Assembly: GCA_016791475.1 (NCBI GenBank)
Contig: JAEUWI010000013.1
Coordinates: forward strand, 11,029-75,028
Reading direction: 5' to 3'
DNA length: 64,000 nt
Source: Candidatus Hydrogenedentota bacterium
GTDB lineage: Bacteria; Hydrogenedentota; Hydrogenedentia; Hydrogenedentales; JAEUWI01
In this document: positions 1 through 64,000 of the stretch, in pieces
Numbering within the stretch: the first letter of the stretch is position 1
Layout: the number at the start of each line of letters is the position of its first letter
Made by a program: the position numbers and the translations under genes
The notes under the pieces: generated by a model
The model's database searches: none
What the model was told of the DNA's origin: nothing
Seen by the model: only the letters and a program-made list of their open reading frames with translations

Positions 1-135
1 AAGACTCATAAGACTCATAAGACTCATAAGACTCATAAGACTCATAAGACTCATAAGACTCATAAGACTCATAAGACTCATAAGACTCATAAGACCCATA
101 AGACCCATAAGACCCATAAGACCCATAAGACCCAT
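1..135. repeat. 9-bp tandem array, 15 units
   Basis: Ten copies of AAGACTCAT are followed by five of AAGACCCAT without interruption, and the array may continue left of the window. It ends 10 bp from the stop codon of the leftward SPFH gene. The same nonamer family recurs at eight other loci in this window. There are no spacers between units, so it is not a CRISPR array. Confidence 0.97.
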
Positions 136-145
136 TTCTTCCCCA

Positions 146-1246
146 TCACTCCGGCAACGGCGGCGGTCCCTGCTGGAAAATCCCGGCCAGTTCCGGCACC
201 TGTCCGGCGGCCACCCAACTGGCCATGCCCTGGGCCCAGACCAGCGTTTCCGCCGTTAGTGCGCCCTGCTGGGCCTGTTGCTTCAGCAGCGCGACGGCGA
301 AAGGACCCGTCTGCTGGCCATTCACGGCCACAAAATAATTGGTCTGGCCCGGAATCGGCGGCGGTCCCGCGGGTGCGCCCTGTGGCTGCTGCTGTCCAAA
401 GCTGTTCGCCATCTGGTTGGCCATGGCGAAGCCCATGCCCATCCCCATGCCACCGCTTGCGTCGCCTCCCGGATTCTTCGCTGCGGCTTCCATCGCGTTG
501 GCCGCCTGGAATTGGGTGTATTGCTGCAAGTTGCCGATGACGCCCATGCTCGTGCGCTTGTCCAGCGCCGCTTCCACTTCCGGCGGTAGCGAGACATTTT
601 CCACCAGCAAATTGGTCACGTCGAGGCCGTAGGCTTCAAAGTCGTCGTGGAGCCGCTCCGAGGCGAACTTGCCGAGTTCGTCGTAGTTCGACGCCAGGTC
701 CAGCGCGGGGATCTTGCTCTCCGCCACCAAATCCGAAAAGCGCGCCACGATAATGTTGCGAAGCTGCTCGGTGATTTCTTCCTTGGTAAACTGGCCATCC
801 GTGCCCACGATCTCTTTAACGAAGGCCACCGGATTGATGACGCGCATGCAATAGGTGCCAAACATCCGCAGGCGCATGGGTCCAAATTCGGCGTCGCGCA
901 GCATGATGGGGTTCTTCGTGCCCCACTTCAGATCGGTGAAACGGCGCGTGCTGATGAAGTAAACCTCGGCCTTGAAGGGGCTCTCAAAGCCATGACGCCA
1001 GCTCTGGAGCGTGGAGATGATGGGGAGGTTCTGGGTGTTCAGCGTGTACATGCCGGGATTGAACACGTCCGCTATCTTGCCCTCGTTGATAAAGACCGCC
1101 ACCTGGCCCTCGCGCACCGTCAGCTTTGCACCGTGCTTGATCTCGTTGCCGTGCCGCTCGAAGCGGTGGACCATGGTGTCGCTCGTCGGGTCCAGCCATT
1201 CGATGATGTCCACCAGCTCGCCGGTGATTTTATCCCAGATACCCAT
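146..1246 (-). CDS. SPFH-domain protein with C-terminal GYF_2 domain
   Basis: This 366-aa protein is of the YdjI/virion-core-like SPFH type. Residues about 1-230 form the SPFH/band-7 region, beginning MGIWDKITGELVDIIEW. A Gly/Met/Gln/Pro-rich linker at about 250-300 contains a GMGMGMG stretch. The last 60 residues match a GYF_2 domain (YFVAVNGQQTGPF, then a WxxGMxxW-like stretch), which typically binds proline-rich peptides. No signal peptide is visible. Family members form membrane-associated scaffolds, so a role in membrane organisation is inferred. The start at 1246 gives the canonical N-terminus. A long tandem repeat lies immediately beyond the 3' end. The domain call is firm, but the cellular role is unknown. 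Confidence 0.85.
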   Translation of the reverse strand: MGIWDKITGELVDIIEWLDPTSDTMVHRFERHGNEIKHGAKLTVREGQVAVFINEGKIADVFNPGMYTLNTQNLPIISTLQSWRHGFESPFKAEVYFISTRRFTDLKWGTKNPIMLRDAEFGPMRLRMFGTYCMRVINPVAFVKEIVGTDGQFTKEEITEQLRNIIVARFSDLVAESKIPALDLASNYDELGKFASERLHDDFEAYGLDVTNLLVENVSLPPEVEAALDKRTSMGVIGNLQQYTQFQAANAMEAAAKNPGGDASGGMGMGMGFAMANQMANSFGQQQPQGAPAGPPPIPGQTNYFVAVNGQQTGPFAVALLKQQAQQGALTAETLVWAQGMASWVAAGQVPELAGIFQQGPPPLPE

Positions 1247-1404
1247 GGCAGCGTTCTCCCCAGGGTTTATACATGATAGGTCAATGCGCCCAGTCTACAA
1301 AAGTGTCCGGGGCGAAGTACAACGATAGGCCCGAGGTTATTCGGCGACAATCGGCGCACCCTCGGAATCGTGCCGACCGCCCCGCGCGGCATGACTGCGG
1401 GCGC

Positions 1405-1785
1405 TTACTCCGCGCTTCCGCCTCGCCGCAGGAGACCATAGCCTATCATCACGACTTGGACCAGCAGAATACCCAGAACGGTCGCGATCAAACCGTGATA
1501 AGTGGTCCGATCAAAGGTCCACGCCAGCGAAATCGCCGCGCCATAGCAGCCCAGCCGGATCAGCGCCCACTTGAAGGCGTACAACTCCAGCTTCTCCGCG
1601 CCCGGCGTCGTAAGCACGCTCATGTTCCGCGCCGTGATCCAGAAGCCGACCACGCCCGCGAAGCCCCCCAGCAGGAGGCCCTTGGCGATGTTCGGATCAA
1701 CCGGCCATGCCGCCGCCGCCCCGGCAAAGGCCAGCAACAGGGTATAACGCGCCACCGCGGCGCGAAAGGCATTCAACGATTCCAC
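1405..1785 (-). CDS. Small four-helix membrane protein, AtpI-like
   Basis: This 126-aa protein has four hydrophobic segments (about residues 12-30, 35-50, 75-92, 98-118) and a conserved-looking GFAGVVGFWITARNM loop. Size and topology fit the ATP synthase subunit I family, which assists assembly of the F0 ring. In other bacteria that gene usually precedes the F1F0 operon. Here the next gene downstream on the same strand is an SPFH protein and no ATP synthase gene is visible. The name is therefore tentative; 'small integral membrane protein' is the safe statement. Confidence 0.5.
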   Translation of the reverse strand: MESLNAFRAAVARYTLLLAFAGAAAAWPVDPNIAKGLLLGGFAGVVGFWITARNMSVLTTPGAEKLELYAFKWALIRLGCYGAAISLAWTFDRTTYHGLIATVLGILLVQVVMIGYGLLRRGGSAE

Positions 1786-1878
1786 GTTCGTCTCCCAGGC
1801 TCGATCTAAAGGCGAACTCTATCATCCAGCATGATTTTTCTGCAATAATAACGGCCCGATCCGCCACTTGATTCGTAA

Positions 1879-1911
1879 TTCCCAATTCCCAATGCCTAAT
1901 TCATAATTCTC
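1879..1911. repeat. Heptamer short tandem repeat in 5' leader
   Basis: Units AATTCCC, AATTCCC, AATGCCT, AATTCAT and a partial AATTC follow one another at exact 7-bp spacing. The array sits 14 bp upstream of the TTG start of the phosphatase gene, just ahead of its CAGGAG ribosome-binding site. Other 7-mer arrays occur near 12.78, 15.29 and 34.1 kb. Confidence 0.8.
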
Positions 1912-1925
1912 CCCAGGAGCCAGCC

Positions 1926-2411
1926 TTGTCGAAAATAAACGTCCTTTTTGTCTGTCTCGGCAATATCTGCCGCTCGCCTACCGCCGAGGGTGTATTCCGC
2001 CAACTTGTCGAGCGGGAAGGGCTCGCCGACACCTTCTTCATCGACTCCGCGGGCACCAGCGGCTGGCACCAGGGCGAGCTGCCCGATGCCCGATCCATGA
2101 AGGAGGCCCTGCGCCATGGCGTCGACCTGAGCAACCAGCGCTCCCGCGCCGTGGTCGACGCCGACTTCACCCGCTTTCACTACATTCTCGCCATGGACTA
2201 CGCCAACCTGAAAGAGTTGAAGAAGCGCTGCCCCGAAAAGCTTCAGGGCCGCCTCGCCCTCTTCACTTCCTTCGCGCCCCAGCTCGGCATCGCCGAAGTG
2301 CCCGATCCCTACTACGGCGGTGCCCAGGGCTTCGAAAACGTCTTTCGCATCGCCGAGGCCAGCGCGAAGGGACTCCTCCAGGCCATCCTCCGCGATCGGG
2401 CCCTCGCCTGA
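1926..2411 (+). CDS. Low-molecular-weight protein-tyrosine-phosphatase family protein
   Basis: This 161-aa protein has the full LMW-PTP signature. The P-loop is CLGNICRS (Cys10 nucleophile, Arg16) and the general-acid loop DPYYGG lies near residue 127. The start is a TTG preceded by CAGGAG. The gene ends three bases before the next start, which belongs to a fructosamine-kinase-family gene. In several bacteria and in mammals the LMW-PTP-A family dephosphorylates protein-bound ribulosamine 5-phosphate, the substrate-generating step for ketosamine kinases. Here a deglycation role is therefore more likely than phosphotyrosine signalling. Family assignment is firm; substrate is inferred from the neighbour. 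Confidence 0.92.
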   Translation: MSKINVLFVCLGNICRSPTAEGVFRQLVEREGLADTFFIDSAGTSGWHQGELPDARSMKEALRHGVDLSNQRSRAVVDADFTRFHYILAMDYANLKELKKRCPEKLQGRLALFTSFAPQLGIAEVPDPYYGGAQGFENVFRIAEASAKGLLQAILRDRALA

Positions 2412-2414
2412 GCC

Positions 2415-3272
2415 ATGGCCGACTTCCTCCACGAGATCGTCGTCCGTGAACTCGGTTCGGCCATCACCGCCGCGCGACCCCTCAGCGGCGGCTGCATCGG
2501 TGAAGTCTCCCGGCTCGAACTGGCCGACGGCAGGCGCGTCGTGGCCAAGGTGGATCGCGGCAAGGCGCCTCGGCTCGATATCGAAGGCTACATGCTGCGC
2601 TACCTCCGCGAACACAGCGCCCTGCCCGTGCCCGAGGTGCTCTGGAGCGAGCCCAAAGCCCTCGTCATGACCTTCGAGCCCGGCGACAGCCACTTCAGCG
2701 CACGGGGGCAGGTCCACGCCGCGGAATTGCTCGCCGCCCTCCACAGCGTTGCCGCGCCCGACTGCGGCCTGGAGCGCGACACCCTCATCGGCGGACTCCA
2801 CCAGCCCAACCCCCTCACGTCGTCGTGGATTGAGTTCTTCCGCGAGCACCGCCTCCTCCACATGGCCCGCCTCGCCCACCGTGAAGGCCACCTGCCCGCA
2901 CCGCTCCTTGCCCGCATCGAGCGCTTCGCCGCCGACCTCGAAAAGTTCATCGCCGAGCCGCCCCATCCGTCCTTGCTCCATGGCGACGTGTGGACCACCA
3001 ACGTCCTCGCGGAAAATCATCGCATTACCGCATTTCTCGACCCCGCCGTGTACTATGGGCACCCCGAAGTAGAGCTCGCCTTCACCACCCTCTTCGGCAC
3101 CTTCGGCCCCGCCTTCTTCGAGGCCTACAACGCCCTTCGACCCACAGAGCCCGGCTTCTTCGAAGTCCGGCGCGACCTCTACAATCTCTATCCCCTCCTT
3201 GTCCACGTGCGCCTCTTCGGCCCGAGCTATCTGAGCGGCGTCGCCGCCGCCATCGCCCGCCACGGCTACTGA
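2415..3272 (+). CDS. Fructosamine/ribulosamine 3-kinase family protein
   Basis: This 285-aa protein has the protein-kinase-like fold of the fructosamine kinase family. An N-terminal lobe (LSGGCIGEVSRLELADGR, VVAKV) is followed by the catalytic motif LLHGDVWTTNVL and the metal-binding FLDPAVYYGHPEVELAF segment. These enzymes phosphorylate O3 of Amadori ketosamines on proteins, which destabilises the adduct and releases the free amine. The three-base gap to the upstream LMW-PTP indicates co-transcription and a two-step deglycation module. Length is normal for the family. Confidence 0.9.
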   Translation: MADFLHEIVVRELGSAITAARPLSGGCIGEVSRLELADGRRVVAKVDRGKAPRLDIEGYMLRYLREHSALPVPEVLWSEPKALVMTFEPGDSHFSARGQVHAAELLAALHSVAAPDCGLERDTLIGGLHQPNPLTSSWIEFFREHRLLHMARLAHREGHLPAPLLARIERFAADLEKFIAEPPHPSLLHGDVWTTNVLAENHRITAFLDPAVYYGHPEVELAFTTLFGTFGPAFFEAYNALRPTEPGFFEVRRDLYNLYPLLVHVRLFGPSYLSGVAAAIARHGY

Positions 3273-3310
3273 GGCCCCGCCCACGGGTTTTGCGCGCCCT
3301 CGCGTCCCGT

Positions 3311-3340
3311 TTGGGTCTGGGCCGTCCCGCTGTGTACAAT
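3311..3340 (+). promoter_or_regulatory. Possible sigma-70-type promoter
   Basis: TTGGGT and TACAAT are separated by 18 bp, placing a start site near 3347, about 40 bp ahead of the SirB1-like gene. This was found by eye and is not experimentally supported. Confidence 0.3.
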
Positions 3341-3387
3341 TGCGTCAGGGCGGGTCTCACCCAAGCTGCGCCCGAGGAAACCGCGAC

Positions 3388-4236
3388 ATGGTGAAAAGCG
3401 AACAACTGTCGTATCTGCTTCAACTGCTGGATGATCGATCCCCGGTTGTGCAGGAAGCCCTCGCCCGGGAATTTTCGGCCTACGGCCCCGCCCTCATGCA
3501 CGACCTCGCCCGGCTCGCCGCCCCCCCGAATGAGGCCGCCCTCGACCAGATCCGTATGCTTATCGCCAGCCACGGCCGCCAGGTTCTCCGCGCCTCCTGG
3601 GACGCCTGGCTCGCCCAGACCGAAGGCGATCCCCTTGATCGCCTTGAGGCCGCCCTCGCCCTCATCGCCGAGTTTCAAAACGGGATCGGCTACGAACCCG
3701 CGCTGGGCCCCCTGCTCGACAGCCTCGCCGATGAATTCCGTCGCCGGGGCGGAACCATGGACGAAGAAACCCTCGCCCGCTTCCTCTTCAAGGAAAAGGG
3801 CCTGGAGGGGGATCGCTCCAATTACTACCACCCCCACAACAGCAACCTGATCTACGTCGTCGAGGCCCGGCGCGGTCTGCCCATCAGCCTTGCCTGCGTC
3901 TACATGCTCGTCGGGCGCCGCCTGGGCTTCCAGATCGGCGGCTGCAACTGGCCCACCCATTTCTACGCCCGTGTCATGCTCCGGCACCGCCTCATGCTTG
4001 TAGACTGCTTCAACGGCGGTCGCATGATGGACCGCGAGTCCTTCTTGAAAATGCAGGGCCCGTCGAAAGACGCCGCCGAGTCCATCGTGGACGAGACCGC
4101 CTCCGTCGAGGCCATCGTTATCCGCGTACTCGGCAACCTCGTCCGCGCCTACCAGCAAATCTCCCACGAGGCCAATTCCCGCCTCATGATGGAGCTACTC
4201 CGGGACATGGAGGGGCACTTCGGGGCCCGGCGTTGA
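3388..4236 (+). CDS. SirB1/transglutaminase-like family protein
   Basis: This 282-aa protein of the SirB1 (Transglut_core2) family begins MVKSEQLSYLLQLLDD and has a helical HEAT-like N-terminal half. The core follows, with YYHPHNSNLIYVVEARRG, LPISLACVYMLVGRRLG and NWPTHFYAR. A Cys (in LACVY) and a His (in PTHFYAR) occupy the positions of a papain/transglutaminase-like dyad. The ATG at 3388 is chosen because CGAGGAAA lies upstream; an in-frame upstream start exists at 3340. The biochemical function of the family is not established. Confidence 0.85.
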   Translation: MVKSEQLSYLLQLLDDRSPVVQEALAREFSAYGPALMHDLARLAAPPNEAALDQIRMLIASHGRQVLRASWDAWLAQTEGDPLDRLEAALALIAEFQNGIGYEPALGPLLDSLADEFRRRGGTMDEETLARFLFKEKGLEGDRSNYYHPHNSNLIYVVEARRGLPISLACVYMLVGRRLGFQIGGCNWPTHFYARVMLRHRLMLVDCFNGGRMMDRESFLKMQGPSKDAAESIVDETASVEAIVIRVLGNLVRAYQQISHEANSRLMMELLRDMEGHFGARR

Positions 4237-4649
4237 AAAAGCACGCCCCGAAACACACACCGCCCGTTCTGGCAGGGCCACCCGACCCCCAAAGACCCGC
4301 TACCGGCCATCCAGCCCCGGTAATTGCTGGAGATCCAGGTCAGTATTCGCAGATTTATTGTAATATACCCTATGCGTCGAAGGTTTTCCTTGACTTATCG
4401 TATCGTATTGGTGTAGAAGGGTTAAGGTAAAAAATAGTACGATGGAAAATATTCTGTGTTAACCGGTATCTCTTGTCAGATGGCGAGACGATTCGGTGTC
4501 GATGCGTGGAGCGCGGGGAGACCACCCTGCCGGCCGGGCCGGGAGAGCCGACGGTTGCGGCAAGTGGCACGAAATGATGACCCGTTGCCGGGTGCAATGA
4601 TTACAGGACCACCCCTGTATTCTGGAAGCTTTTAAAGGAGATTGTAGAT
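4237..4649. other. Intergenic region upstream of the metalloprotease
   Basis: This is about 410 bp without a convincing gene. The stretch 4340-4470 is clearly more A+T-rich than its surroundings and probably holds the promoter of the secreted protease. A TTGACT occurs at about 4390 with no strong -10 partner. An AAGGAG ribosome-binding site lies just before the start at 4650. No repeat was seen. Confidence 0.4.
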
Positions 4650-7600
4650 ATGCGAGGACTTAGGGCTGGAGCATTGACGGGATGTGCTGCTCCTGAGCCG
4701 AGTGGGCGGCGGCCTGCTTTGCGCGGTGTGGTTGCGGGGTGCTGTTCCCTCCTTTGGGTGGTGCTATCCGGCATGGGAACGGCGCAGGCCGAGCCGCTGG
4801 TCGTCGAAGAGGGCGCTGTTGGCGGCGTGCTCGAAGTTCTCGACGCGCCCAACGCCACCGAAGCACCGGTGGTCCACGAAACCGAGGAAGGCTTTATCCG
4901 ATTCCTCGGCGCCCCTCCCGGAGGTCGCTTCATCGCGCGCGAAGACGGCAAAGCCGCCGGCGCGAAAGGTCTCGCCGAAACCTTCCTGCAGGACCATGGC
5001 AAGGCCTTCGGCGTTCTCAGCACCGCCACCACCTTCAAGTCCCGCACCGAACTCGGCCGGAGCACCTCCAGCTTCGTTCGGCTCGACCAGTTCTACGGCG
5101 ACCTCCCCGTCTTCGGCGGCCAGGTGGTCGTCCAGGTCGGCCAGGACAACGGTATCCGCAATATAATGAGCGATATCATGCGCGACACCCGCGCGCTGGA
5201 TGATGGCAGCATCAGCCTCGCGCCCACCGTTTCCAGCGGCCAGGCCCTCGCCAACGCGGCCAAGTATTTCTCCGATCAGACCACGGCCTTCAGCGCGGCC
5301 GATTTTCAGGGCCTGGGCGAAGCCACCCTGCAGATCTTCCGCCCCTCCGTACTCGGACTTGACGGCCAGACCCGCCTCGTCTGGAATCTACGCATCGTGG
5401 CCTCCGGCCCCGAAGCAGTGGACAATGTCGTCCTCGTCGATGCCCACACCGGCCAGGTCGCCTTCTACTACTCCAAGCTTGAGCATGCGCTCGACCGCCG
5501 TATCTTTGATGCCGATGGCTCCTTCATTCTGCCCGCCACGCCCGCGCGCGTCGAGGGCGACGGCGACACCGGAGTTCCCGCCGTCGACGATACCTACGAC
5601 TACCTCGGCGACACCCACGAGTTCTACTTCGGCGAGCACAGCTACGACAGCTTCGACGGCAACGGTTCCCCCATTGTCGCCACCGTCAACGTGCCTTTCC
5701 TGAACGCGTGCTGGGGGTGCTCCCTGGCTCCCGGCAGCCTCGATGAAGGCACCGGCGATATCAACGAAATGCTCTTCGGCACCGGCTTCACCCTGGACGA
5801 CGTGGTGGCCCACGAGCTCACCCACGGCGTGACCCAGTCCACCTCCGACCTGATTTACGCCGGCTACTCCGGCGCCATCAACGAGTCCTTCTCCGACATG
5901 TGGGGCGAGTGGGTCGACATCACCAACAACAGTCTCAATGACACCCCGGCCAACCGTTGGATCGTCGGCGAGGAACTCGACCCCTATATCCTTCTCCTCT
6001 TCGGGCTCGACCCCGTTATTCCCGGTCTTCGGAATATGAAAGACCCCACCATCAAAGGCCACCCGGACCGCCTCGGCAGCCCGCTGCTGGTGAACCCCAA
6101 CAGCTTCTTCGACAACGGCGGCGTCCACATCAACAGCGGTATCGGCAACAAACTCTGCTACCTGCTCACGGATGGCGACACGTTCAACGGATACACGGTC
6201 GAGGGGCTGGGCGTTTCCCTCGCCGCCGACCTCTTCTTCGGCACACAGTTTCTCCTCACCCCGGCCGCGGACTACGACGACCTCTTCCTGGCCCTCGGCG
6301 CCTCCGCCGTGGAGCTCGGCCTGTCCTTCGAGGAGCGTCTCAATATCTCCAACGCGGGATACGCCGTAGAAATTGTTCCCGCCTTCCTCCAGGAAAGCGG
6401 CCTGCGCAACCTTCGCGCACAGTCCACCGAGGACACCTCCGGTAACCCCGTGATCGCCCTCAGTTGGAGCAACCCGGATTCCAGCCTGTTTACCGAAGTG
6501 GTCCTGGTGCGCAACCCCACCCACTTCCCCACGGACCTCAACGACGGCGAAGAATTGGCCCGCGGCACGCTCAGCCAGTATCTTGACCGCGCCGTCGTCG
6601 CCGGGGATACCTACTACTACAGCGTCATTGCCGACCTCTCCAGCGGCCTTCCACAGGTGGTCTCCACCCTCGCAACCGCCGGGGTTGCCGCGAGCGACGC
6701 CCTCACCGAGTCCTTCGGCAGCGACCTCGATTTCACCGGCCGCAACGCCGTTGATCTCTCATTCAGCCAGATCATCTTTACCCCCGTCGGGCGCCCGACC
6801 AACGGCCAGGGCAACTTCAACAACTACGAAGCCACCTACGTCCCCAACGCCTTCGCACTGCCCGTGGCGCGCGAAGACAGCGAGGGCCGCGCCCGCGACA
6901 TCACGACCCCCCAGGACTCCGGCGTCCTCATCGGGCTCGGCGCACACCGGGTACCCTTCTTCGGACAGCCCTACTCCCAGATCTTTGCGGCGTCCAACGG
7001 TTATATCGCCTTCCAGGGCATCGGCCTCGACGATACCCTGAACTACCCGAGTCTCGAATCCCACTTCGCCATTCCGCGCCTGTCCTACTTCTTTGCCGGT
7101 TCGGGCATCTTCGGCGACCGCATCGCGTCCTACGCGGGCGGTTCCATGTGGTATCGACTCCTCGACGACCGCTTCGTACTGACCTACGAAAACGTGCCCC
7201 AGTTCAATTTCCTCTCCCCGAACTCCATCGGCTCCACCAGCACCGTCCAGGTGGAAATGTACTTCAGCGGTCTTATCCGCATCACGTACCTCGACGCCGT
7301 CGCCACCCGCGCAATCATCGGTCTCTCCGATGGCCGAGGCGTCCCCGTCGACCCGGCGGAGCTCTTCCCCGACATTATCAGTGTCGGCGGGCTCACCGAC
7401 TTCACCGAGCTCCCCGCTGAAAACGAACTGCTCAGCATTGACCCCGTTCCCGCGGTCGTCGTCGACGCTGGCGAACTGGCCGTCTTCGATGTCGCCACCT
7501 CGGGGCCGGTCGGCGCCGCGACTCCGGCCCTCCTCTCCGCCACCTGGGACGGTCCCGGCGGCGTGCCCTTCGCGGACAACGGCGACGGCACCGGAAAGTT

Positions 7601-8489
7601 CTACTGGCAGACCGCGGTCGCCGACGAGGGAACCTACCTCGTCCGCGTGATTGCCGCCAACGGCGATCAGACCGCCTATCAGGATATCGTCGTGCAGGTG
7701 GGTTCCGTGGTCCTGCTGCCCCAGGCCGTCAATCTCCAGGTGATCACCGGCGAGCCCGGCGAAGATCCCGGTGAAGACCGCGCCGTGGCCGATGAAAGTT
7801 CGCTCCTCGCGGCCTATGAGTATACCCACGCCCAGCAGACCGACGTGGTCAGCCTCTTCGATGAAGGCAACTCCGTGATCTACTGGTACCGCAACGACCA
7901 GGTCGTGACCAGCCTGACCAACCGCATTCAGGTTTCTCCCCAGGCAACCCGCGGCGGCGACGTCTGGTACTTCGGCGTGGTCCCCGTGACCCTCTCCGGC
8001 ATCTCCGGCAATATCACCTACTCGCCCCGCATGACGATCTCCGGCATCCCCGAGATTGTCTCCGTCACGCCTCCCGTGGGCGGCGTTTCCGGCGGTGAGC
8101 TCGTGCGTATTTCGGGTTCCCGGTTGTCCGCGCCTATCTCCGTCACCTTCGGCGGCGTACCCGCCACCAGTGTGCGGGCCCTCAGCGCGGGCGAGTTGGA
8201 AGTCACCACGCCGCTGCACGCGTCCGGTGCCGTCGACGTGGTGGTGAACACCATCGCGGGCCCCGGCATCCTGCACAACGGCTACACCTACCTCGGCGCC
8301 GATCAGTTGATCCAGGTGACCGATGTGAACGGCGACGGCAAGATCAACGCCCTCGACGTACAGATCGTGGTGAATGCCGTCTTGCGCATCCAGGAAAAAG
8401 CGGTCTCCGTCAACCCCGATGCCAACCGCGACGGCCAGGTGAACGCCTCCGACATCCAGGTGGTGGTAAACAAGGCGTTGCACCGATAG
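4650..8489 (+). CDS. Secreted M4 (thermolysin-family) metalloprotease with TIG and dockerin domains
   Basis: This 1279-aa exported protein has a hydrophobic signal region at about residues 28-48. An FTP/PepSY-like propeptide follows at about 90-260. The catalytic domain has HELTH (His388, Glu389, His392) and the second zinc glutamate in GAINESFSDMW (Glu412). That +24 spacing matches thermolysin, and GGVHINSGIGNK (His493) supplies the catalytic histidine. Downstream are beta-sandwich regions, an IPT/TIG-like domain (about 1125-1215) and a C-terminal dockerin-type domain with two Ca-binding loops (DVNGDGKINALD and DANRDGQVNASD). It probably degrades extracellular protein and may dock to a cohesin partner; no cohesin is visible here. 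A strong terminator follows. Confidence 0.95.
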   Translation: MRGLRAGALTGCAAPEPSGRRPALRGVVAGCCSLLWVVLSGMGTAQAEPLVVEEGAVGGVLEVLDAPNATEAPVVHETEEGFIRFLGAPPGGRFIAREDGKAAGAKGLAETFLQDHGKAFGVLSTATTFKSRTELGRSTSSFVRLDQFYGDLPVFGGQVVVQVGQDNGIRNIMSDIMRDTRALDDGSISLAPTVSSGQALANAAKYFSDQTTAFSAADFQGLGEATLQIFRPSVLGLDGQTRLVWNLRIVASGPEAVDNVVLVDAHTGQVAFYYSKLEHALDRRIFDADGSFILPATPARVEGDGDTGVPAVDDTYDYLGDTHEFYFGEHSYDSFDGNGSPIVATVNVPFLNACWGCSLAPGSLDEGTGDINEMLFGTGFTLDDVVAHELTHGVTQSTSDLIYAGYSGAINESFSDMWGEWVDITNNSLNDTPANRWIVGEELDPYILLLFGLDPVIPGLRNMKDPTIKGHPDRLGSPLLVNPNSFFDNGGVHINSGIGNKLCYLLTDGDTFNGYTVEGLGVSLAADLFFGTQFLLTPAADYDDLFLALGASAVELGLSFEERLNISNAGYAVEIVPAFLQESGLRNLRAQSTEDTSGNPVIALSWSNPDSSLFTEVVLVRNPTHFPTDLNDGEELARGTLSQYLDRAVVAGDTYYYSVIADLSSGLPQVVSTLATAGVAASDALTESFGSDLDFTGRNAVDLSFSQIIFTPVGRPTNGQGNFNNYEATYVPNAFALPVAREDSEGRARDITTPQDSGVLIGLGAHRVPFFGQPYSQIFAASNGYIAFQGIGLDDTLNYPSLESHFAIPRLSYFFAGSGIFGDRIASYAGGSMWYRLLDDRFVLTYENVPQFNFLSPNSIGSTSTVQVEMYFSGLIRITYLDAVATRAIIGLSDGRGVPVDPAELFPDIISVGGLTDFTELPAENELLSIDPVPAVVVDAGELAVFDVATSGPVGAATPALLSATWDGPGGVPFADNGDGTGKFYWQTAVADEGTYLVRVIAANGDQTAYQDIVVQVGSVVLLPQAVNLQVITGEPGEDPGEDRAVADESSLLAAYEYTHAQQTDVVSLFDEGNSVIYWYRNDQVVTSLTNRIQVSPQATRGGDVWYFGVVPVTLSGISGNITYSPRMTISGIPEIVSVTPPVGGVSGGELVRISGSRLSAPISVTFGGVPATSVRALSAGELEVTTPLHASGAVDVVVNTIAGPGILHNGYTYLGADQLIQVTDVNGDGKINALDVQIVVNAVLRIQEKAVSVNPDANRDGQVNASDIQVVVNKALHR

Positions 8490-8513
8490 ACCGCCGCTAA
8501 GTACACTATCCAC

Positions 8514-8553
8514 GCAATCGCCGTGTGACTCAGGTCACACGGCGATTGCTTTT
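8514..8553 (+). terminator. Rho-independent terminator after the M4 protease
   Basis: A perfect 16-bp stem (8514-8529 with 8534-8549) with a TCAG loop is followed by TTTT. It lies 24 bp past the protease stop codon. Confidence 0.95.
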
Positions 8554-8616
8554 CAAGGCTCCGGCCGCACACCCCAAAGCCCCAACAAGGAACACGAGCT
8601 TGCCCCAGGTGGCCCC

Positions 8617-9831
8617 ATGCAGTTAGTCGCCCTCTTCTGTGCCCTCGCGGGTACCCTGACCCAGACCCCTGAAGTCGCTTATGTCGATTGCGCCGCGGGA
8701 GAGGGCGGGGCCGTGTTTGTTGTGGCCGCCGATGGGGGAGAAGCACGCCAGGTCGGCCCCGGCACGCAGGATGGCCCCCCCCACTGGTCGCCCGATGGCG
8801 AGTGGCTCGCCTTTGAAACCGCCATCCCAGAAGGACGGGGCATTCACGTCGTGCGGGCCGACGGCTCCGGCGGACGCCTCGCAGGTTCCGGAGCCTGGCG
8901 TACTTCGCCCGCCTGGGCCACCGACAGCGCCCGACTGATCTACGGCAGCGCGCCGGCCCCCGGAACCCCGGGCCAGGTCCGCGTCCTCGATCTGAACAGC
9001 GGCGAAGACACCCCCTGGGGCAATGGCGCCGTCGGCATCGTCGCGCAGGTCTGGATGCCCTTCAATGACCTCATGCTCTTCCTGAGCCCCGAAACGCCCC
9101 TCAAAGTCGACGGCGTGGACGTTCCGCGCTTTCGCTCCGAGGCCCGCATGGAGGTGGAGCAGATCGAGGCCGAGATAACCCCGGAGGCCTTCCTGGCCAT
9201 TCGCCTCCTGCCCGACAGCGCGGGCGATCGACCCGTTATCCGCACCGACCTCGTACTCGTGTCCCGAAGCGAAGTGCTGCCCTGGCTCGCCGTCGCGGAC
9301 AAGGATCGCGCGGCCCGCGGCGCGACTGTCTGGGGGGTCACCCCCAACTGGCGCAAACAGACCCATGGCCCGGCGTCGGCCGACGCCCCGGAGTTCGGCG
9401 CCTTCCCCCTGGAGGAAGTCGGCCAGACCACCCGCATCGCTTTCGAATCCAACGAAGGCGGCGACCGCGAAATCATGGTACTCGTCGGCAAGCGAGGCAT
9501 CGTAAACGTCTCCAACCATCGCGCCGCCGACTGGAACCCCGTTTGGTCCCCCGATGGAGACAATCTCGCCTTTGAGTCCTTTCGCGGCGGGACCCGGGGC
9601 ATCTACAACGTCTATACCGATACCGCACACGTCACGCCCCTCGCGGTCGATCCCGTGGCCAACTGCTGGTCGCCCGCCTGGTCGACCGACAGTCGGGCCA
9701 TCGCTTTTGTCTCGGATCGCGGCGGCCAGGCCGAGATCTATCGCGCGGGCGTCGCGGGAAATGAATGGAAACCGATTACAACGACAGGCGGGCCCAAAGC
9801 CGCGCCCGCATGGCGACCGGAACGCAAATGA
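8617..9831 (+). CDS. Exported TolB-like beta-propeller protein
   Basis: This 404-aa protein has a short N-terminal signal-like stretch and repeated PD40/TolB blades. Examples are PHWSPDGEWLAFE, PVWSPDGDNLAFESFRGG and PAWSTDSRAIAFVSDRGG. Such propellers usually mediate protein interaction in the periplasm or at the cell surface. The stop overlaps the start of the next gene by four bases (ATGA), so the two are translationally coupled. It lacks the N-terminal domain of true TolB and no Pal or Tol genes are nearby, so I do not call it tolB. Confidence 0.8.
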   Translation: MQLVALFCALAGTLTQTPEVAYVDCAAGEGGAVFVVAADGGEARQVGPGTQDGPPHWSPDGEWLAFETAIPEGRGIHVVRADGSGGRLAGSGAWRTSPAWATDSARLIYGSAPAPGTPGQVRVLDLNSGEDTPWGNGAVGIVAQVWMPFNDLMLFLSPETPLKVDGVDVPRFRSEARMEVEQIEAEITPEAFLAIRLLPDSAGDRPVIRTDLVLVSRSEVLPWLAVADKDRAARGATVWGVTPNWRKQTHGPASADAPEFGAFPLEEVGQTTRIAFESNEGGDREIMVLVGKRGIVNVSNHRAADWNPVWSPDGDNLAFESFRGGTRGIYNVYTDTAHVTPLAVDPVANCWSPAWSTDSRAIAFVSDRGGQAEIYRAGVAGNEWKPITTTGGPKAAPAWRPERK

Positions 9832-10850
9832 AAGACAGATTCTCCACAATCGCGGTCTTTGCCATCGCGCTCCTCGCGGCCGCGGCAGGCGCGTCCGAGG
9901 CCATCGAGTGGCCCCGCCTCGGAAGGCCCGCCGTCACCGCACCCAAGGGCCTGCTAGAAGTCGGTGCGCGCGAAGAGGGCGCACTCAGCCTCGAACGGGA
10001 AGGCCGCCTCATACCACTCAATGCCAACTGGTTCAAGGCCCCCGGAGCCATCCATCGGGGCCGCGCCGCAATCCCCGAGGCGATCGCCCCCGGTCGCTAT
10101 GGCCTCCAACTCGTCAGCCCCGGCGGAACCAGCATCCGAAAAGGCGCGGTGCACATCCTGGCCGATACGCCGGAAGAATACGACATCGCCGTTGTCCGGG
10201 GCGCATTGCCCGCTGAAGGCGCCGCCGGAGAATCTCCATTGCCCGGCGACCTGCCCGCGCGCCTGGCGGAAGCCCAGGTGGCGGCGGCCCTTATAATCGG
10301 GCCCCTGACCCCGCGGGGCGCCGGAGAAGACTACCAGGCGTTGGAGGCCCTGCTCGCCGGTATCGAAGCCCCGGTTTATCTCTGCCCCCATCAAAGCGAT
10401 CTTCGCGGCGGGGCGTTCCGCGCGCAATTCGGCAGTCCGATCTACGGCGCACCCTTCGGGCGCGACGGATTTCTCTTTCTCGGCGCCGGACTGCCCGCGG
10501 AAGATCCACGGGCCGCGGAATTCCTGGGCGAGGCCCATCTACTGCGGCGCGCCCTGCGCGCGGCCCGCTGGAGTATCGGGGTTGCGGCTGAATTCGGGCT
10601 CGGTTGGGATCTCCATGCCCAGATGGCCCTCTTCGTGGACGATCCCCTCAACGCGCTCATCGCCGGCTCGGTCGCCCCGGGGCTGGGGGCCACCGTGCCC
10701 TGGGGGGGGACCGCCTTCGTGCTCCCCGCCGAAGGCCCGCGCGAAGCCATCACCGTCGTCAGCGTCACCCCCACCGGGATACGGCTGCGAAAAGAAGCGG
10801 CAACGGAACAGACGCCCCCGGCCCCTCAGGATGAAGCGCCCGTGGAGTGA
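9828..10850 (+). CDS. Exported protein resembling a degenerate metallophosphoesterase
   Basis: This 340-aa protein starts MKDRFSTIAVFAIALLAAAAGA, a clear signal peptide. ATG 9828 is chosen because it overlaps the upstream stop codon (ATGA) and gives that signal. The middle (ALIIGPLTPRGAGEDYQAL ... PVYLCPHQSDLRGGAF) follows the layout of calcineurin-like phosphoesterases. PHQSD replaces the metal-binding GNHD and other ligands are not obvious, so catalysis is doubtful. It is presumed to act with the coupled beta-propeller protein. Its last 25 bases overlap the convergent receiver gene. The family guess is weak. Confidence 0.5.
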   Translation: MKDRFSTIAVFAIALLAAAAGASEAIEWPRLGRPAVTAPKGLLEVGAREEGALSLEREGRLIPLNANWFKAPGAIHRGRAAIPEAIAPGRYGLQLVSPGGTSIRKGAVHILADTPEEYDIAVVRGALPAEGAAGESPLPGDLPARLAEAQVAAALIIGPLTPRGAGEDYQALEALLAGIEAPVYLCPHQSDLRGGAFRAQFGSPIYGAPFGRDGFLFLGAGLPAEDPRAAEFLGEAHLLRRALRAARWSIGVAAEFGLGWDLHAQMALFVDDPLNALIAGSVAPGLGATVPWGGTAFVLPAEGPREAITVVSVTPTGIRLRKEAATEQTPPAPQDEAPVE

Positions 10851-11221
10851 AGGTGCTTGTTCAGCCGCTCTTGAAGGCTCGCCTTCGTTACCGGCTTGCA
10901 CAGGATATCACTCGCCCCCGCCTTGATCGCCAGCGCAAGATGCTTCCGCTCCTGATCCGCCGTACAGACGATCACCGGAATATGGGCCGTCGCGGGATTG
11001 GACCGGATCCACTCGCACACTTCGAAACCCGACATCTGGGGCATCAGCAAATCGAGAACCACAAGGCTCGGCGGATCCTGCTTCATCGTCTTGATCGCGT
11101 TCGCGCCGTCCGGCGCATCCAGCACGTCATAGCCCAACGCGCGAACGATACCGGCGATCATCCGGCGCATGAACGCCGCATCGTCAACCACCAGTATGTA
11201 GCCGCTGTTTGCTGGCGCCAT
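10826..11221 (-). CDS. Stand-alone response-regulator receiver (CheY-like)
   Basis: This 131-aa single receiver domain has the acidic pair Asp13-Asp14, the phospho-acceptor Asp57 (LVVLDLLMP), a Thr in VIVCTADQ and the conserved Lys in ILCKPVT. No output domain is present, so it signals by protein contact. No kinase gene adjoins it; the nearest two-component pair in the window is at 41.7 kb. It is transcribed towards, and overlaps, the upstream phosphoesterase-like gene by 25 bp and is divergent from the virion cluster. Confidence 0.92.
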   Translation of the reverse strand: MAPANSGYILVVDDAAFMRRMIAGIVRALGYDVLDAPDGANAIKTMKQDPPSLVVLDLLMPQMSGFEVCEWIRSNPATAHIPVIVCTADQERKHLALAIKAGASDILCKPVTKASLQERLNKHLHSTGASS

Positions 11222-11509
11222 GGCCCGTAATCCTCCCGACCCATAGTGGACCTACCGGGGCCGCCCCGACAGGCAGGCCTGGCGCATCGGTCTCGCGTCA
11301 GGCTCCGGTCGAAGGACCGGATCACTCCAAGTATACCAGAGGTCCAGACCAAATGCAGGGGCCTCCCGCGATCGGCGGAGGCCACCCTGCGACGTTGTTC
11401 CAAGTCCCTGAGACTAAAGCTTTTCCCCGGAACTCGGGTGAACGTCCGATCCCTGTTAATGGCGGGCGCTCACGGCCCGGTAACCAGGAAGGATGGGAGG
11501 CCAGTCAAT
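11222..11509. other. Divergent intergenic region ahead of the virion cluster
   Basis: These 288 bp separate the leftward receiver from the rightward portal gene and must hold promoters for both. I see no convincing -35/-10 pair, repeat or attachment site. A GGGAGG ribosome-binding site at 11495-11500 sets the portal start. Confidence 0.4.
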
Positions 11510-12757
11510 ATGGGTCGATGGAATCAATGGTTTGGAATTCACCGGCGGCGCGTCGAGAAGCCCGCTCCGCAAGCACCAGCGGGTCTCTTTAAGACCGTCA
11601 GCCGATCGGCGGATCCGGGTGGATTGGGTGCGCACCTCGGCGGCTATCTCGGCTTGCCCGGCGAAACCCCCTTCGCCATGTTGCAAGTCTATCGATTTCT
11701 CCGCGACGCCATCCCCGATATTTCCGATGCGATCTGGACCTGGAAGCGCCTTTGCCAGACCGGATGGGACGTGGACTATCTTCACACCAGTTCGGAGGCC
11801 GCGCGCACCCGCGCGCAGCGACTCATCGCGGAACTCGACGCCCGCGTAAACAGCGGCGATCGCGGCATGGAGGGCCTGCTCGACATCTTCTACACCTCCC
11901 TCTTCACCTATGGTGCCGCCGCCGTGGAGATTGTACTCTCCCAGAGCCGCGAGTCCGTGTTCGACGTCGTACCCGTCGACGTCTGGACCCTCCGCTTCAC
12001 CCGCGAAGGCGGAAGGCTTCAGGCATGGCAAGTCCTCGACGGGAAAGCCGTCAAGCTGCCCATGGACCGTTTCATCTATGTGGGCATGGACCGCGAAGGC
12101 ACCAACCCCTATGGCCGCTCCATGCTGCGCTCCATTCCCTTCGTCGTTAAGATTCAGCAGCGCCTGATCGAGGATATGGCCAAGGCCACCCACAACGCGG
12201 GCTGGAGCAAGCTCCACGTGCAGTATGCCGGTGAAGACCGCGCGCGCGGCGAAAGCGTTGAAGCCTTCCAGGAACGCATGCGCGCCAACCTGAATTCCCT
12301 CCGCGACAAGCTCGCGGGCATCGAAGCCGACCAGAATCTCGTCACCTACGACAACGTGAAGATTTCCATGCTGCGCGGCGATCAGCATGCCCAGGTTTTC
12401 TATGACAACCACAAGGCCATCGAAGAACAGGTCATCACCGGCATGCATCTCATGCCCATCCTGCTGGGGCGCAACTACGGCACCACCGAAACCTACGGCA
12501 CCGCCCAGTTCGAGATCATCAACAGGCAGGTCGAAGGCGTCAATCGCAGCGTCCAGAAACTTCTCGAGCGACTCTACAACTTCGAGCTCGCCCTCATGTG
12601 GGGCGAAGCCACCGCCAAAGTCAACATGCGCACCAACCGCACCGTGGACGTACTCAAAGAAGCCCAGGCCCGCGAAAAGGAAATCGGCAACGTGCTCCGC
12701 TTGAAAGAAGCAGGCCTGCTGGACGACGAGCAAGTAAGAGCGGCGTTGAGCAGGTAA
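11510..12757 (+). CDS. Phage portal-like protein (DUF935/Mu gp29-type)
   Basis: This 415-aa protein begins MGRWNQWFGIHRRR. It has a portal-type core: an alpha-helical stem start (MLQVYRFLRDAIPDISDAIW), a DVVPVDVWTLRF strand, the FIYVGMDREGTNPYGRSML stretch and a long helical C-terminus. Portals form the dodecameric ring through which DNA enters the capsid. ATG 11510 is chosen for its GGGAGG site; the frame stays open to 11246. It is the first gene of the cluster, and no terminase gene is recognised in the 11 kb upstream. Its stop codon abuts a perfect 34-bp inverted-repeat arm. Confidence 0.8.
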   Translation: MGRWNQWFGIHRRRVEKPAPQAPAGLFKTVSRSADPGGLGAHLGGYLGLPGETPFAMLQVYRFLRDAIPDISDAIWTWKRLCQTGWDVDYLHTSSEAARTRAQRLIAELDARVNSGDRGMEGLLDIFYTSLFTYGAAAVEIVLSQSRESVFDVVPVDVWTLRFTREGGRLQAWQVLDGKAVKLPMDRFIYVGMDREGTNPYGRSMLRSIPFVVKIQQRLIEDMAKATHNAGWSKLHVQYAGEDRARGESVEAFQERMRANLNSLRDKLAGIEADQNLVTYDNVKISMLRGDQHAQVFYDNHKAIEEQVITGMHLMPILLGRNYGTTETYGTAQFEIINRQVEGVNRSVQKLLERLYNFELALMWGEATAKVNMRTNRTVDVLKEAQAREKEIGNVLRLKEAGLLDDEQVRAALSR

Positions 12758-13015
12758 TCCGCCGAAGGCGGAACAGTTGACAGTTGACAGCTGCGCGCAC
12801 CTCGCTAGTTCTCTCCGTCTATATTTTCGTTTACCTCCGATTCCATACGACCCATACGACCCATACGACCCATACGACCCATACGACCCATAAGACCCAT
12901 AAGACCCATAAGACCCATCCGTCCCACAAGACCCACAACCCATCGCCACCAACCTGGAGCACCCCCATGTCCTCTTCCCCGCTGTCAACTGTCAACTGTT
13001 CCGCCTTCGGCGGAT
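12757..13015. repeat. Composite repeat: 34-bp inverted arms around a 9-bp tandem array
   Basis: Positions 12757-12790 and 12982-13015 are perfect 34-bp inverted copies. Each contains a TCCGCC...GGCGGA hairpin and 7-bp CAGTTGA units. Between them, 12847-12936 holds about ten nonamers: five ACGACCCAT, three AAGACCCAT and two variants. The left arm begins on the last base of the portal stop codon. The right arm lies inside the annotated start of the protease gene. A third half-copy of the arm is at 27829-27855. Confidence 0.95.
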
Positions 13016-13716
13016 CAACTGCCCTCGAGCCCTTCATCTTCCGCCAGGCGGGCCGTCTAGTCGCCATCCGCGCGGCGCAGGCCGTCGAAAACTCCGACGA
13101 CCGCGACGCCGCCGTCAACCGCTATGCGCTCCGCGCCCTCGCGCCGGAAGAATACGCGGCTTTCACCCTCGATCTCTGCAACAACCAGATCGACCGCCAC
13201 TTCAGCCGCTTCCCCGAAGAAGAGCTGGAGCGCATCAATGAACTCGTGCCGGGACGACCCCTCATGGAGCGCCACGACCTCCGCGGCACCCTCCCGCGCG
13301 GGCGCTTCTTCCGCTCCTCGTTGCATCGTGAGGGCGAGGTCGTTTCCGTGCGCCCCGAGGTCTACGTGCTCCGCACCGCGGACAATCAGGACTTCATTCT
13401 GAACATCGAAGGCGGCGTCTACCGCGAGACTTCCATCGGCTTTTCTTTCCGCATGCCCGAGTGCTCGGTCTGCGGCAAAGACTTGCGCACCTGCGATCAC
13501 GTGCCCGGTAGAACCTACGGCGACCAAGCCTGTCACTTCATCATGCACGGTGTGCTCGAAGTCGCCGAAGGCTCCGTCGTGTCCTCCGGTTCCCAGGGCA
13601 CCGGCTTCGTCCGCGAAGGCCGCGATGCCCCGCTGGTCGAAGCGCTCGAAGCGGCGCGGGAAAGCTTTCACCAGCCCATCGAACTCGAAAGCAAAAAGCT
13701 TTGGGCGCAAGAGTAG
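12967..13716 (+). CDS. Prohead protease-like protein (S78-type) with Cys-rich insertion
   Basis: This protein is 249 aa from the ATG at 12967 (CTGGAGC upstream). The core DLCNNQIDRHFSRF ... GRPLMERHDL and YRETSIGFSF matches capsid maturation proteases. His103 and Ser156 sit in the positions of the catalytic His and Ser. CSVCGKDLRTCDH at 166-178 is a Cys/His cluster seen in some phage proteases. It would cleave scaffold or capsid during head assembly. Residues 6-17 are encoded by an inverted-repeat arm, so the native N-terminus may have been altered. The frame upstream to 12784 reads through the tandem repeats and is unlikely to be translated. Confidence 0.75.
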   Translation: MSSSPLSTVNCSAFGGSTALEPFIFRQAGRLVAIRAAQAVENSDDRDAAVNRYALRALAPEEYAAFTLDLCNNQIDRHFSRFPEEELERINELVPGRPLMERHDLRGTLPRGRFFRSSLHREGEVVSVRPEVYVLRTADNQDFILNIEGGVYRETSIGFSFRMPECSVCGKDLRTCDHVPGRTYGDQACHFIMHGVLEVAEGSVVSSGSQGTGFVREGRDAPLVEALEAARESFHQPIELESKKLWAQE

Positions 13717-13824
13717 CGCCGTCCCTTCGTAGCGCGCACGCTCTCGACTCGCCTCGGCGCATTTACTCCATCCACCCTGTCCACTACGTACATTCGCTGC
13801 GGCGAATCTATAAGGATCTTTCCC

Positions 13825-14019
13825 ATGGAAAAACCAATCTGCGGATGCCCCTATGAGCCGCTGCACGCCGTACAAATGAGCAACGTGCGGGAAGACATCC
13901 GCGAAGTCAAAGAGCGCGTCGGCAGTCTGGAGACGACCCTCGCGCGGGGTGTGCTCCTGCTCGTGGCCAATCTCATCGGCGTAAGCATTACCCTCGCGCA
14001 ACAATTGCTCGCGCGATAA
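13825..14019 (+). CDS. Small XhlA/hemolysin-like phage membrane protein
   Basis: This 64-aa protein has a helical segment NVREDIREVKERVGSLETTL followed by one transmembrane helix (LLLVANLIGVSITLAQQLL). This is the layout of XhlA-type proteins, which accompany holins in lysis cassettes and membrane anchoring. AAGGA lies 14 bp before the ATG. A CxC pair sits at the N-terminus. It lies between the protease and a DNA-end-processing-like gene and is probably co-transcribed with them. The call rests on layout rather than on strong sequence identity. Confidence 0.55.
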   Translation: MEKPICGCPYEPLHAVQMSNVREDIREVKERVGSLETTLARGVLLLVANLIGVSITLAQQLLAR

Positions 14020-14036
14020 CAACAGAAAGGACCGCC

Positions 14037-14747
14037 ATGCTGTATCGATTGACGAGTGAAACCATCGTGGAGAATCCCCTGCCGCCGGGAGAAGACGCGC
14101 GGCGCTTCGTGCTTCATCGACACCGCGACGGCGAAGGGGCCCACCTCGATCTGCGCCTGGAGCAGGAGGGTTACCTGATGGGCTTTCGCGTCGATGGCGT
14201 CACCCTCGGCCCCGAAAGCTGGGCCACCGTGAAAGCGCCCCACCCGCTCCACTGGCTCACGCAAAACGGCGAGGCCGTGCGCGAAGACGGCGGCACCTAT
14301 TACTGGGAGCGGGGCGATGCTTCCAGCGGTGGCGTCCTCGTGCTCAGCGGCCAGCGCAAGTCGTTGCGCGTAACCGTAGAGCCCGTGGGTGGCGCAAGCG
14401 CCGGGGCCCTTGGGGCACTGCGGGCTGCGGCGGAAAAACTGAACGTGGCCCTGGGGGAACTGGCGGGCCTCGCCGAAGACGGGCGCGCCGCGCGGGATCG
14501 CGCCATCGCGCGCTACTGCGGTCTCGGCCGCGAGCTTGACGGCGGCAGCTTTGACGATGCCTGGTGGCGCGCCATGCTCGCGGGCCAGCGACTGCACGTG
14601 ATCCAGCAGCACCTCCACGGACTGGAAGTGCGCTTCGACAAAAAATATCCGCCCTTGCCCGTTTCAGTGCCGGTGGCGCTCGAAGACGAAGGCGAACTCG
14701 CCGGGGTGGGCGGCGCCGAGCGCGCTATGGGGATTCTCTGGGGCTGA
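14037..14747 (+). CDS. LigD 3'-phosphoesterase (PE)-domain-like protein within the virion cluster
   Basis: This protein is 236 aa. Residues 23-73 reproduce the PE-domain core of bacterial NHEJ ligase D: RRFVLHRH (His29), AHLDLRLE (His36, Asp38, Arg40) and APHPLHWL (His69). They match in order and approximate spacing the catalytic His, HxDxR and His of LigD-PE. A GTYYWERGD...GVLVLSGQRK section resembles the rest of that beta-barrel. LigD-PE removes 3'-phosphates and ribonucleotides from DNA ends. The C-terminal 120 residues are helical and unassigned. The gene is 17 bp after the XhlA-like gene and 140 bp before the decoration gene. Fold and residues are seen; activity and purpose in a capsid operon are inference. 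Confidence 0.65.
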   Translation: MLYRLTSETIVENPLPPGEDARRFVLHRHRDGEGAHLDLRLEQEGYLMGFRVDGVTLGPESWATVKAPHPLHWLTQNGEAVREDGGTYYWERGDASSGGVLVLSGQRKSLRVTVEPVGGASAGALGALRAAAEKLNVALGELAGLAEDGRAARDRAIARYCGLGRELDGGSFDDAWWRAMLAGQRLHVIQQHLHGLEVRFDKKYPPLPVSVPVALEDEGELAGVGGAERAMGILWG

Positions 14748-14753
14748 GATTCA

Positions 14754-14830
14754 CCGAAATAGGACGGATAAGACCGATAGGACGGATTTGATCAAATCGG
14801 TCCTATCCGCCCCATCCGTCCTATCGGTCA
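14754..14830. repeat. Nonamer repeat forming an imperfect hairpin
   Basis: Left arm units TAGGACGGA, TAAGACCGA, TAGGACGGA (14760-14786) are followed by a palindromic centre TTTGATCAAA. The right arm has TCGGTCCTA, TCCGCCCCA, TCCGTCCTA. The arms pair over about 35 bp with some mismatches. It lies between the PE-like stop and the decoration-protein start, whose AAGGAGG site follows. Confidence 0.9.
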
Positions 14831-14887
14831 CACATTCCGGGGCAACTGCCCCAACCAAAACACACAACCCAAAAAGGAGGCAACATC

Positions 14888-15268
14888 ATGGCATTTGGCG
14901 ATACCGGCGGAGCCGTAACCGAACTCATCATCACCTGTCGCACCCCCGCGGTCGGCGGCGTGGCGATCGCAAAGGGCGACGCGGTGAAACTCACGGGGGC
15001 CTACACCATCACCAACGCGACCGACGCCGAAGACGCGGTCTTCGGCCAGGCGATGCAGGCGGCCACAGCGAACGACGTGGGCATCCCCATCAAGGTGCGG
15101 GGCATCTGCATCTTCAAGTACACCGGCACCGCGCCCACCGTGGACGGCGTCAAAGGCGTCACCGCTTCGGCCACCGACGGCTCCGTGAAAACGCCCGCCT
15201 CGGGCAACGGCAAAGGCATCAACGTGAAGGTGGACGCCACCGCGACGCAGGTCCACGTGCTGCTCTAG
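14888..15268 (+). CDS. Capsid decoration protein-like (DUF2190-type)
   Basis: This 126-aa, Ala/Thr/Gly-rich, beta-predicted protein (VAIAKGDAVKLTGAYTITNA, DAVFGQAMQAATANDVGIPI) follows the pattern of DUF2190/head-decoration proteins. It is encoded immediately before the major capsid gene, as is usual. Trimers of such proteins stabilise capsid surfaces. A strong AAAGGAGG lies 8-9 bp before the ATG. The assignment is supported by position as much as by sequence. Confidence 0.65.
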   Translation: MAFGDTGGAVTELIITCRTPAVGGVAIAKGDAVKLTGAYTITNATDAEDAVFGQAMQAATANDVGIPIKVRGICIFKYTGTAPTVDGVKGVTASATDGSVKTPASGNGKGINVKVDATATQVHVLL

Positions 15269-15283
15269 CAGGAATGGCGAACA

Positions 15284-15305
15284 GTGAATTGTGAAATGTG
15301 AATTG
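15284..15305. repeat. Heptamer tandem repeat before the capsid gene
   Basis: GTGAATT, GTGAAAT, GTGAATT and a further G sit at exact 7-bp spacing, ending 20 bp before the major capsid start. The GGGAG ribosome-binding site lies between. Confidence 0.75.
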
Positions 15306-15325
15306 AAACCAGGGAGAAAATACAC

Positions 15326-16372
15326 ATGGCCTATCAGGACACCCAGATGAAAGAGCAGATCCGTTTCCTCGCCCAGGCGCCCGACGCGCTGCGCCAGGTG
15401 CGGGGTCAGGGGCTCTACGAAACCCTCAACAACCTGGGGCTCACGCACCAGCATTATTTCCGCGCGCTCGACACCAACGTGCAGGACTACTGCGCGCAGG
15501 AGTTCGGCATTGACGTCAATCGGATCACGGTGGACCGCTTCTTTCAGTCCGACCCGAACGCGAAGTGGCTCTTCCCCGATATCGTGCGCGAAGCGGTGAT
15601 GACGGGCCTGCGCCGCAAGCCGGTGTACCCCGATCTCATCATGCACGACGAGCACATCGAAGGCACGGCCTACGACGTGCCCTATGTCACCGAAAGCGCG
15701 GAGAATGAAGAACTCCGCAGCGTGGCGGAGGGCGCGGTAATCCCGGAATCGTCGCTCACCTACGGCGATCGCATCGTGAAGCTCGACAAGAAAGGCCGGG
15801 GCGTCCTTGCGTCCTACGAGGCGGTGCGCCGCATGAGCGTGGACATGCTCCGCGTGCATCTCCAGCGCATCGGCGAGCGCCTGGGCCGCAGCCTCGACGC
15901 GCGCCTGGCCCACGTGCTGGCCAATGGCGACTCATCCGGCTCGGGCACGGCGCCCGTGTCCATGAACACGGCCACCGCCGACACGTGGACCTATGGCGAT
16001 CTGATCGCCCTCTACATGAAGCTGAGCCAGGAGCATTACTTCACGCCGACCCACGTGCTCGCGGACACCGCCACGGCCCAGGCGATCCTGAAGTTCGCGG
16101 AGATTGCCGACAGCAATCTCTTCGACTTCGCCAAGACCGGCAAGCTGCCCACGCCCCTCGGTGTGCGCCTCGTGCCCCTGGCGGATCAGCCCGCGAACAA
16201 GATCACCATGCTCGACGCGGGCTTCGCCGTGCAGAAGCTCACCGAACAGGATCTCCTCGTGGAGTCAGACAAGCTTACCAGCCAGCAGTGGGACCGCACC
16301 TATCTCACCGTGGTGACGGACTTCGCCATCACCTATGAGAAGGCCCGCGTGGTGATGACCAGCGACTGGTAA
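15326..16372 (+). CDS. Major capsid protein-like
   Basis: This 348-aa protein is the best candidate for the capsid subunit. It has a helical N-terminus, a central segment with YDVPYVTESAENEELRSVAEGAVIPESSL (an E-loop/P-domain-like stretch), a long helix with RRMSVDMLRVHLQRIGERLG, and an A-domain-like C-terminus ending VVTDFAITYEKARVVM. Order after a decoration protein and before a connector supports an HK97-fold shell protein. The N-terminal 100 residues may act as a scaffolding region cleaved by the upstream protease. No phage lineage can be named. Confidence 0.75.
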   Translation: MAYQDTQMKEQIRFLAQAPDALRQVRGQGLYETLNNLGLTHQHYFRALDTNVQDYCAQEFGIDVNRITVDRFFQSDPNAKWLFPDIVREAVMTGLRRKPVYPDLIMHDEHIEGTAYDVPYVTESAENEELRSVAEGAVIPESSLTYGDRIVKLDKKGRGVLASYEAVRRMSVDMLRVHLQRIGERLGRSLDARLAHVLANGDSSGSGTAPVSMNTATADTWTYGDLIALYMKLSQEHYFTPTHVLADTATAQAILKFAEIADSNLFDFAKTGKLPTPLGVRLVPLADQPANKITMLDAGFAVQKLTEQDLLVESDKLTSQQWDRTYLTVVTDFAITYEKARVVMTSDW

Positions 16373-16379
16373 GTCGCGA

Positions 16380-16410
16380 GCCGCGGGGAGGCAAGGTGCC
16401 TCTCCGCGGC
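16380..16410 (+). terminator. GC-rich hairpin after the capsid gene (possible attenuator)
   Basis: A 14-bp stem with one mismatch (16380-16393 with 16397-16410) and an AGG loop starts 8 bp past the capsid stop. There is no T-run, so it may lower downstream expression or protect the capsid mRNA end rather than terminate. Confidence 0.6.
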
Positions 16411-16421
16411 GCAACTGAAAA

Positions 16422-16448
16422 TCGGTCCTATCCGTCCTATCGGTCCCA
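16422..16448. repeat. Three-unit nonamer array in a 5' leader
   Basis: TCGGTCCTA, TCCGTCCTA and TCGGTCCCA lie 20 bp ahead of the connector ATG, with AAGGAG in between. They are the reverse-orientation variant of the TAGGACGGA repeats at 14.76 kb. Confidence 0.88.
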
Positions 16449-16467
16449 CCACAAGGAGCAAACAACC

Positions 16468-16881
16468 ATGGCAAATTTCACAACCGAAGCAAAGGTGCGG
16501 CTTGCCGCACAAATCGACGACACGGCCATCGCCAGTACGGCCCTGATCGAAGCGAGCATCACCGAAGCCCACGAAGCGGTTCTGAGCGATTTGGACGATA
16601 CCATCGATCCGGAGGGTCCGCCCGACGCCCTTGTGCAGGGCGAGACCCTTCTTGCCGTATCAATCCTCCTGCGCGCCCTCGCTTCGCGCGATGCGGTGGA
16701 GCAGGTCGAGCTGCAAATCGGAGGCCAGCGCATCGGCGCGGGGCAACGCTTCGCATCGCTGATGACGGTGGCGCGGCAATTCGAGAAAGAAGGAGCCCGT
16801 ACTTTGGGCCCGTTCGCCGGGAAGCCCGCTGTCCTGCCGCCGGCCGACCTCACGGCAACCACGCCCGTGCTCGGCGTTTAG
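16468..16881 (+). CDS. Head-tail connector/adaptor-like protein
   Basis: This 137-aa, mostly helical protein begins MANFTTEAKVRLAAQIDD and contains ALIEASITEAHEAVLSDLDD and ETLLAVSILLRALASRDAVEQ. Size, helical content and position directly after the capsid gene fit the gp6/DUF1320-type adaptors that extend the portal ring. ATG 16468 has AAGGAG upstream; the frame runs back through the repeat to 16396. The name is by position and composition. Confidence 0.5.
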   Translation: MANFTTEAKVRLAAQIDDTAIASTALIEASITEAHEAVLSDLDDTIDPEGPPDALVQGETLLAVSILLRALASRDAVEQVELQIGGQRIGAGQRFASLMTVARQFEKEGARTLGPFAGKPAVLPPADLTATTPVLGV

Positions 16882-16912
16882 CGATAAATTCAAACGAAAG
16901 GGAGCAAGTCCT

Positions 16913-17596
16913 ATGGCGATCAGCGTAGGAAGCCAGGTCTTCGACGCCGCGACGACCGTGGCGCGGGAGGAATACGAGATAGTCGGCGGAAAGCAGTCTC
17001 GGGCCATACGGATCACCGGGGTGGTGCGCGGTAGCTCCAGTCTGGCGGAGCTGATCGAGACCCTGGACTCGATAGCCCGGTCCGCCTCGGAAACGGTGCC
17101 AGCCGAGGTATCTCTGCGCGAAGGCCGACGGCTCTTCGCGCGACGGGAGGCGTTTTCCCGGGAGCTGAGTCTCCGTTCACGCGTGGGCTGCTTCGTGCTC
17201 GATCTCCGCGCGGACGATGCGTGGGAGGAGTCCGCGGTCCTCCACGAGTCATCTTGGGAAATCGGCTTCTCGGGCGCCACGGTCGATCTATCCAACAGCG
17301 GCAACGTCGCGACCATGCCGGTGGTCACGTTGACGGCGGAAAGTGATCTGGAGCTGCCGACGCTTGGCGATGGCACGCGAGCGCTGACCTATCAGGGCAC
17401 GGTGCCCGGCGGCGCGAGCCTCCTGTTCGACGCCGCAACACGCCGCGTCCTGCTGGACGGTACGGACGTGACGCCCTACACCACCGGGGACTTTCCCCAG
17501 TTGGCGCCTGGAAACAACACGCTGGAATACACGGGCGATCCGAGTGGCGGCCACTTCGCCAGTGCGGTCGTTGCCTTTCGTGATCGGTGGTGGTGA
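16913..17596 (+). CDS. Distal-tail (Dit)-like protein
   Basis: This protein is 227 aa. The N-terminal half is predicted beta/alpha (YEIVGGKQSRAIRITGVVRG). The C-terminal section ends with a phage distal-tail galectin-like motif, LAPGNNTLEYTGDPSGGHFA followed by FRDRWW, typical of Dit proteins of siphophages. Dit forms the hexameric hub at the tail tip. The hub/nuclease gene begins three bases after the stop. No tail-tube or tape-measure gene lies between the connector and Dit, which is unusual for a long-tailed phage. Confidence 0.65.
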   Translation: MAISVGSQVFDAATTVAREEYEIVGGKQSRAIRITGVVRGSSSLAELIETLDSIARSASETVPAEVSLREGRRLFARREAFSRELSLRSRVGCFVLDLRADDAWEESAVLHESSWEIGFSGATVDLSNSGNVATMPVVTLTAESDLELPTLGDGTRALTYQGTVPGGASLLFDAATRRVLLDGTDVTPYTTGDFPQLAPGNNTLEYTGDPSGGHFASAVVAFRDRWW

Positions 17597-17598
17597 CG

Positions 17599-19338
17599 AT
17601 GCGGTACAGCGTAGAGATTTTCGATCGCGCCGGGCTGCGCGTGGGTAGTTTTGACCAAGTCCCGCTCCTCGAAATCGAGCGCAACGGGCCGGACGGCGTG
17701 GACCGTATCGAAGGGCTGCTGCCCCTTTCCCTCGACCGCTTCGGCGTGGGCTACACGGTTCAGGTTTCACTGGATGGCGTGCTTGGGGTTTCGGCACGGG
17801 TCGTGGAGTCGCGCCCGGCCTGGGGCGACACCCGGCGGCTCATCCTGGATCGGTATGTGGATTTTCAGGAATTGCTGGCCTTCGTGGCCGAGCGGGATCG
17901 AAGCGAGGAAAACCGGCGCGTCGCCCGGAGTTACAAGAATCAGCGCGTGGACGTCATGGTGCGCGACGTGCTCAACAGCACACTGGGTCCAGTGCGCTAT
18001 TCGGTGGCCCACGAGGGTTACCCCGATGGCGCGGAGCGTGAATATGGCAAGTTCGCCGCGCGCCGTGCCTGGACCGATGCGCTGGAGGTCGGCGGGATCA
18101 CCACGGGTCAGTGGGTGGATGCCGGCCGCATCGATCTGACCGGTGCGGAAGCTAAGGATGGCGATACCATCTCCGGGCTGGTGGTCGACGGCGTGGCCTG
18201 GCCCGATCTCCGCCTGATGATGATCGACTGTGAAGAAACGAGCCTGAACAGTCACGCGATAAAGCGCCACCCGGAGATCGCGGCGTGGACCTCGGACCAG
18301 TACGACCGGAGCGCCTACAAGCGCCGTGCCGACGATGCGAAGGCGCGCCTGCAGAACCTGCTGGACACGCGAGGCATCGACTATATCGAACTCAATCCCC
18401 ATCAGGATGCGAGCGGGGCCTTCGACGACCGCGTGGACGCTTACGGGCGCTACCTCGGGCTGGTTTATGGCGACGGACAGTGCTTCAACGCCGCGATGGT
18501 GGAAGAGGGCCATGCGGACGTGTATCTCTATGACGACGGCCGCTACCACGTTCCGGAAATGGCGCTGAAAGACTTCTACGCCTATGTCGGCCCCCATCAG
18601 GAATCGGTGGAGCCCTGCTCCACACTCGTGGGCGCCTTTGAGGCGCGGGGCGGCGCGCTCGAAGTATTGACGGCCCTCGCGGCGCTCGGTGGCGGTTATG
18701 TTTTTCGCCTGGATACGTTGGGCGTGGTCCACTTCCGGCGCGGCGATCGTGTGGACCAGGTGGTCACCCTCGATCCCGTGCGCACCGGCGTGGAGCTGGG
18801 TCATGATTTGCGCGGGCTGGTCAACCTCCTGCGCATTCAGGGCGACCCCATGCATGGCGGCGTGGATGGATACCACGCTGAGGACGACAGCATCGATGCG
18901 TTCGGTACGCATTTTCGTTACTTCGCTTACTTCGCTCTGAGCCAGGCGGATGACGCGGAACGACTGGCCGATGGGCTGCTGCGCGATCTCGCCTGGCCGG
19001 CGCGCGCGGGCAGGGCCGTCTTCCACCGGGGTGTGGCCGCGATTGATGTGGGTGCCTTGCTGGAATTTCGCGGTCCGGCCCTTGTGGAGCGGGACGCGCC
19101 CCTGACCGGTGTGTGGGGTGAAGCGCTGGGCGAGCGCCTCGTGGGCCGGGTGAACCGCGTGGTGCACCGGATTGCCGGAGAAAGCGTGGAGACCCGTCTC
19201 GATTTAACCTCACCCTTCCGCTCGGTGGCGAACCCGCTGAGCTTTATCACCCGCAGCCAGGACAGCCTATCGGCCTTCTTTCAGTTTCGCCTGGACGACG
19301 CGTCGATTGGCATGGACACGGGATTTCATCTCGACTAG
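17599..19338 (+). CDS. Tail hub protein with embedded staphylococcal-nuclease domain
   Basis: This protein is 579 aa from ATG 17599 (a GTG at 17587 is also possible). Residues 1-180 and about 345-579 look like a gp27/XkdQ-type tail hub or baseplate protein. Residues 185-315 form a thermonuclease (SNase) domain with the conserved set present: DGDTI (Asp189), RLMMIDCEE (Arg205, Asp210, Glu213) and DAYGRYLGLVY (Arg284), then NAAMVEEGHADVY. These match SNase Asp21, Arg35, Asp40, Glu43 and Arg87. SNases cut DNA and RNA with Ca2+. A nuclease at the tail tip could act on target-cell nucleic acid; that role is inferred. Confidence 0.82.
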   Translation: MRYSVEIFDRAGLRVGSFDQVPLLEIERNGPDGVDRIEGLLPLSLDRFGVGYTVQVSLDGVLGVSARVVESRPAWGDTRRLILDRYVDFQELLAFVAERDRSEENRRVARSYKNQRVDVMVRDVLNSTLGPVRYSVAHEGYPDGAEREYGKFAARRAWTDALEVGGITTGQWVDAGRIDLTGAEAKDGDTISGLVVDGVAWPDLRLMMIDCEETSLNSHAIKRHPEIAAWTSDQYDRSAYKRRADDAKARLQNLLDTRGIDYIELNPHQDASGAFDDRVDAYGRYLGLVYGDGQCFNAAMVEEGHADVYLYDDGRYHVPEMALKDFYAYVGPHQESVEPCSTLVGAFEARGGALEVLTALAALGGGYVFRLDTLGVVHFRRGDRVDQVVTLDPVRTGVELGHDLRGLVNLLRIQGDPMHGGVDGYHAEDDSIDAFGTHFRYFAYFALSQADDAERLADGLLRDLAWPARAGRAVFHRGVAAIDVGALLEFRGPALVERDAPLTGVWGEALGERLVGRVNRVVHRIAGESVETRLDLTSPFRSVANPLSFITRSQDSLSAFFQFRLDDASIGMDTGFHLD

Positions 19339-19352
19339 CAAAGGAGTGGCAC

Positions 19353-19874
19353 ATGGCCATCAAAGGGCTTTCCTACAACAAGACGATCTGGGCTTTCGAA
19401 GAACGCCCGGTTTCCAGCGCGAAGCTCAATCAGTGGGACGACCGTATCGAAGGCGCGCTCGAGGCGGCCTTTCTTTTGCTTAACCATGCATGGGGCGGGG
19501 GGGATGGTGTGCTGCACGGCCTGGGCAGCGGGGAACTCGCTGTGACTGCGACCTCGCCGCTGAGCCTTCGGGTGAGCGTGGGCACGGGCTACGCATTTAT
19601 CGACAGTAACCTTTTTCGATTGAAGGTAACGACCCAAACGCCCGATGTCGTGCCGCCCCTGAGCGACGGGCGTATCGACCTCGTGCAGGCCAATCTGGCC
19701 ACGTGGAGCATTTCGGTCAAAACCGGCGCCGAAGCGGCCAGCCCCTTGGCTCCGACGGCCGACGACGGGGCGATCCCCCTGGCCCGGCTGATGCTGCGTC
19801 CGGGAATGACCTCGATCAAGGACACCGACGATGCCGTGAACGGCTACGTGGTGGATGTGCGGAGTTTTCTCTGA
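19353..19874 (+). CDS. Baseplate/tail-appendage protein
   Basis: This protein is 173 aa. A helical N-terminus (SAKLNQWDDRIEGALEAAFLLLN) leads to a beta-rich part (GVLHGLGSGELAVTATSPLSLRVSVGTGYAFIDSNLFRL). This resembles N-terminal domains of upper baseplate or tail-fibre proteins that attach appendages to the tail tip. It starts 15 bp after the hub gene with AAAGGAG upstream. No receptor-binding domain is obvious, so another fibre subunit may be encoded elsewhere or the structure is reduced. Confidence 0.55.
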   Translation: MAIKGLSYNKTIWAFEERPVSSAKLNQWDDRIEGALEAAFLLLNHAWGGGDGVLHGLGSGELAVTATSPLSLRVSVGTGYAFIDSNLFRLKVTTQTPDVVPPLSDGRIDLVQANLATWSISVKTGAEAASPLAPTADDGAIPLARLMLRPGMTSIKDTDDAVNGYVVDVRSFL

Positions 19875-19880
19875 GTTGAT

Positions 19881-19935
19881 CAGACCAATCAGACGGATCC
19901 GACCGATCTGAGAACGTCCGGATTGGTCCGAACAG
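19881..19935. repeat. Nonamer-type repeat with weak hairpin
   Basis: CAGACCAAT, CAGACGGAT and CCGACCGAT run at 9-bp spacing, followed by a partial inverted copy (GATTGGTC). The element lies between the appendage stop and the leader of the last cluster gene. Confidence 0.75.
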
Positions 19936-19972
19936 ACTGTTCTCGTAAACCCAAAAACCAAGGAGGCAAAAA

Positions 19973-20320
19973 ATGGATATCGATCTGGGCATCACGCTGT
20001 TGGGCAGTGCGGTGGGCGCGGTGTGGGCGGGCTTCAAGTCGAGCGACGAGTATCAGCGCGTCCAGCGCCTGCGCTTTCGCAAGGCCCTGCTCGCGCTGGA
20101 AAGCGGCGTGGAGCGGACCTACCAGGCCTACGTGAAAGCGATCAAGGCCGGGCGCGCCGATGGCCGCCTGACGGAAGACGAAAAGGCGCGGGCACGATCC
20201 CTGGCGCGGACCCGGGCCATCGCCCTGGCGAAGGAGGCCGGGGTCGACTTGCTGCGCACCATCGGCGAAGACTACGTGGACGTGTGGATCGCGAAACTGG
20301 TGCAGAAGCGCAAGGGGTAG
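19973..20320 (+). CDS. Small cluster-terminal protein, holin-like
   Basis: This protein is 115 aa. A hydrophobic N-terminal segment (ITLLGSAVGAVWAGF) is followed by a charged helical region (RKALLALESGVERTYQAYVKA) and EAGVDLLRTIGEDYVDVWIAKLV. One membrane segment plus a basic amphipathic tail and the last position in a virion operon suggest a holin or membrane-anchoring protein. No endolysin gene is visible. AAGGAGG precedes the ATG. The function is a guess from layout. Confidence 0.4.
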   Translation: MDIDLGITLLGSAVGAVWAGFKSSDEYQRVQRLRFRKALLALESGVERTYQAYVKAIKAGRADGRLTEDEKARARSLARTRAIALAKEAGVDLLRTIGEDYVDVWIAKLVQKRKG

Positions 20321-20327
20321 CCGCCAA

Positions 20328-20547
20328 GGGGACTGTCCTGCACGAATAGTGACTCGGGCTGCTTGGGGTTTAGGTTGGCGTGAGGTTGTCTTCTCCGAGG
20401 AAGCAATTCTGCGCGTGCGGGACCGTCCCCCGTTTTTAACGCGCGGGACGGTCCCGAACGCCCGGCGAGCTTTGTCGCACTGGGGTGCGGATCATGAACC
20501 CGAGTTGCTGTGCGTTGTTGCAATGCCCTTGCGTTCAGGACAGTCCC
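20328..20547. repeat. Nested inverted repeat (GGGAC...GTCCC class)
   Basis: Outer 12-bp perfect arms are GGGACTGTCCTG (from 20329) and its complement at 20536-20547. Inside is a second 12-bp pair (20418-20429 with 20445-20456) based on GGGACCGTCCC. It starts 8 bp after the final virion-cluster gene. The layout resembles REP/MITE elements mobilised by REP-associated transposases; none is encoded in this window. Confidence 0.85.
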
Positions 20548-20648
20548 GTTAAAGCCTTGACGCGTTCCCTGTTCAGGGCGTAGGCTGAAGGTGTGTGCCG
20601 GTCTGGCGAGTTTAAGACTGGCCGTCTCAACGAAAGGAGGATAGTACC

Positions 20649-21191
20649 ATGTTGGAAGAGAGCCCCTTGCTGCACAAGCGCGTCTTGATGTTCGTGGGCG
20701 ATATCTACGAAGACCTGGAACTGTGGTACCCCAAGTTGCGGCTGGAAGAGGCCGGGGCCAAGGTGACCGTGGCGGGTCCCGAAGCCGGCGTGAAGTACGC
20801 GGGGAAGCACGGCTACCCGTGCGTGTCGGATGCACGGATCGACGACATGCTCGAAGCCGATTTTGACGGCCTGGTCGTGCCGGGCGGCTTCATGCCCGAT
20901 GTGCTCCGGCGCGACCCGGCGGTGCTGAAGCTGGTGGCCGATTTTCACGCGTCCGACAAACTCATCGCAGCCATCTGTCACGGCGGGTGGATTCCCATTT
21001 CCGCCAAGGTGTACAAGGGCGTTCGCGTGACGGGATCACCCGGCATCAAAGACGACCTGGAGAATGCGGGGGCAATCTTTGAGAACGCTTCCGTGGTGGT
21101 GGATCGGCACTTTGTGTCGAGCCGGCGCCCCGGCGACCTGCCCGACTTCTGCAAGGCGATCATTGCGGTGCTGGCATTGCAGGGGAAATAG
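20649..21191 (+). CDS. DJ-1/PfpI family protein
   Basis: This 180-aa protein has the DJ-1/PfpI fold. It has VLMFVGDIYEDLELWYP near the N-terminus (acidic residue E), LVVPGGFMPD, and the nucleophile elbow AAICHGGW (Cys followed by His). The nearest characterised types are PfpI/YhbO proteins linked to proteolysis, glyoxalase-III activity or stress protection. Typical length and a strong AAAGGAGG before the ATG support it. It is a single-gene transcript ending at the shared terminator at 21198-21232. Confidence 0.9.
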   Translation: MLEESPLLHKRVLMFVGDIYEDLELWYPKLRLEEAGAKVTVAGPEAGVKYAGKHGYPCVSDARIDDMLEADFDGLVVPGGFMPDVLRRDPAVLKLVADFHASDKLIAAICHGGWIPISAKVYKGVRVTGSPGIKDDLENAGAIFENASVVVDRHFVSSRRPGDLPDFCKAIIAVLALQGK

Positions 21192-21197
21192 TTTATC

Positions 21198-21232
21198 GGC
21201 AGGGCGCGCGTCAGCGCGCCCTGCCTTTTTTT
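21198..21232. terminator. Bidirectional terminator between convergent genes
   Basis: A perfect 12-bp GC-rich stem (21198-21209 with 21214-21225) has a GTCA loop and TTTTTTT on the + strand. It separates the DJ-1 gene from the convergent HTH regulator. Confidence 0.93.
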
Positions 21233-21608
21233 ACTTCACATCCTTGCGGATTGCGCCGATGATGCGCTCCATGTGGTTGAGGTAGTCCTTCAATACTTTC
21301 TTGCCCTCGCGCGTGATGGTGTACTCCGTCCGGGGCACACGGCCTTCGAAGCCTTTGGTGCAGGCGATATAGCCCGCTTCTTCCAGCTTGCGCGCGTGCA
21401 CGCTGAGGTTGCCGTCGGTCGTATCGAGGAGTTTCTTCAGCTCGGTGAAGGTGAGCCGGTCGTTCACGGCGAGGGCGCTGACCAGGGCCAGGCGGGTGCG
21501 CTCGTGGATGAGGCGGTTCAAGTTGACGGTCGTCTCCGTCTCCGCGGCGGAGACGGCCTTGGGCGCGCTTTTTGCCGTGCCCGTCTTGCGGGCGGTATTG
21601 CCTGCCAT
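21231..21608 (-). CDS. Winged-helix transcriptional regulator (HTH_34-like)
   Basis: This 125-aa protein has a Lys/Ala-rich N-terminal tail (1-28) and a winged helix: IHERTRLALVSALAVNDRLT, FTELKKLLDTTDGNLSVHAR as recognition region, and a wing with GRVPRTEYTIT. This is the PF13601 type, commonly paired with a small membrane protein, as here. It probably represses its own operon. It follows the membrane-protein gene on the same strand, 64 bp after that stop. The effector is unknown. Confidence 0.85.
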   Translation of the reverse strand: MAGNTARKTGTAKSAPKAVSAAETETTVNLNRLIHERTRLALVSALAVNDRLTFTELKKLLDTTDGNLSVHARKLEEAGYIACTKGFEGRVPRTEYTITREGKKVLKDYLNHMERIIGAIRKDVK

Positions 21609-21672
21609 GGTGATGTTTCCTTTCTGATTGGACGCCTTTATGCGATGAATCGGTATGAAAGGGAAGTGATGC

Positions 21673-22332
21673 TCAGCCGCCGTAGCGGCGCCAGACGATC
21701 ACTCCGGTTACGATATGCATTCCGCCGAAGCCTATGGCGAGGGCGGCTTCCCCCACAACATCGGGATAGGTAAAGGGATTTGGTCCCCACAGGGCCCAGA
21801 AAAACGCAACGGCGCCGAGGGCCATCATGGTCGCGCCCATGATGGGCAGCACGCGCACCGAGAGCGCACCGCCCGCGACCACACCGGCGCCGTAGAGCAG
21901 CAGCCACATGCCGGGCAGGAAAGCGTTCAGCGCGAGTTCGTAGAACATTTCTGTGAGAAACACACCGGCGAGCACGGCGGGGGCCAGATTCAGGGCGAAG
22001 CGCCGCGCGGCCCGGGTCACGCTGGGCTGGTCGAGGGCGCGCATCTTCCACACCATCGTCGCCAGGCCCGATAGACAGCCCGCCAGGGCCCAGGCCAGCC
22101 AGCAGTACATCCACCATTCTCGCGACGGGTAAAGGCGGGCGACATGACCGCCGCCGAGGGCTATGAGTCCCATGACGATCATGCCCTTGCCCGAGATCCC
22201 GGTAAAAGGCGTGGAGCGCTCCATGGCCTCGCGAATGAAGGAGAGATTCTCCATGGCGCGCTCATGGAGGGCGATGGGGGCTTCATCTTCAAACTCTTCC
22301 ACGGCGCATCCTTCCTGTAATTCGACACCCAT
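21673..22332 (-). CDS. Membrane protein paired with the HTH regulator
   Basis: This 219-aa protein has a cytoplasmic N-terminal tail (1-48) that includes EDEAPIALHERAMENLSFIREAME, then about six transmembrane helices. Nothing catalytic is recognisable. Genes of this layout commonly sit directly upstream of PF13601 regulators. The pair is probably one operon in which the membrane protein senses or is the regulated target. The start at 22332 gives the full tail; its ribosome-binding site is weak. Confidence 0.7.
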   Translation of the reverse strand: MGVELQEGCAVEEFEDEAPIALHERAMENLSFIREAMERSTPFTGISGKGMIVMGLIALGGGHVARLYPSREWWMYCWLAWALAGCLSGLATMVWKMRALDQPSVTRAARRFALNLAPAVLAGVFLTEMFYELALNAFLPGMWLLLYGAGVVAGGALSVRVLPIMGATMMALGAVAFFWALWGPNPFTYPDVVGEAALAIGFGGMHIVTGVIVWRRYGG

Positions 22333-22420
22333 AGTTTAACTTGAAAGTTCTTGCTGCCGCAAAGAGTTGACCGTGCCAGCGTTATTGACGTTGTTGTCTT
22401 TCGTCCGGGATGTAGCGCTG

Positions 22421-23041
22421 CTACGAATTGGCCATAGACTGCATGACGTCTCGAAGGGCGACAGCGCCGTGGGGTGTGAGGAACCAGGCGAGTACACCGA
22501 TATTCGCGAAGACGGTAAGCCAGAATACAAGCTGGAAGGACGTCTTGCTGGACTTGTGGCGAAAAACCTGTTGGGCAATCAGCGCGCCCGGCCAACCTCC
22601 GACAATGCCCAGGAGGTGCAGGGTTCTCTCCGCAGTTCGCCACTGATTCTTCCTCGCGGCGGCTTTGTCCTGCCAATATGCGAGAAACGTGATACCACTG
22701 GCGATCAGGTAGACATCCAGTATGACCAGCGGGAGCTGGCCTGCCACGGTCAACAGCCCGACGATGGTCAGCGCGATGGCGGCGAGCAGCAGAAGCGGGG
22801 CAGAAATCGAGGCGGCGGGAGTCTGGACAGCAAATCGCTCGCGACGTACACGCGTTGCCCGTGGCCTGCCACGGTCGTCTTCGCCCAGCTCAAAGGGCAC
22901 AGGGTCGCCGGGCCGCGGTCGAATCAGGCTGTCGGGGAATGCCTTGATATGGACGAAGATTTGGGGCCCGCCGTTGTCGGGCGTGATAAAGCCGTAGCCC
23001 TGGTCGTCCTTCCAGGTGGTGATGGTGCCTTCGAGTCGCAT
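22421..23041 (-). CDS. Cold-shock domain fused to DUF1294 membrane domain
   Basis: This protein is 206 aa. Residues 1-66 form a cold-shock domain (GTITTWKDDQGYGFITPDNG, IFVHIKAF) with the RNP1-like GYGFI and RNP2-like FVHI motifs. Residues 78-200 form the DUF1294 module with three to four membrane helices and the characteristic YWQDKAAARKNQWRTAERTLHLL loop. The fusion is known in many bacteria and tethers a nucleic-acid-binding domain to the membrane. It is a single gene with no close operon partner. Confidence 0.92.
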   Translation of the reverse strand: MRLEGTITTWKDDQGYGFITPDNGGPQIFVHIKAFPDSLIRPRPGDPVPFELGEDDRGRPRATRVRRERFAVQTPAASISAPLLLLAAIALTIVGLLTVAGQLPLVILDVYLIASGITFLAYWQDKAAARKNQWRTAERTLHLLGIVGGWPGALIAQQVFRHKSSKTSFQLVFWLTVFANIGVLAWFLTPHGAVALRDVMQSMANS

Positions 23042-23103
23042 GTGGGATTCCTGTGGAGAATGTCGAGATGGGGCTATGCAAGGGCGTCATGCGTTGTCAG
23101 GTT

Positions 23104-24012
23104 CTACTCCGCGGGATTGAGGATGGGGTCGAGACGCCTGACGACGGATCGGATTGCAAAGTAAAAGAGCAGGGCGAATACACAAAGAACGGCGAGGCCC
23201 GCAAGGGCCTTGATCCACTGTTTTATTTCTTGCGCAGCATAGGCTTTCCGGTATTGGGCGAGCTTCTCATCAAGACCCGCCGTGTCGTGGTATCCGTACT
23301 CTCTTGAAAGCTTCAGAAGTTCGATCGCGGGGCCGGGCGATTTGGTGTTCGCCTCCAATGCGGCGAAACTGTAAAGCAGATCGGCAACCACCGGATCCTC
23401 CGGCTTGACGAAAAGCATGCGCTCACCCAACTGAAAGTGCAGGGCCTTCATCCAACTTTGGGCCAATTCCATCGTGGGCCAGACCGTGTGGTCGTCATTC
23501 ACGGGCAAAATTGGACTGGCTTTGAGATAGTCGGGGTTGCTTTCCATCGCAATCCTGGCTTCCAGGATCTTCTTGTGGAGCCACTCCGTACCTTGGTGGG
23601 AGTCTTTGTTGCGCTTGACGCCCTCTGAAATCCATCGGAGTGCATTCTTGTTGTCGCCCGCAAGCTCGTAGGCCGTTCCGAGATTGGCGGCGGTGCCGTA
23701 GTGGCCTGGGTGGGTGGTTTCGATGGCCTGGAGCTTTTCGATCGCGGCGTTGTAGTTTCCAGAATAGATGTCGCGCACGGCTTCGTGCTGGGAGGCAACG
23801 AACGCCGCGTCCAAGTCGGCAGAATAAACTTGACCGTTTTTCGGACCTACAAGTTTGTCTGAAGGCTGGGCGTCCATCTGATCGCGGAGAAACTCCACGG
23901 GTGATTGGCCGGTGTCCAATTGGTATTCCTCCTCGAAGGAATAGCTTTCATTGATGCAGGCGATGGCGGGAATGGCCACGAAAAGGAGAATGGTGAAAGT
24001 GATCTTTCTCAT
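23104..24012 (-). CDS. Exported TPR protein with C-terminal membrane anchor (paralogue 1)
   Basis: This 302-aa protein starts MRKITFTILLFVAIPAIACINES, a signal peptide ending in a lipobox-like AIAC. Central residues carry TPR-like helices (AIEKLQAIETTHPGHYGTAA, AYELAGDNKNALRWISEGV). A transmembrane helix lies near the C-terminus (LAGLAVLCVFALLFYFAI). ATG 24012 is chosen because a GGGGCACCCC leader also precedes its paralogues. It is closely related to the gene at 25047-25958 and to a remnant at 24123-24293. The function is unknown; it may scaffold an envelope complex. Confidence 0.8.
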   Translation of the reverse strand: MRKITFTILLFVAIPAIACINESYSFEEEYQLDTGQSPVEFLRDQMDAQPSDKLVGPKNGQVYSADLDAAFVASQHEAVRDIYSGNYNAAIEKLQAIETTHPGHYGTAANLGTAYELAGDNKNALRWISEGVKRNKDSHQGTEWLHKKILEARIAMESNPDYLKASPILPVNDDHTVWPTMELAQSWMKALHFQLGERMLFVKPEDPVVADLLYSFAALEANTKSPGPAIELLKLSREYGYHDTAGLDEKLAQYRKAYAAQEIKQWIKALAGLAVLCVFALLFYFAIRSVVRRLDPILNPAE

Positions 24013-24122
24013 GGGGTGCCCCTTAAGTGCGTTGGCAGGTGAATTGTCTTGACCTCTTGAGCCGGAGGATCTGTCGAATTGATGTCCCAATATCGCAGGA
24101 AGGTCCATGTATCGGCCCCAGT

Positions 24123-24293
24123 TCATCCTGCGAGGTCTGCTCCGTAAAGCGGAACGGTTCGCATTCCCACGGAGACCGTGGGACCGAGCGACGGATATAT
24201 TCGAAGCAGGCACTTGAGATTGATACAGGCGTCGACCTGAGTGGCGGAAAGGATGATGACCACCAGTAGAAGCGTCAACAAGACTGTTTTCAC
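24123..24293 (-). pseudogene. Remnant of a third TPR paralogue (N-terminus only)
   Basis: A GTG start after a GGGGGCATCCC leader, like those of the two flanking paralogues, begins VKTVLLTLLLVVIILSATQV. It continues DACINLKC, the same signal peptide plus ACIN junction seen in paralogue 1. After about 20 more codons the frame enters a dispersed repeat (24139-24188) and stops; nothing of the TPR body follows. It is most simply a gene truncated at the repeat, although a small expressed peptide cannot be excluded. Confidence 0.7.
24139..24188. repeat. Dispersed hairpin repeat, copy 1 (Ccacgg type)
   Basis: About 50 bp containing TCCGTAAAGCGGAACGG and CCCACGGAGACCGTGGGA; it is closely similar to 56901-56951 and, inverted, to 56748-56798. 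It coincides with the break of the TPR remnant. Confidence 0.85.
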
Positions 24294-24454
24294 GGGATGC
24301 CCCCAATGTGTGCTAGTAAATAGGTTGCCTTGCGCTATTGAGCGTACAGGATTCGGTTGGAAAGATTCATCCTGCGTGTTGTAGCGTACCCGTGCGGGCG
24401 TTGGGAGTCGCCAAACTCCATGTCTCACTGGCGCAGGTCCCTTATTCCAGGAAG

Positions 24455-24690
24455 GCGCGCCAACGTGGGTTGGGCTTCCAGCCTGACCATGGTTTTAATT
24501 TTTCCCTGGTTGACCTTGCGCTTTTCGTTGGGCTCTGGTTCATGAAACAGTGGAAGGGGCTACTGCAATTCAAGGAGAGTTTTTGGTCAGGCTGGAAGCC
24601 TAACCCACGTTGGTGCGCGATCAAATTGGAAGTCGTGATGCAAGGCCGTGGGACGCTGTATTGGTCGGGGGAGCTGCGGAAGCCGGGCTT
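24455..24690. repeat. Palindromic element, copy 1
   Basis: 27-bp arms at 24462-24488 and 24585-24611 are inverted copies with one mismatch (core GGGCTTCCAGCCTGACC). About 95 bp lie between, and a tail of similarity runs to about 24690. A second copy begins near 24790. No open reading frame inside is convincing. Confidence 0.92.
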
Positions 24691-24789
24691 TTCGTGGTGG
24701 GTGTGTTGGAGGAGTTCGCCCATGTCCTTCGCCGGGCGCTCGGGATAGGTGAAGTGCGAGGCTTGGCCTGGGCATGTTTCGATTTTCGA

Positions 24790-25012
24790 CGGCGCGTCAA
24801 CGTCGGTTGGGCTTCCAGCCTGACCGGAGGTCGTACTGTTCGCTGGTCGACCCTGCGCTTTTGCGTTGGACTATAGTTCATGAAACAGTGGAAGGGGTTG
24901 TTTTCAATTCACGGCCGGCTTCTGGTCAGGCTGGAAGCCCAACCCACGTTGGTGCGCGATGCTATTGGAAGTCGCGCTGCACGGCCGTGAGGGAGTCGGA
25001 AGAGTCGGGCTT
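24790..25012. repeat. Palindromic element, copy 2
   Basis: Arms at 24799-24825 and 24924-24950 again differ by one base. The interior shares GTTCATGAAACAGTGGAAGG with copy 1, and similarity continues past the right arm. Direct tandem placement suggests duplication or repeated insertion in the gap between TPR paralogues. Confidence 0.92.
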
Positions 25013-25046
25013 TCCAGTCTTCTTGAATCCGGAAGCGCCCGCGATG

Positions 25047-25958
25047 CTACGAGGTTCTCAGTTTCAGGAAGATACCAAGGGCGATGATCAGGAGGAGGGC
25101 TCCCAGGACGAGGGGGCGGATGTTGAACTTGTCCGAGGGGTGTGCGGGCATGGCTTTGGCGATGTCTTCGCTGTTGGCACTGTATTCGCGTGCGAGGGCG
25201 CGGAAGGCGCTGGCGGCTTCGGGGTGGCTGACGGTTTCTTCGAGGCGGGCGAAGCTGTGGAGGAGGTCGGCGACGACGGGGTCCTCGGGCTTGACGAAGA
25301 GCATCTGCTCGGCGAGTTGATGGTAGAGGGCGTCCATGAGGTCGTCGGCACTCTGGGAGTGTGCGCAGGGGAAGTAGGCATTTCCGCCAAGGGGCTGGCC
25401 CGCCTCGGAGAGGGGGACGATGGGGCTGTGGGTCAGGCGATCGGGATCGGTGTTGAGGGCCGTGCGGGCTTGCAGGATGCGGGCATGGAGCCATTCGGTG
25501 CCGGCGCGGGCCTCGGGATCGCGGTCGATGGCGGTGTTGATCCAGCGCAGGGCGCTTTCGTAATCCCCGGCACGTTCGTAGGCCGTGCCCAGGGCGCCCG
25601 CCGTGGCGTGCCGGCCGGGCTGGATTCCTTCGAGGGCCAATAGCTTCCGGATGGCGGCGTCGTAGTTGCCGTTCAGCACATCGCGCATGGCATCGTGCTC
25701 TTCGATGAGCCGGGCCTGTTCACTGGTGGACGCACCCTCGCTGCGCTGGCGATACCAGGTGTCGTACTCCGCCAGGCGATCGGCGGGCCGGGCGGCCTTG
25801 CGGCTGCGGAGTAGTCTCACTTCCGCGGGCTCCCGGTAGCCTGTGCCGCCGCCGGTACCGCGATCCGGGGTGAAACCGGGGCCTTCCGGCATGCAGGCGA
25901 AAGCGGCATGGGCGGAAAGGAGTGCGGCGAGGAGCATGTGACGGCAAGGTACTCTCAT
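25047..25958 (-). CDS. Exported TPR protein with C-terminal membrane anchor (paralogue 2)
   Basis: This 303-aa protein starts MRVPCRHMLLAALLSAHAAFAC, a signal peptide with a possible lipobox. It shares with paralogue 1 the blocks EEHDAMRDVLNGNYDAAIRKL, WLHARILQAR, QLAEQMLFVKPEDPVVADLL and a C-terminal membrane helix. The TPR-like middle is at about 85-150. ATG 25958 is chosen because it restores the signal peptide and follows the family's GGGGCCC leader. Function is unknown; the tandem paralogue arrangement points to expansion by local duplication. Confidence 0.8.
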   Translation of the reverse strand: MRVPCRHMLLAALLSAHAAFACMPEGPGFTPDRGTGGGTGYREPAEVRLLRSRKAARPADRLAEYDTWYRQRSEGASTSEQARLIEEHDAMRDVLNGNYDAAIRKLLALEGIQPGRHATAGALGTAYERAGDYESALRWINTAIDRDPEARAGTEWLHARILQARTALNTDPDRLTHSPIVPLSEAGQPLGGNAYFPCAHSQSADDLMDALYHQLAEQMLFVKPEDPVVADLLHSFARLEETVSHPEAASAFRALAREYSANSEDIAKAMPAHPSDKFNIRPLVLGALLLIIALGIFLKLRTS

Positions 25959-26341
25959 GAAGGGCCCCAATAGATCGAATGGTTTTTTCGGTGTCGTCTG
26001 AAGTGTACAGGAGGCGGGATTGGCTGTCATCTTTTTTTGGGGTGGTGCGGAGAATGGGAATGTGCCGCATGGTCCGGGCGGGCCGTGTCAGGTCCGTTGC
26101 TTGTCGCGACGGGCACACGAATCCGCCTGCGGCGGAATCGCGTGGCACGATCTGGGTTGTCCTTTGGTGATTGGCGTGGCCTGTGCCGGGGCATGCCCCT
26201 TCACCCACAAGCTGTTGGCCGCCTGAGGCGGCCCGCGTGTGGGTGGCACACGTGGTTCACTTTGTTGGTGCCGGGTTGCGGATGGTCGTGCTAGTATTTG
26301 GGTTCCTTTCATCACCCCTTTTGGTTTCAGGAGACCTTGTC
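25959..26341. other. Intergenic region upstream of the tannase-family gene
   Basis: About 380 bp between divergent genes. It holds a TCCGCC...GGCGGA hairpin near 26110 and the 47-bp repeat at 26202-26248. CTAGTAT near 26290 could be a -10 element but lacks a clear partner. No gene is convincing. Confidence 0.4.
26202..26248. repeat. 47-bp hairpin repeat, inverted copy of 54578-54624
   Basis: It begins CACCCACAAGCTG, contains the palindrome GGCCGCCTGAGGCGGCC and ends TGTGGGTGGCA. Its reverse complement matches 54578-54624 at all but one position, 28 kb away. Confidence 0.92.
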
Positions 26342-27829
26342 ATGAAGTGGCCTACTTTGTTTGTCGTTCTCGTTGCCGCATTGGTTCTGCTTGGAAACGC
26401 CGTGGCGGCGTCTGCGGCGGTAATGTCGGCGGAAGACCTGGCCGCGCTTCGTCTACCGGATGTGCGGATTGAGTCGGCGGTGCATGAGGCGGGATCGCCG
26501 GAGCCGGGCAAGGTGCGGGTGGGGCATGTGAAGGTGGACGGCGTGATTGGTAAGGCGATCCGCTTCGAGGTGCTGCTGCCCGATGCCTGGAACGGGCGCT
26601 TCGCGATGGGTGGCGGCGGCGGGCTGGTGGGATCGGTGCAGAATTCGGTTCGCGGCTCGGTGAACGACGGCTACGCGACGGCGGGCACGGACACGGGGCA
26701 TCAGGCGGGCGGCACGGATGGAAGCTGGGCCCTGAACGACCTGGAGGCCTTTGTGAATTTTGGCCACGCGGCGATTCACCGAACCGCGGAGGTGTCGAAG
26801 GCGATTATCCGGGCGTATTACGGGCAGGACATCAACAAGTCCTACTTTGTGGGCTGTTCGCGCGGGGGCGGGCAGGCGCTGATGGAGGCGCAGCGCTATC
26901 CGGAGGATTTCGACGGGATTGTGTCGGGCGCGCCGGCCTTCAACTGGACGGGCTTCGCGGCGATGGGTATCAATCTGGCCCAGACTTTTTATCCCGATCC
27001 GAAGAAACTGACGGAGACGGTGCTGACGCAGGCCGATCTGGATCGCCTCGCGAAGGAGGTGCTGCAGCAGACCGACGCGCAGGACGGACTGAAGGATGGG
27101 ATTATCGACAATCCGGCGGCGGCGAAATTCGATCTGGCGCAGGTGCCGAATCTTACGGATGCGCAGCGCAAAGCGATTTCGGTGGTGTATGAGGGCGTGA
27201 AGAATCAGGACGGCCCGATTTATCCGGGATTTCCGATTGGGGCGGAAGGCGGTCCCGGAGGCTGGTTCAACTGGCTTGTGGGGCCGACGGAGAATGGCGT
27301 TAATCTGAGTTTCGCCTTCAGCACGAATATCTACAAATATTTCTTCTTTCACAATGCGGACTGGGACTACTCCACCTACGACTTCGCCACGTGGAAGAAG
27401 GATACCCACCTGGGCGGGACCGTGTTGAACGCGCTGGATCCCGATCTCGGCCCGATGAACGCACGGGGCGGCAAGCTGATCATCTGGCATGGCTGGTCGG
27501 ATGCGGCCCTGCCCGCGGGGGAGACGGTCAAGTACTACGAGTCGGTGCTCGCGAAGGACCCGAATGCGGCAAATTATGCGCGGCTGTTCATGGTGCCGGG
27601 CTGTTACCATTGCGGCGGCGGGCCGGGAATCTCGGGTGTGGACTGGCTGGGCGAGATTGTGAAGTGGGTCGAGGAGGGCATCGCGCCGGATGTGATCATC
27701 GCGACGAAGTCGGGCGACGGGATCGATCCGGCGAAGTCGCGTCCCCTGTTTCCCTATCCCGCGTGGGCGAAATACGATGGCGAGGGGGATGGGAATCTGG
27801 CGGAGAACTTTGTGGCCGTTGACAAGTGA
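26342..27829 (+). CDS. Tannase/feruloyl esterase family protein
   Basis: This 495-aa secreted esterase has a signal peptide at 1-25 (LFVVLVAALVLLGNAVAASA). The family hallmark CS...HC is present: nucleophile elbow VGCSRGGGQA, acid in WHGWSDAALPA and catalytic His in PGCYHCGGG. The Cys residues next to Ser and His form the tannase-specific disulfide. The substrate is probably an ester-linked phenolic such as feruloyl-arabinoxylan or a gallate ester. ATG 26342 gives the signal peptide; the frame is open to 26171. Its stop codon is the first base of a repeat arm. Confidence 0.93.
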   Translation: MKWPTLFVVLVAALVLLGNAVAASAAVMSAEDLAALRLPDVRIESAVHEAGSPEPGKVRVGHVKVDGVIGKAIRFEVLLPDAWNGRFAMGGGGGLVGSVQNSVRGSVNDGYATAGTDTGHQAGGTDGSWALNDLEAFVNFGHAAIHRTAEVSKAIIRAYYGQDINKSYFVGCSRGGGQALMEAQRYPEDFDGIVSGAPAFNWTGFAAMGINLAQTFYPDPKKLTETVLTQADLDRLAKEVLQQTDAQDGLKDGIIDNPAAAKFDLAQVPNLTDAQRKAISVVYEGVKNQDGPIYPGFPIGAEGGPGGWFNWLVGPTENGVNLSFAFSTNIYKYFFFHNADWDYSTYDFATWKKDTHLGGTVLNALDPDLGPMNARGGKLIIWHGWSDAALPAGETVKYYESVLAKDPNAANYARLFMVPGCYHCGGGPGISGVDWLGEIVKWVEEGIAPDVIIATKSGDGIDPAKSRPLFPYPAWAKYDGEGDGNLAENFVAVDK

Positions 27830-27855
27830 TCCGCCACAGGCGGAACAGTTGACAG
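27829..27855. repeat. Half-copy of the 12.76-kb inverted-repeat arm
   Basis: It begins on the last base of the esterase stop codon and matches the 12757-12790 arm over about 27 bp (TCCGCC hairpin then GGCGGAACAGTTGACAG) except in the loop. The same base-exact junction with a stop codon occurs at the portal gene. Confidence 0.88.
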
Positions 27856-27959
27856 CGGGCGCGGTTGACGCTTTGATTGCGACCGAAATGTGTGATTCGA
27901 ATAGTTGACATCGTCATTCTATCGTTTCAGTCGGCCAACGATAACACGAGGCACTTGTC

Positions 27960-28205
27960 ATGGCTTATATGACAACGACACATGACTATCGCGGTTACGT
28001 GTTTATAATCACATGCGCGCCAGAAGACCCGGCCTATGTCGTGGACTTCAGCGACATTCCCGACATAATAACCAGCGGTCAAACGCTACCTGAAGCTTTT
28101 CACCACGCTTGCGAGGCCCTCGATCTTCATCTGGAGAGCCTTCAGAAACTGGGTATACCATTTCCGTCGCGGAAGCATCGGGTATTTGTTGAATCCGCTT
28201 TTTGA
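27960..28205 (+). CDS. HicB-like antitoxin-family protein (no HicA partner)
   Basis: This 81-aa protein has the HicB partial-RNase-H-like fold signature: YVVDFSDIPDIITSGQTLPEAFHHACEALDLHLESL followed by GIPFPSRK. HicB proteins neutralise the HicA mRNA interferase. No HicA-sized double-stranded-RNA-binding-like gene is seen in the 130 bp upstream or 340 bp downstream. It is therefore a solitary HicB, possibly an orphan regulator. No C-terminal DNA-binding domain is present. A second in-frame ATG lies four codons in. Confidence 0.8.
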   Translation: MAYMTTTHDYRGYVFIITCAPEDPAYVVDFSDIPDIITSGQTLPEAFHHACEALDLHLESLQKLGIPFPSRKHRVFVESAF

Positions 28206-28228
28206 GGTGAGAGCTCATGGGTCAGCAT

Positions 28229-28532
28229 AGGGACTGACGCGGACCGGTTTACCACGGTAGCGGAAGGTGCTGATGAATTGAAGAGTCCCGTATCCGAGCG
28301 ATATTGGACACGAAGTCCGTGGCTGTCCCGTCGTGGCCCGAGCGCGCTGGGTCAATCACAAACGCCCGTATTCAGGGGCAGTGTCTCGGAGCGCGCGCCT
28401 CTTGATGTTTTCCGTGTGCCTCCCTGACGACGGGACAGCCACGCGCGTTGACGTGGTTGCCGTTTTCGGCGATCAAGATTAGGGGCGAGTATCCGGCGCT
28501 CGCCGAGCGTGCACTTGCGCGCGTCAGTCCCT
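28229..28532. repeat. Nested inverted repeat of about 300 bp
   Basis: Outer 13-bp perfect arms (AGGGACTGACGCG, 28229-28241, with 28520-28532) enclose inner 16-bp perfect arms (28319-28334 with 28427-28442, GTGGCTGTCCCGTCGT). It fills the gap between hicB-like and glycosidase-like genes. It contains no gene and belongs with the GGGAC/GTCCC class at 20.3, 54.5 and 60.0 kb. Confidence 0.9.
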
Positions 28533-28552
28533 CTCCGGCGTCGAATTTTTTT

Positions 28553-30883
28553 TCATAGTGGATTGTGCTGGAACATCACCGACGCGTAGCACTGCACGGG
28601 GCTCAGCGTGACCGAAACGCGATTGTTGTCGAGGGGCGTGATGGTTGCCGTTACTTCCGGTTCCGGAGAGATGATCCGATGGGTCAGGGGCATGTTGCGC
28701 AGCGGCTCGGGGAGCGTAATCTCGAAGGTGACGGGCTCGGTGGGAGTCACCGTGTCGGTATCGAGATCGATGTTGAGGTTGTTGATGTCGATGAAGAGCG
28801 CCTTCGTTTCGGGGTTGTAGTGGGGTGTGATGCCGGTGGTGGCCGGTATACCCGCAGCGGTGATCATGGGGATGGCTTCGGGCCCGCGGGCCGCGCGCAG
28901 GTGCTCGGCCAACGCGGGCAGACGCGTGGCGCGCTCTTCGTGTTTCAGATAGTAATCCATGCCGGGATTTCCTTCGGCAGCCACCACGTGATCGCAGGCG
29001 AGCTGGGCCTGCAGCGGGCCGCGATGGTGTCGCGCGAAGTTGCCGGACTCGCCGTCGCGGATGCCGCTTTCGCCCGTGATCAGCATGCGCCCGCCCGCGT
29101 CGAGCCACGGCTTCAACGTGGCGATGGCAGATTCATCGATGACGGAGGCATTGGGCACGATGAGAAGGTCGAGGCCGGCGAGGGTTTCGGCATTGAGTTG
29201 CCATTCGGGCACGGGGACATAAGGCTCGTGGATATCATGCAGCGCGGTCGCCCAGCCGTAGTAGCCGAACTGGTGGGGGCGCGCGTTGAAATCGATGAAG
29301 CCGCCGGGGGCCATGAAGGCGAGGAGGGACGACGACGAGTAATAGAGGCCCGTGCGCGCGATGGGTCGACGCTGGCCGAAGTGCTTGCGGGCCTCGCCGA
29401 CGAAGGCGAAGAAGTCGGCATAGGCCTGGGGATCGCCGAGGACGCGGGGCAGGCTGGGGTAGGCCATGGGCAGGGCGTTGGCCGCGAGCATTTCATAGGC
29501 CATGACGCGCGTGAGGTTTGGGTTGCGCCCGTACGGGTCGTATTTGCCTTCGAGGTAGGGCCAGACGTTAACCGTGTTGCTGCGTGCGTGGACGGCGGCG
29601 AGGCGATAGCGCACGGCGTGGCGGCCGAGGGGCGGAAGCATGAGGCCGCGGGTTCCGGCATCCAGGGCGTGGCCTGCGGAAGATTCCGTGCTCACCATGT
29701 CGAGTTCGCCGCGCACCCAGCCCAGGCTAAGCGCGGGGATATCGTTGCCCGCGAGGAGGAACTCGGGCTTGCCGAAGGCTTTCGCGGCGGCGTGGACCCG
29801 CTGATCGTAGGCTTCCAGCGCGCGGGTGCCTTGCTGGCGCTTGAAGATGACATAGGCGTGCCACAGATCGTGATCGAGCCAGCGCGGGTCGATCCATTTC
29901 GGGTCGTGGAGGTTCGTGGGATCGCCGCTCCAGGCCTGAAGCTGATCGCGAAGCGCCTTGCGGACGTCGAAGGTGGCGAGATCGGTCACGCCCATGCGCG
30001 CGAGGGCCTCGGCGTCGAAATGCCCCTTCAGGTAATCGCGAAAGAGTGCCACGGACCACTCGCCAAAGCCGCGCTCCACCGGGCGAATGCCGAAGCTGTC
30101 CCAGGGGCTGAAGTTGTCGCTCCACATGCCGTCCGCGCCGTTCTTCGCGGCATACCGCACGGCGGCTTCGTCCAGATCGAGCCAGTGGGGACAGGCGCTG
30201 TCCTTGTGCATGTAGAAGAGACTTACATATTGATCCTTGAGCTTGATGAGGCCGGTGTGGGGGCCCTTTTTCTGAACTTCCTTGGAGGCGGGCTCTATCT
30301 CAAAGGAGAGTTCGCCGAGAATGTTCTTCGAACAGCCCGCGTCGAAGGCGCGGTGATTCAGGGGGTTGGCGGGGTCACCGTTGTAGCCCGTGGCGATGGC
30401 GCCATCGGGGTAGCGCATGGGCGGCCCGCCGAATTCCGGGTGGGTGCGCGTCCAGGGGCGCGCTTCGGGCAGATCATCAAACCAGCAGTGGGCTCCGGCC
30501 CAATAGATGGGATCGCCCTTGTAATTTGCCCAGGACCAGTGGCTCGACGAGGCGCGGGGGAATTCCTTGTTCAGCTCCGAATCGGGTATGGACACGATTA
30601 CACAATAGGACTGTCCGAAGGTCTCGAAATAGGTGATGGCCCGTCCGCCCAGATCGGCGATCTCGGTTATGGTGTGGGGATGGCCGAAGAGCTTCGTGCC
30701 CCAGAGTCCCCACGAAGGAGAATTAAGCCCGCCGTTGAAGACCACATCGGCATTGTAGGGCTTGAGGTCGGCGGGTTGGCCTTGGGCAATGCGGGGGAAG
30801 GAGGCCCACCAGGGGAGATCTTCGGCGAGAGCGAAAGGCGCGAGGGCGAGGAGGAGTGGGAGGGTGACGCGGGGGTACTGCAT
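28553..30883 (-). CDS. Secreted glycosidase-like protein (beta-galactosidase-type architecture)
   Basis: This 776-aa protein has signal peptide MQYPRVTLPLLLALAPFALA. The N-terminal two thirds look like a TIM-barrel glycoside hydrolase (FGEWSVALFRDYLKGHFD, RGELDMVSTESS). A glutamine-amidotransferase-like domain follows (LAGLDLLIVPNASVIDESAI, GGRMLITGESGIRDG), as in GH42 trimerisation domains, with a beta-sandwich at the end. I cannot name the family or catalytic pair with certainty. ATG 30883 gives the signal peptide. Extracellular sugar release is the likely role, in line with the neighbouring esterases. Confidence 0.65.
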   Translation of the reverse strand: MQYPRVTLPLLLALAPFALAEDLPWWASFPRIAQGQPADLKPYNADVVFNGGLNSPSWGLWGTKLFGHPHTITEIADLGGRAITYFETFGQSYCVIVSIPDSELNKEFPRASSSHWSWANYKGDPIYWAGAHCWFDDLPEARPWTRTHPEFGGPPMRYPDGAIATGYNGDPANPLNHRAFDAGCSKNILGELSFEIEPASKEVQKKGPHTGLIKLKDQYVSLFYMHKDSACPHWLDLDEAAVRYAAKNGADGMWSDNFSPWDSFGIRPVERGFGEWSVALFRDYLKGHFDAEALARMGVTDLATFDVRKALRDQLQAWSGDPTNLHDPKWIDPRWLDHDLWHAYVIFKRQQGTRALEAYDQRVHAAAKAFGKPEFLLAGNDIPALSLGWVRGELDMVSTESSAGHALDAGTRGLMLPPLGRHAVRYRLAAVHARSNTVNVWPYLEGKYDPYGRNPNLTRVMAYEMLAANALPMAYPSLPRVLGDPQAYADFFAFVGEARKHFGQRRPIARTGLYYSSSSLLAFMAPGGFIDFNARPHQFGYYGWATALHDIHEPYVPVPEWQLNAETLAGLDLLIVPNASVIDESAIATLKPWLDAGGRMLITGESGIRDGESGNFARHHRGPLQAQLACDHVVAAEGNPGMDYYLKHEERATRLPALAEHLRAARGPEAIPMITAAGIPATTGITPHYNPETKALFIDINNLNIDLDTDTVTPTEPVTFEITLPEPLRNMPLTHRIISPEPEVTATITPLDNNRVSVTLSPVQCYASVMFQHNPL

Positions 30884-31303
30884 GGGTAGGGGTAATCCTT
30901 GAGGTAGGCAAACTACAACGGGGAAGAGTGTAGCAGGCCGTGGATGGGCGGAGGTAGGGGGGGGCTGGGACTGCCGACTTCCTGCACCGCCAGCGCCGGG
31001 GGCCTTGGCCGCGCGCACTCTTCCGTGAAGTCGAGTCTTCCGAAGAACCCATCTCCCATGCGATTCGCTAATCAAAACGTCGAGCGCGGCTAAATTGCGC
31101 CACACACTTCAAGTTACGAGGTGCATCGAAGTAGGCGTCTTCTTCTGTCCAGATGATCGGGTTGTCGTCCCGCCGCAAGCAGGGATGGCGGTGGAGTTCG
31201 CCTCCGGTGAATCTCCGACGGGTATTCGATCGAGGGCGCGCCGGGCTACCATTCCATCGCGCGCCGTTGTTCATCCGTGTCATGCTTGTTGCGAGCATGG
31301 TGC
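30884..31303. other. Intergenic region with no recognised gene
   Basis: About 420 bp separating two leftward genes. Frames crossing it are short and show no recognisable motif. It presumably contains the promoter of the glycosidase-like gene at its left end. No tandem repeat was seen. Confidence 0.4.
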
Positions 31304-31342
31304 CACCACGCCGGGGTTAATCGGGCGTACCCCGGCGTGGTG
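31304..31342 (-). terminator. Strong hairpin downstream of the DUF1254 gene
   Basis: A perfect 14-bp stem, CACCACGCCGGGGT with its complement at 31329-31342, lies 7 bp past the stop of the leftward DUF1254 gene. No T-run follows, so it may be a rho-independent-like or 3'-protecting hairpin. Confidence 0.65.
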
Positions 31343-31349
31343 TTGGTGA

Positions 31350-32759
31350 TTATTCGACCTTTACGAGGGGCGGATTGGTCCAGGCGCCGGTGAGGGCTTC
31401 TTCTTTGGGCCAGTAGAGGCGCATGACGACGAGGAAGGGGCCTTGCGGTGCGGGGAGCCAGTTGTTCTCTTTTTCGGCCCCGGGGGAGTCGTGCTGCACG
31501 TACAGGGTGATTCCGCCGTCGCTGTCTTTGGTGAACTGGGGCAGCATGGGGGAGTTGAGGAGGTAGCGGTTGAGGGGGTTTGCGGAGAGGAGGCTTTCCG
31601 GCATGGTGTACAGGGTGAGGGACCAGAAGGCCTGGACGGGCGGTAGCTGGCCGGGGGCGAAGTGAAGGGTGTAGCGGTGGGCGCCGTCCAGTTTGGCGCC
31701 GTCGGCGTCGACCGCATATATGGGGTACATGGCCTCCTGCCTGGAGTTGCCGTAGATGCCGAGCACGGCGGCGGCCATGCGGTACAGGTAGTTGTTCTTC
31801 AGGAATTCCCGTGTGCCGAACATGTCGCCGGAGGTGACTTCTCTGGCGTCGATCTTTTTCTGTAAAGCGGCGAGTTCGGCCCAGGCGTCGGCCATGCCCT
31901 GCTCCAGGGCGGTTTTGATTTCGGGGGCGAGCTTTTCCACGTCGATGGATTTTCCGGCGCCGACGCCGATCCGGGCGAAGCGCTTCATGAGGTCCTTTTC
32001 CGAATCGACGGTGGGGCAGAACTTGAGGACAAAGTTGAGAATGTTGAAGACCTCGACGGAGGTCTTCTGGGTATCGGGGGTAAGCGGCTGGATGAAATCA
32101 ATCGCCGGCGCCGCTTTGGGCGCGGGTTTACCCAGAAACTCGGAGAGGGGCTGAATCTTGTAGCCCGCCTGAACTTTTTTTACGTTTTCGATGTCGTCGG
32201 GCCGGAAGAGCTGGGTGCGGTAAGCGGCGAGGAGCAGTTCGGTTTCGGAGCGGATAACTTTAGTAATGCCTTCCGGGGTCTTGTCTTTCCAGCCTGGCCC
32301 CGCGACGAGAAAGTTGCCGCCGTCGTTTCCGGTGGTGCGGCTGCCGATGTAGTCGAAGTTGTGGGTGTAGGCGTCGATGAGCTGTATGCTGAAATACCGT
32401 TCCTTCTCGACGGGCGGCACCGTCAGCACGACGGGTTCAGCGCGAAGGTCCATTCCCAGGAAGGAGTAGGGCGTGTCGGAATTCGGAGTCTGCACGGCTT
32501 TGTCTTCGGGAGTGAAGACGCGGGCGAAACTTCGGATGGTGTTCCAGTCGGCTTTGAATTCGGGGTTGTTCTTGTCGATGAAGTAGGCATGTTGTATGCG
32601 GTAGCTGTCCACCATAGGGTAGCCATAGATATAGGCTTCTTTCGCAATTTCGCGGACCTCTTCCGGGCCTGGGCCGGCGGCGCGTGCGGGCAGCAGGGCG
32701 GCTCCGGTTGCGAACACAAGAAGTCCACGAATGACCAATTGCAACGCCGTGCTTTTCAT
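31350..32759 (-). CDS. Exported DUF1254/DUF1214 domain protein
   Basis: This 469-aa protein has signal peptide MKSTALQLVIRGLLVFATGAALLPARA. The DUF1254 region comes first (EAYIYGYPMVDSYRI, TPNSDTPYSFLGMDLRAEPVVLTVP). The DUF1214 C-terminal domain follows (YTLHFAPGQLPPVQAFWSLTLYTMP, LYVQHDSPGAEKENNWLPAP). The tandem pair is widespread, but its biochemical activity is not established. It stands alone, divergent from the alpha/beta hydrolase gene. Confidence 0.95.
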   Translation of the reverse strand: MKSTALQLVIRGLLVFATGAALLPARAAGPGPEEVREIAKEAYIYGYPMVDSYRIQHAYFIDKNNPEFKADWNTIRSFARVFTPEDKAVQTPNSDTPYSFLGMDLRAEPVVLTVPPVEKERYFSIQLIDAYTHNFDYIGSRTTGNDGGNFLVAGPGWKDKTPEGITKVIRSETELLLAAYRTQLFRPDDIENVKKVQAGYKIQPLSEFLGKPAPKAAPAIDFIQPLTPDTQKTSVEVFNILNFVLKFCPTVDSEKDLMKRFARIGVGAGKSIDVEKLAPEIKTALEQGMADAWAELAALQKKIDAREVTSGDMFGTREFLKNNYLYRMAAAVLGIYGNSRQEAMYPIYAVDADGAKLDGAHRYTLHFAPGQLPPVQAFWSLTLYTMPESLLSANPLNRYLLNSPMLPQFTKDSDGGITLYVQHDSPGAEKENNWLPAPQGPFLVVMRLYWPKEEALTGAWTNPPLVKVE

Positions 32760-33096
32760 ATTATTTTCCTCTCTTTCTGCTCGTCGCGAGGGCAGGATGC
32801 CGACGGCGATGCGGCCGTGTGTGGGCCGAATTGCCCGAGGTTACCCCCCTCATATCCACCGACAGTGTTGGAAAACGGTAACGAACCAGTCCCCCGTGGG
32901 CTGTGTCACCTTTGAAGAGAATATCCCGGGACTATCCATAATGCAAGTGGGTCGGACTGCTACACCGGTGCATCCGGTCGTGCACCGGGTGGGCGAGGCC
33001 GGTGCGTGCTGTTTTCGTGTTTTCGCGCGATCCGGTTCGGCTATGATGGAGCGACCGGCGCGGAACGAGCCGCCGGGTTACATTTGGAGTTAGTCC
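32760..33096. other. Divergent intergenic region
   Basis: 337 bp between the DUF1254 gene (leftward) and the hydrolase gene (rightward). CACCGGTGCA and TGCACCGGGTG near 32960-32990 form a short hairpin that could be an operator. TATGAT at 33042-33047 is a plausible -10 for the hydrolase, followed by TTGGAG as its ribosome-binding site. Confidence 0.35.
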
Positions 33097-34125
33097 ATGA
33101 TAAACCGTAGAGAATTCATGAAGGCGGGAGCGATGGCGGGTGCGCTGTCGTTGCTTGCGAGCGAGGACGCGATGGCCGCACGGAGTGTTGAGGAGTTCAG
33201 GGCCTATCAGGCGGAGCGGCGGGCCGAGTTGTGGTCGCTGCTGGGTGAATTGCCGGAGAAGAAGGCGCCGGTGGCGACGTTGAAGAAGGTGGAGCAGCAT
33301 CCGGGCTTTACGCTGGAGCATCTGGATCTGGAGTTGAACGGCATCCAAACGGTGCCGGCATTGCTCTTGATTCCGGACAAGCGGGCCGAGAAAGCGCCGG
33401 GGCTGATGTATCACCATTGGCACGGCGGCGATTACTTTGTGGGCAAGCAGGAGCTGCTGACGGGCACGCGTGCGATGCAGGCTTATGCGCCGGTGTATGC
33501 GGAGAAGGGTATCGTGACGCTGGCGATCGACAGTTGGTGTTTTGGCGAGCGCGCGCCCTATCCGGAAAATGGCGGCAATGGGGAGTGCGACACCTTCAAG
33601 GAAATGCTGTGGAAGGGACGGGTGCTCTACGGGATGATGATGTTCGATGAGTGGCAGGCCTTGAACTATCTGTGCACGCGGCCCGAGGTGGACACGTCGC
33701 GGATTGGCTCTTTCGGGATTTCGATGGGTTCCACGAAGTCGTGGTGGCTGGCCGCGCTGGACGAGCGGATCACGTGCTGCATGGATCTTTGCTGTCTGAC
33801 GGACTATGAGGCGTTGATCGCGAACAAGGGCCTGGCGCGGCACGGAATTTACTACTATGTGCCATCGCTCTTGAAACACTTTCAGACGGCGGAGATCAAT
33901 GAATTGATCGTGCCGCGTCGCCGCTTGAGCTTGAACGGGCGCTATGATGGGTTGACGCCGCCGGAGGGTGTGGAGAAGGTGCGGGATTATCTTGCGCCGC
34001 TCTACGCGCAGTACGGCAAGGCGGAGGACTGTCGGATCGAGCTGTTTGAGTGCAAGCACGAGGAGTTGCCGGAGATGCGTGCGATCATTTTGGAATGGGT
34101 TGATCAATTGACAATGGACAATTGA
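33097..34125 (+). CDS. Tat-exported alpha/beta hydrolase (dienelactone/acetyl-xylan-esterase-like)
   Basis: This 342-aa protein carries a twin-arginine signal, NRREFMKAGAMAGALSLLA. The hydrolase core has the oxyanion region YHHWHGGDYFVG and the nucleophile elbow SFGISMGSTKSWW. The catalytic acid lies in LNGRYDGLTPPEG and His in FECKHEELPEM. An esterase acting on acylated carbohydrate is likely. The last five codons and the stop (TGA 34123-34125) lie inside a 7-bp tandem repeat that begins at 34108, so the C-terminus is repeat-derived. Confidence 0.87.
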   Translation: MINRREFMKAGAMAGALSLLASEDAMAARSVEEFRAYQAERRAELWSLLGELPEKKAPVATLKKVEQHPGFTLEHLDLELNGIQTVPALLLIPDKRAEKAPGLMYHHWHGGDYFVGKQELLTGTRAMQAYAPVYAEKGIVTLAIDSWCFGERAPYPENGGNGECDTFKEMLWKGRVLYGMMMFDEWQALNYLCTRPEVDTSRIGSFGISMGSTKSWWLAALDERITCCMDLCCLTDYEALIANKGLARHGIYYYVPSLLKHFQTAEINELIVPRRRLSLNGRYDGLTPPEGVEKVRDYLAPLYAQYGKAEDCRIELFECKHEELPEMRAIILEWVDQLTMDN

Positions 34126-34282
34126 CAATTGACAACGAACAACTAACAACGAACAACGGGGCGTGGGTTTTGGGGTGCTTGTTTGACAGATAGGACGGAT
34201 TCGACCGATAGGACCGATGGGATACAACAGTTGCATTTGAGTGATCGGCATTCGTTGTCCATTGTCCATTGTCAATTGTCAA
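34108..34282. repeat. Composite repeat: inverted heptamer arrays around a nonamer core
   Basis: Left: seven 7-mers of the NNNACAA type (TTGACAA, TGGACAA, CGAACAA and variants; 34108-34156). Core: 9-mers TTTGACAGA, TAGGACGGA, TTCGACCGA, TAGGACCGA (34182-34217). Right: four inverted 7-mers (TTGTCCA, TTGTCAA; 34255-34282). Same architecture as 12757-13015. It occupies most of the hydrolase-kinase gap. Confidence 0.95.
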
Positions 34283-34465
34283 CTGCCAAGGGTGATGGGG
34301 TAGAATTGTCTTGGGAGGTCTTGCAGGCAAGCCTCCTTATTGAAGCGCGTTTTTGCGCGTACGATTCTGACCAACCGCACTTCCGTGAGCAGCCGCAGCG
34401 TCCTTCATTTTCGCGCGCCTCGGGAAGCGCCGTTGTTCGTATAGCATCATCACGGATTTCTCTCC

Positions 34466-38221
<3,756 letters not shown>

Positions 38222-38290
38222 GGGTCGGCAAAGGTCACCGGTAAAACGGCGCGTCCGCCCGGTTCCGAATATGCGCGGATCACGGTCGAT

Positions 38291-39049
38291 TCAAATCACC
38301 GCACCCCCGTCCACCGTGAGGATTGCGCCGGTGGTGAAGCTGGCCGCGTCGGAGAGCAGATAAACCGCCGCGCCCGCCATTTCTTCGGGCTGGGCGTGGC
38401 GCGCGAGGGGTGTCTTACCCACCTGGGCCTCGCGAATTTCGGGCGTGTCGATGAGCACTTTCGCGAATTTGGTTTCGGTGAGACCGGGGCAGATGCAATT
38501 GCAGCGGACGCCCGCACCACCCATTTCTTTGGCAATGGTTTTGGTCATCATGATGACGGCGGCCTTGCTCATGGAGTAGATGGCCATCATTGGGGAGGGG
38601 CTGATGCCTTCGATGGAGGCAATGTTCACGATGGAGCCGCCGCCACACTTGACCATGAGGCGACAGGCGCGCTGGGCCATCATGAAATAGCCCTTCACGT
38701 TGACCTCGAAGGTCTTGTCGAAGGCGGATTCGGGCGCTTCGATGAAGGGGCCGAAGTAGGGGTTGGTGGCGGCATTGTTCACCAGTCCGTCGAGGCGGCC
38801 GAATTCCGCTTCGACCCATTCGAAGAGGGCGTCGATCTGTGCGGGGTCGCCCGTGTGGCAGGCTTTCCCTGCGGCTTTTCCGCCTTCGGCCTTGATGGCT
38901 TCGACGACGGCGTCCACGCCGTCCTGCTTGCGCGAGGTTACGATGACGGTTGCGCCGCGCCGCGCGAATTCCCGGGCGAAGGCCTCGCCGATACCGCGGC
39001 TGCCGCCGTTGACGAGGATGACTTTGTTGGTGAGCTGGAAGGAGGTCAT
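38291..39049 (-). CDS. Short-chain dehydrogenase/reductase (SDR)
   Basis: This 252-aa classical SDR has the nucleotide-binding NGGSRGIGEAF, the NNAA motif (VNNAATNPYF), catalytic Ser in IVNIASIEG, and YSMSK (Tyr-x-x-x-Lys). The C-terminus ends GAILTVDGGAVI. It is an NAD(P)-dependent oxidoreductase of unknown substrate. GGAG lies before the start, and directly upstream is a large 9-bp/8-bp tandem array. Confidence 0.95.
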   Translation of the reverse strand: MTSFQLTNKVILVNGGSRGIGEAFAREFARRGATVIVTSRKQDGVDAVVEAIKAEGGKAAGKACHTGDPAQIDALFEWVEAEFGRLDGLVNNAATNPYFGPFIEAPESAFDKTFEVNVKGYFMMAQRACRLMVKCGGGSIVNIASIEGISPSPMMAIYSMSKAAVIMMTKTIAKEMGGAGVRCNCICPGLTETKFAKVLIDTPEIREAQVGKTPLARHAQPEEMAGAAVYLLSDAASFTTGAILTVDGGAVI

Positions 39050-39067
39050 GGGGGGTTCCTGGTGGTT

Positions 39068-39266
39068 GTGGGTCTTATGGGTCTTATGGGTCTTATGGGT
39101 CTTATGGGTCTTATGGGTCTTATGGGTCTTATGGGTCTTATGGGTCTTTTGGGTCTTTTGGGTCTTTGGGTCTTTTGGGTCTTATGGGTCTTTTGGTCTT
39201 TTGGTCTTTTGGTCTTTTGGTCTTTGGGGCTGTGGGGCTTTGGGGCTGTGGGGCTGTGGGGCTGTG
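39068..39266. repeat. Tandem array changing from 9-bp to 8-bp period
   Basis: On the + strand: one GTGGGTCTT, eight ATGGGTCTT, then TTGGGTCTT variants. From about 39193 there are 8-mers TTGGTCTT, then TGTGGGGC/TTTGGGGC 8-mers to about 39266. Read on the - strand it runs AAGACCCAT towards the SDR start, 18 bp away. Confidence 0.95.
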
Positions 39267-39299
39267 GCGTCTCTTTTTGTGGGGCTTATGCGCCCTTCA

Positions 39300-40652
39300 T
39301 CAAGCTTGCCCGTACCGCATCCGGAGTTGCTGGCATTGCTCCAGGAGGTCATTGGCGAAGCGTTTGTTGGTGAAGGTCAGCAGGCCGATGGTGGTGATGA
39401 GGAAATCCGCGCCGGTCTTGTCATCGGCCTCCAGGCGCGACTTGAGCCGTCGCAGGGCGGCGGCGTGAAAGGCCTCGGGGCTGGCGTGCGCCTGGATGTT
39501 GGGGGCGACGCCGAACTGCTGCTCGACCATGAAGTCGATGTAGCGGTCGAGGGTGACCCGGTGGTCGGGTTTAAACTGGAGCGCGGTGGCGTAGTGTCCG
39601 ATGGCGCCGGGGAGGTCTCCCTCCGCCTCGGCCAGCAGGCCGAGGTGGTAGGCGCTTGCGTAGCTTCCCGTGCCGGCGACGTCCTCGCGGACCGGGCCGC
39701 GGCGCATGGACTCGGTGTAGGCGGCCTTTGCCCGCTCGATATCCCCGAGCATGAGGGCGACGTAGCCGCAGGCGTGGTAGAAATCGGCCCAGTGGGTGCC
39801 GTGGTGGTTGAGGGCTATGTGATCCGTAAGCAGGTTTTCGGCGTCGTTCAGGCGCCCGGAATTGGCGAGGGCGTAGGTCAGGCTGGTGAGGAGCGTGGTG
39901 AGGGTCTCGCGGCCGACGGGCGCGCCATTTCGGTATGCGGGCGCGGTCTGCGCGAAATCGATGTCGCGCAGGGCCGCTTCGAATGCCGCAATGGCTTCGG
40001 GGTAGCGCTTTAACGTGAAGAGAGTGCGTCCAAGCTGATAGGGGTAATAGGCGTCGCCCGGGTGGGTGGTGGCGGCCTGCCGGAGCAGGGGCAGATTGCG
40101 GAGCCCTTTATGGTCGGGGTCTTCTTCGCGATGCTCATAACCCGAGTGGGCCACCACGACGCCGGTGGAGGCGACGGGGCCGCGCGGTCCGTTGATTGCC
40201 ACGAGTTGCTCGTGGATGATGCCGCTGAATCGATAGGCCGCTTTTTCGAAGAAGCGTTCCACGGTGCCCGTAACAATGGTCTGGTTCGCGCCGGTGCCGG
40301 TGGGGCTGCGGTGCTGGATCGTGCCGGTCGCGCCGGCCGGTTGGTGGTGGATGAATTCTTCCAGGAGGTCGCGCGCGCGTTCGGGATCCGCCACGACTTC
40401 ATCCGCGTCGATGGAGAGGATCCAGGGCCCTTTTGCGAAGGCGATGGCGCGATTGCGCGCCGCGGCGAAGTCGTTTTCCCAGGGGATTTCATGGCAGTGG
40501 GGCGTGAACTGGCGGGCGAGCGCCAGGGTGTCGTCGGAAGAGCCTGTGTCGGCCACGATGATCTCATCGGCCAGGTTGCGAAGGGCCTCCAGGCACGAAG
40601 CGAGTCGGGGCGCTTCGTTTTTTACGATAAGCACGGCACTGATTTGGGGCAT
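39300..40652 (-). CDS. Family-2 glycosyltransferase with TPR tail
   Basis: This protein is 450 aa. The GT-A domain (1-230) has ISAVLIVKNEAPRL, DEIIVADTGSSDDT and the DxD-like SIDADE, resembling SunS-type and related GT2 enzymes. Residues 215-360 carry TPR helices (YYPYQLGRTLFTLKRYPEAI, AYHLGLLAEAEGDLPGAIGH). It probably transfers sugar onto a peptide, lipid or envelope acceptor. It is transcribed alone, with a nonamer repeat in its leader. Confidence 0.9.
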   Translation of the reverse strand: MPQISAVLIVKNEAPRLASCLEALRNLADEIIVADTGSSDDTLALARQFTPHCHEIPWENDFAAARNRAIAFAKGPWILSIDADEVVADPERARDLLEEFIHHQPAGATGTIQHRSPTGTGANQTIVTGTVERFFEKAAYRFSGIIHEQLVAINGPRGPVASTGVVVAHSGYEHREEDPDHKGLRNLPLLRQAATTHPGDAYYPYQLGRTLFTLKRYPEAIAAFEAALRDIDFAQTAPAYRNGAPVGRETLTTLLTSLTYALANSGRLNDAENLLTDHIALNHHGTHWADFYHACGYVALMLGDIERAKAAYTESMRRGPVREDVAGTGSYASAYHLGLLAEAEGDLPGAIGHYATALQFKPDHRVTLDRYIDFMVEQQFGVAPNIQAHASPEAFHAAALRRLKSRLEADDKTGADFLITTIGLLTFTNKRFANDLLEQCQQLRMRYGQA

Positions 40653-40678
40653 GGAAAGTCCAGTCTGGAGGGGGGGGG

Positions 40679-40788
40679 CTGGCGTCTGGAGTTCAGATCG
40701 GCCCGATCAGAGGGATCGGACCGATCCGAGGGGATGAATTGGAGCGCCAATGACGCGAAACCATTCTCCTTCGGACTCCAGACGCCAG
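40679..40788. repeat. Inverted arms around a 9-bp repeat core
   Basis: Arms 40679-40693 and 40774-40788 (CTGGCGTCTGGAGT) are inverted copies with one mismatch. Between them are nonamers CAGATCGGC, CCGATCAGA, GGGATCGGA, CCGATCCGA (40694-40729). This is the third instance of inverted arms around a nonamer core, and it lies in the leader of the GT2 gene. Confidence 0.85.
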
Positions 40789-40794
40789 ACTATT

Positions 40795-41523
40795 CTACAA
40801 GGTGTCGGGGTCGATCTCGAAGGTGAAGCTTTGCTCACCCTGGGGGTTGCAGCGCACGAGCCACTCGCCTTCGGGCGAAACGACGCCGCTGGGCGAGTTG
40901 ATGGGGCCGTTCAAGCTGGCCGCGTTCACCGTGATGATGTGGCGCGCGCTTTCCCGCGCGCGAAGCTTCAAGTTGGCCATGTGGAATTCGGTGTAGAAGG
41001 GGTCGCACCCGGAATTGACGCTGTGGAAAATAACCTGGGCGCCCTTCTGGCGCAACTGATGGGACAGGCGGTGATCGGGGTAGGTCCCCAGGCCGGGCGT
41101 GACCCAGAGGTCATTGCAGATGAGGCAGCCGAAGTCCAGGTCGCGGTAATTGAAGACCCGGAGTTCCTCGCCGGGACGGCACCAGGCGCGGTCTTTTTCG
41201 GTGGGAATCAGCTTCTCCTGGGTGCCGAGGAGTTCGCCGTGGTCCGTATAGATTCGCGACTGGATGTAGGTGTGTCCATCCGCGCGGGCGCCGGTGCCGA
41301 TGATGGCCGCCACATAGGACTGGCGGCACGCGGTGGCGATCTGCTGCCAGGCCTCCAGCGTCTTCGTGTCGCTGAAGTCGTTGTTGTACCCCGTGAGACT
41401 CATTTCGGGGAAAACGATGATGTCGCAGTCGCTGTTTTTGATGTGCTCCAGTATTTTGGGCAGATTCTCTCCTTTGGTCGCGCCCACCGCCATCTGAATA
41501 CCTGTAACCCGAATTGATGCCAT
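40795..41523 (-). CDS. Carbon-nitrogen hydrolase (nitrilase superfamily)
   Basis: This 242-aa protein has the Glu-Lys-Cys triad of the superfamily: Glu in VFPEMSLTGY, Lys in TQEKLIPT and Cys in CLICNDLW. It hydrolyses a non-peptide C-N bond (amide or carbamoyl); the substrate is not deducible. Slightly short but complete. It is a single gene between repeat DNA and the two-component system. Confidence 0.93.
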   Translation of the reverse strand: MASIRVTGIQMAVGATKGENLPKILEHIKNSDCDIIVFPEMSLTGYNNDFSDTKTLEAWQQIATACRQSYVAAIIGTGARADGHTYIQSRIYTDHGELLGTQEKLIPTEKDRAWCRPGEELRVFNYRDLDFGCLICNDLWVTPGLGTYPDHRLSHQLRQKGAQVIFHSVNSGCDPFYTEFHMANLKLRARESARHIITVNAASLNGPINSPSGVVSPEGEWLVRCNPQGEQSFTFEIDPDTL

Positions 41524-41719
41524 TTGCCCATCCTCCTGTTACTGCACAATTGACCCACTGCCCCCGGCAACGCGCCCAAGGCGTTTCAGGTCGAAGCTCA
41601 TTCGATACTAACATACATTCACCGGATTGGCCATGGCAATTCGGCGGGCGGGAATAAAGGATACGACCCGAGGGGGAGGGGCGCTCGGAGGCTCTGTCGT
41701 TCGCGCCCCCGGCGCGTGA

Positions 41720-41725
41720 TATACT
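41720..41725 (+). promoter_or_regulatory. Possible -10 element; leaderless start for the response regulator
   Basis: TATACT sits 6 bp before the ATG at 41732, which would place transcription start at or next to the start codon. No ribosome-binding site is visible (CTTCCGCC precedes ATG), fitting a leaderless mRNA. Confidence 0.3.
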
Positions 41726-41731
41726 TCCGCC

Positions 41732-42403
41732 ATGAAGATTCTCCTCGTTGAAGATGAAAAACAGATTGCCGATTTCGCGAAGAAAGGCCTGACCGAGCAG
41801 GGCTTTCTGGTGGAGCATTGCGCACATGGCGATGAGGCCCTGGGGCTCATGCTTTCCCAGCCCTACGATGCGGTTGTGCTGGATATCATGCTCCCGGGCC
41901 GCGATGGTCTGAGCATTCTGAAGCAGTTCCGGAAGAAGGGGCACGGCACGCCCGTGATCCTGTTGACGGCCCGTTCCGAGCTGGACGAGCGCATCGAAGG
42001 GCTCAATACCGGTGCGGACGACTACCTGACGAAGCCTTTCTATGTGGAGGAGCTGGCGGCGCGGCTGCACGCCGTGAGGCGCCGCGCGTCGGACGAAGGC
42101 GTGAGTTTGCTCCGTTCGGGGGAGGTGACCATCAATCTGATTACGCGGGAGGTGAAATCCGCCGGAGTGGTGGTCAAGCTCACGGCCCGGGAATTCAGCC
42201 TGTTGGAATACCTCATGCGCAGCCCCGGCCGCGTGTACACGCGCACCCAGATGATCGAGCATGTCTGGGGCTACGATTTTGATCCGAACACGAATCTGGT
42301 GGATGTGCACATTCAGCGCCTCCGGAAGAAGCTCGGCGGCGACGGCGCGTTCATCGAGACCATACGGGGTGTGGGCTATCGGGTGCGGAAGGAAGGGGAA
42401 TGA
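41732..42403 (+). CDS. OmpR/PhoB-family response regulator
   Basis: This protein is 223 aa. The receiver has Glu/Asp residues at 8-10 (LVEDEKQIADF), phospho-acceptor Asp51 (AVVLDIMLPG), Thr in VILLTARSE and Lys in DYLTKPF. A winged-helix DNA-binding domain follows at about 125-220 (LTAREFSLLEYLM, TRTQMIEHVWGYD, NLVDVHIQRLRKKL). It overlaps the histidine-kinase gene by four bases (ATGA), so the pair is one translationally coupled operon. Targets are unknown. Confidence 0.97.
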   Translation: MKILLVEDEKQIADFAKKGLTEQGFLVEHCAHGDEALGLMLSQPYDAVVLDIMLPGRDGLSILKQFRKKGHGTPVILLTARSELDERIEGLNTGADDYLTKPFYVEELAARLHAVRRRASDEGVSLLRSGEVTINLITREVKSAGVVVKLTAREFSLLEYLMRSPGRVYTRTQMIEHVWGYDFDPNTNLVDVHIQRLRKKLGGDGAFIETIRGVGYRVRKEGE

Positions 42404-44082
42404 AGCTGGCTTTCGCGCCCCGGTCCTTCCGGATGCGCATCATGCTCCTTTCCGTGTCCATCTCGGGGGCGATCCTGCTCGGGTTTGGCTGGCGAACGTG
42501 GCACTTGCTGCACGGTCTCACCGGTCTGGAGCGGCTGGATGGGGAGATGAAAGCCCTGGCGCGCAATCAACTCGCATCGCCCCGACGCGATGGCGGCTGG
42601 GGCGCTTTTGAGGATTCACTCCAGTATCTTTCAAGCCTGGACCCATCCCGTGCCTTTGCGTTTGTGGTTGTCGGCCGGGACGGGGAAGAGCGTCGCCGCA
42701 GCGCGACCTGGCCCGCAGCGCTGGCTTCCGGCACGATACTCGACGCCGTAGCGCTGGATGCGGTGCCTCCGATGGAGCCGGATTTTTTTCGTTCACCCGA
42801 TTTCAGGGGGCCGCCCGGGCCGCTCGACGGTCCACCCGATTTCAACGGCTTCGGCCCGCCGGATGGTCCGCCGGAGTTTATGCGACCGGAGCGGGGCGAG
42901 CCGCCAGCAGGGGGGAATCCGCCCCGCGCGCCTGAGGCTTCGGTACCGGCTCCGGTTCCGGGATTCGGTCTGGGCGACGGCCCGGAGCGCGCTTCGGGAT
43001 ACCGGCAGGGTCAGGGGCCCCGCTCCTGGCCATCGGAGCGATTTCCGGTCAAGGAGTTGCTTTTTCAGACGCGCACCGCGGGCGACCGGTCCTGGCGGGT
43101 GGCGGTGCTGGCCTCGCCGCGCGACATTCTGGTAATTGCGGCGGATCTGGAGCCTTTTTTTGCGGAAACCGGGGCGCTCCGCGACACCTTTCTCGCTATT
43201 TTTGCTCTGGCCATGGTGGCTATCGGCGCGGGGGGCTGGTTTCTTGCGCAACGCGCCCTGAAGCCGGTCAATGCGCTTATCGCTGCGGCGGAATCCATCA
43301 CGGCGCAGGAATTGGAGCGGCGGCTTCCGGAGCAGGGCTCCTCGGAGGAGTTTGATCGGTTGAACCGCGTTTTCAACAGCATGCTTGAGCGCCTTGATCG
43401 CAGTTTCAAGCAGGCCACGCGCTTCAGCGCGGATGCGGCCCACGAATTGAAGACGCCATTGACCATTCTTCAGGGCCAGCTCAACCAGGCCTTGCAGGAG
43501 GCCCCGCCCGGTTCCCCGTTGCAGCAGAAGCTGGGGCAGTTGCTGGAGGAAGTGCAGCGGCTCACGGTCATAATTCGCCGCCTGTTGCTCCTGTCTCTGG
43601 CCGATGCGGGGCGACTCAAGGTCACCCTGGCTCCGGTGGCGCTGGATAGTTTCGTGGAGTCGATAATCGAGGATGTGGAGATTCTGGCGCCCGAGTTGGA
43701 GGTGAAGAGCGAGCTGAGCCCGGGAATTGTGGTCGAGGCCGATGCGGCCCTGTTGCAGCAGGCGGTTCAGAATCTGGTGAATAACGCCATCAAGTACAAT
43801 GTGCCCCAGGGCAAGATTCATTTCAGCCTCTTTCGCCAGGCGGGCAAGGTGCGCCTTACGGTGGCCAACACGAGCCGGGGGATTGCGGCGGAAGACCGGA
43901 AGCGCGTGTTTCACCGTTTCTATCGCGGCGACCCGGCCCACTCGCGCGAGGTGGATGGTCTGGGGCTGGGGTTGAGCCTGGCGCGGGAGATAGTGCGATC
44001 GCACCATGGCAAACTCTGGCTGGCGGATGCTCCGGAGGGATGGGTACTATTCGTACTCGAATTGCCCGAGGCGCGGGTATAG
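42400..44082 (+). CDS. Two-component sensor histidine kinase
   Basis: This protein is 560 aa. Membrane helix 1 lies at about 11-30. The periplasmic domain has an unusual Pro/Gly/Phe/Asp-rich insert (about 125-210: PPMEPDFFRSPDF, FNGFGPPDGPPEF). Helix 2 at about 262-285 is followed by HAMP-like sequence, the phospho-acceptor AHELKTPLTIL (His348), N-box LVNNAIKYN and G-box GLGLGLSL. The Pro-rich sensor insert has no known ligand. Its last 36 bp overlap the convergent sugar-kinase gene. Confidence 0.95.
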   Translation: MKLAFAPRSFRMRIMLLSVSISGAILLGFGWRTWHLLHGLTGLERLDGEMKALARNQLASPRRDGGWGAFEDSLQYLSSLDPSRAFAFVVVGRDGEERRRSATWPAALASGTILDAVALDAVPPMEPDFFRSPDFRGPPGPLDGPPDFNGFGPPDGPPEFMRPERGEPPAGGNPPRAPEASVPAPVPGFGLGDGPERASGYRQGQGPRSWPSERFPVKELLFQTRTAGDRSWRVAVLASPRDILVIAADLEPFFAETGALRDTFLAIFALAMVAIGAGGWFLAQRALKPVNALIAAAESITAQELERRLPEQGSSEEFDRLNRVFNSMLERLDRSFKQATRFSADAAHELKTPLTILQGQLNQALQEAPPGSPLQQKLGQLLEEVQRLTVIIRRLLLLSLADAGRLKVTLAPVALDSFVESIIEDVEILAPELEVKSELSPGIVVEADAALLQQAVQNLVNNAIKYNVPQGKIHFSLFRQAGKVRLTVANTSRGIAAEDRKRVFHRFYRGDPAHSREVDGLGLGLSLAREIVRSHHGKLWLADAPEGWVLFVLELPEARV

Positions 44083-44991
44083 TTCCGCGGCGGGCTCGAA
44101 GGCGAACCGGGCGTGGGAGGCGCGGTGGGGCATGGACGAGCGCGACGTGCATACGTGGCTCGCAAGCTCGTTGGCCCGCTCGCTGATTTCCCCGAGCGGC
44201 CAGCCCTGAAGCAGCCCCATGACGAGCGTGGCGGTGAAGGCGTCGCTCGCGCCCAGGGTATTCTCTACGGCCTCCGCGCGTACGCCGTGGTGGACTTCGA
44301 GGTGGTCCGGCGTCATGAGGACGCTGCCGCGCGCGCCTCGGGTGACGGCGACGGCGCCGAGGGCAAACTTGTCCATCAACGATTCCATGCGTTCTTTGGT
44401 GGAGCCGCCGATGTTCAGGAGGGACGAAACGACGGGCAATTCATCCTCGTTCAGCTTGAGTACTTCCGCGTGTTCGAGCAGGTCCTGTATCAGGGTGCGT
44501 GAGTAGACCTTCTGCCGGAGGTTGACGTCGAGCACCCGCAGGCAACCGGGCATGACGGATTCGAGAAACTGAAGGATGCAGCCCCGGCTGTCGGGATTGC
44601 GTGATGCGAGGGTACCGAAGCAGATGGCGTCGGCCTTGCGGGCCAGTTTCACGCACTCCGTGCGGAAGGGCAGGTTGTCCCAGGCGGCGAGATCGGGCAC
44701 CTCGTAGGTCGGTGTGCCGTGGCTGTCCAGTTCAATCCTCACCTCGGCGGTGGGTCGGGCCGCATCCAGATGGACCACGCCGATGGACAATCCGGCCTGG
44801 GACATGGCGTCGAGCAATTCGCGACCGGCGCTGTCCTGTCCCACACTGGACGCGATGACACCCTTTGCGCCGAGGGCCTGTGCATGATATACGACGTTGG
44901 CGGGTGCCCCGCCCAGTTGCCGGCCATCCGGCAATACATCCCACTGCACTTCTCCCAGCCCGACAACAAACAAAGGTTGCGTTTCCGCCAT
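44047..44991 (-). CDS. PfkB-family carbohydrate kinase
   Basis: This 314-aa protein starts MAETQPLFVVGLGEVQWD with GGAGAG upstream; the frame is open to 45039. PfkB signatures are LGGAPANVVYHAQALGA at the N-terminus and VTRGARGSVLM, then ENTLGASDAFTATLVMGL with the catalytic Asp near the C-terminus. Usual family motifs read GAGDAF; here GASDAF. Its substrate is probably fructose or a related sugar. It lies next to a two-component system rather than a sugar operon. Confidence 0.9.
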   Translation of the reverse strand: MAETQPLFVVGLGEVQWDVLPDGRQLGGAPANVVYHAQALGAKGVIASSVGQDSAGRELLDAMSQAGLSIGVVHLDAARPTAEVRIELDSHGTPTYEVPDLAAWDNLPFRTECVKLARKADAICFGTLASRNPDSRGCILQFLESVMPGCLRVLDVNLRQKVYSRTLIQDLLEHAEVLKLNEDELPVVSSLLNIGGSTKERMESLMDKFALGAVAVTRGARGSVLMTPDHLEVHHGVRAEAVENTLGASDAFTATLVMGLLQGWPLGEISERANELASHVCTSRSSMPHRASHARFAFEPAAELYPRLGQFEYE

Positions 44992-45039
44992 CTCTCCAAC
45001 CCCTCTACGAATCTCTCGCCTGCGGTTTTCAAATCGCAC

Positions 45040-45564
45040 CTGTACGAAGGGGGCCGCTTCGCACGCGGTCCCTCTCGTTTGAACACCCGCACGCTGCCCG
45101 GGTGTCCGCTGGCCTAAGAATGACGATTTGATCGCGCAAATTCAAGCCCAAACCGGGACTGTTCTATTTTGGTAAACAGACCAAGTCCGAGCTAATCCGC
45201 CGGCTCAGCCGGTGAGAATCCATCAGGTTCCGCCTCTACATTGTTTGGGGCGTAAGCCCCGGGTTGACGATTCGCCATTCGTTTGAATCCGCGAAGCGGA
45301 TGGTGGCGCAAGAAGGCGCTAATCTGCCATCCGCTTCGCGGATTCATCGGTACGTTGCCAAGGTTCCTGGGGCTTACGCTCCAGGCGATTGACTGTCATC
45401 CGCTTCGCGGATTAGCAAGGCCGGGGTCCGGAGAAGTGGTCCGGAAATCTCGACCCGCGCTTCACCTGGATGAGCCCCATAGGACTTGGCGAACAGAACG
45501 TTTACCTGGACTGACCGGCCGCTTTCAGGGGCCTTCCTCATACCACTGGTTCTACCGGTGGTTA
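45040..45564. other. Intergenic DNA with three copies of a 15-bp palindrome
   Basis: 525 bp without a gene. ATCCGCGAAGCGGAT occurs at 45287-45301 and its reverse complement (ATCCGCTTCGCGGAT) at 45329-45343 and 45398-45412. GGGGCGTAAGCCCC and CTGGGGCTTACGCTCC lie between. This is a REP-like cluster. Confidence 0.8.
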
Positions 45565-47145
<1,581 letters not shown>

Positions 47146-47159
47146 GGCGATGGGCCTCC

Positions 47160-47519
47160 ATGGGGTCTTATGGGTCTTATGGGTCTTATGGGTCTTATGG
47201 GTCTTATGGGTCTTATGGGTCTTATGGGTCTTATGGGTCTTATGGGTCTTATGGGTCTTATGGGTCTTATGGGTCTTATGGGTCTTATGGGTCTTATGGG
47301 TCTTATGGGTCTTATGGGTCTTATGGGTCTTATGGGTCTTATGGGTCTTGTGGGTCTTATGGGTCTTATGGGTCTTATGGGTCTTATGGGTCTTATGGGT
47401 CTTATGGGTCTTATGGGTCTTATGGGTCTTTTGGGTCTTGTGGGTCTTTTGGGTCTTGTGGGTCTTGTGGGTCTTGTGGGTCTTGTGGGTCTTGTGGGTC
47501 TTGTGGGTCTTGTAGGTCT
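47160..47519. repeat. Long 9-bp tandem array, about 39 units
   Basis: ATGGGTCTT on the + strand (AAGACCCAT on the sulfatase strand) is repeated with almost no interruption. One GTGGGTCTT lies in the middle and TTGGGTCTT/GTGGGTCTT variants accumulate at the end far from the gene. The near end abuts the sulfatase Shine-Dalgarno. Homogeneity near the gene suggests recent expansion. Confidence 0.98.
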
Positions 47520-47725
47520 GGCGCGATCAGTATACCGTTTCCGCCCCGAAGGGGCAGTGCAGCTTTCAGTTCGCCGCGGCGAACTGGAAGCCGCATTGGC
47601 CTTTCAGGTCGAATAAAACCGCGTCGCGACCCTCATGGGTAAACAACAGGTTGTTCCATGCATGTCTATAGCACGAGTGCAAAAATACTCGTCCCACGTT
47701 GATTGGAACTAGTTCAATGGTCCCA
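47520..47725. other. Intergenic tail between repeat array and ABC permease
   Basis: Contains two small hairpins (CCCCGAAGGGG near 47547; AGTTCGCCGCGGCGAACT near 47568) and no gene. It lies 3' of the leftward permease gene. Confidence 0.5.
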
Positions 47726-48697
47726 TCAAATTGCGACTCTCGCCCGCTTCTTCGCCATAAATCGTTTGAAGAATTCGTCGGCAATCACGCCGGCGAGGAG
47801 GACTGCGCCGATGATGGCGAACTCCAACTCCGAGGGGAAGCCCAGGATGGTGATGGCGTTCTGGAGGACGCGGAGCACGGCGGTGCCGATGATGACGCCG
47901 AGGATCGCGCCTTCGCCGCCGCGGAGGCTGAAGCCGCCGAGGACGGCGGCGGCGATGGCGTAGAGCTCGTAGAACTCGCCCATGCCGGCGGGTTGCACGG
48001 TGTTGAGATCGAGGGCGAAGACGATGCCGCTGAAGCCCGCGCAGAGGGAGCAGAAGACATAGGCGGCGACCGTGACTCTGGCAGTGTTAATCCCGCTGTA
48101 GCGCGCGGCTTCTTCATTGCGGCCGAGGGCGAAGAGGTAGCGTCCGTAGATGGTGTATTGGAGGAGGAACCCGGCGGCGAGTGCGACGAAGATCATGTTG
48201 ATGAAGGGTACGGGGAGGGAGAATGTGCCGGTGATGGGCAGCGCGCCGTCGGATAGAAATCGGAGCCCTTTGAAATCGGAGCCGAAGCCCACGCTCTGGT
48301 CGCCGGTCATGTAGCGTGCGATGCCGCGACAGAAGAGCAGGCTGCACAGCGTGACCACGAAGGGCTGGAGCCTTACCTTGGTGATCAGGAGTCCGTGTAC
48401 GAGTCCGATGCCGGCGGAGCCGATGAGGATCATGGGGATAACGAGCCAGGGGGAGAGCCCTTTGGTCGTGAGCAGGAATGCGAGGAGTGAACCGGAGAGG
48501 CCGACGACGGAGCCGATGGAAAGATCGATGCCGCCGGTCACAATGACGAGTGACACGCCCACGCCGATAATGCCGAAGAGGCCGATCCAGCGGAAGGTGT
48601 TCTGCATGTTGTAGGCGGAGAGAAAGTTGGGGCTGTTGGCCGCCGTGAACAGGCAGACGACAATCAAGAGGCCGAGGATGCCCAGTGTTTTTTTCAT
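47726..48697 (-). CDS. Sugar ABC transporter permease (RbsC-type)
   Basis: This 323-aa membrane protein has eight to ten helices and RbsC/BPD_transp_2 signatures (TGGIDLSIGSVVGLSGSLLA, ALGRNEEAARYSGINTARV, VLGGFSLRGGEGAILGVIIG). It forms the channel of the ribose-type importer with the ATPase and binding protein upstream on the same strand. A 523-bp gap containing repeats separates it from the ATPase gene, which is unusual within such an operon. The substrate cannot be fixed from sequence. Confidence 0.95.
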   Translation of the reverse strand: MKKTLGILGLLIVVCLFTAANSPNFLSAYNMQNTFRWIGLFGIIGVGVSLVIVTGGIDLSIGSVVGLSGSLLAFLLTTKGLSPWLVIPMILIGSAGIGLVHGLLITKVRLQPFVVTLCSLLFCRGIARYMTGDQSVGFGSDFKGLRFLSDGALPITGTFSLPVPFINMIFVALAAGFLLQYTIYGRYLFALGRNEEAARYSGINTARVTVAAYVFCSLCAGFSGIVFALDLNTVQPAGMGEFYELYAIAAAVLGGFSLRGGEGAILGVIIGTAVLRVLQNAITILGFPSELEFAIIGAVLLAGVIADEFFKRFMAKKRARVAI

Positions 48698-48898
48698 GTG
48701 TACTCCGGAGTCGTAATATATGTGCTAATTACGCGCGCCATTGGGCCGCAACCAAAGAACCGAACTGCAAATTTGCGCAGATTCTCGCAAATTGATGAAG
48801 AAATAAGACACAAGAGATTTAAACCGCGAATGAACGCGAATATCCAGTTGCGGTTAATCTTTACGAACGAGGCCTTCCTGCAGAGTATGGAACATGAT

Positions 48899-48977
48899 CG
48901 TTTCCGTGAATATCCGTGCTCTTCCGTGGTCAACAGCCACGGATTGACCACGGAACTGCACGGAATTTCACGGAGAA
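48899..48977. repeat. 10-bp-period inverted repeat inside the ABC operon gap
   Basis: Three TTCCGTG-type decamers (48899-48932) face three CACGGAA-type decamers (48942-48975) as inverted arms. The right arm is nearly identical to 61401-61436. It lies in the 523 bp between ATPase and permease genes, where the only other contents are A+T-richer sequence without a gene. Confidence 0.85.
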
Positions 48978-49220
48978 CTCTCCCTGGAAATATTTAACCC
49001 CATAGGACGCAATTTGAACGATAACAGGTTGGCCTCTGCGTCTCCTGGGTTCTTTGAGACTAAACACTTTTTCTGTTTGCTGGAGGCCAAGGTGCGAGCC
49101 TTCCAAAATATCGATTCTATGGGTCGGGCCCCAGTTTCTTATTCGTGTGAATTCAGGTTCATTCGTGGTTCAGTTGTTCTCTTGTTTTTGAACGGCGCCG
49201 CGGAATCTCACGGTGCGGTA

Positions 49221-50726
49221 TCACGCGACTTTCGGGCTTCCCGTGGCCAGGTGCATTACGGCTTCTTCGTTCAATTCGCCGTGGGCGAGTTCGCCGGTGA
49301 GGGCGCCTTCGTGCATGATCAGGGCGCGGTCCGGCAGGTGGAGGATTTCCTCCATCTCGCTGGAGACAAAAATAATCGCCACGCCCTCTTCGGCGAGACG
49401 TTCCATGAGTTGATAAATTTCCCGCTTCGCGCCCACGTCGATACCGCGCGTCGGCTCGTCCAGCAACAGGATACGGGGCTTCATGGCGAGCCACTTGCCG
49501 AGTACGACTTTCTGCTGGTTGCCGCCGGAGAGCAATTGCACGATCTGGCGGTCGCTCGGCGTCTTGATGCGCAGGGCCTCGACCATTTCGCGACTGATGG
49601 CGCACTCTTTCGCACGGTTGAGCAGACCTTTGCGTTGATCGCGCTTGAGGCTGGCCAGACTGCAATTGGCGCGCACGGCCATCTCCAGGATGAGCCCCTG
49701 CTGCTTGCGGTCTTCCGGGACCAGGGCCATGCCCTCGCGTATGGCGTCGATGGGGCTGTTCAGACTTACGGGCTTGCCCGCCACGGTTACCTGGCCCGCC
49801 AGAGGCGGCGTGACGCCGAAGAGGGTCTGGAGCAACTCCGAGCGGCCCGCGCCCACGAGTCCGCCGACGCCCACAATTTCGCCCGCGCGGACGGAGAAGG
49901 ACACGCGGCGCGCGGGATAGGCCGGCGTGGCGAGATCGCCAACGCGGAGGACTTCTTCGCCCAGCGCGCGGGTCTTGTATTCGCGGTCGGTAGAGAATTC
50001 GCGCCCGACCATGAGCTTGACCATGCGGTCGTGGCCGATCTCTTCTTTCGCCAGGGCGCCGGCGTTCCTGCCGTCTCGCAGGACCTCCACGCGGTCGGCG
50101 AGTTCCGTTACTTCGCCCAGGCGGTGGGAGATATAGATGATGCTGGCTCCCTGTGCGCGCAGATCGCGGATGACCTTGTAGAGGTGGTCTGTTTCGTGCT
50201 GCGACAGGCTGGAGGTGGGCTCGTCCATGATGAGAATGCGGCTCTGGACGGAGAGGGCCTTGGCGATTTCCACCATCTGTTGCTGGCCGACGGAAAGTCG
50301 GCTTACCAGGGTGCGCGGCGAGCAGTTCAGGCCTACACGCCGCAGGTACTCCGCCGCGTCGCGATGTATGGCGGCGCGCCGGACAACGCCCCAGCGATGG
50401 GGCTCGCGGCCGAGGAAAATGTTGGAACCGACGTCGAGATTGTCGGCCAGGTTCAACTCCTGATGAATCAGGGAAATGCCCAGCGCGGTGGCGTCCCGGA
50501 TGGAATCAATCTGCACGGGCTTTCCGTCCATATGGATTGCGCCGCTGTCGGGCCGCTGGATGCCGGCGAGGATCTTCATAAGCGTGCTCTTGCCCGCGCC
50601 ATTCTCGCCGATTACGGCGAGGACTTCGCCGGGATAGAGGTCGAGGGAGACGCCGTCGAGCGCCTTGACGCCGGGAAAGTGTTTGCACAGATTGGAAACG
50701 CGAAGCAGGGGCCCGGGATCGGTCAT
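49221..50726 (-). CDS. Sugar ABC transporter ATP-binding protein (RbsA-type, two cassettes)
   Basis: This 501-aa protein has two nucleotide-binding domains. Domain 1 has [11 protein letters not shown] (Walker A), [15 protein letters not shown] (signature) and [11 protein letters not shown] (Walker B). Domain 2 has [26 protein letters not shown] and [14 protein letters not shown]. This is the ribose/xylose-type layout. Start ATG overlaps the stop of the TPR membrane protein (ATGA), so the two are translationally coupled. It energises import with the permease at 47726-48697. Confidence 0.96.
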
Positions 50727-51853
50727 GTGTGTTTGCCTTCCGGGCCCCGGGCGCCGCGATAGCGTTCGAGCAGGCGCGTGTAGTTCATGGCCTCCAGCCG
50801 GGGCCGCACGACGGCAAAGAGCCGGTCGGCTTCGGTACCCCGCCCGAGTCTGGCGAGGGCGATGGCGCGGTAGGTGCGGGCCATATCGACGAGAAAGCGT
50901 ACGAGGGCCGAGCCCTTCGCCATGGGGCGCAGGTTGCCTTCGGCTTCCTTCAGCCGGTTGGATGCCTCGCTGTCGCGCCCCGAGTTTAAAGCGGCCATAC
51001 CGTGGAGCATTGGCAGCACCATGACGAGCAAGTCGGCCTTGGGCTGATTTTCGATCTCGCCGATGAGCCGTATGGCCAGTTCGGTTTCCCGTTCCTGTTT
51101 GAGCAGGGCCAGGGCGTAATCCAGTACGACGGTGGGATTATCCGGCGCGTCTTCCCAGGCGTCGCGATGGCATTGCAGGGCCTCGTCATAGCGCTGTGCG
51201 AGGTCGTAGAGCTCCGACATGCGCCCGAGATACATCCACAGGGGCATGGCGGGGTCGTTTCCGTGGGCGCGGACCAGCGCCATGCCTTCGTCGAAGCGGC
51301 CCAGGCCCACGAGGGCGCAGGCGCAGCGCATGTCGAGTTCGAAGTCGGGCACGGCGCCACGAAGCGCGGGGACGCGATCGAGCACTTCCTGCCAGCGTCC
51401 CCAGCACATGGCTTCCAGCATGGCGTCGTATTTTCGGGCGGGGCCGAAAAAGGCGAACCAGGCCGCGACGGCGGGCGGGAGAAGCAACACGGCACTTGCG
51501 AGCCACCCCACCCAGGTCATGGGCGTTCCACGCCATGCGCCGTAGGCCAGCCAGGCCAGCGCGGGAGCCTGGGCCCACCAGAGGAAGTTCCAGGATTTTC
51601 CGTAGAGCATCCAGAAGAATCCCAGGCTGGACAGGGACCGCAATTCGACCAGATCCGAAGGTTTCATCACCTCGTCATCCACGGCGGGCATGGTGGCGAC
51701 GGCGACGGCGGCGGCGTCATCCGTGTGCAGGGTGATGTCCGTATAGCCGCGCGAGGCGCACTTCTCGACGGCCTCGCGGGAGGAAGTCGCCTGAATGCGA
51801 ATGGTTTCCCGTTTGCCTTCGGCGTCGGTGCATGTCACGAGGAACTCCAGCAT
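50723..51853 (-). CDS. TPR membrane protein inside a sugar ABC operon
   Basis: This protein is 376 aa. Residues 1-45 form a small beta-alpha domain ([34 protein letters not shown]). Two membrane helices lie at about 75-130, followed by TPR-like helices ([42 protein letters not shown]). It sits between the binding-protein and ATPase genes and overlaps the ATPase start by four bases, so it must be co-expressed with the transporter. I know of no standard component of ribose-type importers with this layout. It may regulate or localise the transporter. Confidence 0.7.
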
Positions 51854-51897
51854 GCTTCTTGGTCACTCCAACGTGGTGGCGGGTAGATCGCCTCGGT

Positions 51898-53025
51898 TCA
51901 GGCGCCCTGGGCCTTCATTTCTTCCAGCTTGGTCTTGAAATCTTCCACGTTGTCCTTGCGCACGACCACCGTGGGCACTTCGAGCACACCGTTCTCCGGG
52001 AGCACGGTGCGGTCGCCCCGGGCCAGGGCCGCGAGGATGCGTACAGACTCGTAGCCGTATTTGAAGGGCTGCTGGCTCACGGTACCGTGGACGGTGCCGG
52101 CGGCGATGCCCGCCAGCGTGTCGTCGGCCTCGTCAAAGCTCACGAGCTTGATCTGGCCGAGTTTTCCGGCGCCTTCGACGGCCTTCAGGCAATTGGGGAT
52201 GTTGTAGGCGAAGAGGCCCACCATGCAGGCCAGATCGGCGTTGGCGGCGATGGTGTCTTCCGCGTTCGATTTTGCCTTGGCATAGTCGAAGTTGTCGGTC
52301 AGCGTGCCGATGATGGTGTATTTGCCGCCGGTGATGACCTCCGCCGCCGGGCTGACATTGAGATTCGCGCCGTCCTGCATGGGGGCGTCCAGCAGTTCAT
52401 CGATGATGCCCTGGCGGCGCTGCTGGGAGTTCAACTGCTCCAGGCGGCCCACAAAAATCATGATCTTGCCGCCGTCGGGAATGACTTCCTTGATCAGTTT
52501 GCCCGCTTCGCGTCCCGCCTTGTAATTGTCCATCCCCACGAAGCAGAGTCGCTTGGATTCGGGGGCGTCGGAATCCTGGGTGATGACATTGGTGGCGCCG
52601 CAGATCTGGTCGATGAAGCCCACCTGGTTGGCCGCGTCGATGGGGCTGATGGCCACGCCGTCGATGCCGTTTGAAACGGCGGTCTCAATCATGCGTTTCT
52701 GGTCGACGATGCCCTTGGGGGGCATGAGTACTTCCGCGCTTACGTTGAAGTCTTTGGCGGCCGCTTTGACGCCCGCCGCGGCGATGGTCCAGAAGGGATC
52801 GATGCCGTTGGTGACGTAGGCGACTTTAATTTCTTCGGCGGGTGCTTCGGGCGCGGCATTTTCGGCGGCGGGTGCTTCTGGCGCGGCGGCGTCCGGTGCC
52901 TGGTTGTCGCCACCGTCTGCCCCGCAACCGGTCATCAGCGCCATGATCATCAGCGCTGCGGCCGTGCTCTTGCCCATGGCCAACCCGAGGCGCACGAATA
53001 CGTTACAGTTGTTCAGCCTGCTCAT
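51898..53025 (-). CDS. Sugar ABC transporter substrate-binding lipoprotein (RbsB-like)
   Basis: This 375-aa protein has a signal with lipobox-like LMTGC near residue 34, then an Ala/Pro/Glu-rich linker (about 45-65). A periplasmic-binding-protein type-1 fold follows (IKVAYVTNGIDPFWTIAAAGVK, ISPIDAANQVGFIDQICG, AGTVHGTVSQQPFKYGYES). ATG 53025 with GGAGAGGG upstream is preferred over longer frames to 53172. It is first in the importer operon and presumably delivers a monosaccharide or nucleoside-like ligand. Confidence 0.95.
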   Translation of the reverse strand: MSRLNNCNVFVRLGLAMGKSTAAALMIMALMTGCGADGGDNQAPDAAAPEAPAAENAAPEAPAEEIKVAYVTNGIDPFWTIAAAGVKAAAKDFNVSAEVLMPPKGIVDQKRMIETAVSNGIDGVAISPIDAANQVGFIDQICGATNVITQDSDAPESKRLCFVGMDNYKAGREAGKLIKEVIPDGGKIMIFVGRLEQLNSQQRRQGIIDELLDAPMQDGANLNVSPAAEVITGGKYTIIGTLTDNFDYAKAKSNAEDTIAANADLACMVGLFAYNIPNCLKAVEGAGKLGQIKLVSFDEADDTLAGIAAGTVHGTVSQQPFKYGYESVRILAALARGDRTVLPENGVLEVPTVVVRKDNVEDFKTKLEEMKAQGA

Positions 53026-53373
53026 AGAAAAGTCCCTCTCCATTTCAGCGGACGACGGCGGTCCGCGATTAACCCGTCTCCAGCCGGTCTGCGGCCACGA
53101 GCAGCCCATTGCAAAACTCGAACGCGGGCTGCCAGGTCGTGCCGGCAACATAAACACTACCTGCTCATCCACCCAGTCTACTGAATTGGCGCTCGTGACT
53201 CAAACCCGCCCAAGATTACGAACTTGTAATGTGGCCGTGGCGAGAATTGTTATGTTTCGGCGCTACAGTTGGGCCAGACGAAGGACGGATGAGTCGCCCG
53301 AATGGGGCAGCCCCCCCGGAATCGAAACCCAGGACGCCGACAGGGCGCGCCTGACAGTCAGGAGGATAGCGAG
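53026..53373. other. Divergent intergenic region
   Basis: 348 bp between the ABC operon (leftward) and the Pro-rich EF-hand gene (rightward). It presumably holds both promoters. No repeat, operator or -35/-10 pair was convincing. A strong AGGAGG lies before the ATG at 53374. Confidence 0.35.
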
Positions 53374-54393
53374 ATGAGCAGCAAAGGATTCTTTGAGAAG
53401 AGCGGTATCCGGACGGCGGTGTTTCTTGCCTGCGGTCTCGGCGCGCTTGGCCTGGTCGGTCTGGGCGGCGTGGTGGGAGCCCAGGAGGGGCCCGGCCCGG
53501 ACGCGGCCCCAGATCCGCGCCCGGAAGTGCGGCGGGATGGGGAGCGCCCCGGCGGTGGCTATGGTCACGCGGAGTTCGCCCGACCCGAAGAGCGCGGACC
53601 GGAAGGTCGTGAGCATGGTGATCGCCAGGGGCCGCCGCCCCGTGGCTCGCTCCAGGGCGACCGCGAAGGCTACGGCCCGCCCCGTGGCCCCGAAGGGGGC
53701 GAGGGTGGGTATCGTCAGGGTCCGCCACCCCGCGGTGAGTTCCGTGGCGACCGCGAAGGATATGGTCCTCCCCGTGGCCCCGAAGGCGGCGAGGGTGGGT
53801 ATCGTCAGGGTCCGCCGCCCCGCGGTGAATTTGATGGTGGCCCCGACGGTCGGGCCATGAAGCGCGGACCGCAGGGCGACGAAGACTTCCGTCAGGGTCC
53901 GCCACCCCGTGGTGAGTTCCGCGGCGACCGCGAAGGTTATGGTCCTCCCCGTGGCCCCGAAGGCGGCGAGGGTGGGTATCGTCAGGGTCCGCCGCCTCGC
54001 GGTGAATTTGACGGTGGCCCCGAAGGTCGGGGCATGAAGCGCGGCCCGCAGGGCGACGGTGGTGATTTCCGTCAGGGTCCGCCGCCCCGTGGCGATTTCG
54101 GCCCCGGTCCCGAAGGCATGGAAGGACCCCGTGGTCCCCGTGGCGCGGGCGGCCCTCCGGCGTTCAAGGATTTCGACGCGGATGGCGACGGAAGCATAAC
54201 GGAAGCCGAGTTTAATGCCTTCCACGAGAAGCGCTTTGCAAATCGTCCGCCCCGGGGTCCCGAAGGTCCTGGCGCGCCCGCCGGGCCTCCGCTGCCTGAA
54301 AATGCCCCGGTAGACGCGCCCCCGGCTCCGCCGGTCGTTGCCCCCGAGGCGCCGCCGGTTGCACCGCCGGCCCCCCCGGCCCCGGTTCAGTAA
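53374..54393 (+). CDS. Exported Pro/Gly/Arg-rich repeat protein with an EF-hand loop
   Basis: This 339-aa protein has a signal or anchor helix at about 14-37 (AVFLACGLGALGLVGLGGVV). Residues about 80-250 are repeats built on RQGPPPRGEF alternating with RGDREGYGPPRGPEGGEGGY and DGGPEGRGMKRGPQG blocks. One EF-hand loop follows (FDADGDGSITEAEF), then a Pro/Ala-rich tail. The DNA repeats in step with the protein, so length variation by recombination is expected. It is probably a disordered, Ca-binding cell-surface or periplasmic protein; no enzymatic domain is present. ATG 53374 has AGGAGG upstream. Confidence 0.85.
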   Translation: MSSKGFFEKSGIRTAVFLACGLGALGLVGLGGVVGAQEGPGPDAAPDPRPEVRRDGERPGGGYGHAEFARPEERGPEGREHGDRQGPPPRGSLQGDREGYGPPRGPEGGEGGYRQGPPPRGEFRGDREGYGPPRGPEGGEGGYRQGPPPRGEFDGGPDGRAMKRGPQGDEDFRQGPPPRGEFRGDREGYGPPRGPEGGEGGYRQGPPPRGEFDGGPEGRGMKRGPQGDGGDFRQGPPPRGDFGPGPEGMEGPRGPRGAGGPPAFKDFDADGDGSITEAEFNAFHEKRFANRPPRGPEGPGAPAGPPLPENAPVDAPPAPPVVAPEAPPVAPPAPPAPVQ

Positions 54394-54436
54394 GTTTTGC
54401 CCATCCAGCGCCGGCTGAGTGACACCAGTCGGCATT

Positions 54437-54478
54437 GACCGGAGCAGCTTCCCCCTGGCTGCTCCGGTCGCCCTTTTT
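54437..54478 (+). terminator. Rho-independent terminator after the Pro-rich gene
   Basis: A perfect 12-bp stem GACCGGAGCAGC (54437-54448 with 54458-54469) has a 9-base loop, then GCCCTTTTT. It starts 44 bp past the stop codon. Confidence 0.95.
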
Positions 54479-54518
54479 GGGGATTGCGCAGTTTCGTTCC
54501 GCGCAGAAACGAGAACGC

Positions 54519-54826
54519 GGGACGGTCCCGAATGGCACTAAGTTAAGGGTTTCCGAGCAGAAAAAGGATTCCAAGGGTGCCACCCACACGCGGGCCGCCT
54601 CAGGCGGCCATCAGCTTGTGGGTGATGGGACATCGGCTTTGCCTGGCCACTCATGAATACCAGCGTGGCGGCTGCTTTTTCGTTGCCTCGCGACGAACTT
54701 GGCTCGCTTGTAGGCGCCGCACCCATAAACTCCGTCGCAAGCTCCTCCGTGTATGGGTGGCACCCGCCGTTGGCCTCGATTGTTCAAGGTCAATCCCGTG
54801 AAGTTAGTGCCATTCGGGACGGTCCC
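54519..54826. repeat. MITE-like element with 26-bp terminal inverted repeats
   Basis: Arms 54519-54544 and 54801-54826 (GGGACGGTCCCGAATGGCAC core) are inverted with two mismatches. Inside lie a second inverted pair (GGGTGCCACCCA, near 54576 and 54760) and the 47-bp hairpin repeat 54578-54624 that also occurs inverted at 26202-26248. The 308-bp element carries no gene and sits upstream of glnS. Confidence 0.92.
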
Positions 54827-54984
54827 GTCGCCGCAACTTGATTGTGTATTTGCTGCTCCCTGATAATACAGGCCTTACGCAGCGGGTGTTATTTTGCGGC
54901 GATTCCCGCCCGGCCAGTCCCTTCGGGCTGCCTGCCCGCACCCCGGATAGATACCGTAGTCCCAATTTCCATGAAAGTGCCCCG

Positions 54985-56697
54985 ATGACGTCGCCCCAGA
55001 CCCCGGAACCCAGTGAAGAGCGCAAAGTCTCCAATTTCATTCGCAATATCATCGAAGAAGATATCGCGACGGGAAAAAATGGAGGCCAGGTGGTCACCCG
55101 CTTCCCTCCGGAGCCCAATGGTTACCTGCATATCGGCCACGCCAAGTCGATCTGTCTGAATTTTGGCCTGGCCGAGCGCTATCAGGGGCGCTGCCACCTT
55201 CGCTTTGACGACACGAACCCCTCGAAGGAAGAGGACGAATACGTGCAGTCCATCAAAGAGGACGTGCGCTGGCTGGGCTTTGACTGGGGCGAACACGAAT
55301 ACTACGCGTCGGACTATTTCGACAAGCTTCACGCCTGGGCCATCCAGCTTATTGAAGAAGGCAAGGCCTATGTGTGCGATCTGACCTTCGAGGAGATGAA
55401 GGAGTATCGCGGCACGCTGACGGAGCCGGGGAAGAACAGCCCCTACCGTGATCGCAGCGTGGAGGAGAATCTGGACCTTTTCGCGCGTATGGGCGCGGGT
55501 GAGTTTGACGAGGGCACCCGTGTGCTCCGTGCGAAGATTGATATGGCGGCGGCGAACCTGAACCTGCGCGATCCGGTCATGTATCGTATCTTGAAGGCGG
55601 AGCACCACCGCACGGGCAGCAAGTGGAAGATCTATCCGATGTACGACTACACCCACGGGCAGTCGGACTCGCTGGAGGGGATCACTCACTCGATCTGCAC
55701 GCTGGAATTTGAAGATCATCGCCCGCTCTACGACTGGTATATCCACGCGCTGGGTATTCACCATCCCCAGCAGATCGAGTTTGCACGCCTGAACCTGAGC
55801 TTCACCATGATGAGCAAGCGCAATCTGCTCACGCTGGTGCAGGACAAGCACGTGGAGGGCTGGGACGACCCCCGCATGCCCACCATCTCCGGCATGCGCC
55901 GCCGGGGCTATCCGCCGCAGGCGATTCGCGCCTTCTGCGAGGCCGTGGGTGTGGCGAAGGCGGACAGCACGGTGGATTTTGCGTGGCTGGAGCATTTTGT
56001 TCGTGATGAATTGAACAAGACCGCGCCGCGCTTCATGGCGGTGGTGAAGCCGCTGAAGGTCATCATCGAGAATTATCCCGAGGAGCAGGAAGAAGAATTG
56101 GAGGCGGTGAACAACCCGGAAGATCCTTCAGCCGGGTCGCGTGTCGTGCCCTTTTCACGGGTGCTCTATATCGAGCGGGAGGACTTCATGGAGAATCCTC
56201 CCAAGCAGTTCTTCCGCCTGGCGCCGGGCCGGGAAGTGCGCCTGCGTTATGCCTATTTCATTACCTGCACGGGAGTGGACAAAGATCCGGCGACGGGCGA
56301 GATCACGGCGTTGCGTTGCACGTATGATCCGGCGACCCGGGGCGGCGACGCGCCCGACGGTCGCAAGGTGAAGTCCACGCTGCACTGGGTTTCGGCCATA
56401 CACGCCAAGCCCGCCGAGGTGCGCAACTACAACCTGCTCTTCACCAAGGAAAACCCGAATCGCGGGAAGAAGGGCGCGCACTGGACGACGAACATCAATC
56501 CGGACAGCCTGGAGATCGCGAAGGATTGCCTGGTGGAACCCGCACTCGCGCAGGTGAAGGCGGGCGAGCGCGTGCAGTTTGAGCGGCTGGGCTATTATTG
56601 CGCCGACAGTAAAGAGCACAAGCACAGCGCGCCGGTGTTTAATCGCACGGTGACCCTGAAAGACGCCTGGGCGAAGGAACAGCAGAAGGGGGCGTAG
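54985..56697 (+). CDS. glnS: Glutaminyl-tRNA synthetase
   Basis: This 570-aa protein charges tRNA-Gln with glutamine. Class-I signatures are [17 protein letters not shown] (HIGH at 49-52) and MMSKRNLL, the GlnRS form of KMSKS. GlnRS-specific blocks include [15 protein letters not shown] and [17 protein letters not shown] in the anticodon-binding barrel. The last residues are Lys/Gln-rich. ATG 54985 fits the family N-terminus; the frame extends upstream into the repeat. Presence of GlnRS means the organism need not rely wholly on the GatCAB route for Gln-tRNA. Confidence 0.97.
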
Positions 56698-56747
56698 GGG
56701 TTGCGCTGACGGCTGGGATTGGCGAACGGTCGAAATTCCACTGCCCA

Positions 56748-56951
56748 CTCGTTACCACGGTCCCCCGTGGTAATGCATACCGTGCCGCTCCTGCGGTACA
56801 TGGCGTGGGAGATTGGCCTGGATGATTTCCATCGCATAAGGGCGGGCTGATGCCTTGCCCGTCAACGGTGATATTGACCCAAGTGTCGGCGCTGCAGTTT
56901 GTTCCGCGAAGCGGAACGGTATGCATTCCCACGGAGGACCGTGGGAACGAG
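56748..56951. repeat. Inverted pair of the Ccacgg-type hairpin repeat
   Basis: Left arm 56748-56798 and right arm 56901-56951 are inverted copies over about 50 bp with roughly ten mismatches. Both contain AATGCATACCG or its complement and a CCACGG...CCGTGG hairpin. The right arm also matches 24139-24188. The element fills the gap between convergent glnS and the MshEN gene. Confidence 0.88.
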
Positions 56952-57004
56952 ATAAAGCGTGGGGGTGATTACCCTCCACTTGGCCTCCTGGGGCGCGTCA
57001 GTCC

Positions 57005-58354
57005 CTACTGGGCATTGGCTTCCTGCAACCTGCGGCTCAGGGTCAGGATGATGTTCACCAGCAACTGCACGGACACGTCGCGGGGCATGATGTTGTTGAT
57101 GATGTCCATCTTCAGCCCCAGCAGGCTCACGTCGTTCAGGGCAACGGCGTCGGCGCTGCGCTTGCCCTGGCTGATGAGGGCCATCTCGCCGAACATGTCG
57201 CCCTGTTTGAGCGTGGCGATTTCGCGGCCATCGTCGGCGATAGTGACGTTGCCGTTCAGGATGAGATAGAGGGATTCGCCCTCCTGTCCTTTCTTGAAAA
57301 TGACTTCGCCCGCCTCGTATTCCACGGTGAGGCCCCGGGCGAAGATCTTGGCGATCATCTCGGCCTCCAGGCCCCGGAAGAGGTCCATGCGGCGCGCGAG
57401 GATTTCGTAGGTATCCCGCATGCTGTCCATCATGGCGTTGGTCACTTCTTTGAGGATCTTGTCCGGCGATTCCGCGTCACCGTCGTCGGTGCTTTCGTCC
57501 GTGGCGGGCGCGGCGTGGAAGACACCTTCAAAAACCGACTGGGTGTCGGGCAGGTCTTCCTGGCCGCCCTCTTCCGCGAAGCGCACCCGGTGGTGGGTGC
57601 TGTCGGTCATCTTTTTTTCCGCGAAGTCCATGGGGGAGTCGACGGGTGCGGCGGCGGGTATTTCTTCCGCGGCGGCCAGTGCGGCGCTTTCCGCGCGCCG
57701 TGCCGCATATTCGGCCTTTTCCGCGGGTGAAAGGCTGATGCCAAAGCTCGACAAGGAGAGGTCCCTGCCGCTTGTCGCGCCGCGGTCCTCGGCGAACACC
57801 TTTGCGACGACGGTTTCGAAGTGTTTGTGGGCGCAGAGAATCGGCTTGATGCGCAGGTCGGGGCAGTGTGCCTGGACCACTTCGAGGGCCTTTGTGTTCA
57901 GCGGGTTCACCATGGCGATGGTGAGGTTCTTGCCGAGCTTGTCGATGGGGATCAGGCGATACTCGAGACAGACTTCCTTGGGCACCAGGGCGGCCACCTC
58001 GGCATCGATGAGGTAGTCCAGCAGGCTCAGGTGAGGAATTTTGCAGAACTTCGCGAGGAAGGAGAGGAGGGATTTCTCATCCAGAATACCTTCCTCCACC
58101 AGAATCTCGCCGAGGAAAGCGCCGGTTTCCTTCTGGATGGCCAGGGCGCGTTCGAGTTGCTCGCGGGACGCTTTGCCCTGTTCCAGCAGGATGGCGGGCA
58201 GGGACTTGGCACTCACTTGCGCCTGGGCATGACTCGAGGTCTCCGCGGGGCGCGGGGCGGGGGTCTGGGTCGGGCGGGGCGCCGGAGCGGCGGTGGGCAG
58301 GGGTGCGACCGCCGCGGGGGTATCGGGCTTCTTTGATTTCATCCAGCCAAGCAT
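57005..58354 (-). CDS. MshEN (T2SSE_N) domain fused to a cyclic-nucleotide-binding domain
   Basis: This protein is 449 aa. A Pro/Ala-rich N-terminus (5-45) is followed by a T2SSE_N/MshEN region (about 55-200: LPAILLEQGKASREQLERAL, GEILVEEGILDEKSLLSFLA, YRLIPIDKLGKNLTIAMVNP). This domain class binds cyclic di-GMP in MshE ATPases. An acidic linker leads to a CAP/cNMP-type domain (about 325-445: AGEVIFKKGQEGESLYLIL, KQGDMFGEMALISQGKRSA). No ATPase or DNA-binding domain is present. It may integrate two nucleotide signals as a scaffold; ligand binding is inferred. ATG 58354 is preferred over GTG 58387. Confidence 0.85.
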   Translation of the reverse strand: MLGWMKSKKPDTPAAVAPLPTAAPAPRPTQTPAPRPAETSSHAQAQVSAKSLPAILLEQGKASREQLERALAIQKETGAFLGEILVEEGILDEKSLLSFLAKFCKIPHLSLLDYLIDAEVAALVPKEVCLEYRLIPIDKLGKNLTIAMVNPLNTKALEVVQAHCPDLRIKPILCAHKHFETVVAKVFAEDRGATSGRDLSLSSFGISLSPAEKAEYAARRAESAALAAAEEIPAAAPVDSPMDFAEKKMTDSTHHRVRFAEEGGQEDLPDTQSVFEGVFHAAPATDESTDDGDAESPDKILKEVTNAMMDSMRDTYEILARRMDLFRGLEAEMIAKIFARGLTVEYEAGEVIFKKGQEGESLYLILNGNVTIADDGREIATLKQGDMFGEMALISQGKRSADAVALNDVSLLGLKMDIINNIMPRDVSVQLLVNIILTLSRRLQEANAQ

Positions 58355-58586
58355 AAGGCACAACCCTTCGAAACCGGTTGGTGGCACTTGAACAACGTGC
58401 GCAATGGCGATGGAGCGCGTATCGACGCCCGACGTAACACAGGAATCTCACATCAAGCCGCCCGTCCACCACGCCACCAACCTACTCCAGTCCGGGGCTG
58501 TTGTGCAAGTTTGAGGCGTGATCGGGTGTCACAAAGCGGTCCGCCGCCTCGTCATGGCTATGGAAAACAACCTCAGGAGACCTTCC

Positions 58587-59153
58587 ATGCGAATTGAACC
58601 CATCGAAACACCCCGCAGCCTGAAGATGAAACTGGCCTATGCCTTTTGTAAACGTCGCTTTGGCAAAGTGGTCACGCCCTTCAAGGTCGTAAGCGCCCGT
58701 GTGCCCGCGATTATCCCCGTGTATCAGGCGATCACGAAGTACATGACCCGGGAATCCCGGCTTGCGCCGAGCCTTCTCCTGCTGATCCAGTCGTACACGG
58801 CCAATCGGAATGCGTGCGGATTCTGTGTGGACATAACGGCCTCCTTTGCCGCCGGCGATCCTGCCCTGCTGGAGAAGGTGTGGCGCGTAACGGATTTCGC
58901 CAACGATCCCATCTTTACCGATGGTGAGCGGGCGGCGTTGGCCTATGTGGCGGAGGTGACGGAGCGCCACGAAGCCACCGACGCCACGTTTGCGGAATTG
59001 AAGAAGCATTACACCGACGAGCAGATTGTGGAGATTACGCTGGCGAATGCCGTCGAGCACTTCTATAATCTGGTGAACAAGCCGCTGGGCATTGAGTCCG
59101 ACGGGCTATGCGCGGTGCGGCCGCGTGCCGTGCGGACCGCAACGCCGGCGTGA
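58587..59153 (+). CDS. Carboxymuconolactone decarboxylase/AhpD-family protein
   Basis: This 188-aa helical protein has the redox-type CGFC motif (Cys77, Cys80) in SYTANRNACGFCVDITASF and ATFAELKKHYTDEQIVEITLANAVEHFYN, typical of the CMD/AhpD family. CAGGAGA precedes ATG 58587. Its stop overlaps the GTG start of a SigJ-like sigma-factor gene (GTGA), so they are translationally coupled. That pairing is common in actinobacteria and others. An alkylhydroperoxidase-type redox role is likely, but the substrate is unknown. Confidence 0.9.
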   Translation: MRIEPIETPRSLKMKLAYAFCKRRFGKVVTPFKVVSARVPAIIPVYQAITKYMTRESRLAPSLLLLIQSYTANRNACGFCVDITASFAAGDPALLEKVWRVTDFANDPIFTDGERAALAYVAEVTERHEATDATFAELKKHYTDEQIVEITLANAVEHFYNLVNKPLGIESDGLCAVRPRAVRTATPA

Positions 59154-60070
59154 CGGACCCAACCACGAGAAAACAAACCTTGGATCCACTCACTACCTTC
59201 AACAGCCGCCGGAAACTGCTCTTCGGCATTGCCTATCGCATGCTGGGCAGCGTCCACGATGCGGAAGACATCGTACAGGAGGCCTACATCCGCTGGGAGC
59301 GCGTGGATCACGCGACGGTGGACAACCCCCAGGCCTTTTTATGCACCATGGTCACGCGCATGAGCATCGACCTGCTGCGCTCCGCGCGAAAGCAGCGGGA
59401 GACCTATGTGGGCGAGTGGCTGCCGGAGCCCCTGGCTACGGAGGAGGTATCCGCGCCGGAGAATATTGCCCTGGCGGAGTCGCTCTCCACGGCCTTTCTT
59501 CTGATGCTGGAGCGGCTCAATCCCGTGGAGCGGGCGGCCTTCCTGTTGCGGGAAGTCTTCGACTATGACTACCCCGAGGTGGCCGATGTCATCGGCAAGA
59601 GCGAGGACAACTGTCGGCAGATCGTGCGCCGCGCGAAGGAGCGGGTGCAGGCCCCGGCGCTGCGCTTCGAGGCGCGGGAAGACGCGCGGGATAAGTTGCT
59701 GAATACCTTCATGTCGGCCGTGCGCGATGGCGAGGTGAAGGTGCTGGTGAACCTGCTGGCGGACGATGCGGCGCTCTACAGCGACCATGGCGGAAAGGCC
59801 AGCGCGGCGCGGCGCACGATTCGGGGCGCGGACAAGATCGCGCGTTTTTTCATCGGCGTGGACACGCGCTTTCGGCCGGCGGAGTTTTCGTATCGCGCGA
59901 TCTGGCTCAACGGCGCGCCGGGCATCATCGTGTATTCGGGGTTGCGTCCCGAGACCGCTTTTTCGGTGGAAATTGAGGACGGAAAGATCCGGGCCTTCTA
60001 CGTCACGCGCAATCCGGATAAGCTGGAACGCTTGCCGGGGCCGGTGGGGACAGCGTCGCCCGGGGACTGA
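59150..60070 (+). CDS. SigJ-type ECF sigma factor with SnoaL-like C-terminal domain
   Basis: This protein is 306 aa from GTG 59150. Sigma-70 region 2 (FNSRRKLLFGIAYRMLGSVHDAEDIVQEAYIRW) and region 4 (LERLNPVERAAFLLREVFDYDYPEVADVIGKSEDNCRQIVRRAK) occupy residues 10-180. A SnoaL-like domain at about 195-295 (LLADDAALYSDHGGK, TRFRPAEFSYRAIWLNGAPG) replaces an anti-sigma factor as control module. The upstream CMD gene is probably part of its regulon. The C-terminal GTASPGD is encoded by an inverted-repeat arm. Confidence 0.93.
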   Translation: MTDPTTRKQTLDPLTTFNSRRKLLFGIAYRMLGSVHDAEDIVQEAYIRWERVDHATVDNPQAFLCTMVTRMSIDLLRSARKQRETYVGEWLPEPLATEEVSAPENIALAESLSTAFLLMLERLNPVERAAFLLREVFDYDYPEVADVIGKSEDNCRQIVRRAKERVQAPALRFEAREDARDKLLNTFMSAVRDGEVKVLVNLLADDAALYSDHGGKASAARRTIRGADKIARFFIGVDTRFRPAEFSYRAIWLNGAPGIIVYSGLRPETAFSVEIEDGKIRAFYVTRNPDKLERLPGPVGTASPGD

Positions 60071-60367
60071 GGCGTGTGGGAGAATCTGAGTGTCCATTAG
60101 TCCAATTATCCGAGTGAAAGTCACTACACCCGGCGGGGCTGTCCTGTTGCCAGCGAGAGTAACCTATACTTTCAACGCCATGCCCGTGGTGCAAGTGTAA
60201 CGGACACAGAGGTTGTGCCGCGACGGCGAGGTTCACGGTGATGTCGGCGGGCACGGCGTCAGACAACAGGACAGCCTCGCCAGTTACGGATGTCTTCCCT
60301 CGTCTTGGACGGTCCATCGCACACGGAGGAGCTTCCGCCCGTCCTAATCGCAGGGCGACGCTGTCCC
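60047..60367. repeat. Nested inverted repeat joining two convergent gene ends
   Basis: Outer arms 60047-60061 and 60353-60367 are perfect 15-bp inverted copies of GGGACAGCGTCGCCC, each lying inside the 3' end of a coding region. Inner arms 60132-60151 and 60262-60281 (20 bp, two mismatches) also pair. A 23-bp direct duplication (60234-60256 and 60398-60420) links the element to nagA. No gene lies inside. Confidence 0.92.
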
Positions 60368-61372
60368 TGCGAGGCTGAATCCCGCTTCGCTCACCTCCAC
60401 GGTGATGTCGGCGGGCACGGGTATGCCCACGAGTTGCGCGGGGCGTGTTGAGGCCATGGTCCAGGCTTCTTCGAAGTTGGCGTCGGTGTGGAGCGCGGTG
60501 TTGATGACGCCGAGATCCATGGTCAATGCCGAGCCGGCGAGTCCCGCGTGGCCCACTTTGGTGCAGCGCAAGGTCTCGGATACTTCCACCTCGAAATCCC
60601 CAAGCTGGTAGCGGCCCGGCCCGCAGTCCGCCGCCATGATCGCGTCGGATACGAGCACGGTTTTTTCGAAGCGTTTGGCGCGGATGAAATTCTTCAGCGT
60701 GAAAAAGGGCACGTGGTGGCCGTCGGCGATAAAGCTGGCGAAGAGGCCGTCTTCCGCGAGCTGGGCTTGGATATAGTTGTCCATGCGCGGCAGCATCTGG
60801 TGGGAGCCGTTGCCCAGGTGGGTGGACATGACCAGGCCCGCCTCCGCGCCCGCACGGATTTCGGCCGACGTGGCGTTGGTGTGGCCTGCGGCGGATACGA
60901 TGCCGTTGTCGCGGCACCATGCGATGAGATCGAGCGCGCCGGGCAATTCCGGTGCGAGGGTGATGATGCCCAGGCGTCCGCCCGAGGCCTCCTGCAGGCG
61001 CGCCATGAGGTCCGGCGCGTCGGCGGGGTTGATGGCGTGCTCCAGCGGGTGCGCACCGCGCGGGCCTTCCACGGAGGAGATGAAGGGGCCCTCGATGTGG
61101 AGCTTTGGGAAGGCGGCCGCGAGTTCGGCATCGGCTTCCACCAGTTTCGCGTAGGCGCGGCAGTTGGATTCGAGGCGCGCGGGGGACGCGGTGATGTAGG
61201 TCGGCAGGGAAACAAGCACGCCGCGCGAATTCATCTTCTCGCGGATCATGTGAAAGGTCTCAGGGGTGAAGACGTCGTCGGCACCATTGAAGTCGATGCC
61301 GGCGTAGCCGTTCACCTGCAGATCGACGAGGCCGGGGCCGGTGTGGCGGGTGGGGAGGGGGGAAGTGATCAT
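60344..61372 (-). CDS. nagA: N-acetylglucosamine-6-phosphate deacetylase
   Basis: This 342-aa amidohydrolase has the NagA motifs in order: PGLVDLQVNGYAGIDFN, LHIEGPFIS (metal-binding Glu), AAGHTNA, STHLGNG, FIADGHH and TVLVSDAI (catalytic Asp). It converts GlcNAc-6-P to GlcN-6-P in amino-sugar catabolism. It is shorter than usual: the N-terminal beta-strand domain is reduced, and the C-terminus ends SLAGTASPCD inside a repeat arm, with no typical AD...G tail. Activity is likely but the ends look remodelled. No nagB or PTS gene adjoins. Confidence 0.9.
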   Translation of the reverse strand: MITSPLPTRHTGPGLVDLQVNGYAGIDFNGADDVFTPETFHMIREKMNSRGVLVSLPTYITASPARLESNCRAYAKLVEADAELAAAFPKLHIEGPFISSVEGPRGAHPLEHAINPADAPDLMARLQEASGGRLGIITLAPELPGALDLIAWCRDNGIVSAAGHTNATSAEIRAGAEAGLVMSTHLGNGSHQMLPRMDNYIQAQLAEDGLFASFIADGHHVPFFTLKNFIRAKRFEKTVLVSDAIMAADCGPGRYQLGDFEVEVSETLRCTKVGHAGLAGSALTMDLGVINTALHTDANFEEAWTMASTRPAQLVGIPVPADITVEVSEAGFSLAGTASPCD

Positions 61373-61815
61373 GGGTGTGCGTTAATCCTTTGAAGAATAT
61401 GATTGACCACGGAAAGGCACGGAATTTCACGGAAAAGAGAGTACTGACCGTGCTGGAATGCCTGTGCCTCAGGCGATATTGAAATAAAGAAAGGTTCTCC
61501 CACAGATCTACACAGATCCGCACAGATAAGCGTATGAATTCCTGAACTACCCGTTTAAGTAGGCGCAAGTCGGCAAGGGGTAGCCTATTCCGTAAATCCC
61601 GTGGTCAATCAAATAACCATGGATCAGGGCGTGCACTGAGAAAACAGAATGCGGGAGAGAGATTTGAGAAGTCACCTCGAAGGTAAAAGGGTGTCGTAAC
61701 TCAGCACCGGTACTTCTGAAACTCTTGTTTCTCCGTGCCTCCGTGTCTCCGTGTCTAAAACTACTGATTGCGGCCGACGGCTGGTATCCGCCTTCGGTGG
61801 TCACTTTCTCTGGGC
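61373..61815. other. Intergenic DNA rich in short tandem repeats
   Basis: 443 bp with no gene. It contains a decamer repeat (CACGGAA type, 61401-61436), a second decamer set CACAGATCTA/CACAGATCCG/CACAGATAAG (61501-61530) and an octamer set CTCCGTGC/CTCCGTGT/CTCCGTGT (61731-61756). Confidence 0.85.
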
Positions 61816-63090
61816 TCACGCCGGCGTCACCACTTCCTTTTCCTTGTCCCAGGCCATCATCTTCTTGTTGAACCAGGAGAGATTGCCCATGCGCACCGCG
61901 ACGACGCCGTAGAGGCCGAGCTCCGCCGGGCAGTTCAAGGCTGCGCCGTCGCGGATGGCGGCGTGGTGGTTGCGGTGGTGGGGATCGACGTCTTCGCCGC
62001 CGGTCTTCTTGTGGGTCGCGATGATCGCGTCCTTGTCGGCGGTCACGTCGCTCTTGATCTCCCAGCCGTCTTTGGTGAAGGTCAGGGTGGCGTCCGTGCC
62101 GCGGATGCAGTGGGGGTTGCCATCGTCGTTGGCCATGGTGCCGAGGACGTGGACCGTCATGCCGTTGGTGATGCCTTCCATCGCGGGGTATTCGGCCAGC
62201 AGCTCCAGGCTGTCGGGGAGGTCGCGGCCGTCGTTCCAGGTGTAGATGCCGCCCATGCCCACGACGCGCTCGGGGAACTGGAGGCCGCAGGCCTTGATCA
62301 GGCGGGTAAGGCGGTGGACAAACAAATCCGTCGCCACGCCGCCGGAATAGTCGGAATAGCAGCGCCACTCGTAGTAGCGGTGGGGATCCCATTCATGGAC
62401 CGGCGCGGGCTTTTGCCAGGCGTCCCAATCGAGATCGGCGGGTTTGGCCGCATCGCTGTCGCCGCCCTCACGCCGCCAGGGGCCGGGGCCTTCATAGTTG
62501 CGCACGTAGTCGATCTGGGCCTGGACCAGCATGCCGAGTTTGCCCGCCTTGATAGCTTCAAAGGCGCTGGAATAGCTGTCGTCGGCCATGCCCTGGACGC
62601 CCACCTGGAGCTTGAGGCCCGTCTCGTTCACTTTGCGCACGACTTCCTGGGATTCCTTGATGTCGTGGGTCATGGGCTTCTCGACGTAAACGTGCTTGCC
62701 CGCGTCGAGGGCGTCGAGGGTGATGTAGGAATGGGAGTGCTCCGGGGTGGCGATGAGGACGTAGTCGATGTCCTTGCGCTCCAGAATTTTCCGGTAGTCG
62801 TTGTAGACCTTGGCTTTGCCCCCGGCTTCCTGGATTTTGCCCTGAAAGTCCAGTGCGCGCTTGTTGTATACATCGCACACCGCGACCAGCTCCAGGTTTT
62901 CCTCTTCCCGGATGGGGATAAGCTTTTCCAGGTGGTGGGTGGCGATGGTGCCGCAGCCGATGAAGGCCATACGCAGGCGGTTGTTTGCGCCCGGCGTTTT
63001 CGCGTAGCTATTCGCCGTCATGGCGAGGGCGCTCGCCGCGGCTCCGGAGCGGAAGAAATCGCGTCGGGTCAGTTGGAGGAGGGGGGACAT
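61816..63090 (-). CDS. Tat-exported Gfo/Idh/MocA-family oxidoreductase
   Basis: This 424-aa protein has the twin-arginine signal TRRDFFRSGAAASALAMTA. The Rossmann domain has MAFIGCGTIATHHLEKL and VLIATPEHSHSYITLDAL. The dinucleotide/substrate motif is HVYVEKPMTHDI (EKP). A C-terminal alpha/beta domain extends to 424. It is an NAD(P)-dependent sugar-type dehydrogenase exported folded with cofactor. Many planctomycete-type genomes have this exported subfamily. The substrate is unknown; nearby NagA and sulfatase suggest modified carbohydrates. Confidence 0.95.
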   Translation of the reverse strand: MSPLLQLTRRDFFRSGAAASALAMTANSYAKTPGANNRLRMAFIGCGTIATHHLEKLIPIREEENLELVAVCDVYNKRALDFQGKIQEAGGKAKVYNDYRKILERKDIDYVLIATPEHSHSYITLDALDAGKHVYVEKPMTHDIKESQEVVRKVNETGLKLQVGVQGMADDSYSSAFEAIKAGKLGMLVQAQIDYVRNYEGPGPWRREGGDSDAAKPADLDWDAWQKPAPVHEWDPHRYYEWRCYSDYSGGVATDLFVHRLTRLIKACGLQFPERVVGMGGIYTWNDGRDLPDSLELLAEYPAMEGITNGMTVHVLGTMANDDGNPHCIRGTDATLTFTKDGWEIKSDVTADKDAIIATHKKTGGEDVDPHHRNHHAAIRDGAALNCPAELGLYGVVAVRMGNLSWFNKKMMAWDKEKEVVTPA

Positions 63091-63221
63091 GGGGTTGTGG
63101 TCCTTTCCAAATCAATGGGTCGGCATTCTGGATAGAAGGGAAGGATAGGGGGAAGGGCGGGCCGGTTACAAGTTCGAGGTGATTTTCCGGCTCGTGATCG
63201 GGGCTATGTCGCGGCGAGCAC

Positions 63222-63250
63222 TTGACTTGAAAGTTTTGGAACTCCATACT
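63222..63250 (+). promoter_or_regulatory. Possible promoter of the GT-C-like gene
   Basis: TTGACT and CATACT are separated by 17 bp, about 140 bp ahead of the ATG at 63388. Found by eye. Confidence 0.35.
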
Positions 63251-63387
63251 ATGCGCCCAAGCCGTTGCGAACAGGGGTATGGCGCACGTACTCCAGGCCC
63301 CGAGTGAGACGGTCGGCCACCGCTCACTTACGCCGCCTCGCGCGGGGCAGCACCGATTCGAATGTACCCAACCTCAGGTAACCATCC

Positions 63388-64000
63388 ATGCCAAGACCCT
63401 CGGCGCCGGAACTGGCCGGAACTGCTTCTCCAAGCGCCGGTTGCATTCCGCACAGCGCAATTCGGTCCGTGAACTTGCTTCAGGGGCTGTCGACGAGGAA
63501 GCTGGGCGTCGTTGCGGTGGTTCTGGGGCTTCTCTTGACCCTGCCGGCGGTGTGGATCGGCTTTGCGCAGGACGATCATTTTTTCCTCATGGTGTTCAAG
63601 GGCAGTCCGGGTTTCGATACCCAGGAACTTGGCCCGCTTGAGACCTTTTCCTTCTCCAAAGGGGATCCGGCGGATCGTCATGAACTCATGGAGCGGGGTC
63701 TCCTGCCCTGGTGGACGGTGGAAGGCTGGAAGCTCAATTTCTGGCGTCCCATTTCCTCATTGAGCAGTTGGGTGGACTACCGCCTCTTCGGCGCAAACGC
63801 ATGGGCCATGCATCTCCACAGCCTTGCGCTCTACGGGATATTGATTGCCATCGCCACGGTGCTCTACCGGCGGCTGATCGAACCGCGCTGGGCGGCGGGC
63901 CTGGCCGCGATCGCCTTCGCCGTCGACTCGGGCCACGCCATACCCGTTACCTGGCTCGCCATGCGCAACGCGATCCTGACGCTGCTCTTTGGCCTGCTGC
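63388..64000 (+). CDS. GT-C-like membrane glycosyltransferase, N-terminal part (runs off the window)
   Basis: At least 204 residues are open to the window end. ATG 63388 has AGGT upstream; GTG 63469 is an alternative. A first membrane helix (VVAVVLGLLLTLPAVWIGF) is followed by QDDHFFLMVF, where the acidic pair matches the catalytic aspartates in the first loop of GT-C enzymes. Then come NFWRPISSLSSWVDYRLFG and HLHSLALYGILIAIATVLYRRL, as in dolichyl-phosphate-mannose-type and TMTC-like transferases. It probably transfers a lipid-linked sugar outside the membrane; TPRs may follow beyond the window. Confidence 0.7.
   Translation, partial: MPRPSAPELAGTASPSAGCIPHSAIRSVNLLQGLSTRKLGVVAVVLGLLLTLPAVWIGFAQDDHFFLMVFKGSPGFDTQELGPLETFSFSKGDPADRHELMERGLLPWWTVEGWKLNFWRPISSLSSWVDYRLFGANAWAMHLHSLALYGILIAIATVLYRRLIEPRWAAGLAAIAFAVDSGHAIPVTWLAMRNAILTLLFGLL

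Follow-up and report, generated by a model that had tools for sequence, protein, structure and literature searches.

A capsid gene cluster of Hydrogenedentota that resembles a gene transfer agent and encodes a LigD phosphoesterase-like protein

The genetic basis is known for few gene transfer agents (GTAs). A single, conserved terminase gene (TerL) lying apart from the structural genes was counted as support for the GTA of Brachyspira (PMC9662315), and a 2026 paper described GTA particles in Faecalibacterium, encoded by a cluster with the order TerL-portal-scaffold-capsid (PMC12946183). The closest described relatives of the protein considered here are the 3′-phosphoesterase (PE) domain of DNA ligase D (LigD) and its archaeal counterparts. 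Within the PE domain of Pae LigD, His42, His48 and Asp50 are metal (Mn) ligands and Arg52 and His84 are phosphate ligands; Tyr88 contacts the phosphate and is essential, while Arg14, Glu21 and Glu82 are required for 3′-phosphatase activity and dispensable for ribonucleoside removal (PMC8656161).

Here we analysed a stretch of 64,000 nucleotides (the window; its contig is C13 of a 7.7 Mb genome) in which a PE-like protein is encoded among phage-like head genes. The cluster looks like a domesticated, undescribed GTA-like viriform of the phylum Hydrogenedentota. A literature search, conducted largely without subscription journals, found no published report of a GTA-like element in this phylum.

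The gene cluster and its PE-tail protein

Eleven co-directional genes occupy positions 11246-20320 (Table 1), flanked by host genes encoding a PD40 repeat protein, a response regulator and a DJ-1/PfpI protein. The fourth encodes the PE-tail protein, and its ATG start is preceded by a Shine-Dalgarno-like sequence (AGAAAGGA). An earlier note on this DNA had placed the gene between those for the protease and the decoration protein; these flanks are right, but the gene for a 64-aa membrane protein, which the note did not mention, also intervenes.

Table 1. Genes of the capsid cluster in the window.
Product	Position	Strand	Remarks
Mu-type portal protein	11246..12757	+	likely true start ATG 11510
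Prohead (S78-like) serine protease	12784..13716	+	likely true start ATG 12967
64-aa protein, coiled coil and one membrane helix	13825..14019	+	holin/XhlA-like, weak PHROG match (E 0.01)
PE-tail protein, 236 aa	14037..14747	+	H29, H36, D38, R40, H69, W73
Cement/decoration protein	14888..15268	+	
HK97-type major capsid protein (MCP)	15326..16372	+	
Conserved small protein, head-tail connector position	16468..16881	+	function inferred from place only
Distal tail (Dit)-like protein	16913..17596	+	
Tail protein with inserted staphylococcal-nuclease (SNase) domain	17587..19338	+	
Tail/baseplate-associated protein	19353..19874	+	weak PHROG matches
115-aa protein, hydrophobic N-terminus, holin-like	19973..20320	+	weak PHROG holin match of f6 homologue (E 0.017)

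The protease has the conserved residues H164 (ERHD) and S217 (ETSIGF) and lacks the C-terminal tail that is present in its phage homologues. At the portal/protease junction (12843-12935), a 9-bp repeat (CCATACGAC) is present in about ten copies, and because of this array the protease ORF is considered falsely extended upstream. The SNase domain residues R209, D214, E217 and R288, equivalent by position to R35, D40, E43 and R87 of the S. aureus enzyme, are conserved in nearly all homologues; the catalytic residues are degenerate in G007 (D to N/E) and in G067. The 115-aa holin-like protein is kept where tail genes are lost.

Two further genes accompany the cluster elsewhere in the phylum. Several genera (L050, L053, L061, L064, L065) carry a gene for a secreted-looking protein (APRYLEELRIGGGYG) inserted between the protease and 64-aa membrane protein genes. 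A conserved protein of about 150 aa adjoins the last cluster gene at L055:10915-11367, L071:10537-10995 and 12 other loci. Its motifs (S-x-H, GGIAVD and DGHVHAD) look by eye like those of an M15 peptidase (endolysin), an identity that rests on the motifs and was not confirmed by Pfam, PHROGs or PDB searches.

The PE-tail protein consists of an N-terminal LigD-PE-like beta-barrel (approximately residues 1-117) and a C-terminal helical domain (approximately 118-215). The earlier note had recognized the catalytic constellation of LigD PE in His29, His36-x-Asp38-x-Arg40 and His69. All are found at exactly these positions, and all are invariant in an alignment of 40 phylum-wide homologues reaching down to 27% identity, so the lack of conservation that the note had named as grounds for refutation is not seen. 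Only 18 columns of this alignment are invariant, and the five active-site residues are among them. H29, H36 and D38 match the metal ligands His42, His48 and Asp50 of Pae LigD, while R40 and H69 match the phosphate ligands Arg52 and His84.

Searches with the single sequence gave sub-threshold matches to one family throughout (Pfam LigD_N, E 0.025; TIGR02777, E 0.016). LigD_N was matched at E<=0.1 by 25 of the 40 homologues (best 8e-6), with the window protein below the Pfam gathering score. A profile of the 40 homologues (A2) was more sensitive, matching the PDB entries 3p43 (E 1.3e-7) and 3p4h (E 3.1e-6); together with 5dmp, 2lj6 and 3n9b these are its five best matches, and all are LigD or archaeal PE. 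AlphaFold2 predicted a beta-barrel from the homologue alignment (pLDDT 91.6, compared to 37.6 from the single sequence). The top seven Foldseek hits of this model in the PDB were likewise all LigD or archaeal PE (probability 1.00, E 4e-4 to 6e-3), upholding the proposed fold. TM-scores to the PE structures were moderate (0.40-0.60 of target), as would be expected of remote kin. A likeness to CYTH (triphosphate-tunnel) proteins in Foldseek (E ~0.01) was dropped, since sequence profiles yield PE only.

Sequence and fold therefore place the N-terminal half in the LigD 3′-phosphoesterase superfamily, as a divergent member. It is not filed as a canonical LigD PE because the position of the phosphate-contacting Tyr88 is occupied by W73 (Trp in 38/43). 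Counterparts of Arg14, Glu21 and Glu82 are not evident among the first 22 residues or two positions before H69, with the N-terminus being disordered in known structures. Phosphomonoesterase activity may therefore be weak, and phosphodiesterase or ribonuclease activity more likely. The protein stands alone, with no linked ligase or polymerase domains, unlike whole DNA ligase D.

The C-terminal half stands outside the PE fold and is helical in the AlphaFold2 model (helices 122-134, 139-171, 174-182 and 186-203), as the earlier note had said in calling it new to the fold; its source, however, is recognizable. In related phages the prohead protease is longer, and its tail, beyond the protease domain, resembles this half of the PE-tail protein. 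Alignment of the C-terminal half with 63 such phage protease tails by hhalign gave P 3.8e-6 (Prob 87%, 72 columns), compared to P of at least 0.013 for unrelated families and P 0.69 when the PE half was aligned with those tails. Furthermore, in two genomes (G007 and G008) the protease and the tail form a single direct fusion, with neither the PE half nor the gene for the membrane protein present. The MCP tree groups both genomes with G009, a PE carrier, and thus loss of PE by a single deletion is the simplest account. Taken together, these sequence comparisons identify the C-terminal half as a descendant of the scaffold-like tail of a phage prohead protease, now detached; by analogy, we propose that it functions as a scaffold.

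Distribution, inheritance and viral relatives

The sample comprised 68 Hydrogenedentota genomes, 38 of them good. PE was found in 55 genomes (34 of the good ones) and MCP in 52 (34 good), with full-length MCP matches being 59-84% identical; RecA, searched by the same method for comparison, was found in 57 (34 good). PE and MCP are nearly always present in one copy. Gene order is kept across 43 genomes or regions, and no conserved integration or replication gene was found in the 43 cluster neighbourhoods. In 318 genomes from outside the phylum, PE was matched weakly twice, one match falling within an ORF of 775 aa that probably encodes LigD.

TerL was found in 57 genomes (37 good), with extra or split copies in some. 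It lies at G000:C9:63854-65296 (minus strand; L207), contains Walker A, Walker B and nuclease motifs, and matches PHROGs at E 5.8e-22. It is mostly located on another contig than the cluster, while in G003 it is found approximately 1 kb downstream. A search with Terminase_6N (PF03237) alone had suggested that TerL was absent; this was wrong, as profiles built from related phages and then from the phylum found it. This unlinked, phylum-conserved TerL is the likely packaging motor.

The MCP tree required six label changes for seven host families, which is the minimum and an exact match; the PE tree required seven. Distances of PE and protease correlated significantly with those of RecA (rho 0.34-0.35), whereas no significant correlation was detected for MCP and portal. 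The case for vertical descent thus rests on the family clades and presence rates, since the RecA correlation holds for PE and protease only. Two genomes (G046 and G047) have the cluster divided between two distant loci.

The tail genes are more variable. The SNase-tail gene was detected in 37 of the 68 genomes; in family f6 and much of f3 none was detected alongside the genes for capsid, PE and TerL, nor was Dit in f6. Loci L070-L072, L055, L059 and L068 combine portal, protease, PE, cement, capsid and TerL with neither a Dit nor an SNase-tail gene, and could possibly specify tail-less particles.

The nearest phage capsids are approximately 30% identical and come from gut contigs and from Enterococcus phage fHoEfm07. 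The earlier note had advised looking for the same gene in other phage clusters; among 80 related IMG/VR capsid contigs the PE domain was found in none, and neither were the SNase-tail or membrane protein genes. Phage and viral collections searched with the protein alone gave no match, and BFVD gave no convincing one. The sole viral PE match, L111, belongs to another phage, which has ligase/primase and PE genes of its own. There (L111:2726-10414; IMG/VR 3300022701_000257), a 2273-aa ligase/primase-like polyprotein is followed by a separate PE gene, with a portal-like gene upstream, an arrangement in which LigD modules appear distributed across a phage genome. Many of the IMG/VR relatives (L121-L200) are contigs of approximately 10 kb with the order TerL-portal-protease-MCP, some from isolate genomes; these may be additional GTA-like elements, perhaps related to that of Faecalibacterium.

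The GTA-like classification follows from the chromosomal, vertically inherited structural genes, the presence of portal and TerL, and the lack of conserved replication or integration genes. The observation of an end-healing fold among capsid genes stands, while the capsid operon of the earlier note is not that of an ordinary phage and instead appears to be a GTA-like cluster passed on vertically throughout the phylum. Being about as universal as RecA, such a capsid system would represent a major new example of virus domestication in a phylum that is mostly uncultured.

Proposed end healing and alternative roles of the PE domain

We favour a model, which we judge about evenly balanced between right and wrong, in which the PE-tail protein of the GTA-like viriform heals the 3′ ends of packaged DNA inside the procapsid. 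TerL would package chromosomal fragments into procapsids, and the tail domain would bring PE into the procapsid, replacing the ancestral protease tail. There, PE would turn damaged or non-ligatable 3′ ends (3′-phosphate or 3′-ribonucleotide) of the packaged linear DNA into 3′-OH, and the healed fragment would then be fit for recombination or joining in the recipient. If this is true, an end-repair enzyme within the head-assembly machinery would give such particles a novel role, in that they would ready DNA ends beyond carrying them. The wider proposal, that an ancient phylum-wide GTA encapsidates an end-healing enzyme through a protease-derived domain and transfers DNA with repaired 3′ ends, is offered more tentatively, as somewhat more likely wrong than right. 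Points against the model are the several lineages with capsid and TerL genes but no detected tail proteins through which to deliver DNA, the Trp at the position of Tyr88, the lack of evident counterparts of Arg14, Glu21 and Glu82, the dispensability of PE in three genomes, and a significant RecA-distance correlation confined to PE and protease.

SNase-type nucleases generate 3′-phosphate ends, and PE could instead be the partner of the tail-protein SNase, which would cut while PE removed the resulting 3′-phosphates, for example during entry or in readying incoming DNA. The SNase domain, with its conserved catalytic residues, is encoded in the same operon and was detected in over half of the genomes, both DNA enzymes are additions to the structural genes, and both are damaged in G030, where the PE residues are lost and the tail gene is split in two. 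Intact PE nevertheless persists with no detected SNase-tail gene in f6 and most of f3, and SNase is found without PE in G008. Strict coupling is thereby rejected, and a partnership cannot be the sole reason for PE; as the main role of PE we consider it unlikely.

The fusion of PE to a tail that belongs to the protease in phages and in G007 and G008 argues for a procapsid location. Maturation proteases usually remove scaffold-like domains, and so PE might be expelled or cleaved and find its substrates in the producing cell, either RNA or chromosome ends that are damaged or were cut by terminase, with the tail merely a detached scaffold. Such a role would also suit the ability of LigD PE to resect ribonucleotides (PMC8656161). 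However, a genuine LigD PE scored above the cut-off in only 2 of the 68 genomes, so there is mostly no LigD pathway to serve, and activity in the producing cell rather than in the particle appears distinctly unlikely.

If the PE fold had been exapted as a purely structural part of the procapsid, it would need no catalysis. Its gene does sit among head genes, fused to a scaffold-like tail, and both the Tyr88 to Trp replacement and the apparent lack of the 3′-phosphatase residues are in keeping with such a role. Selection and natural variants point the other way. The PE half is under purifying selection, with dN/dS of 0.07-0.24 where dS is unsaturated (many pairs are near saturation), and its values are at or below those of the tail half in most pairs. 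The active-site residues are among the best-conserved positions, and in G030 (L073) all five were lost jointly (H29D, H36A, D38T, R40E and H69R) with the tail intact. The SNase-tail gene of this genome lies in two pieces on another contig (G030:C201), and here the system may be in decay. PE is dispensable in G007, G008 and G030. The first two deleted the domain yet kept the tail, whereas a structural role would predict the reverse. If PE is an enzyme that can be spared and the tail a structural domain that cannot, losses are expected to take the active site or the domain as a whole and leave the tail in place, as they do here. These patterns favour PE as an enzyme, and a purely structural PE seems quite improbable.

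Finally, an ordinary prophage in which the enzyme gene is an accessory is highly improbable: phage relatives exist for all the main structural genes, but the cluster is phylum-wide, mostly single copy and congruent with host families, has no conserved integrase or replication neighbours, is split between two loci in G046 and G047, and has its TerL usually on another contig. Returning to end healing inside the procapsid, the natural PE deletions and the dead version of the enzyme make this idea testable.

Comparison with known systems

The PE-tail protein shares the beta-barrel and the metal and phosphate residues of LigD PE (Pseudomonas aeruginosa 3N9B) and archaeal PE (3P43, 3P4H and 5DMP). 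It differs from them in having one more residue between the first two histidines, in the Trp in place of Tyr88, and in lacking evident equivalents of Arg14, Glu21 and Glu82. Unlike LigD, it is joined to a phage protease tail rather than to polymerase and ligase domains, and its gene resides in a capsid cluster.

In the protease-scaffold proteins of tailed phages (P2 gpO type) and the head maturation protease of fHoEfm07, a C-terminal tail follows the protease, as it does in G007 and G008. By contrast, the tail of the PE-tail protein is detached from the protease and has a PE domain in its stead.

Among GTAs, FpGTA of Faecalibacterium (PMC12946183), compared here by its description, also has a small cluster, comprising TerL, portal, scaffold and capsid, and the nearest capsid relatives of the Hydrogenedentota cluster are partly gut contigs of approximately 10 kb; the FpGTA TerL is linked, however, and no PE is mentioned (PMC12946183). 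Brachyspira BhGTA, Rhodobacter RcGTA and Bartonella BaGTA are likewise compact chromosomal structural clusters that co-diversify with their hosts, and BhGTA, like the Hydrogenedentota system, has a single-copy TerL outside the cluster (PMC9662315). Compared to these three, the Hydrogenedentota cluster, described here from its genes, is distinguished by its phylum-wide distribution and by its PE and SNase enzymes.

Follow-up and report, generated by a model that had tools for sequence, protein, structure and literature searches.

A staphylococcal nuclease domain inserted in the tail hub of a probable gene-transfer-agent-like element of Hydrogenedentota

Introduction

The locus described here raises the question of why a phage-type tail hub should carry a staphylococcal nuclease (SNase) domain, and what kind of particle such a hub would belong to. 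The window, a stretch of 64,000 nucleotides from a Candidatus Hydrogenedentota bacterium, had been described in an earlier note as encoding a tail hub with an embedded SNase domain, placed at the tail tip as an antibacterial effector or to clear nucleic acids. Known SNases need millimolar Ca2+ and so act outside the cytoplasm, and they leave 3'-phosphate ends on the nucleic acid they cut. Gene transfer agents (GTAs), which are one candidate for the particle, are hard to tell from dead prophages by sequence, and to our knowledge very few of them are known outside Alphaproteobacteria.

Results

The SNase domain lies within the tail-hub fold

The tail-hub gene (17599..19338, forward strand, as are all the cassette features given below) encodes a protein of 579 amino acids. 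Its frame is intact to position 19338 from the ATG at 17599, and a GTG at 17587 is another possible start. In an AlphaFold2 model based on a 29-sequence alignment (pLDDT 88, pTM 0.87), residues 1 to about 165 and about 335 to 545 form a gp27-type hub fold that aligns over about 300 residues with Z scores of 14-21. In VIA-align, the Z scores were 20.8 for the HFTV1 tail chain 9h4p_BD, 15.6 for Mu gp44, and 14.0 for T4 gp27, and the hub is also structurally near the T6SS VgrG and contractile-injection (eCIS) hubs. The SNase domain is inserted between helix 143-155 and strand 343-352 of the model and comprises hub residues 169-334 (about 166 residues; 18103..18600). This segment matches SNase folds with Z of about 13 and rmsd of 2.3-2.6 in Foldseek and VIA-align, for example 1syb with a Z of 13.5 and an rmsd of 2.6 over 128 residues at 23% identity (VIA-align).

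The sequence searches point the same way. Pfam PF00565 matched the hub at 29.7 bits, above its curated cut-off of 21 (E 9.4e-7), and PHROG gave an 'endonuclease' match at 3e-7. A profile of 29 hubs searched against the PDB found staphylococcal nuclease (E 1.7e-7), with the DGDT motif and the positions of Arg35, Asp40, Glu43, and Arg87 aligned. The SNase domain in the hub, as first suggested in the earlier note, is real and no chance match. The note had placed it at 18150-18545, where the domain indeed lies, although the structure gives it a slightly wider extent. The five catalytic residues which it had named are present at exactly its numbering when ATG 17599 is taken as the start, namely Asp189 (18163-18165), Arg205 (18211-18213), Asp210 (18226-18228), Glu213 (18235-18237), and Arg284 (18448-18450), equivalent to Asp21, Arg35, Asp40, Glu43, and Arg87 of the nuclease. 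Asp187 is likewise among the key residues of the domain. Of the two objections raised at the outset, a missing OB-fold is countered by the SNase fold predicted in the model, and a separate SNase gene joined to the hub by a sequencing error or frameshift is ruled out by single-frame, full-length fusions in about 30 independent Hydrogenedentota genomes. Hub matches were found in 33 of the 60 Hydrogenedentota genomes searched, most of them at 40-71% identity across almost the full length and nearly all in one open frame. A pattern scan of genome contigs, with patterns that reach close relatives only, found the hub in Hydrogenedentota alone.

Catalytic residues are conserved in most hubs

Among 30 hubs, Asp189 is kept in 27, Arg205 in 29, Asp210 in 28, Glu213 in 29, and Arg284 in all 30. 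No part of the hub is better conserved across Hydrogenedentota than the SNase segment, which has a mean column identity of 0.76 against 0.62 and 0.60 elsewhere in the protein. Its dN/dS was lower than that of the rest of the hub in 10 of 10 pairs. Judged from sequence, the selection on the catalytic residues argues that the hub SNase would be an active enzyme. Alternatively, the insert may be structural only, a plug or spacer like the pb3 plug of T5, in which nuclease activity is vestigial. Inserts without enzymatic function occur in the hubs of T5 and lambda (PMC10721106), and one hub, that of genome G040 (L028:158-1900), has retained the SNase domain with four of its catalytic residues gone (D189R, R205G, D210G, and E213S), while the catalytic residues are partly changed in the hubs of G026 and G029. 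However, such residues have been kept in 27-30 of 30 hubs while the surrounding hub diverged, and we regard a purely structural insert as unlikely.

The hub gene belongs to a conserved head-tail-lysis cassette

The hub is encoded in a cassette of ten or eleven genes whose order is kept from family to family: portal, protease, 3'-phosphoesterase-like protein, cement, capsid, g7, distal tail protein (Dit), hub, g9, M15 endolysin, and holin-like g10. Every cassette gene is under purifying selection, with dN/dS of about 0.04-0.4. The portal protein is of the Mu type (11246..12757; Pfam Portal_Mu, 2.1e-7; phrog_3753, 1.8e-42), and its homology with the relatives begins at about residue 89. The next gene (13024..13716) matched phrog_16951 (1.4e-35), a family without an assigned function, and its product is probably a prohead protease, as judged from gene position and motifs. 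Its open reading frame runs from 12784 and is conserved from residue 81; homology begins only after a tandem repeat coding THTTHTTHT at the 5' end (12784-13023), so that the true start probably lies downstream of the annotated one. Six genomes have, in or beside the cassette and mostly between the protease and phosphoesterase genes, a gene for a secreted-looking protein of 270-620 amino acids (APRYLEELRIGGGYG...; L044:12101-13780, L047:7435-9108, L043:848-2716, L042:8031-9251, L038:3316-4323, and L053:5784-6587), which is possibly a fibre or cargo.

The third gene (14037..14747) encodes a protein like the 3'-phosphoesterase of LigD. Its profile matched PDB 3p43 (E 7e-6), and His29, His36, Asp38, and Arg40 are invariant, with the first three found in 18 of 18 sequences and aligned with the Mn-binding His42, His48, and Asp50 of 3p43. 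The Pfam family PF13298 matched the window copy at 15.2 bits, under the cut-off of 31.1 (E 0.025), and 10 of the 18 relatives at E up to 0.1. The profile match and the invariant residues bear out the suggestion of a second nucleic-acid enzyme in the cluster.

A capsid cement or decoration protein (14888..15268; phrog_4588, 2.3e-7) and the major capsid protein (15326..16372; Pfam Phage_capsid_4, 1.3e-13; phrog_3922, 3.9e-53) follow. The g7 protein (16471..16881) had no significant family match and is a probable head-tail connector by gene order and conservation. The Dit gene (16913..17596; Pfam SPP1_Dit, PF22768, 2e-9; phrog_33, 4e-12) adjoins the hub gene, as in gp27-type hubs. Downstream of the hub, g9 (19353..19874) is a candidate hub partner or baseplate protein; it matched the baseplate family phrog_20556 at 0.0019 and is present or absent together with the hub, and its structure model is of low confidence (pLDDT 63). 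The g10 protein (19973..20320) is holin-like: among the relatives, 9 of 15 matched the holin family phrog_13712 (best 1e-3), and the assignment is weak for the copy in the window. The M15-like gene of the relatives was recognised by PHROG, and Pfam gave nothing reliable for it; an M15 endolysin was not matched in the window genome, in a search that had no positive control. Neither a tail tube nor a tape measure was found. The tail may thus be of very small length, or its genes may lie at another site.

The cassette is widespread and fixed in the chromosome

The capsid gene was found in 52 of 68 Hydrogenedentota genomes and in 34 of the 38 good ones, nearly always as a single copy. The genomes of family f7 and most of those of f11 have kept the capsid genes and lack the hub, g9, and other tail genes, and their endolysin gene follows the capsid gene. 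Four f11 genomes keep Dit, most of them also g7, without the hub and g9. On the core-gene tree, two changes suffice for the distribution of the hub. The core function can thus do without the SNase, as indicated by the genomes which keep the capsid and have lost the hub. The phosphoesterase is retained in the hub-less genomes.

The cassette is flanked by cellular genes, and in family f1 the same chromosomal neighbours recur. Its G+C content is that of its surroundings, no integrase was seen, and replication, integrase, and repressor genes are absent from the cassette itself. The closest phages have only distant similarity in capsid and portal. Phage hubs with SNase insertions, which the earlier note had proposed to search for, were not found, as searches of 50,697 phage records and of IMG/VR gave no match for either the hub or its SNase segment; by the same result we rejected an ordinary phage or recent prophage as the identity of the element. 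Upstream of the cassette, a large secreted metalloprotease of the thermolysin type with a dockerin-like C-terminus is encoded at 4650-8489, and it is kept in the f1 relatives.

A dedicated terminase lies at a second locus

Matches to Terminase_6N were sporadic (7 of 40 genomes), from which a cassette particle without a terminase had been considered. This idea was refuted by phrog_2 and then by searching with the G001 protein, which led to a conserved large terminase in 57 of 68 genomes and 37 of the 38 good ones, single-copy in most. The terminase gene adjoins the cassette in G001 and otherwise lies at a second locus, on another contig or kilobases away. In G000, the conserved copy is on contig C9, and the phrog_2 match on C1 is a different gene. 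A TerS-like gene for a small helical protein and a gene for a lipoprotein with a 3D-type domain lie near the terminase, both named from sequence pattern and position. The Cys-rich 3D-type lipoprotein ('TASGTKA..GTIAADT..YPFGT') was seen near the terminase in 13 genomes (L172-L191, e.g. L177:9434-9976). Three genomes (G017, G021, and G060) have extra, divergent terminases of 36-44% identity, which perhaps belong to related true prophages of Hydrogenedentota.

Terminase distances follow those of gyrB (rho 0.84). The cassette and terminase trees have 10 of 14 supported splits identical and none conflicting, and the agreement of the cassette with gyrB is moderate (rho 0.41; 7 splits in common and 3 conflicting). 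The cassette and terminase are vertically inherited across Hydrogenedentota and have been handed down in this way over a very long period.

Discussion

A GTA-like reading of the element

The setting of the cassette fits a GTA-like element and not a lytic phage. We compared the element with the published definition of GTAs (PMC9662315). The element encodes proteins of caudoviricete descent (portal, major capsid protein, Dit, cement, terminase, and endolysin families). It is fully endogenized at several loci, with the capsid cassette and the terminase apart, and it has been inherited vertically and has diversified with its host, with the agreement between cassette and gyrB only moderate. The further features in this definition (PMC9662315) are the packaging of mostly random host DNA, an element that is too large or otherwise unable to be packaged whole, and DNA delivery to other cells, which depend on experiments. 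Since three of the six features are present and the other three are experimental, we call the element GTA-like and not a GTA. The lysis gene set and the presence of ComEC in 39 of 40 genomes are in favour of this reading; ComEC is required in the recipients of RcGTA (PMC10883770).

A decaying prophage, present in the window genome by chance, would explain why replication, integrase, and repressor genes are missing and why the hub, tail block, and endolysin were lost in some lineages. Such a remnant is very improbable, however, for an element that is phylum-wide and mostly single-copy, with all of its genes under purifying selection, with agreeing trees for two separate loci, and with a hub that has no relatives in the phage or IMG/VR collections. 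We consider that the cassette, which is known from its genes alone, probably encodes a domesticated, phage-derived, GTA-like particle with a SNase-bearing tail hub, most likely a previously undescribed system of this kind.

Possible roles of the hub nuclease

In the proposed mechanism, the host chromosome has two loci, one with the genes for capsid, portal, short tail, and lysis and the other with the dedicated terminase. The terminase would fill the capsid with host DNA, the holin and endolysin would free the particles, and the hub would dock on a recipient. There, the hub SNase may cut nucleic acid at the interface of particle and recipient, outside the cytoplasm, which is the role we favour for it. 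This cut could either trim the DNA under delivery or clear extracellular DNA that blocks the surface.

Any 3'-phosphate ends left by the SNase could be converted back to 3'-hydroxyl ends by the phosphoesterase encoded in the cassette. LigD phosphoesterases carry out this conversion (PMC8656161), and the match between the product of one enzyme and the substrate of the other means that the two could act in series. We therefore considered a phylum-wide GTA with a cut-and-heal pair, in which the hub SNase cleaves and the phosphoesterase of the particle restores the 3'-hydroxyl for uptake and recombination. As the phosphoesterase is kept in genomes without the hub, the coupling is not obligatory and is a possibility only; we hold this full scheme to be doubtful.

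Clearing of extracellular DNA or biofilm matrix by a tail-associated nuclease, which would give the particle access to the recipient surface, seems to us a tentative but plausible role. In its favour, the hub sits exposed at the tail tip, SNases depend on Ca2+ and usually work outside the cell, and phage tail-tip hydrolases commonly clear barriers. In alphaproteobacteria, GTA genes co-evolve with biofilm genes (PMC10883770). Clearing would be counterproductive, however, were the packaged DNA to come into contact with the SNase as well, and the present data do not set it apart from processing of the delivered DNA.

The particle may instead kill, as a tailocin or PBSX-like particle with the SNase as an antibacterial effector at the tail tip. 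Among T6SS effectors, nuclease domains carried by spike proteins are frequent, and the structural nearness of the hub to VgrG and eCIS hubs would suit this role. PBSX itself is GTA-like and packages DNA but kills rather than transfers (PMC12946183). However, toxin tips are usually variable, whereas the SNase varies less over the phylum than any other segment of the hub and is no polymorphic toxin tip, and neither the cassette nor its conserved neighbours show a candidate immunity gene. The domain is also inserted within the hub fold and not at a detachable C-terminus, and the element has kept a matching terminase, a portal, and a protease. The effector role that the earlier note had put forward has thus become less likely, and we judge a killing particle improbable.

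Comparison with known systems

A phylum-wide, mostly single-copy element at two loci in an uncultured phylum would greatly widen the list of GTAs, and its hub nuclease raises the question of what happens to the DNA, or to the nucleic acid of the recipient, at delivery. Our literature search found no GTA report for Hydrogenedentota, and for a SNase-related domain on a phage hub it found one precedent only, the BtI1 hub of a phage-like region of Bacillus thuringiensis israelensis, in which the domain was noted in 2007 without explanation (PMC2147016). In BtI1, compared here by its description, it is the N-terminal domain of a gp147-type hub from one chromosome, with relatives that carry peptidoglycan hydrolase domains (PMC2147016), whereas the SNase of Hydrogenedentota lies inside the gp27 fold and is conserved over the phylum. 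What appears to be new is this conservation, together with the placing of the domain inside the gp27 fold and its GTA-like context.

With the stand-alone nucleases of PF00565, the staphylococcal (micrococcal) nuclease family, the hub shares the SNase fold, the DGDT motif, and the equivalents of Arg35, Asp40, Glu43, and Arg87; it differs from them in its place within a tail hub and in the greater length of the stretch from Glu213 to Arg284. The hub fold itself is common to T4 gp27, Mu gp44, T5 pb3, the HFTV1 hub, and the VgrG N-terminus, and the position of the hub next to Dit is shared as well. Where T5 and lambda have plug or FNIII domains inserted in their hubs (PMC10721106), the insert here is a nuclease. 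The phosphoesterase-like protein has the catalytic His/His/Asp of the LigD domain PF13298 (PMC8656161) but is a stand-alone protein encoded in a capsid operon.

Among the GTAs, RcGTA of Rhodobacter has a full tail. FpGTA of Faecalibacterium has two operons and probably a short tail (PMC12946183), the two operons being comparable to the two loci of Hydrogenedentota, and in BhGTA/VSH-1 of Brachyspira, too, the terminase is encoded away from the main cluster (PMC9662315). In BhGTA, FpGTA, and RcGTA, as in Hydrogenedentota, phage-derived capsid and lysis genes are fixed in the genome and vertically inherited (PMC9662315, PMC12946183). The Hydrogenedentota element, likened to them by its gene content, differs in its phylum, in the SNase of its hub, and in the phosphoesterase of its head operon.
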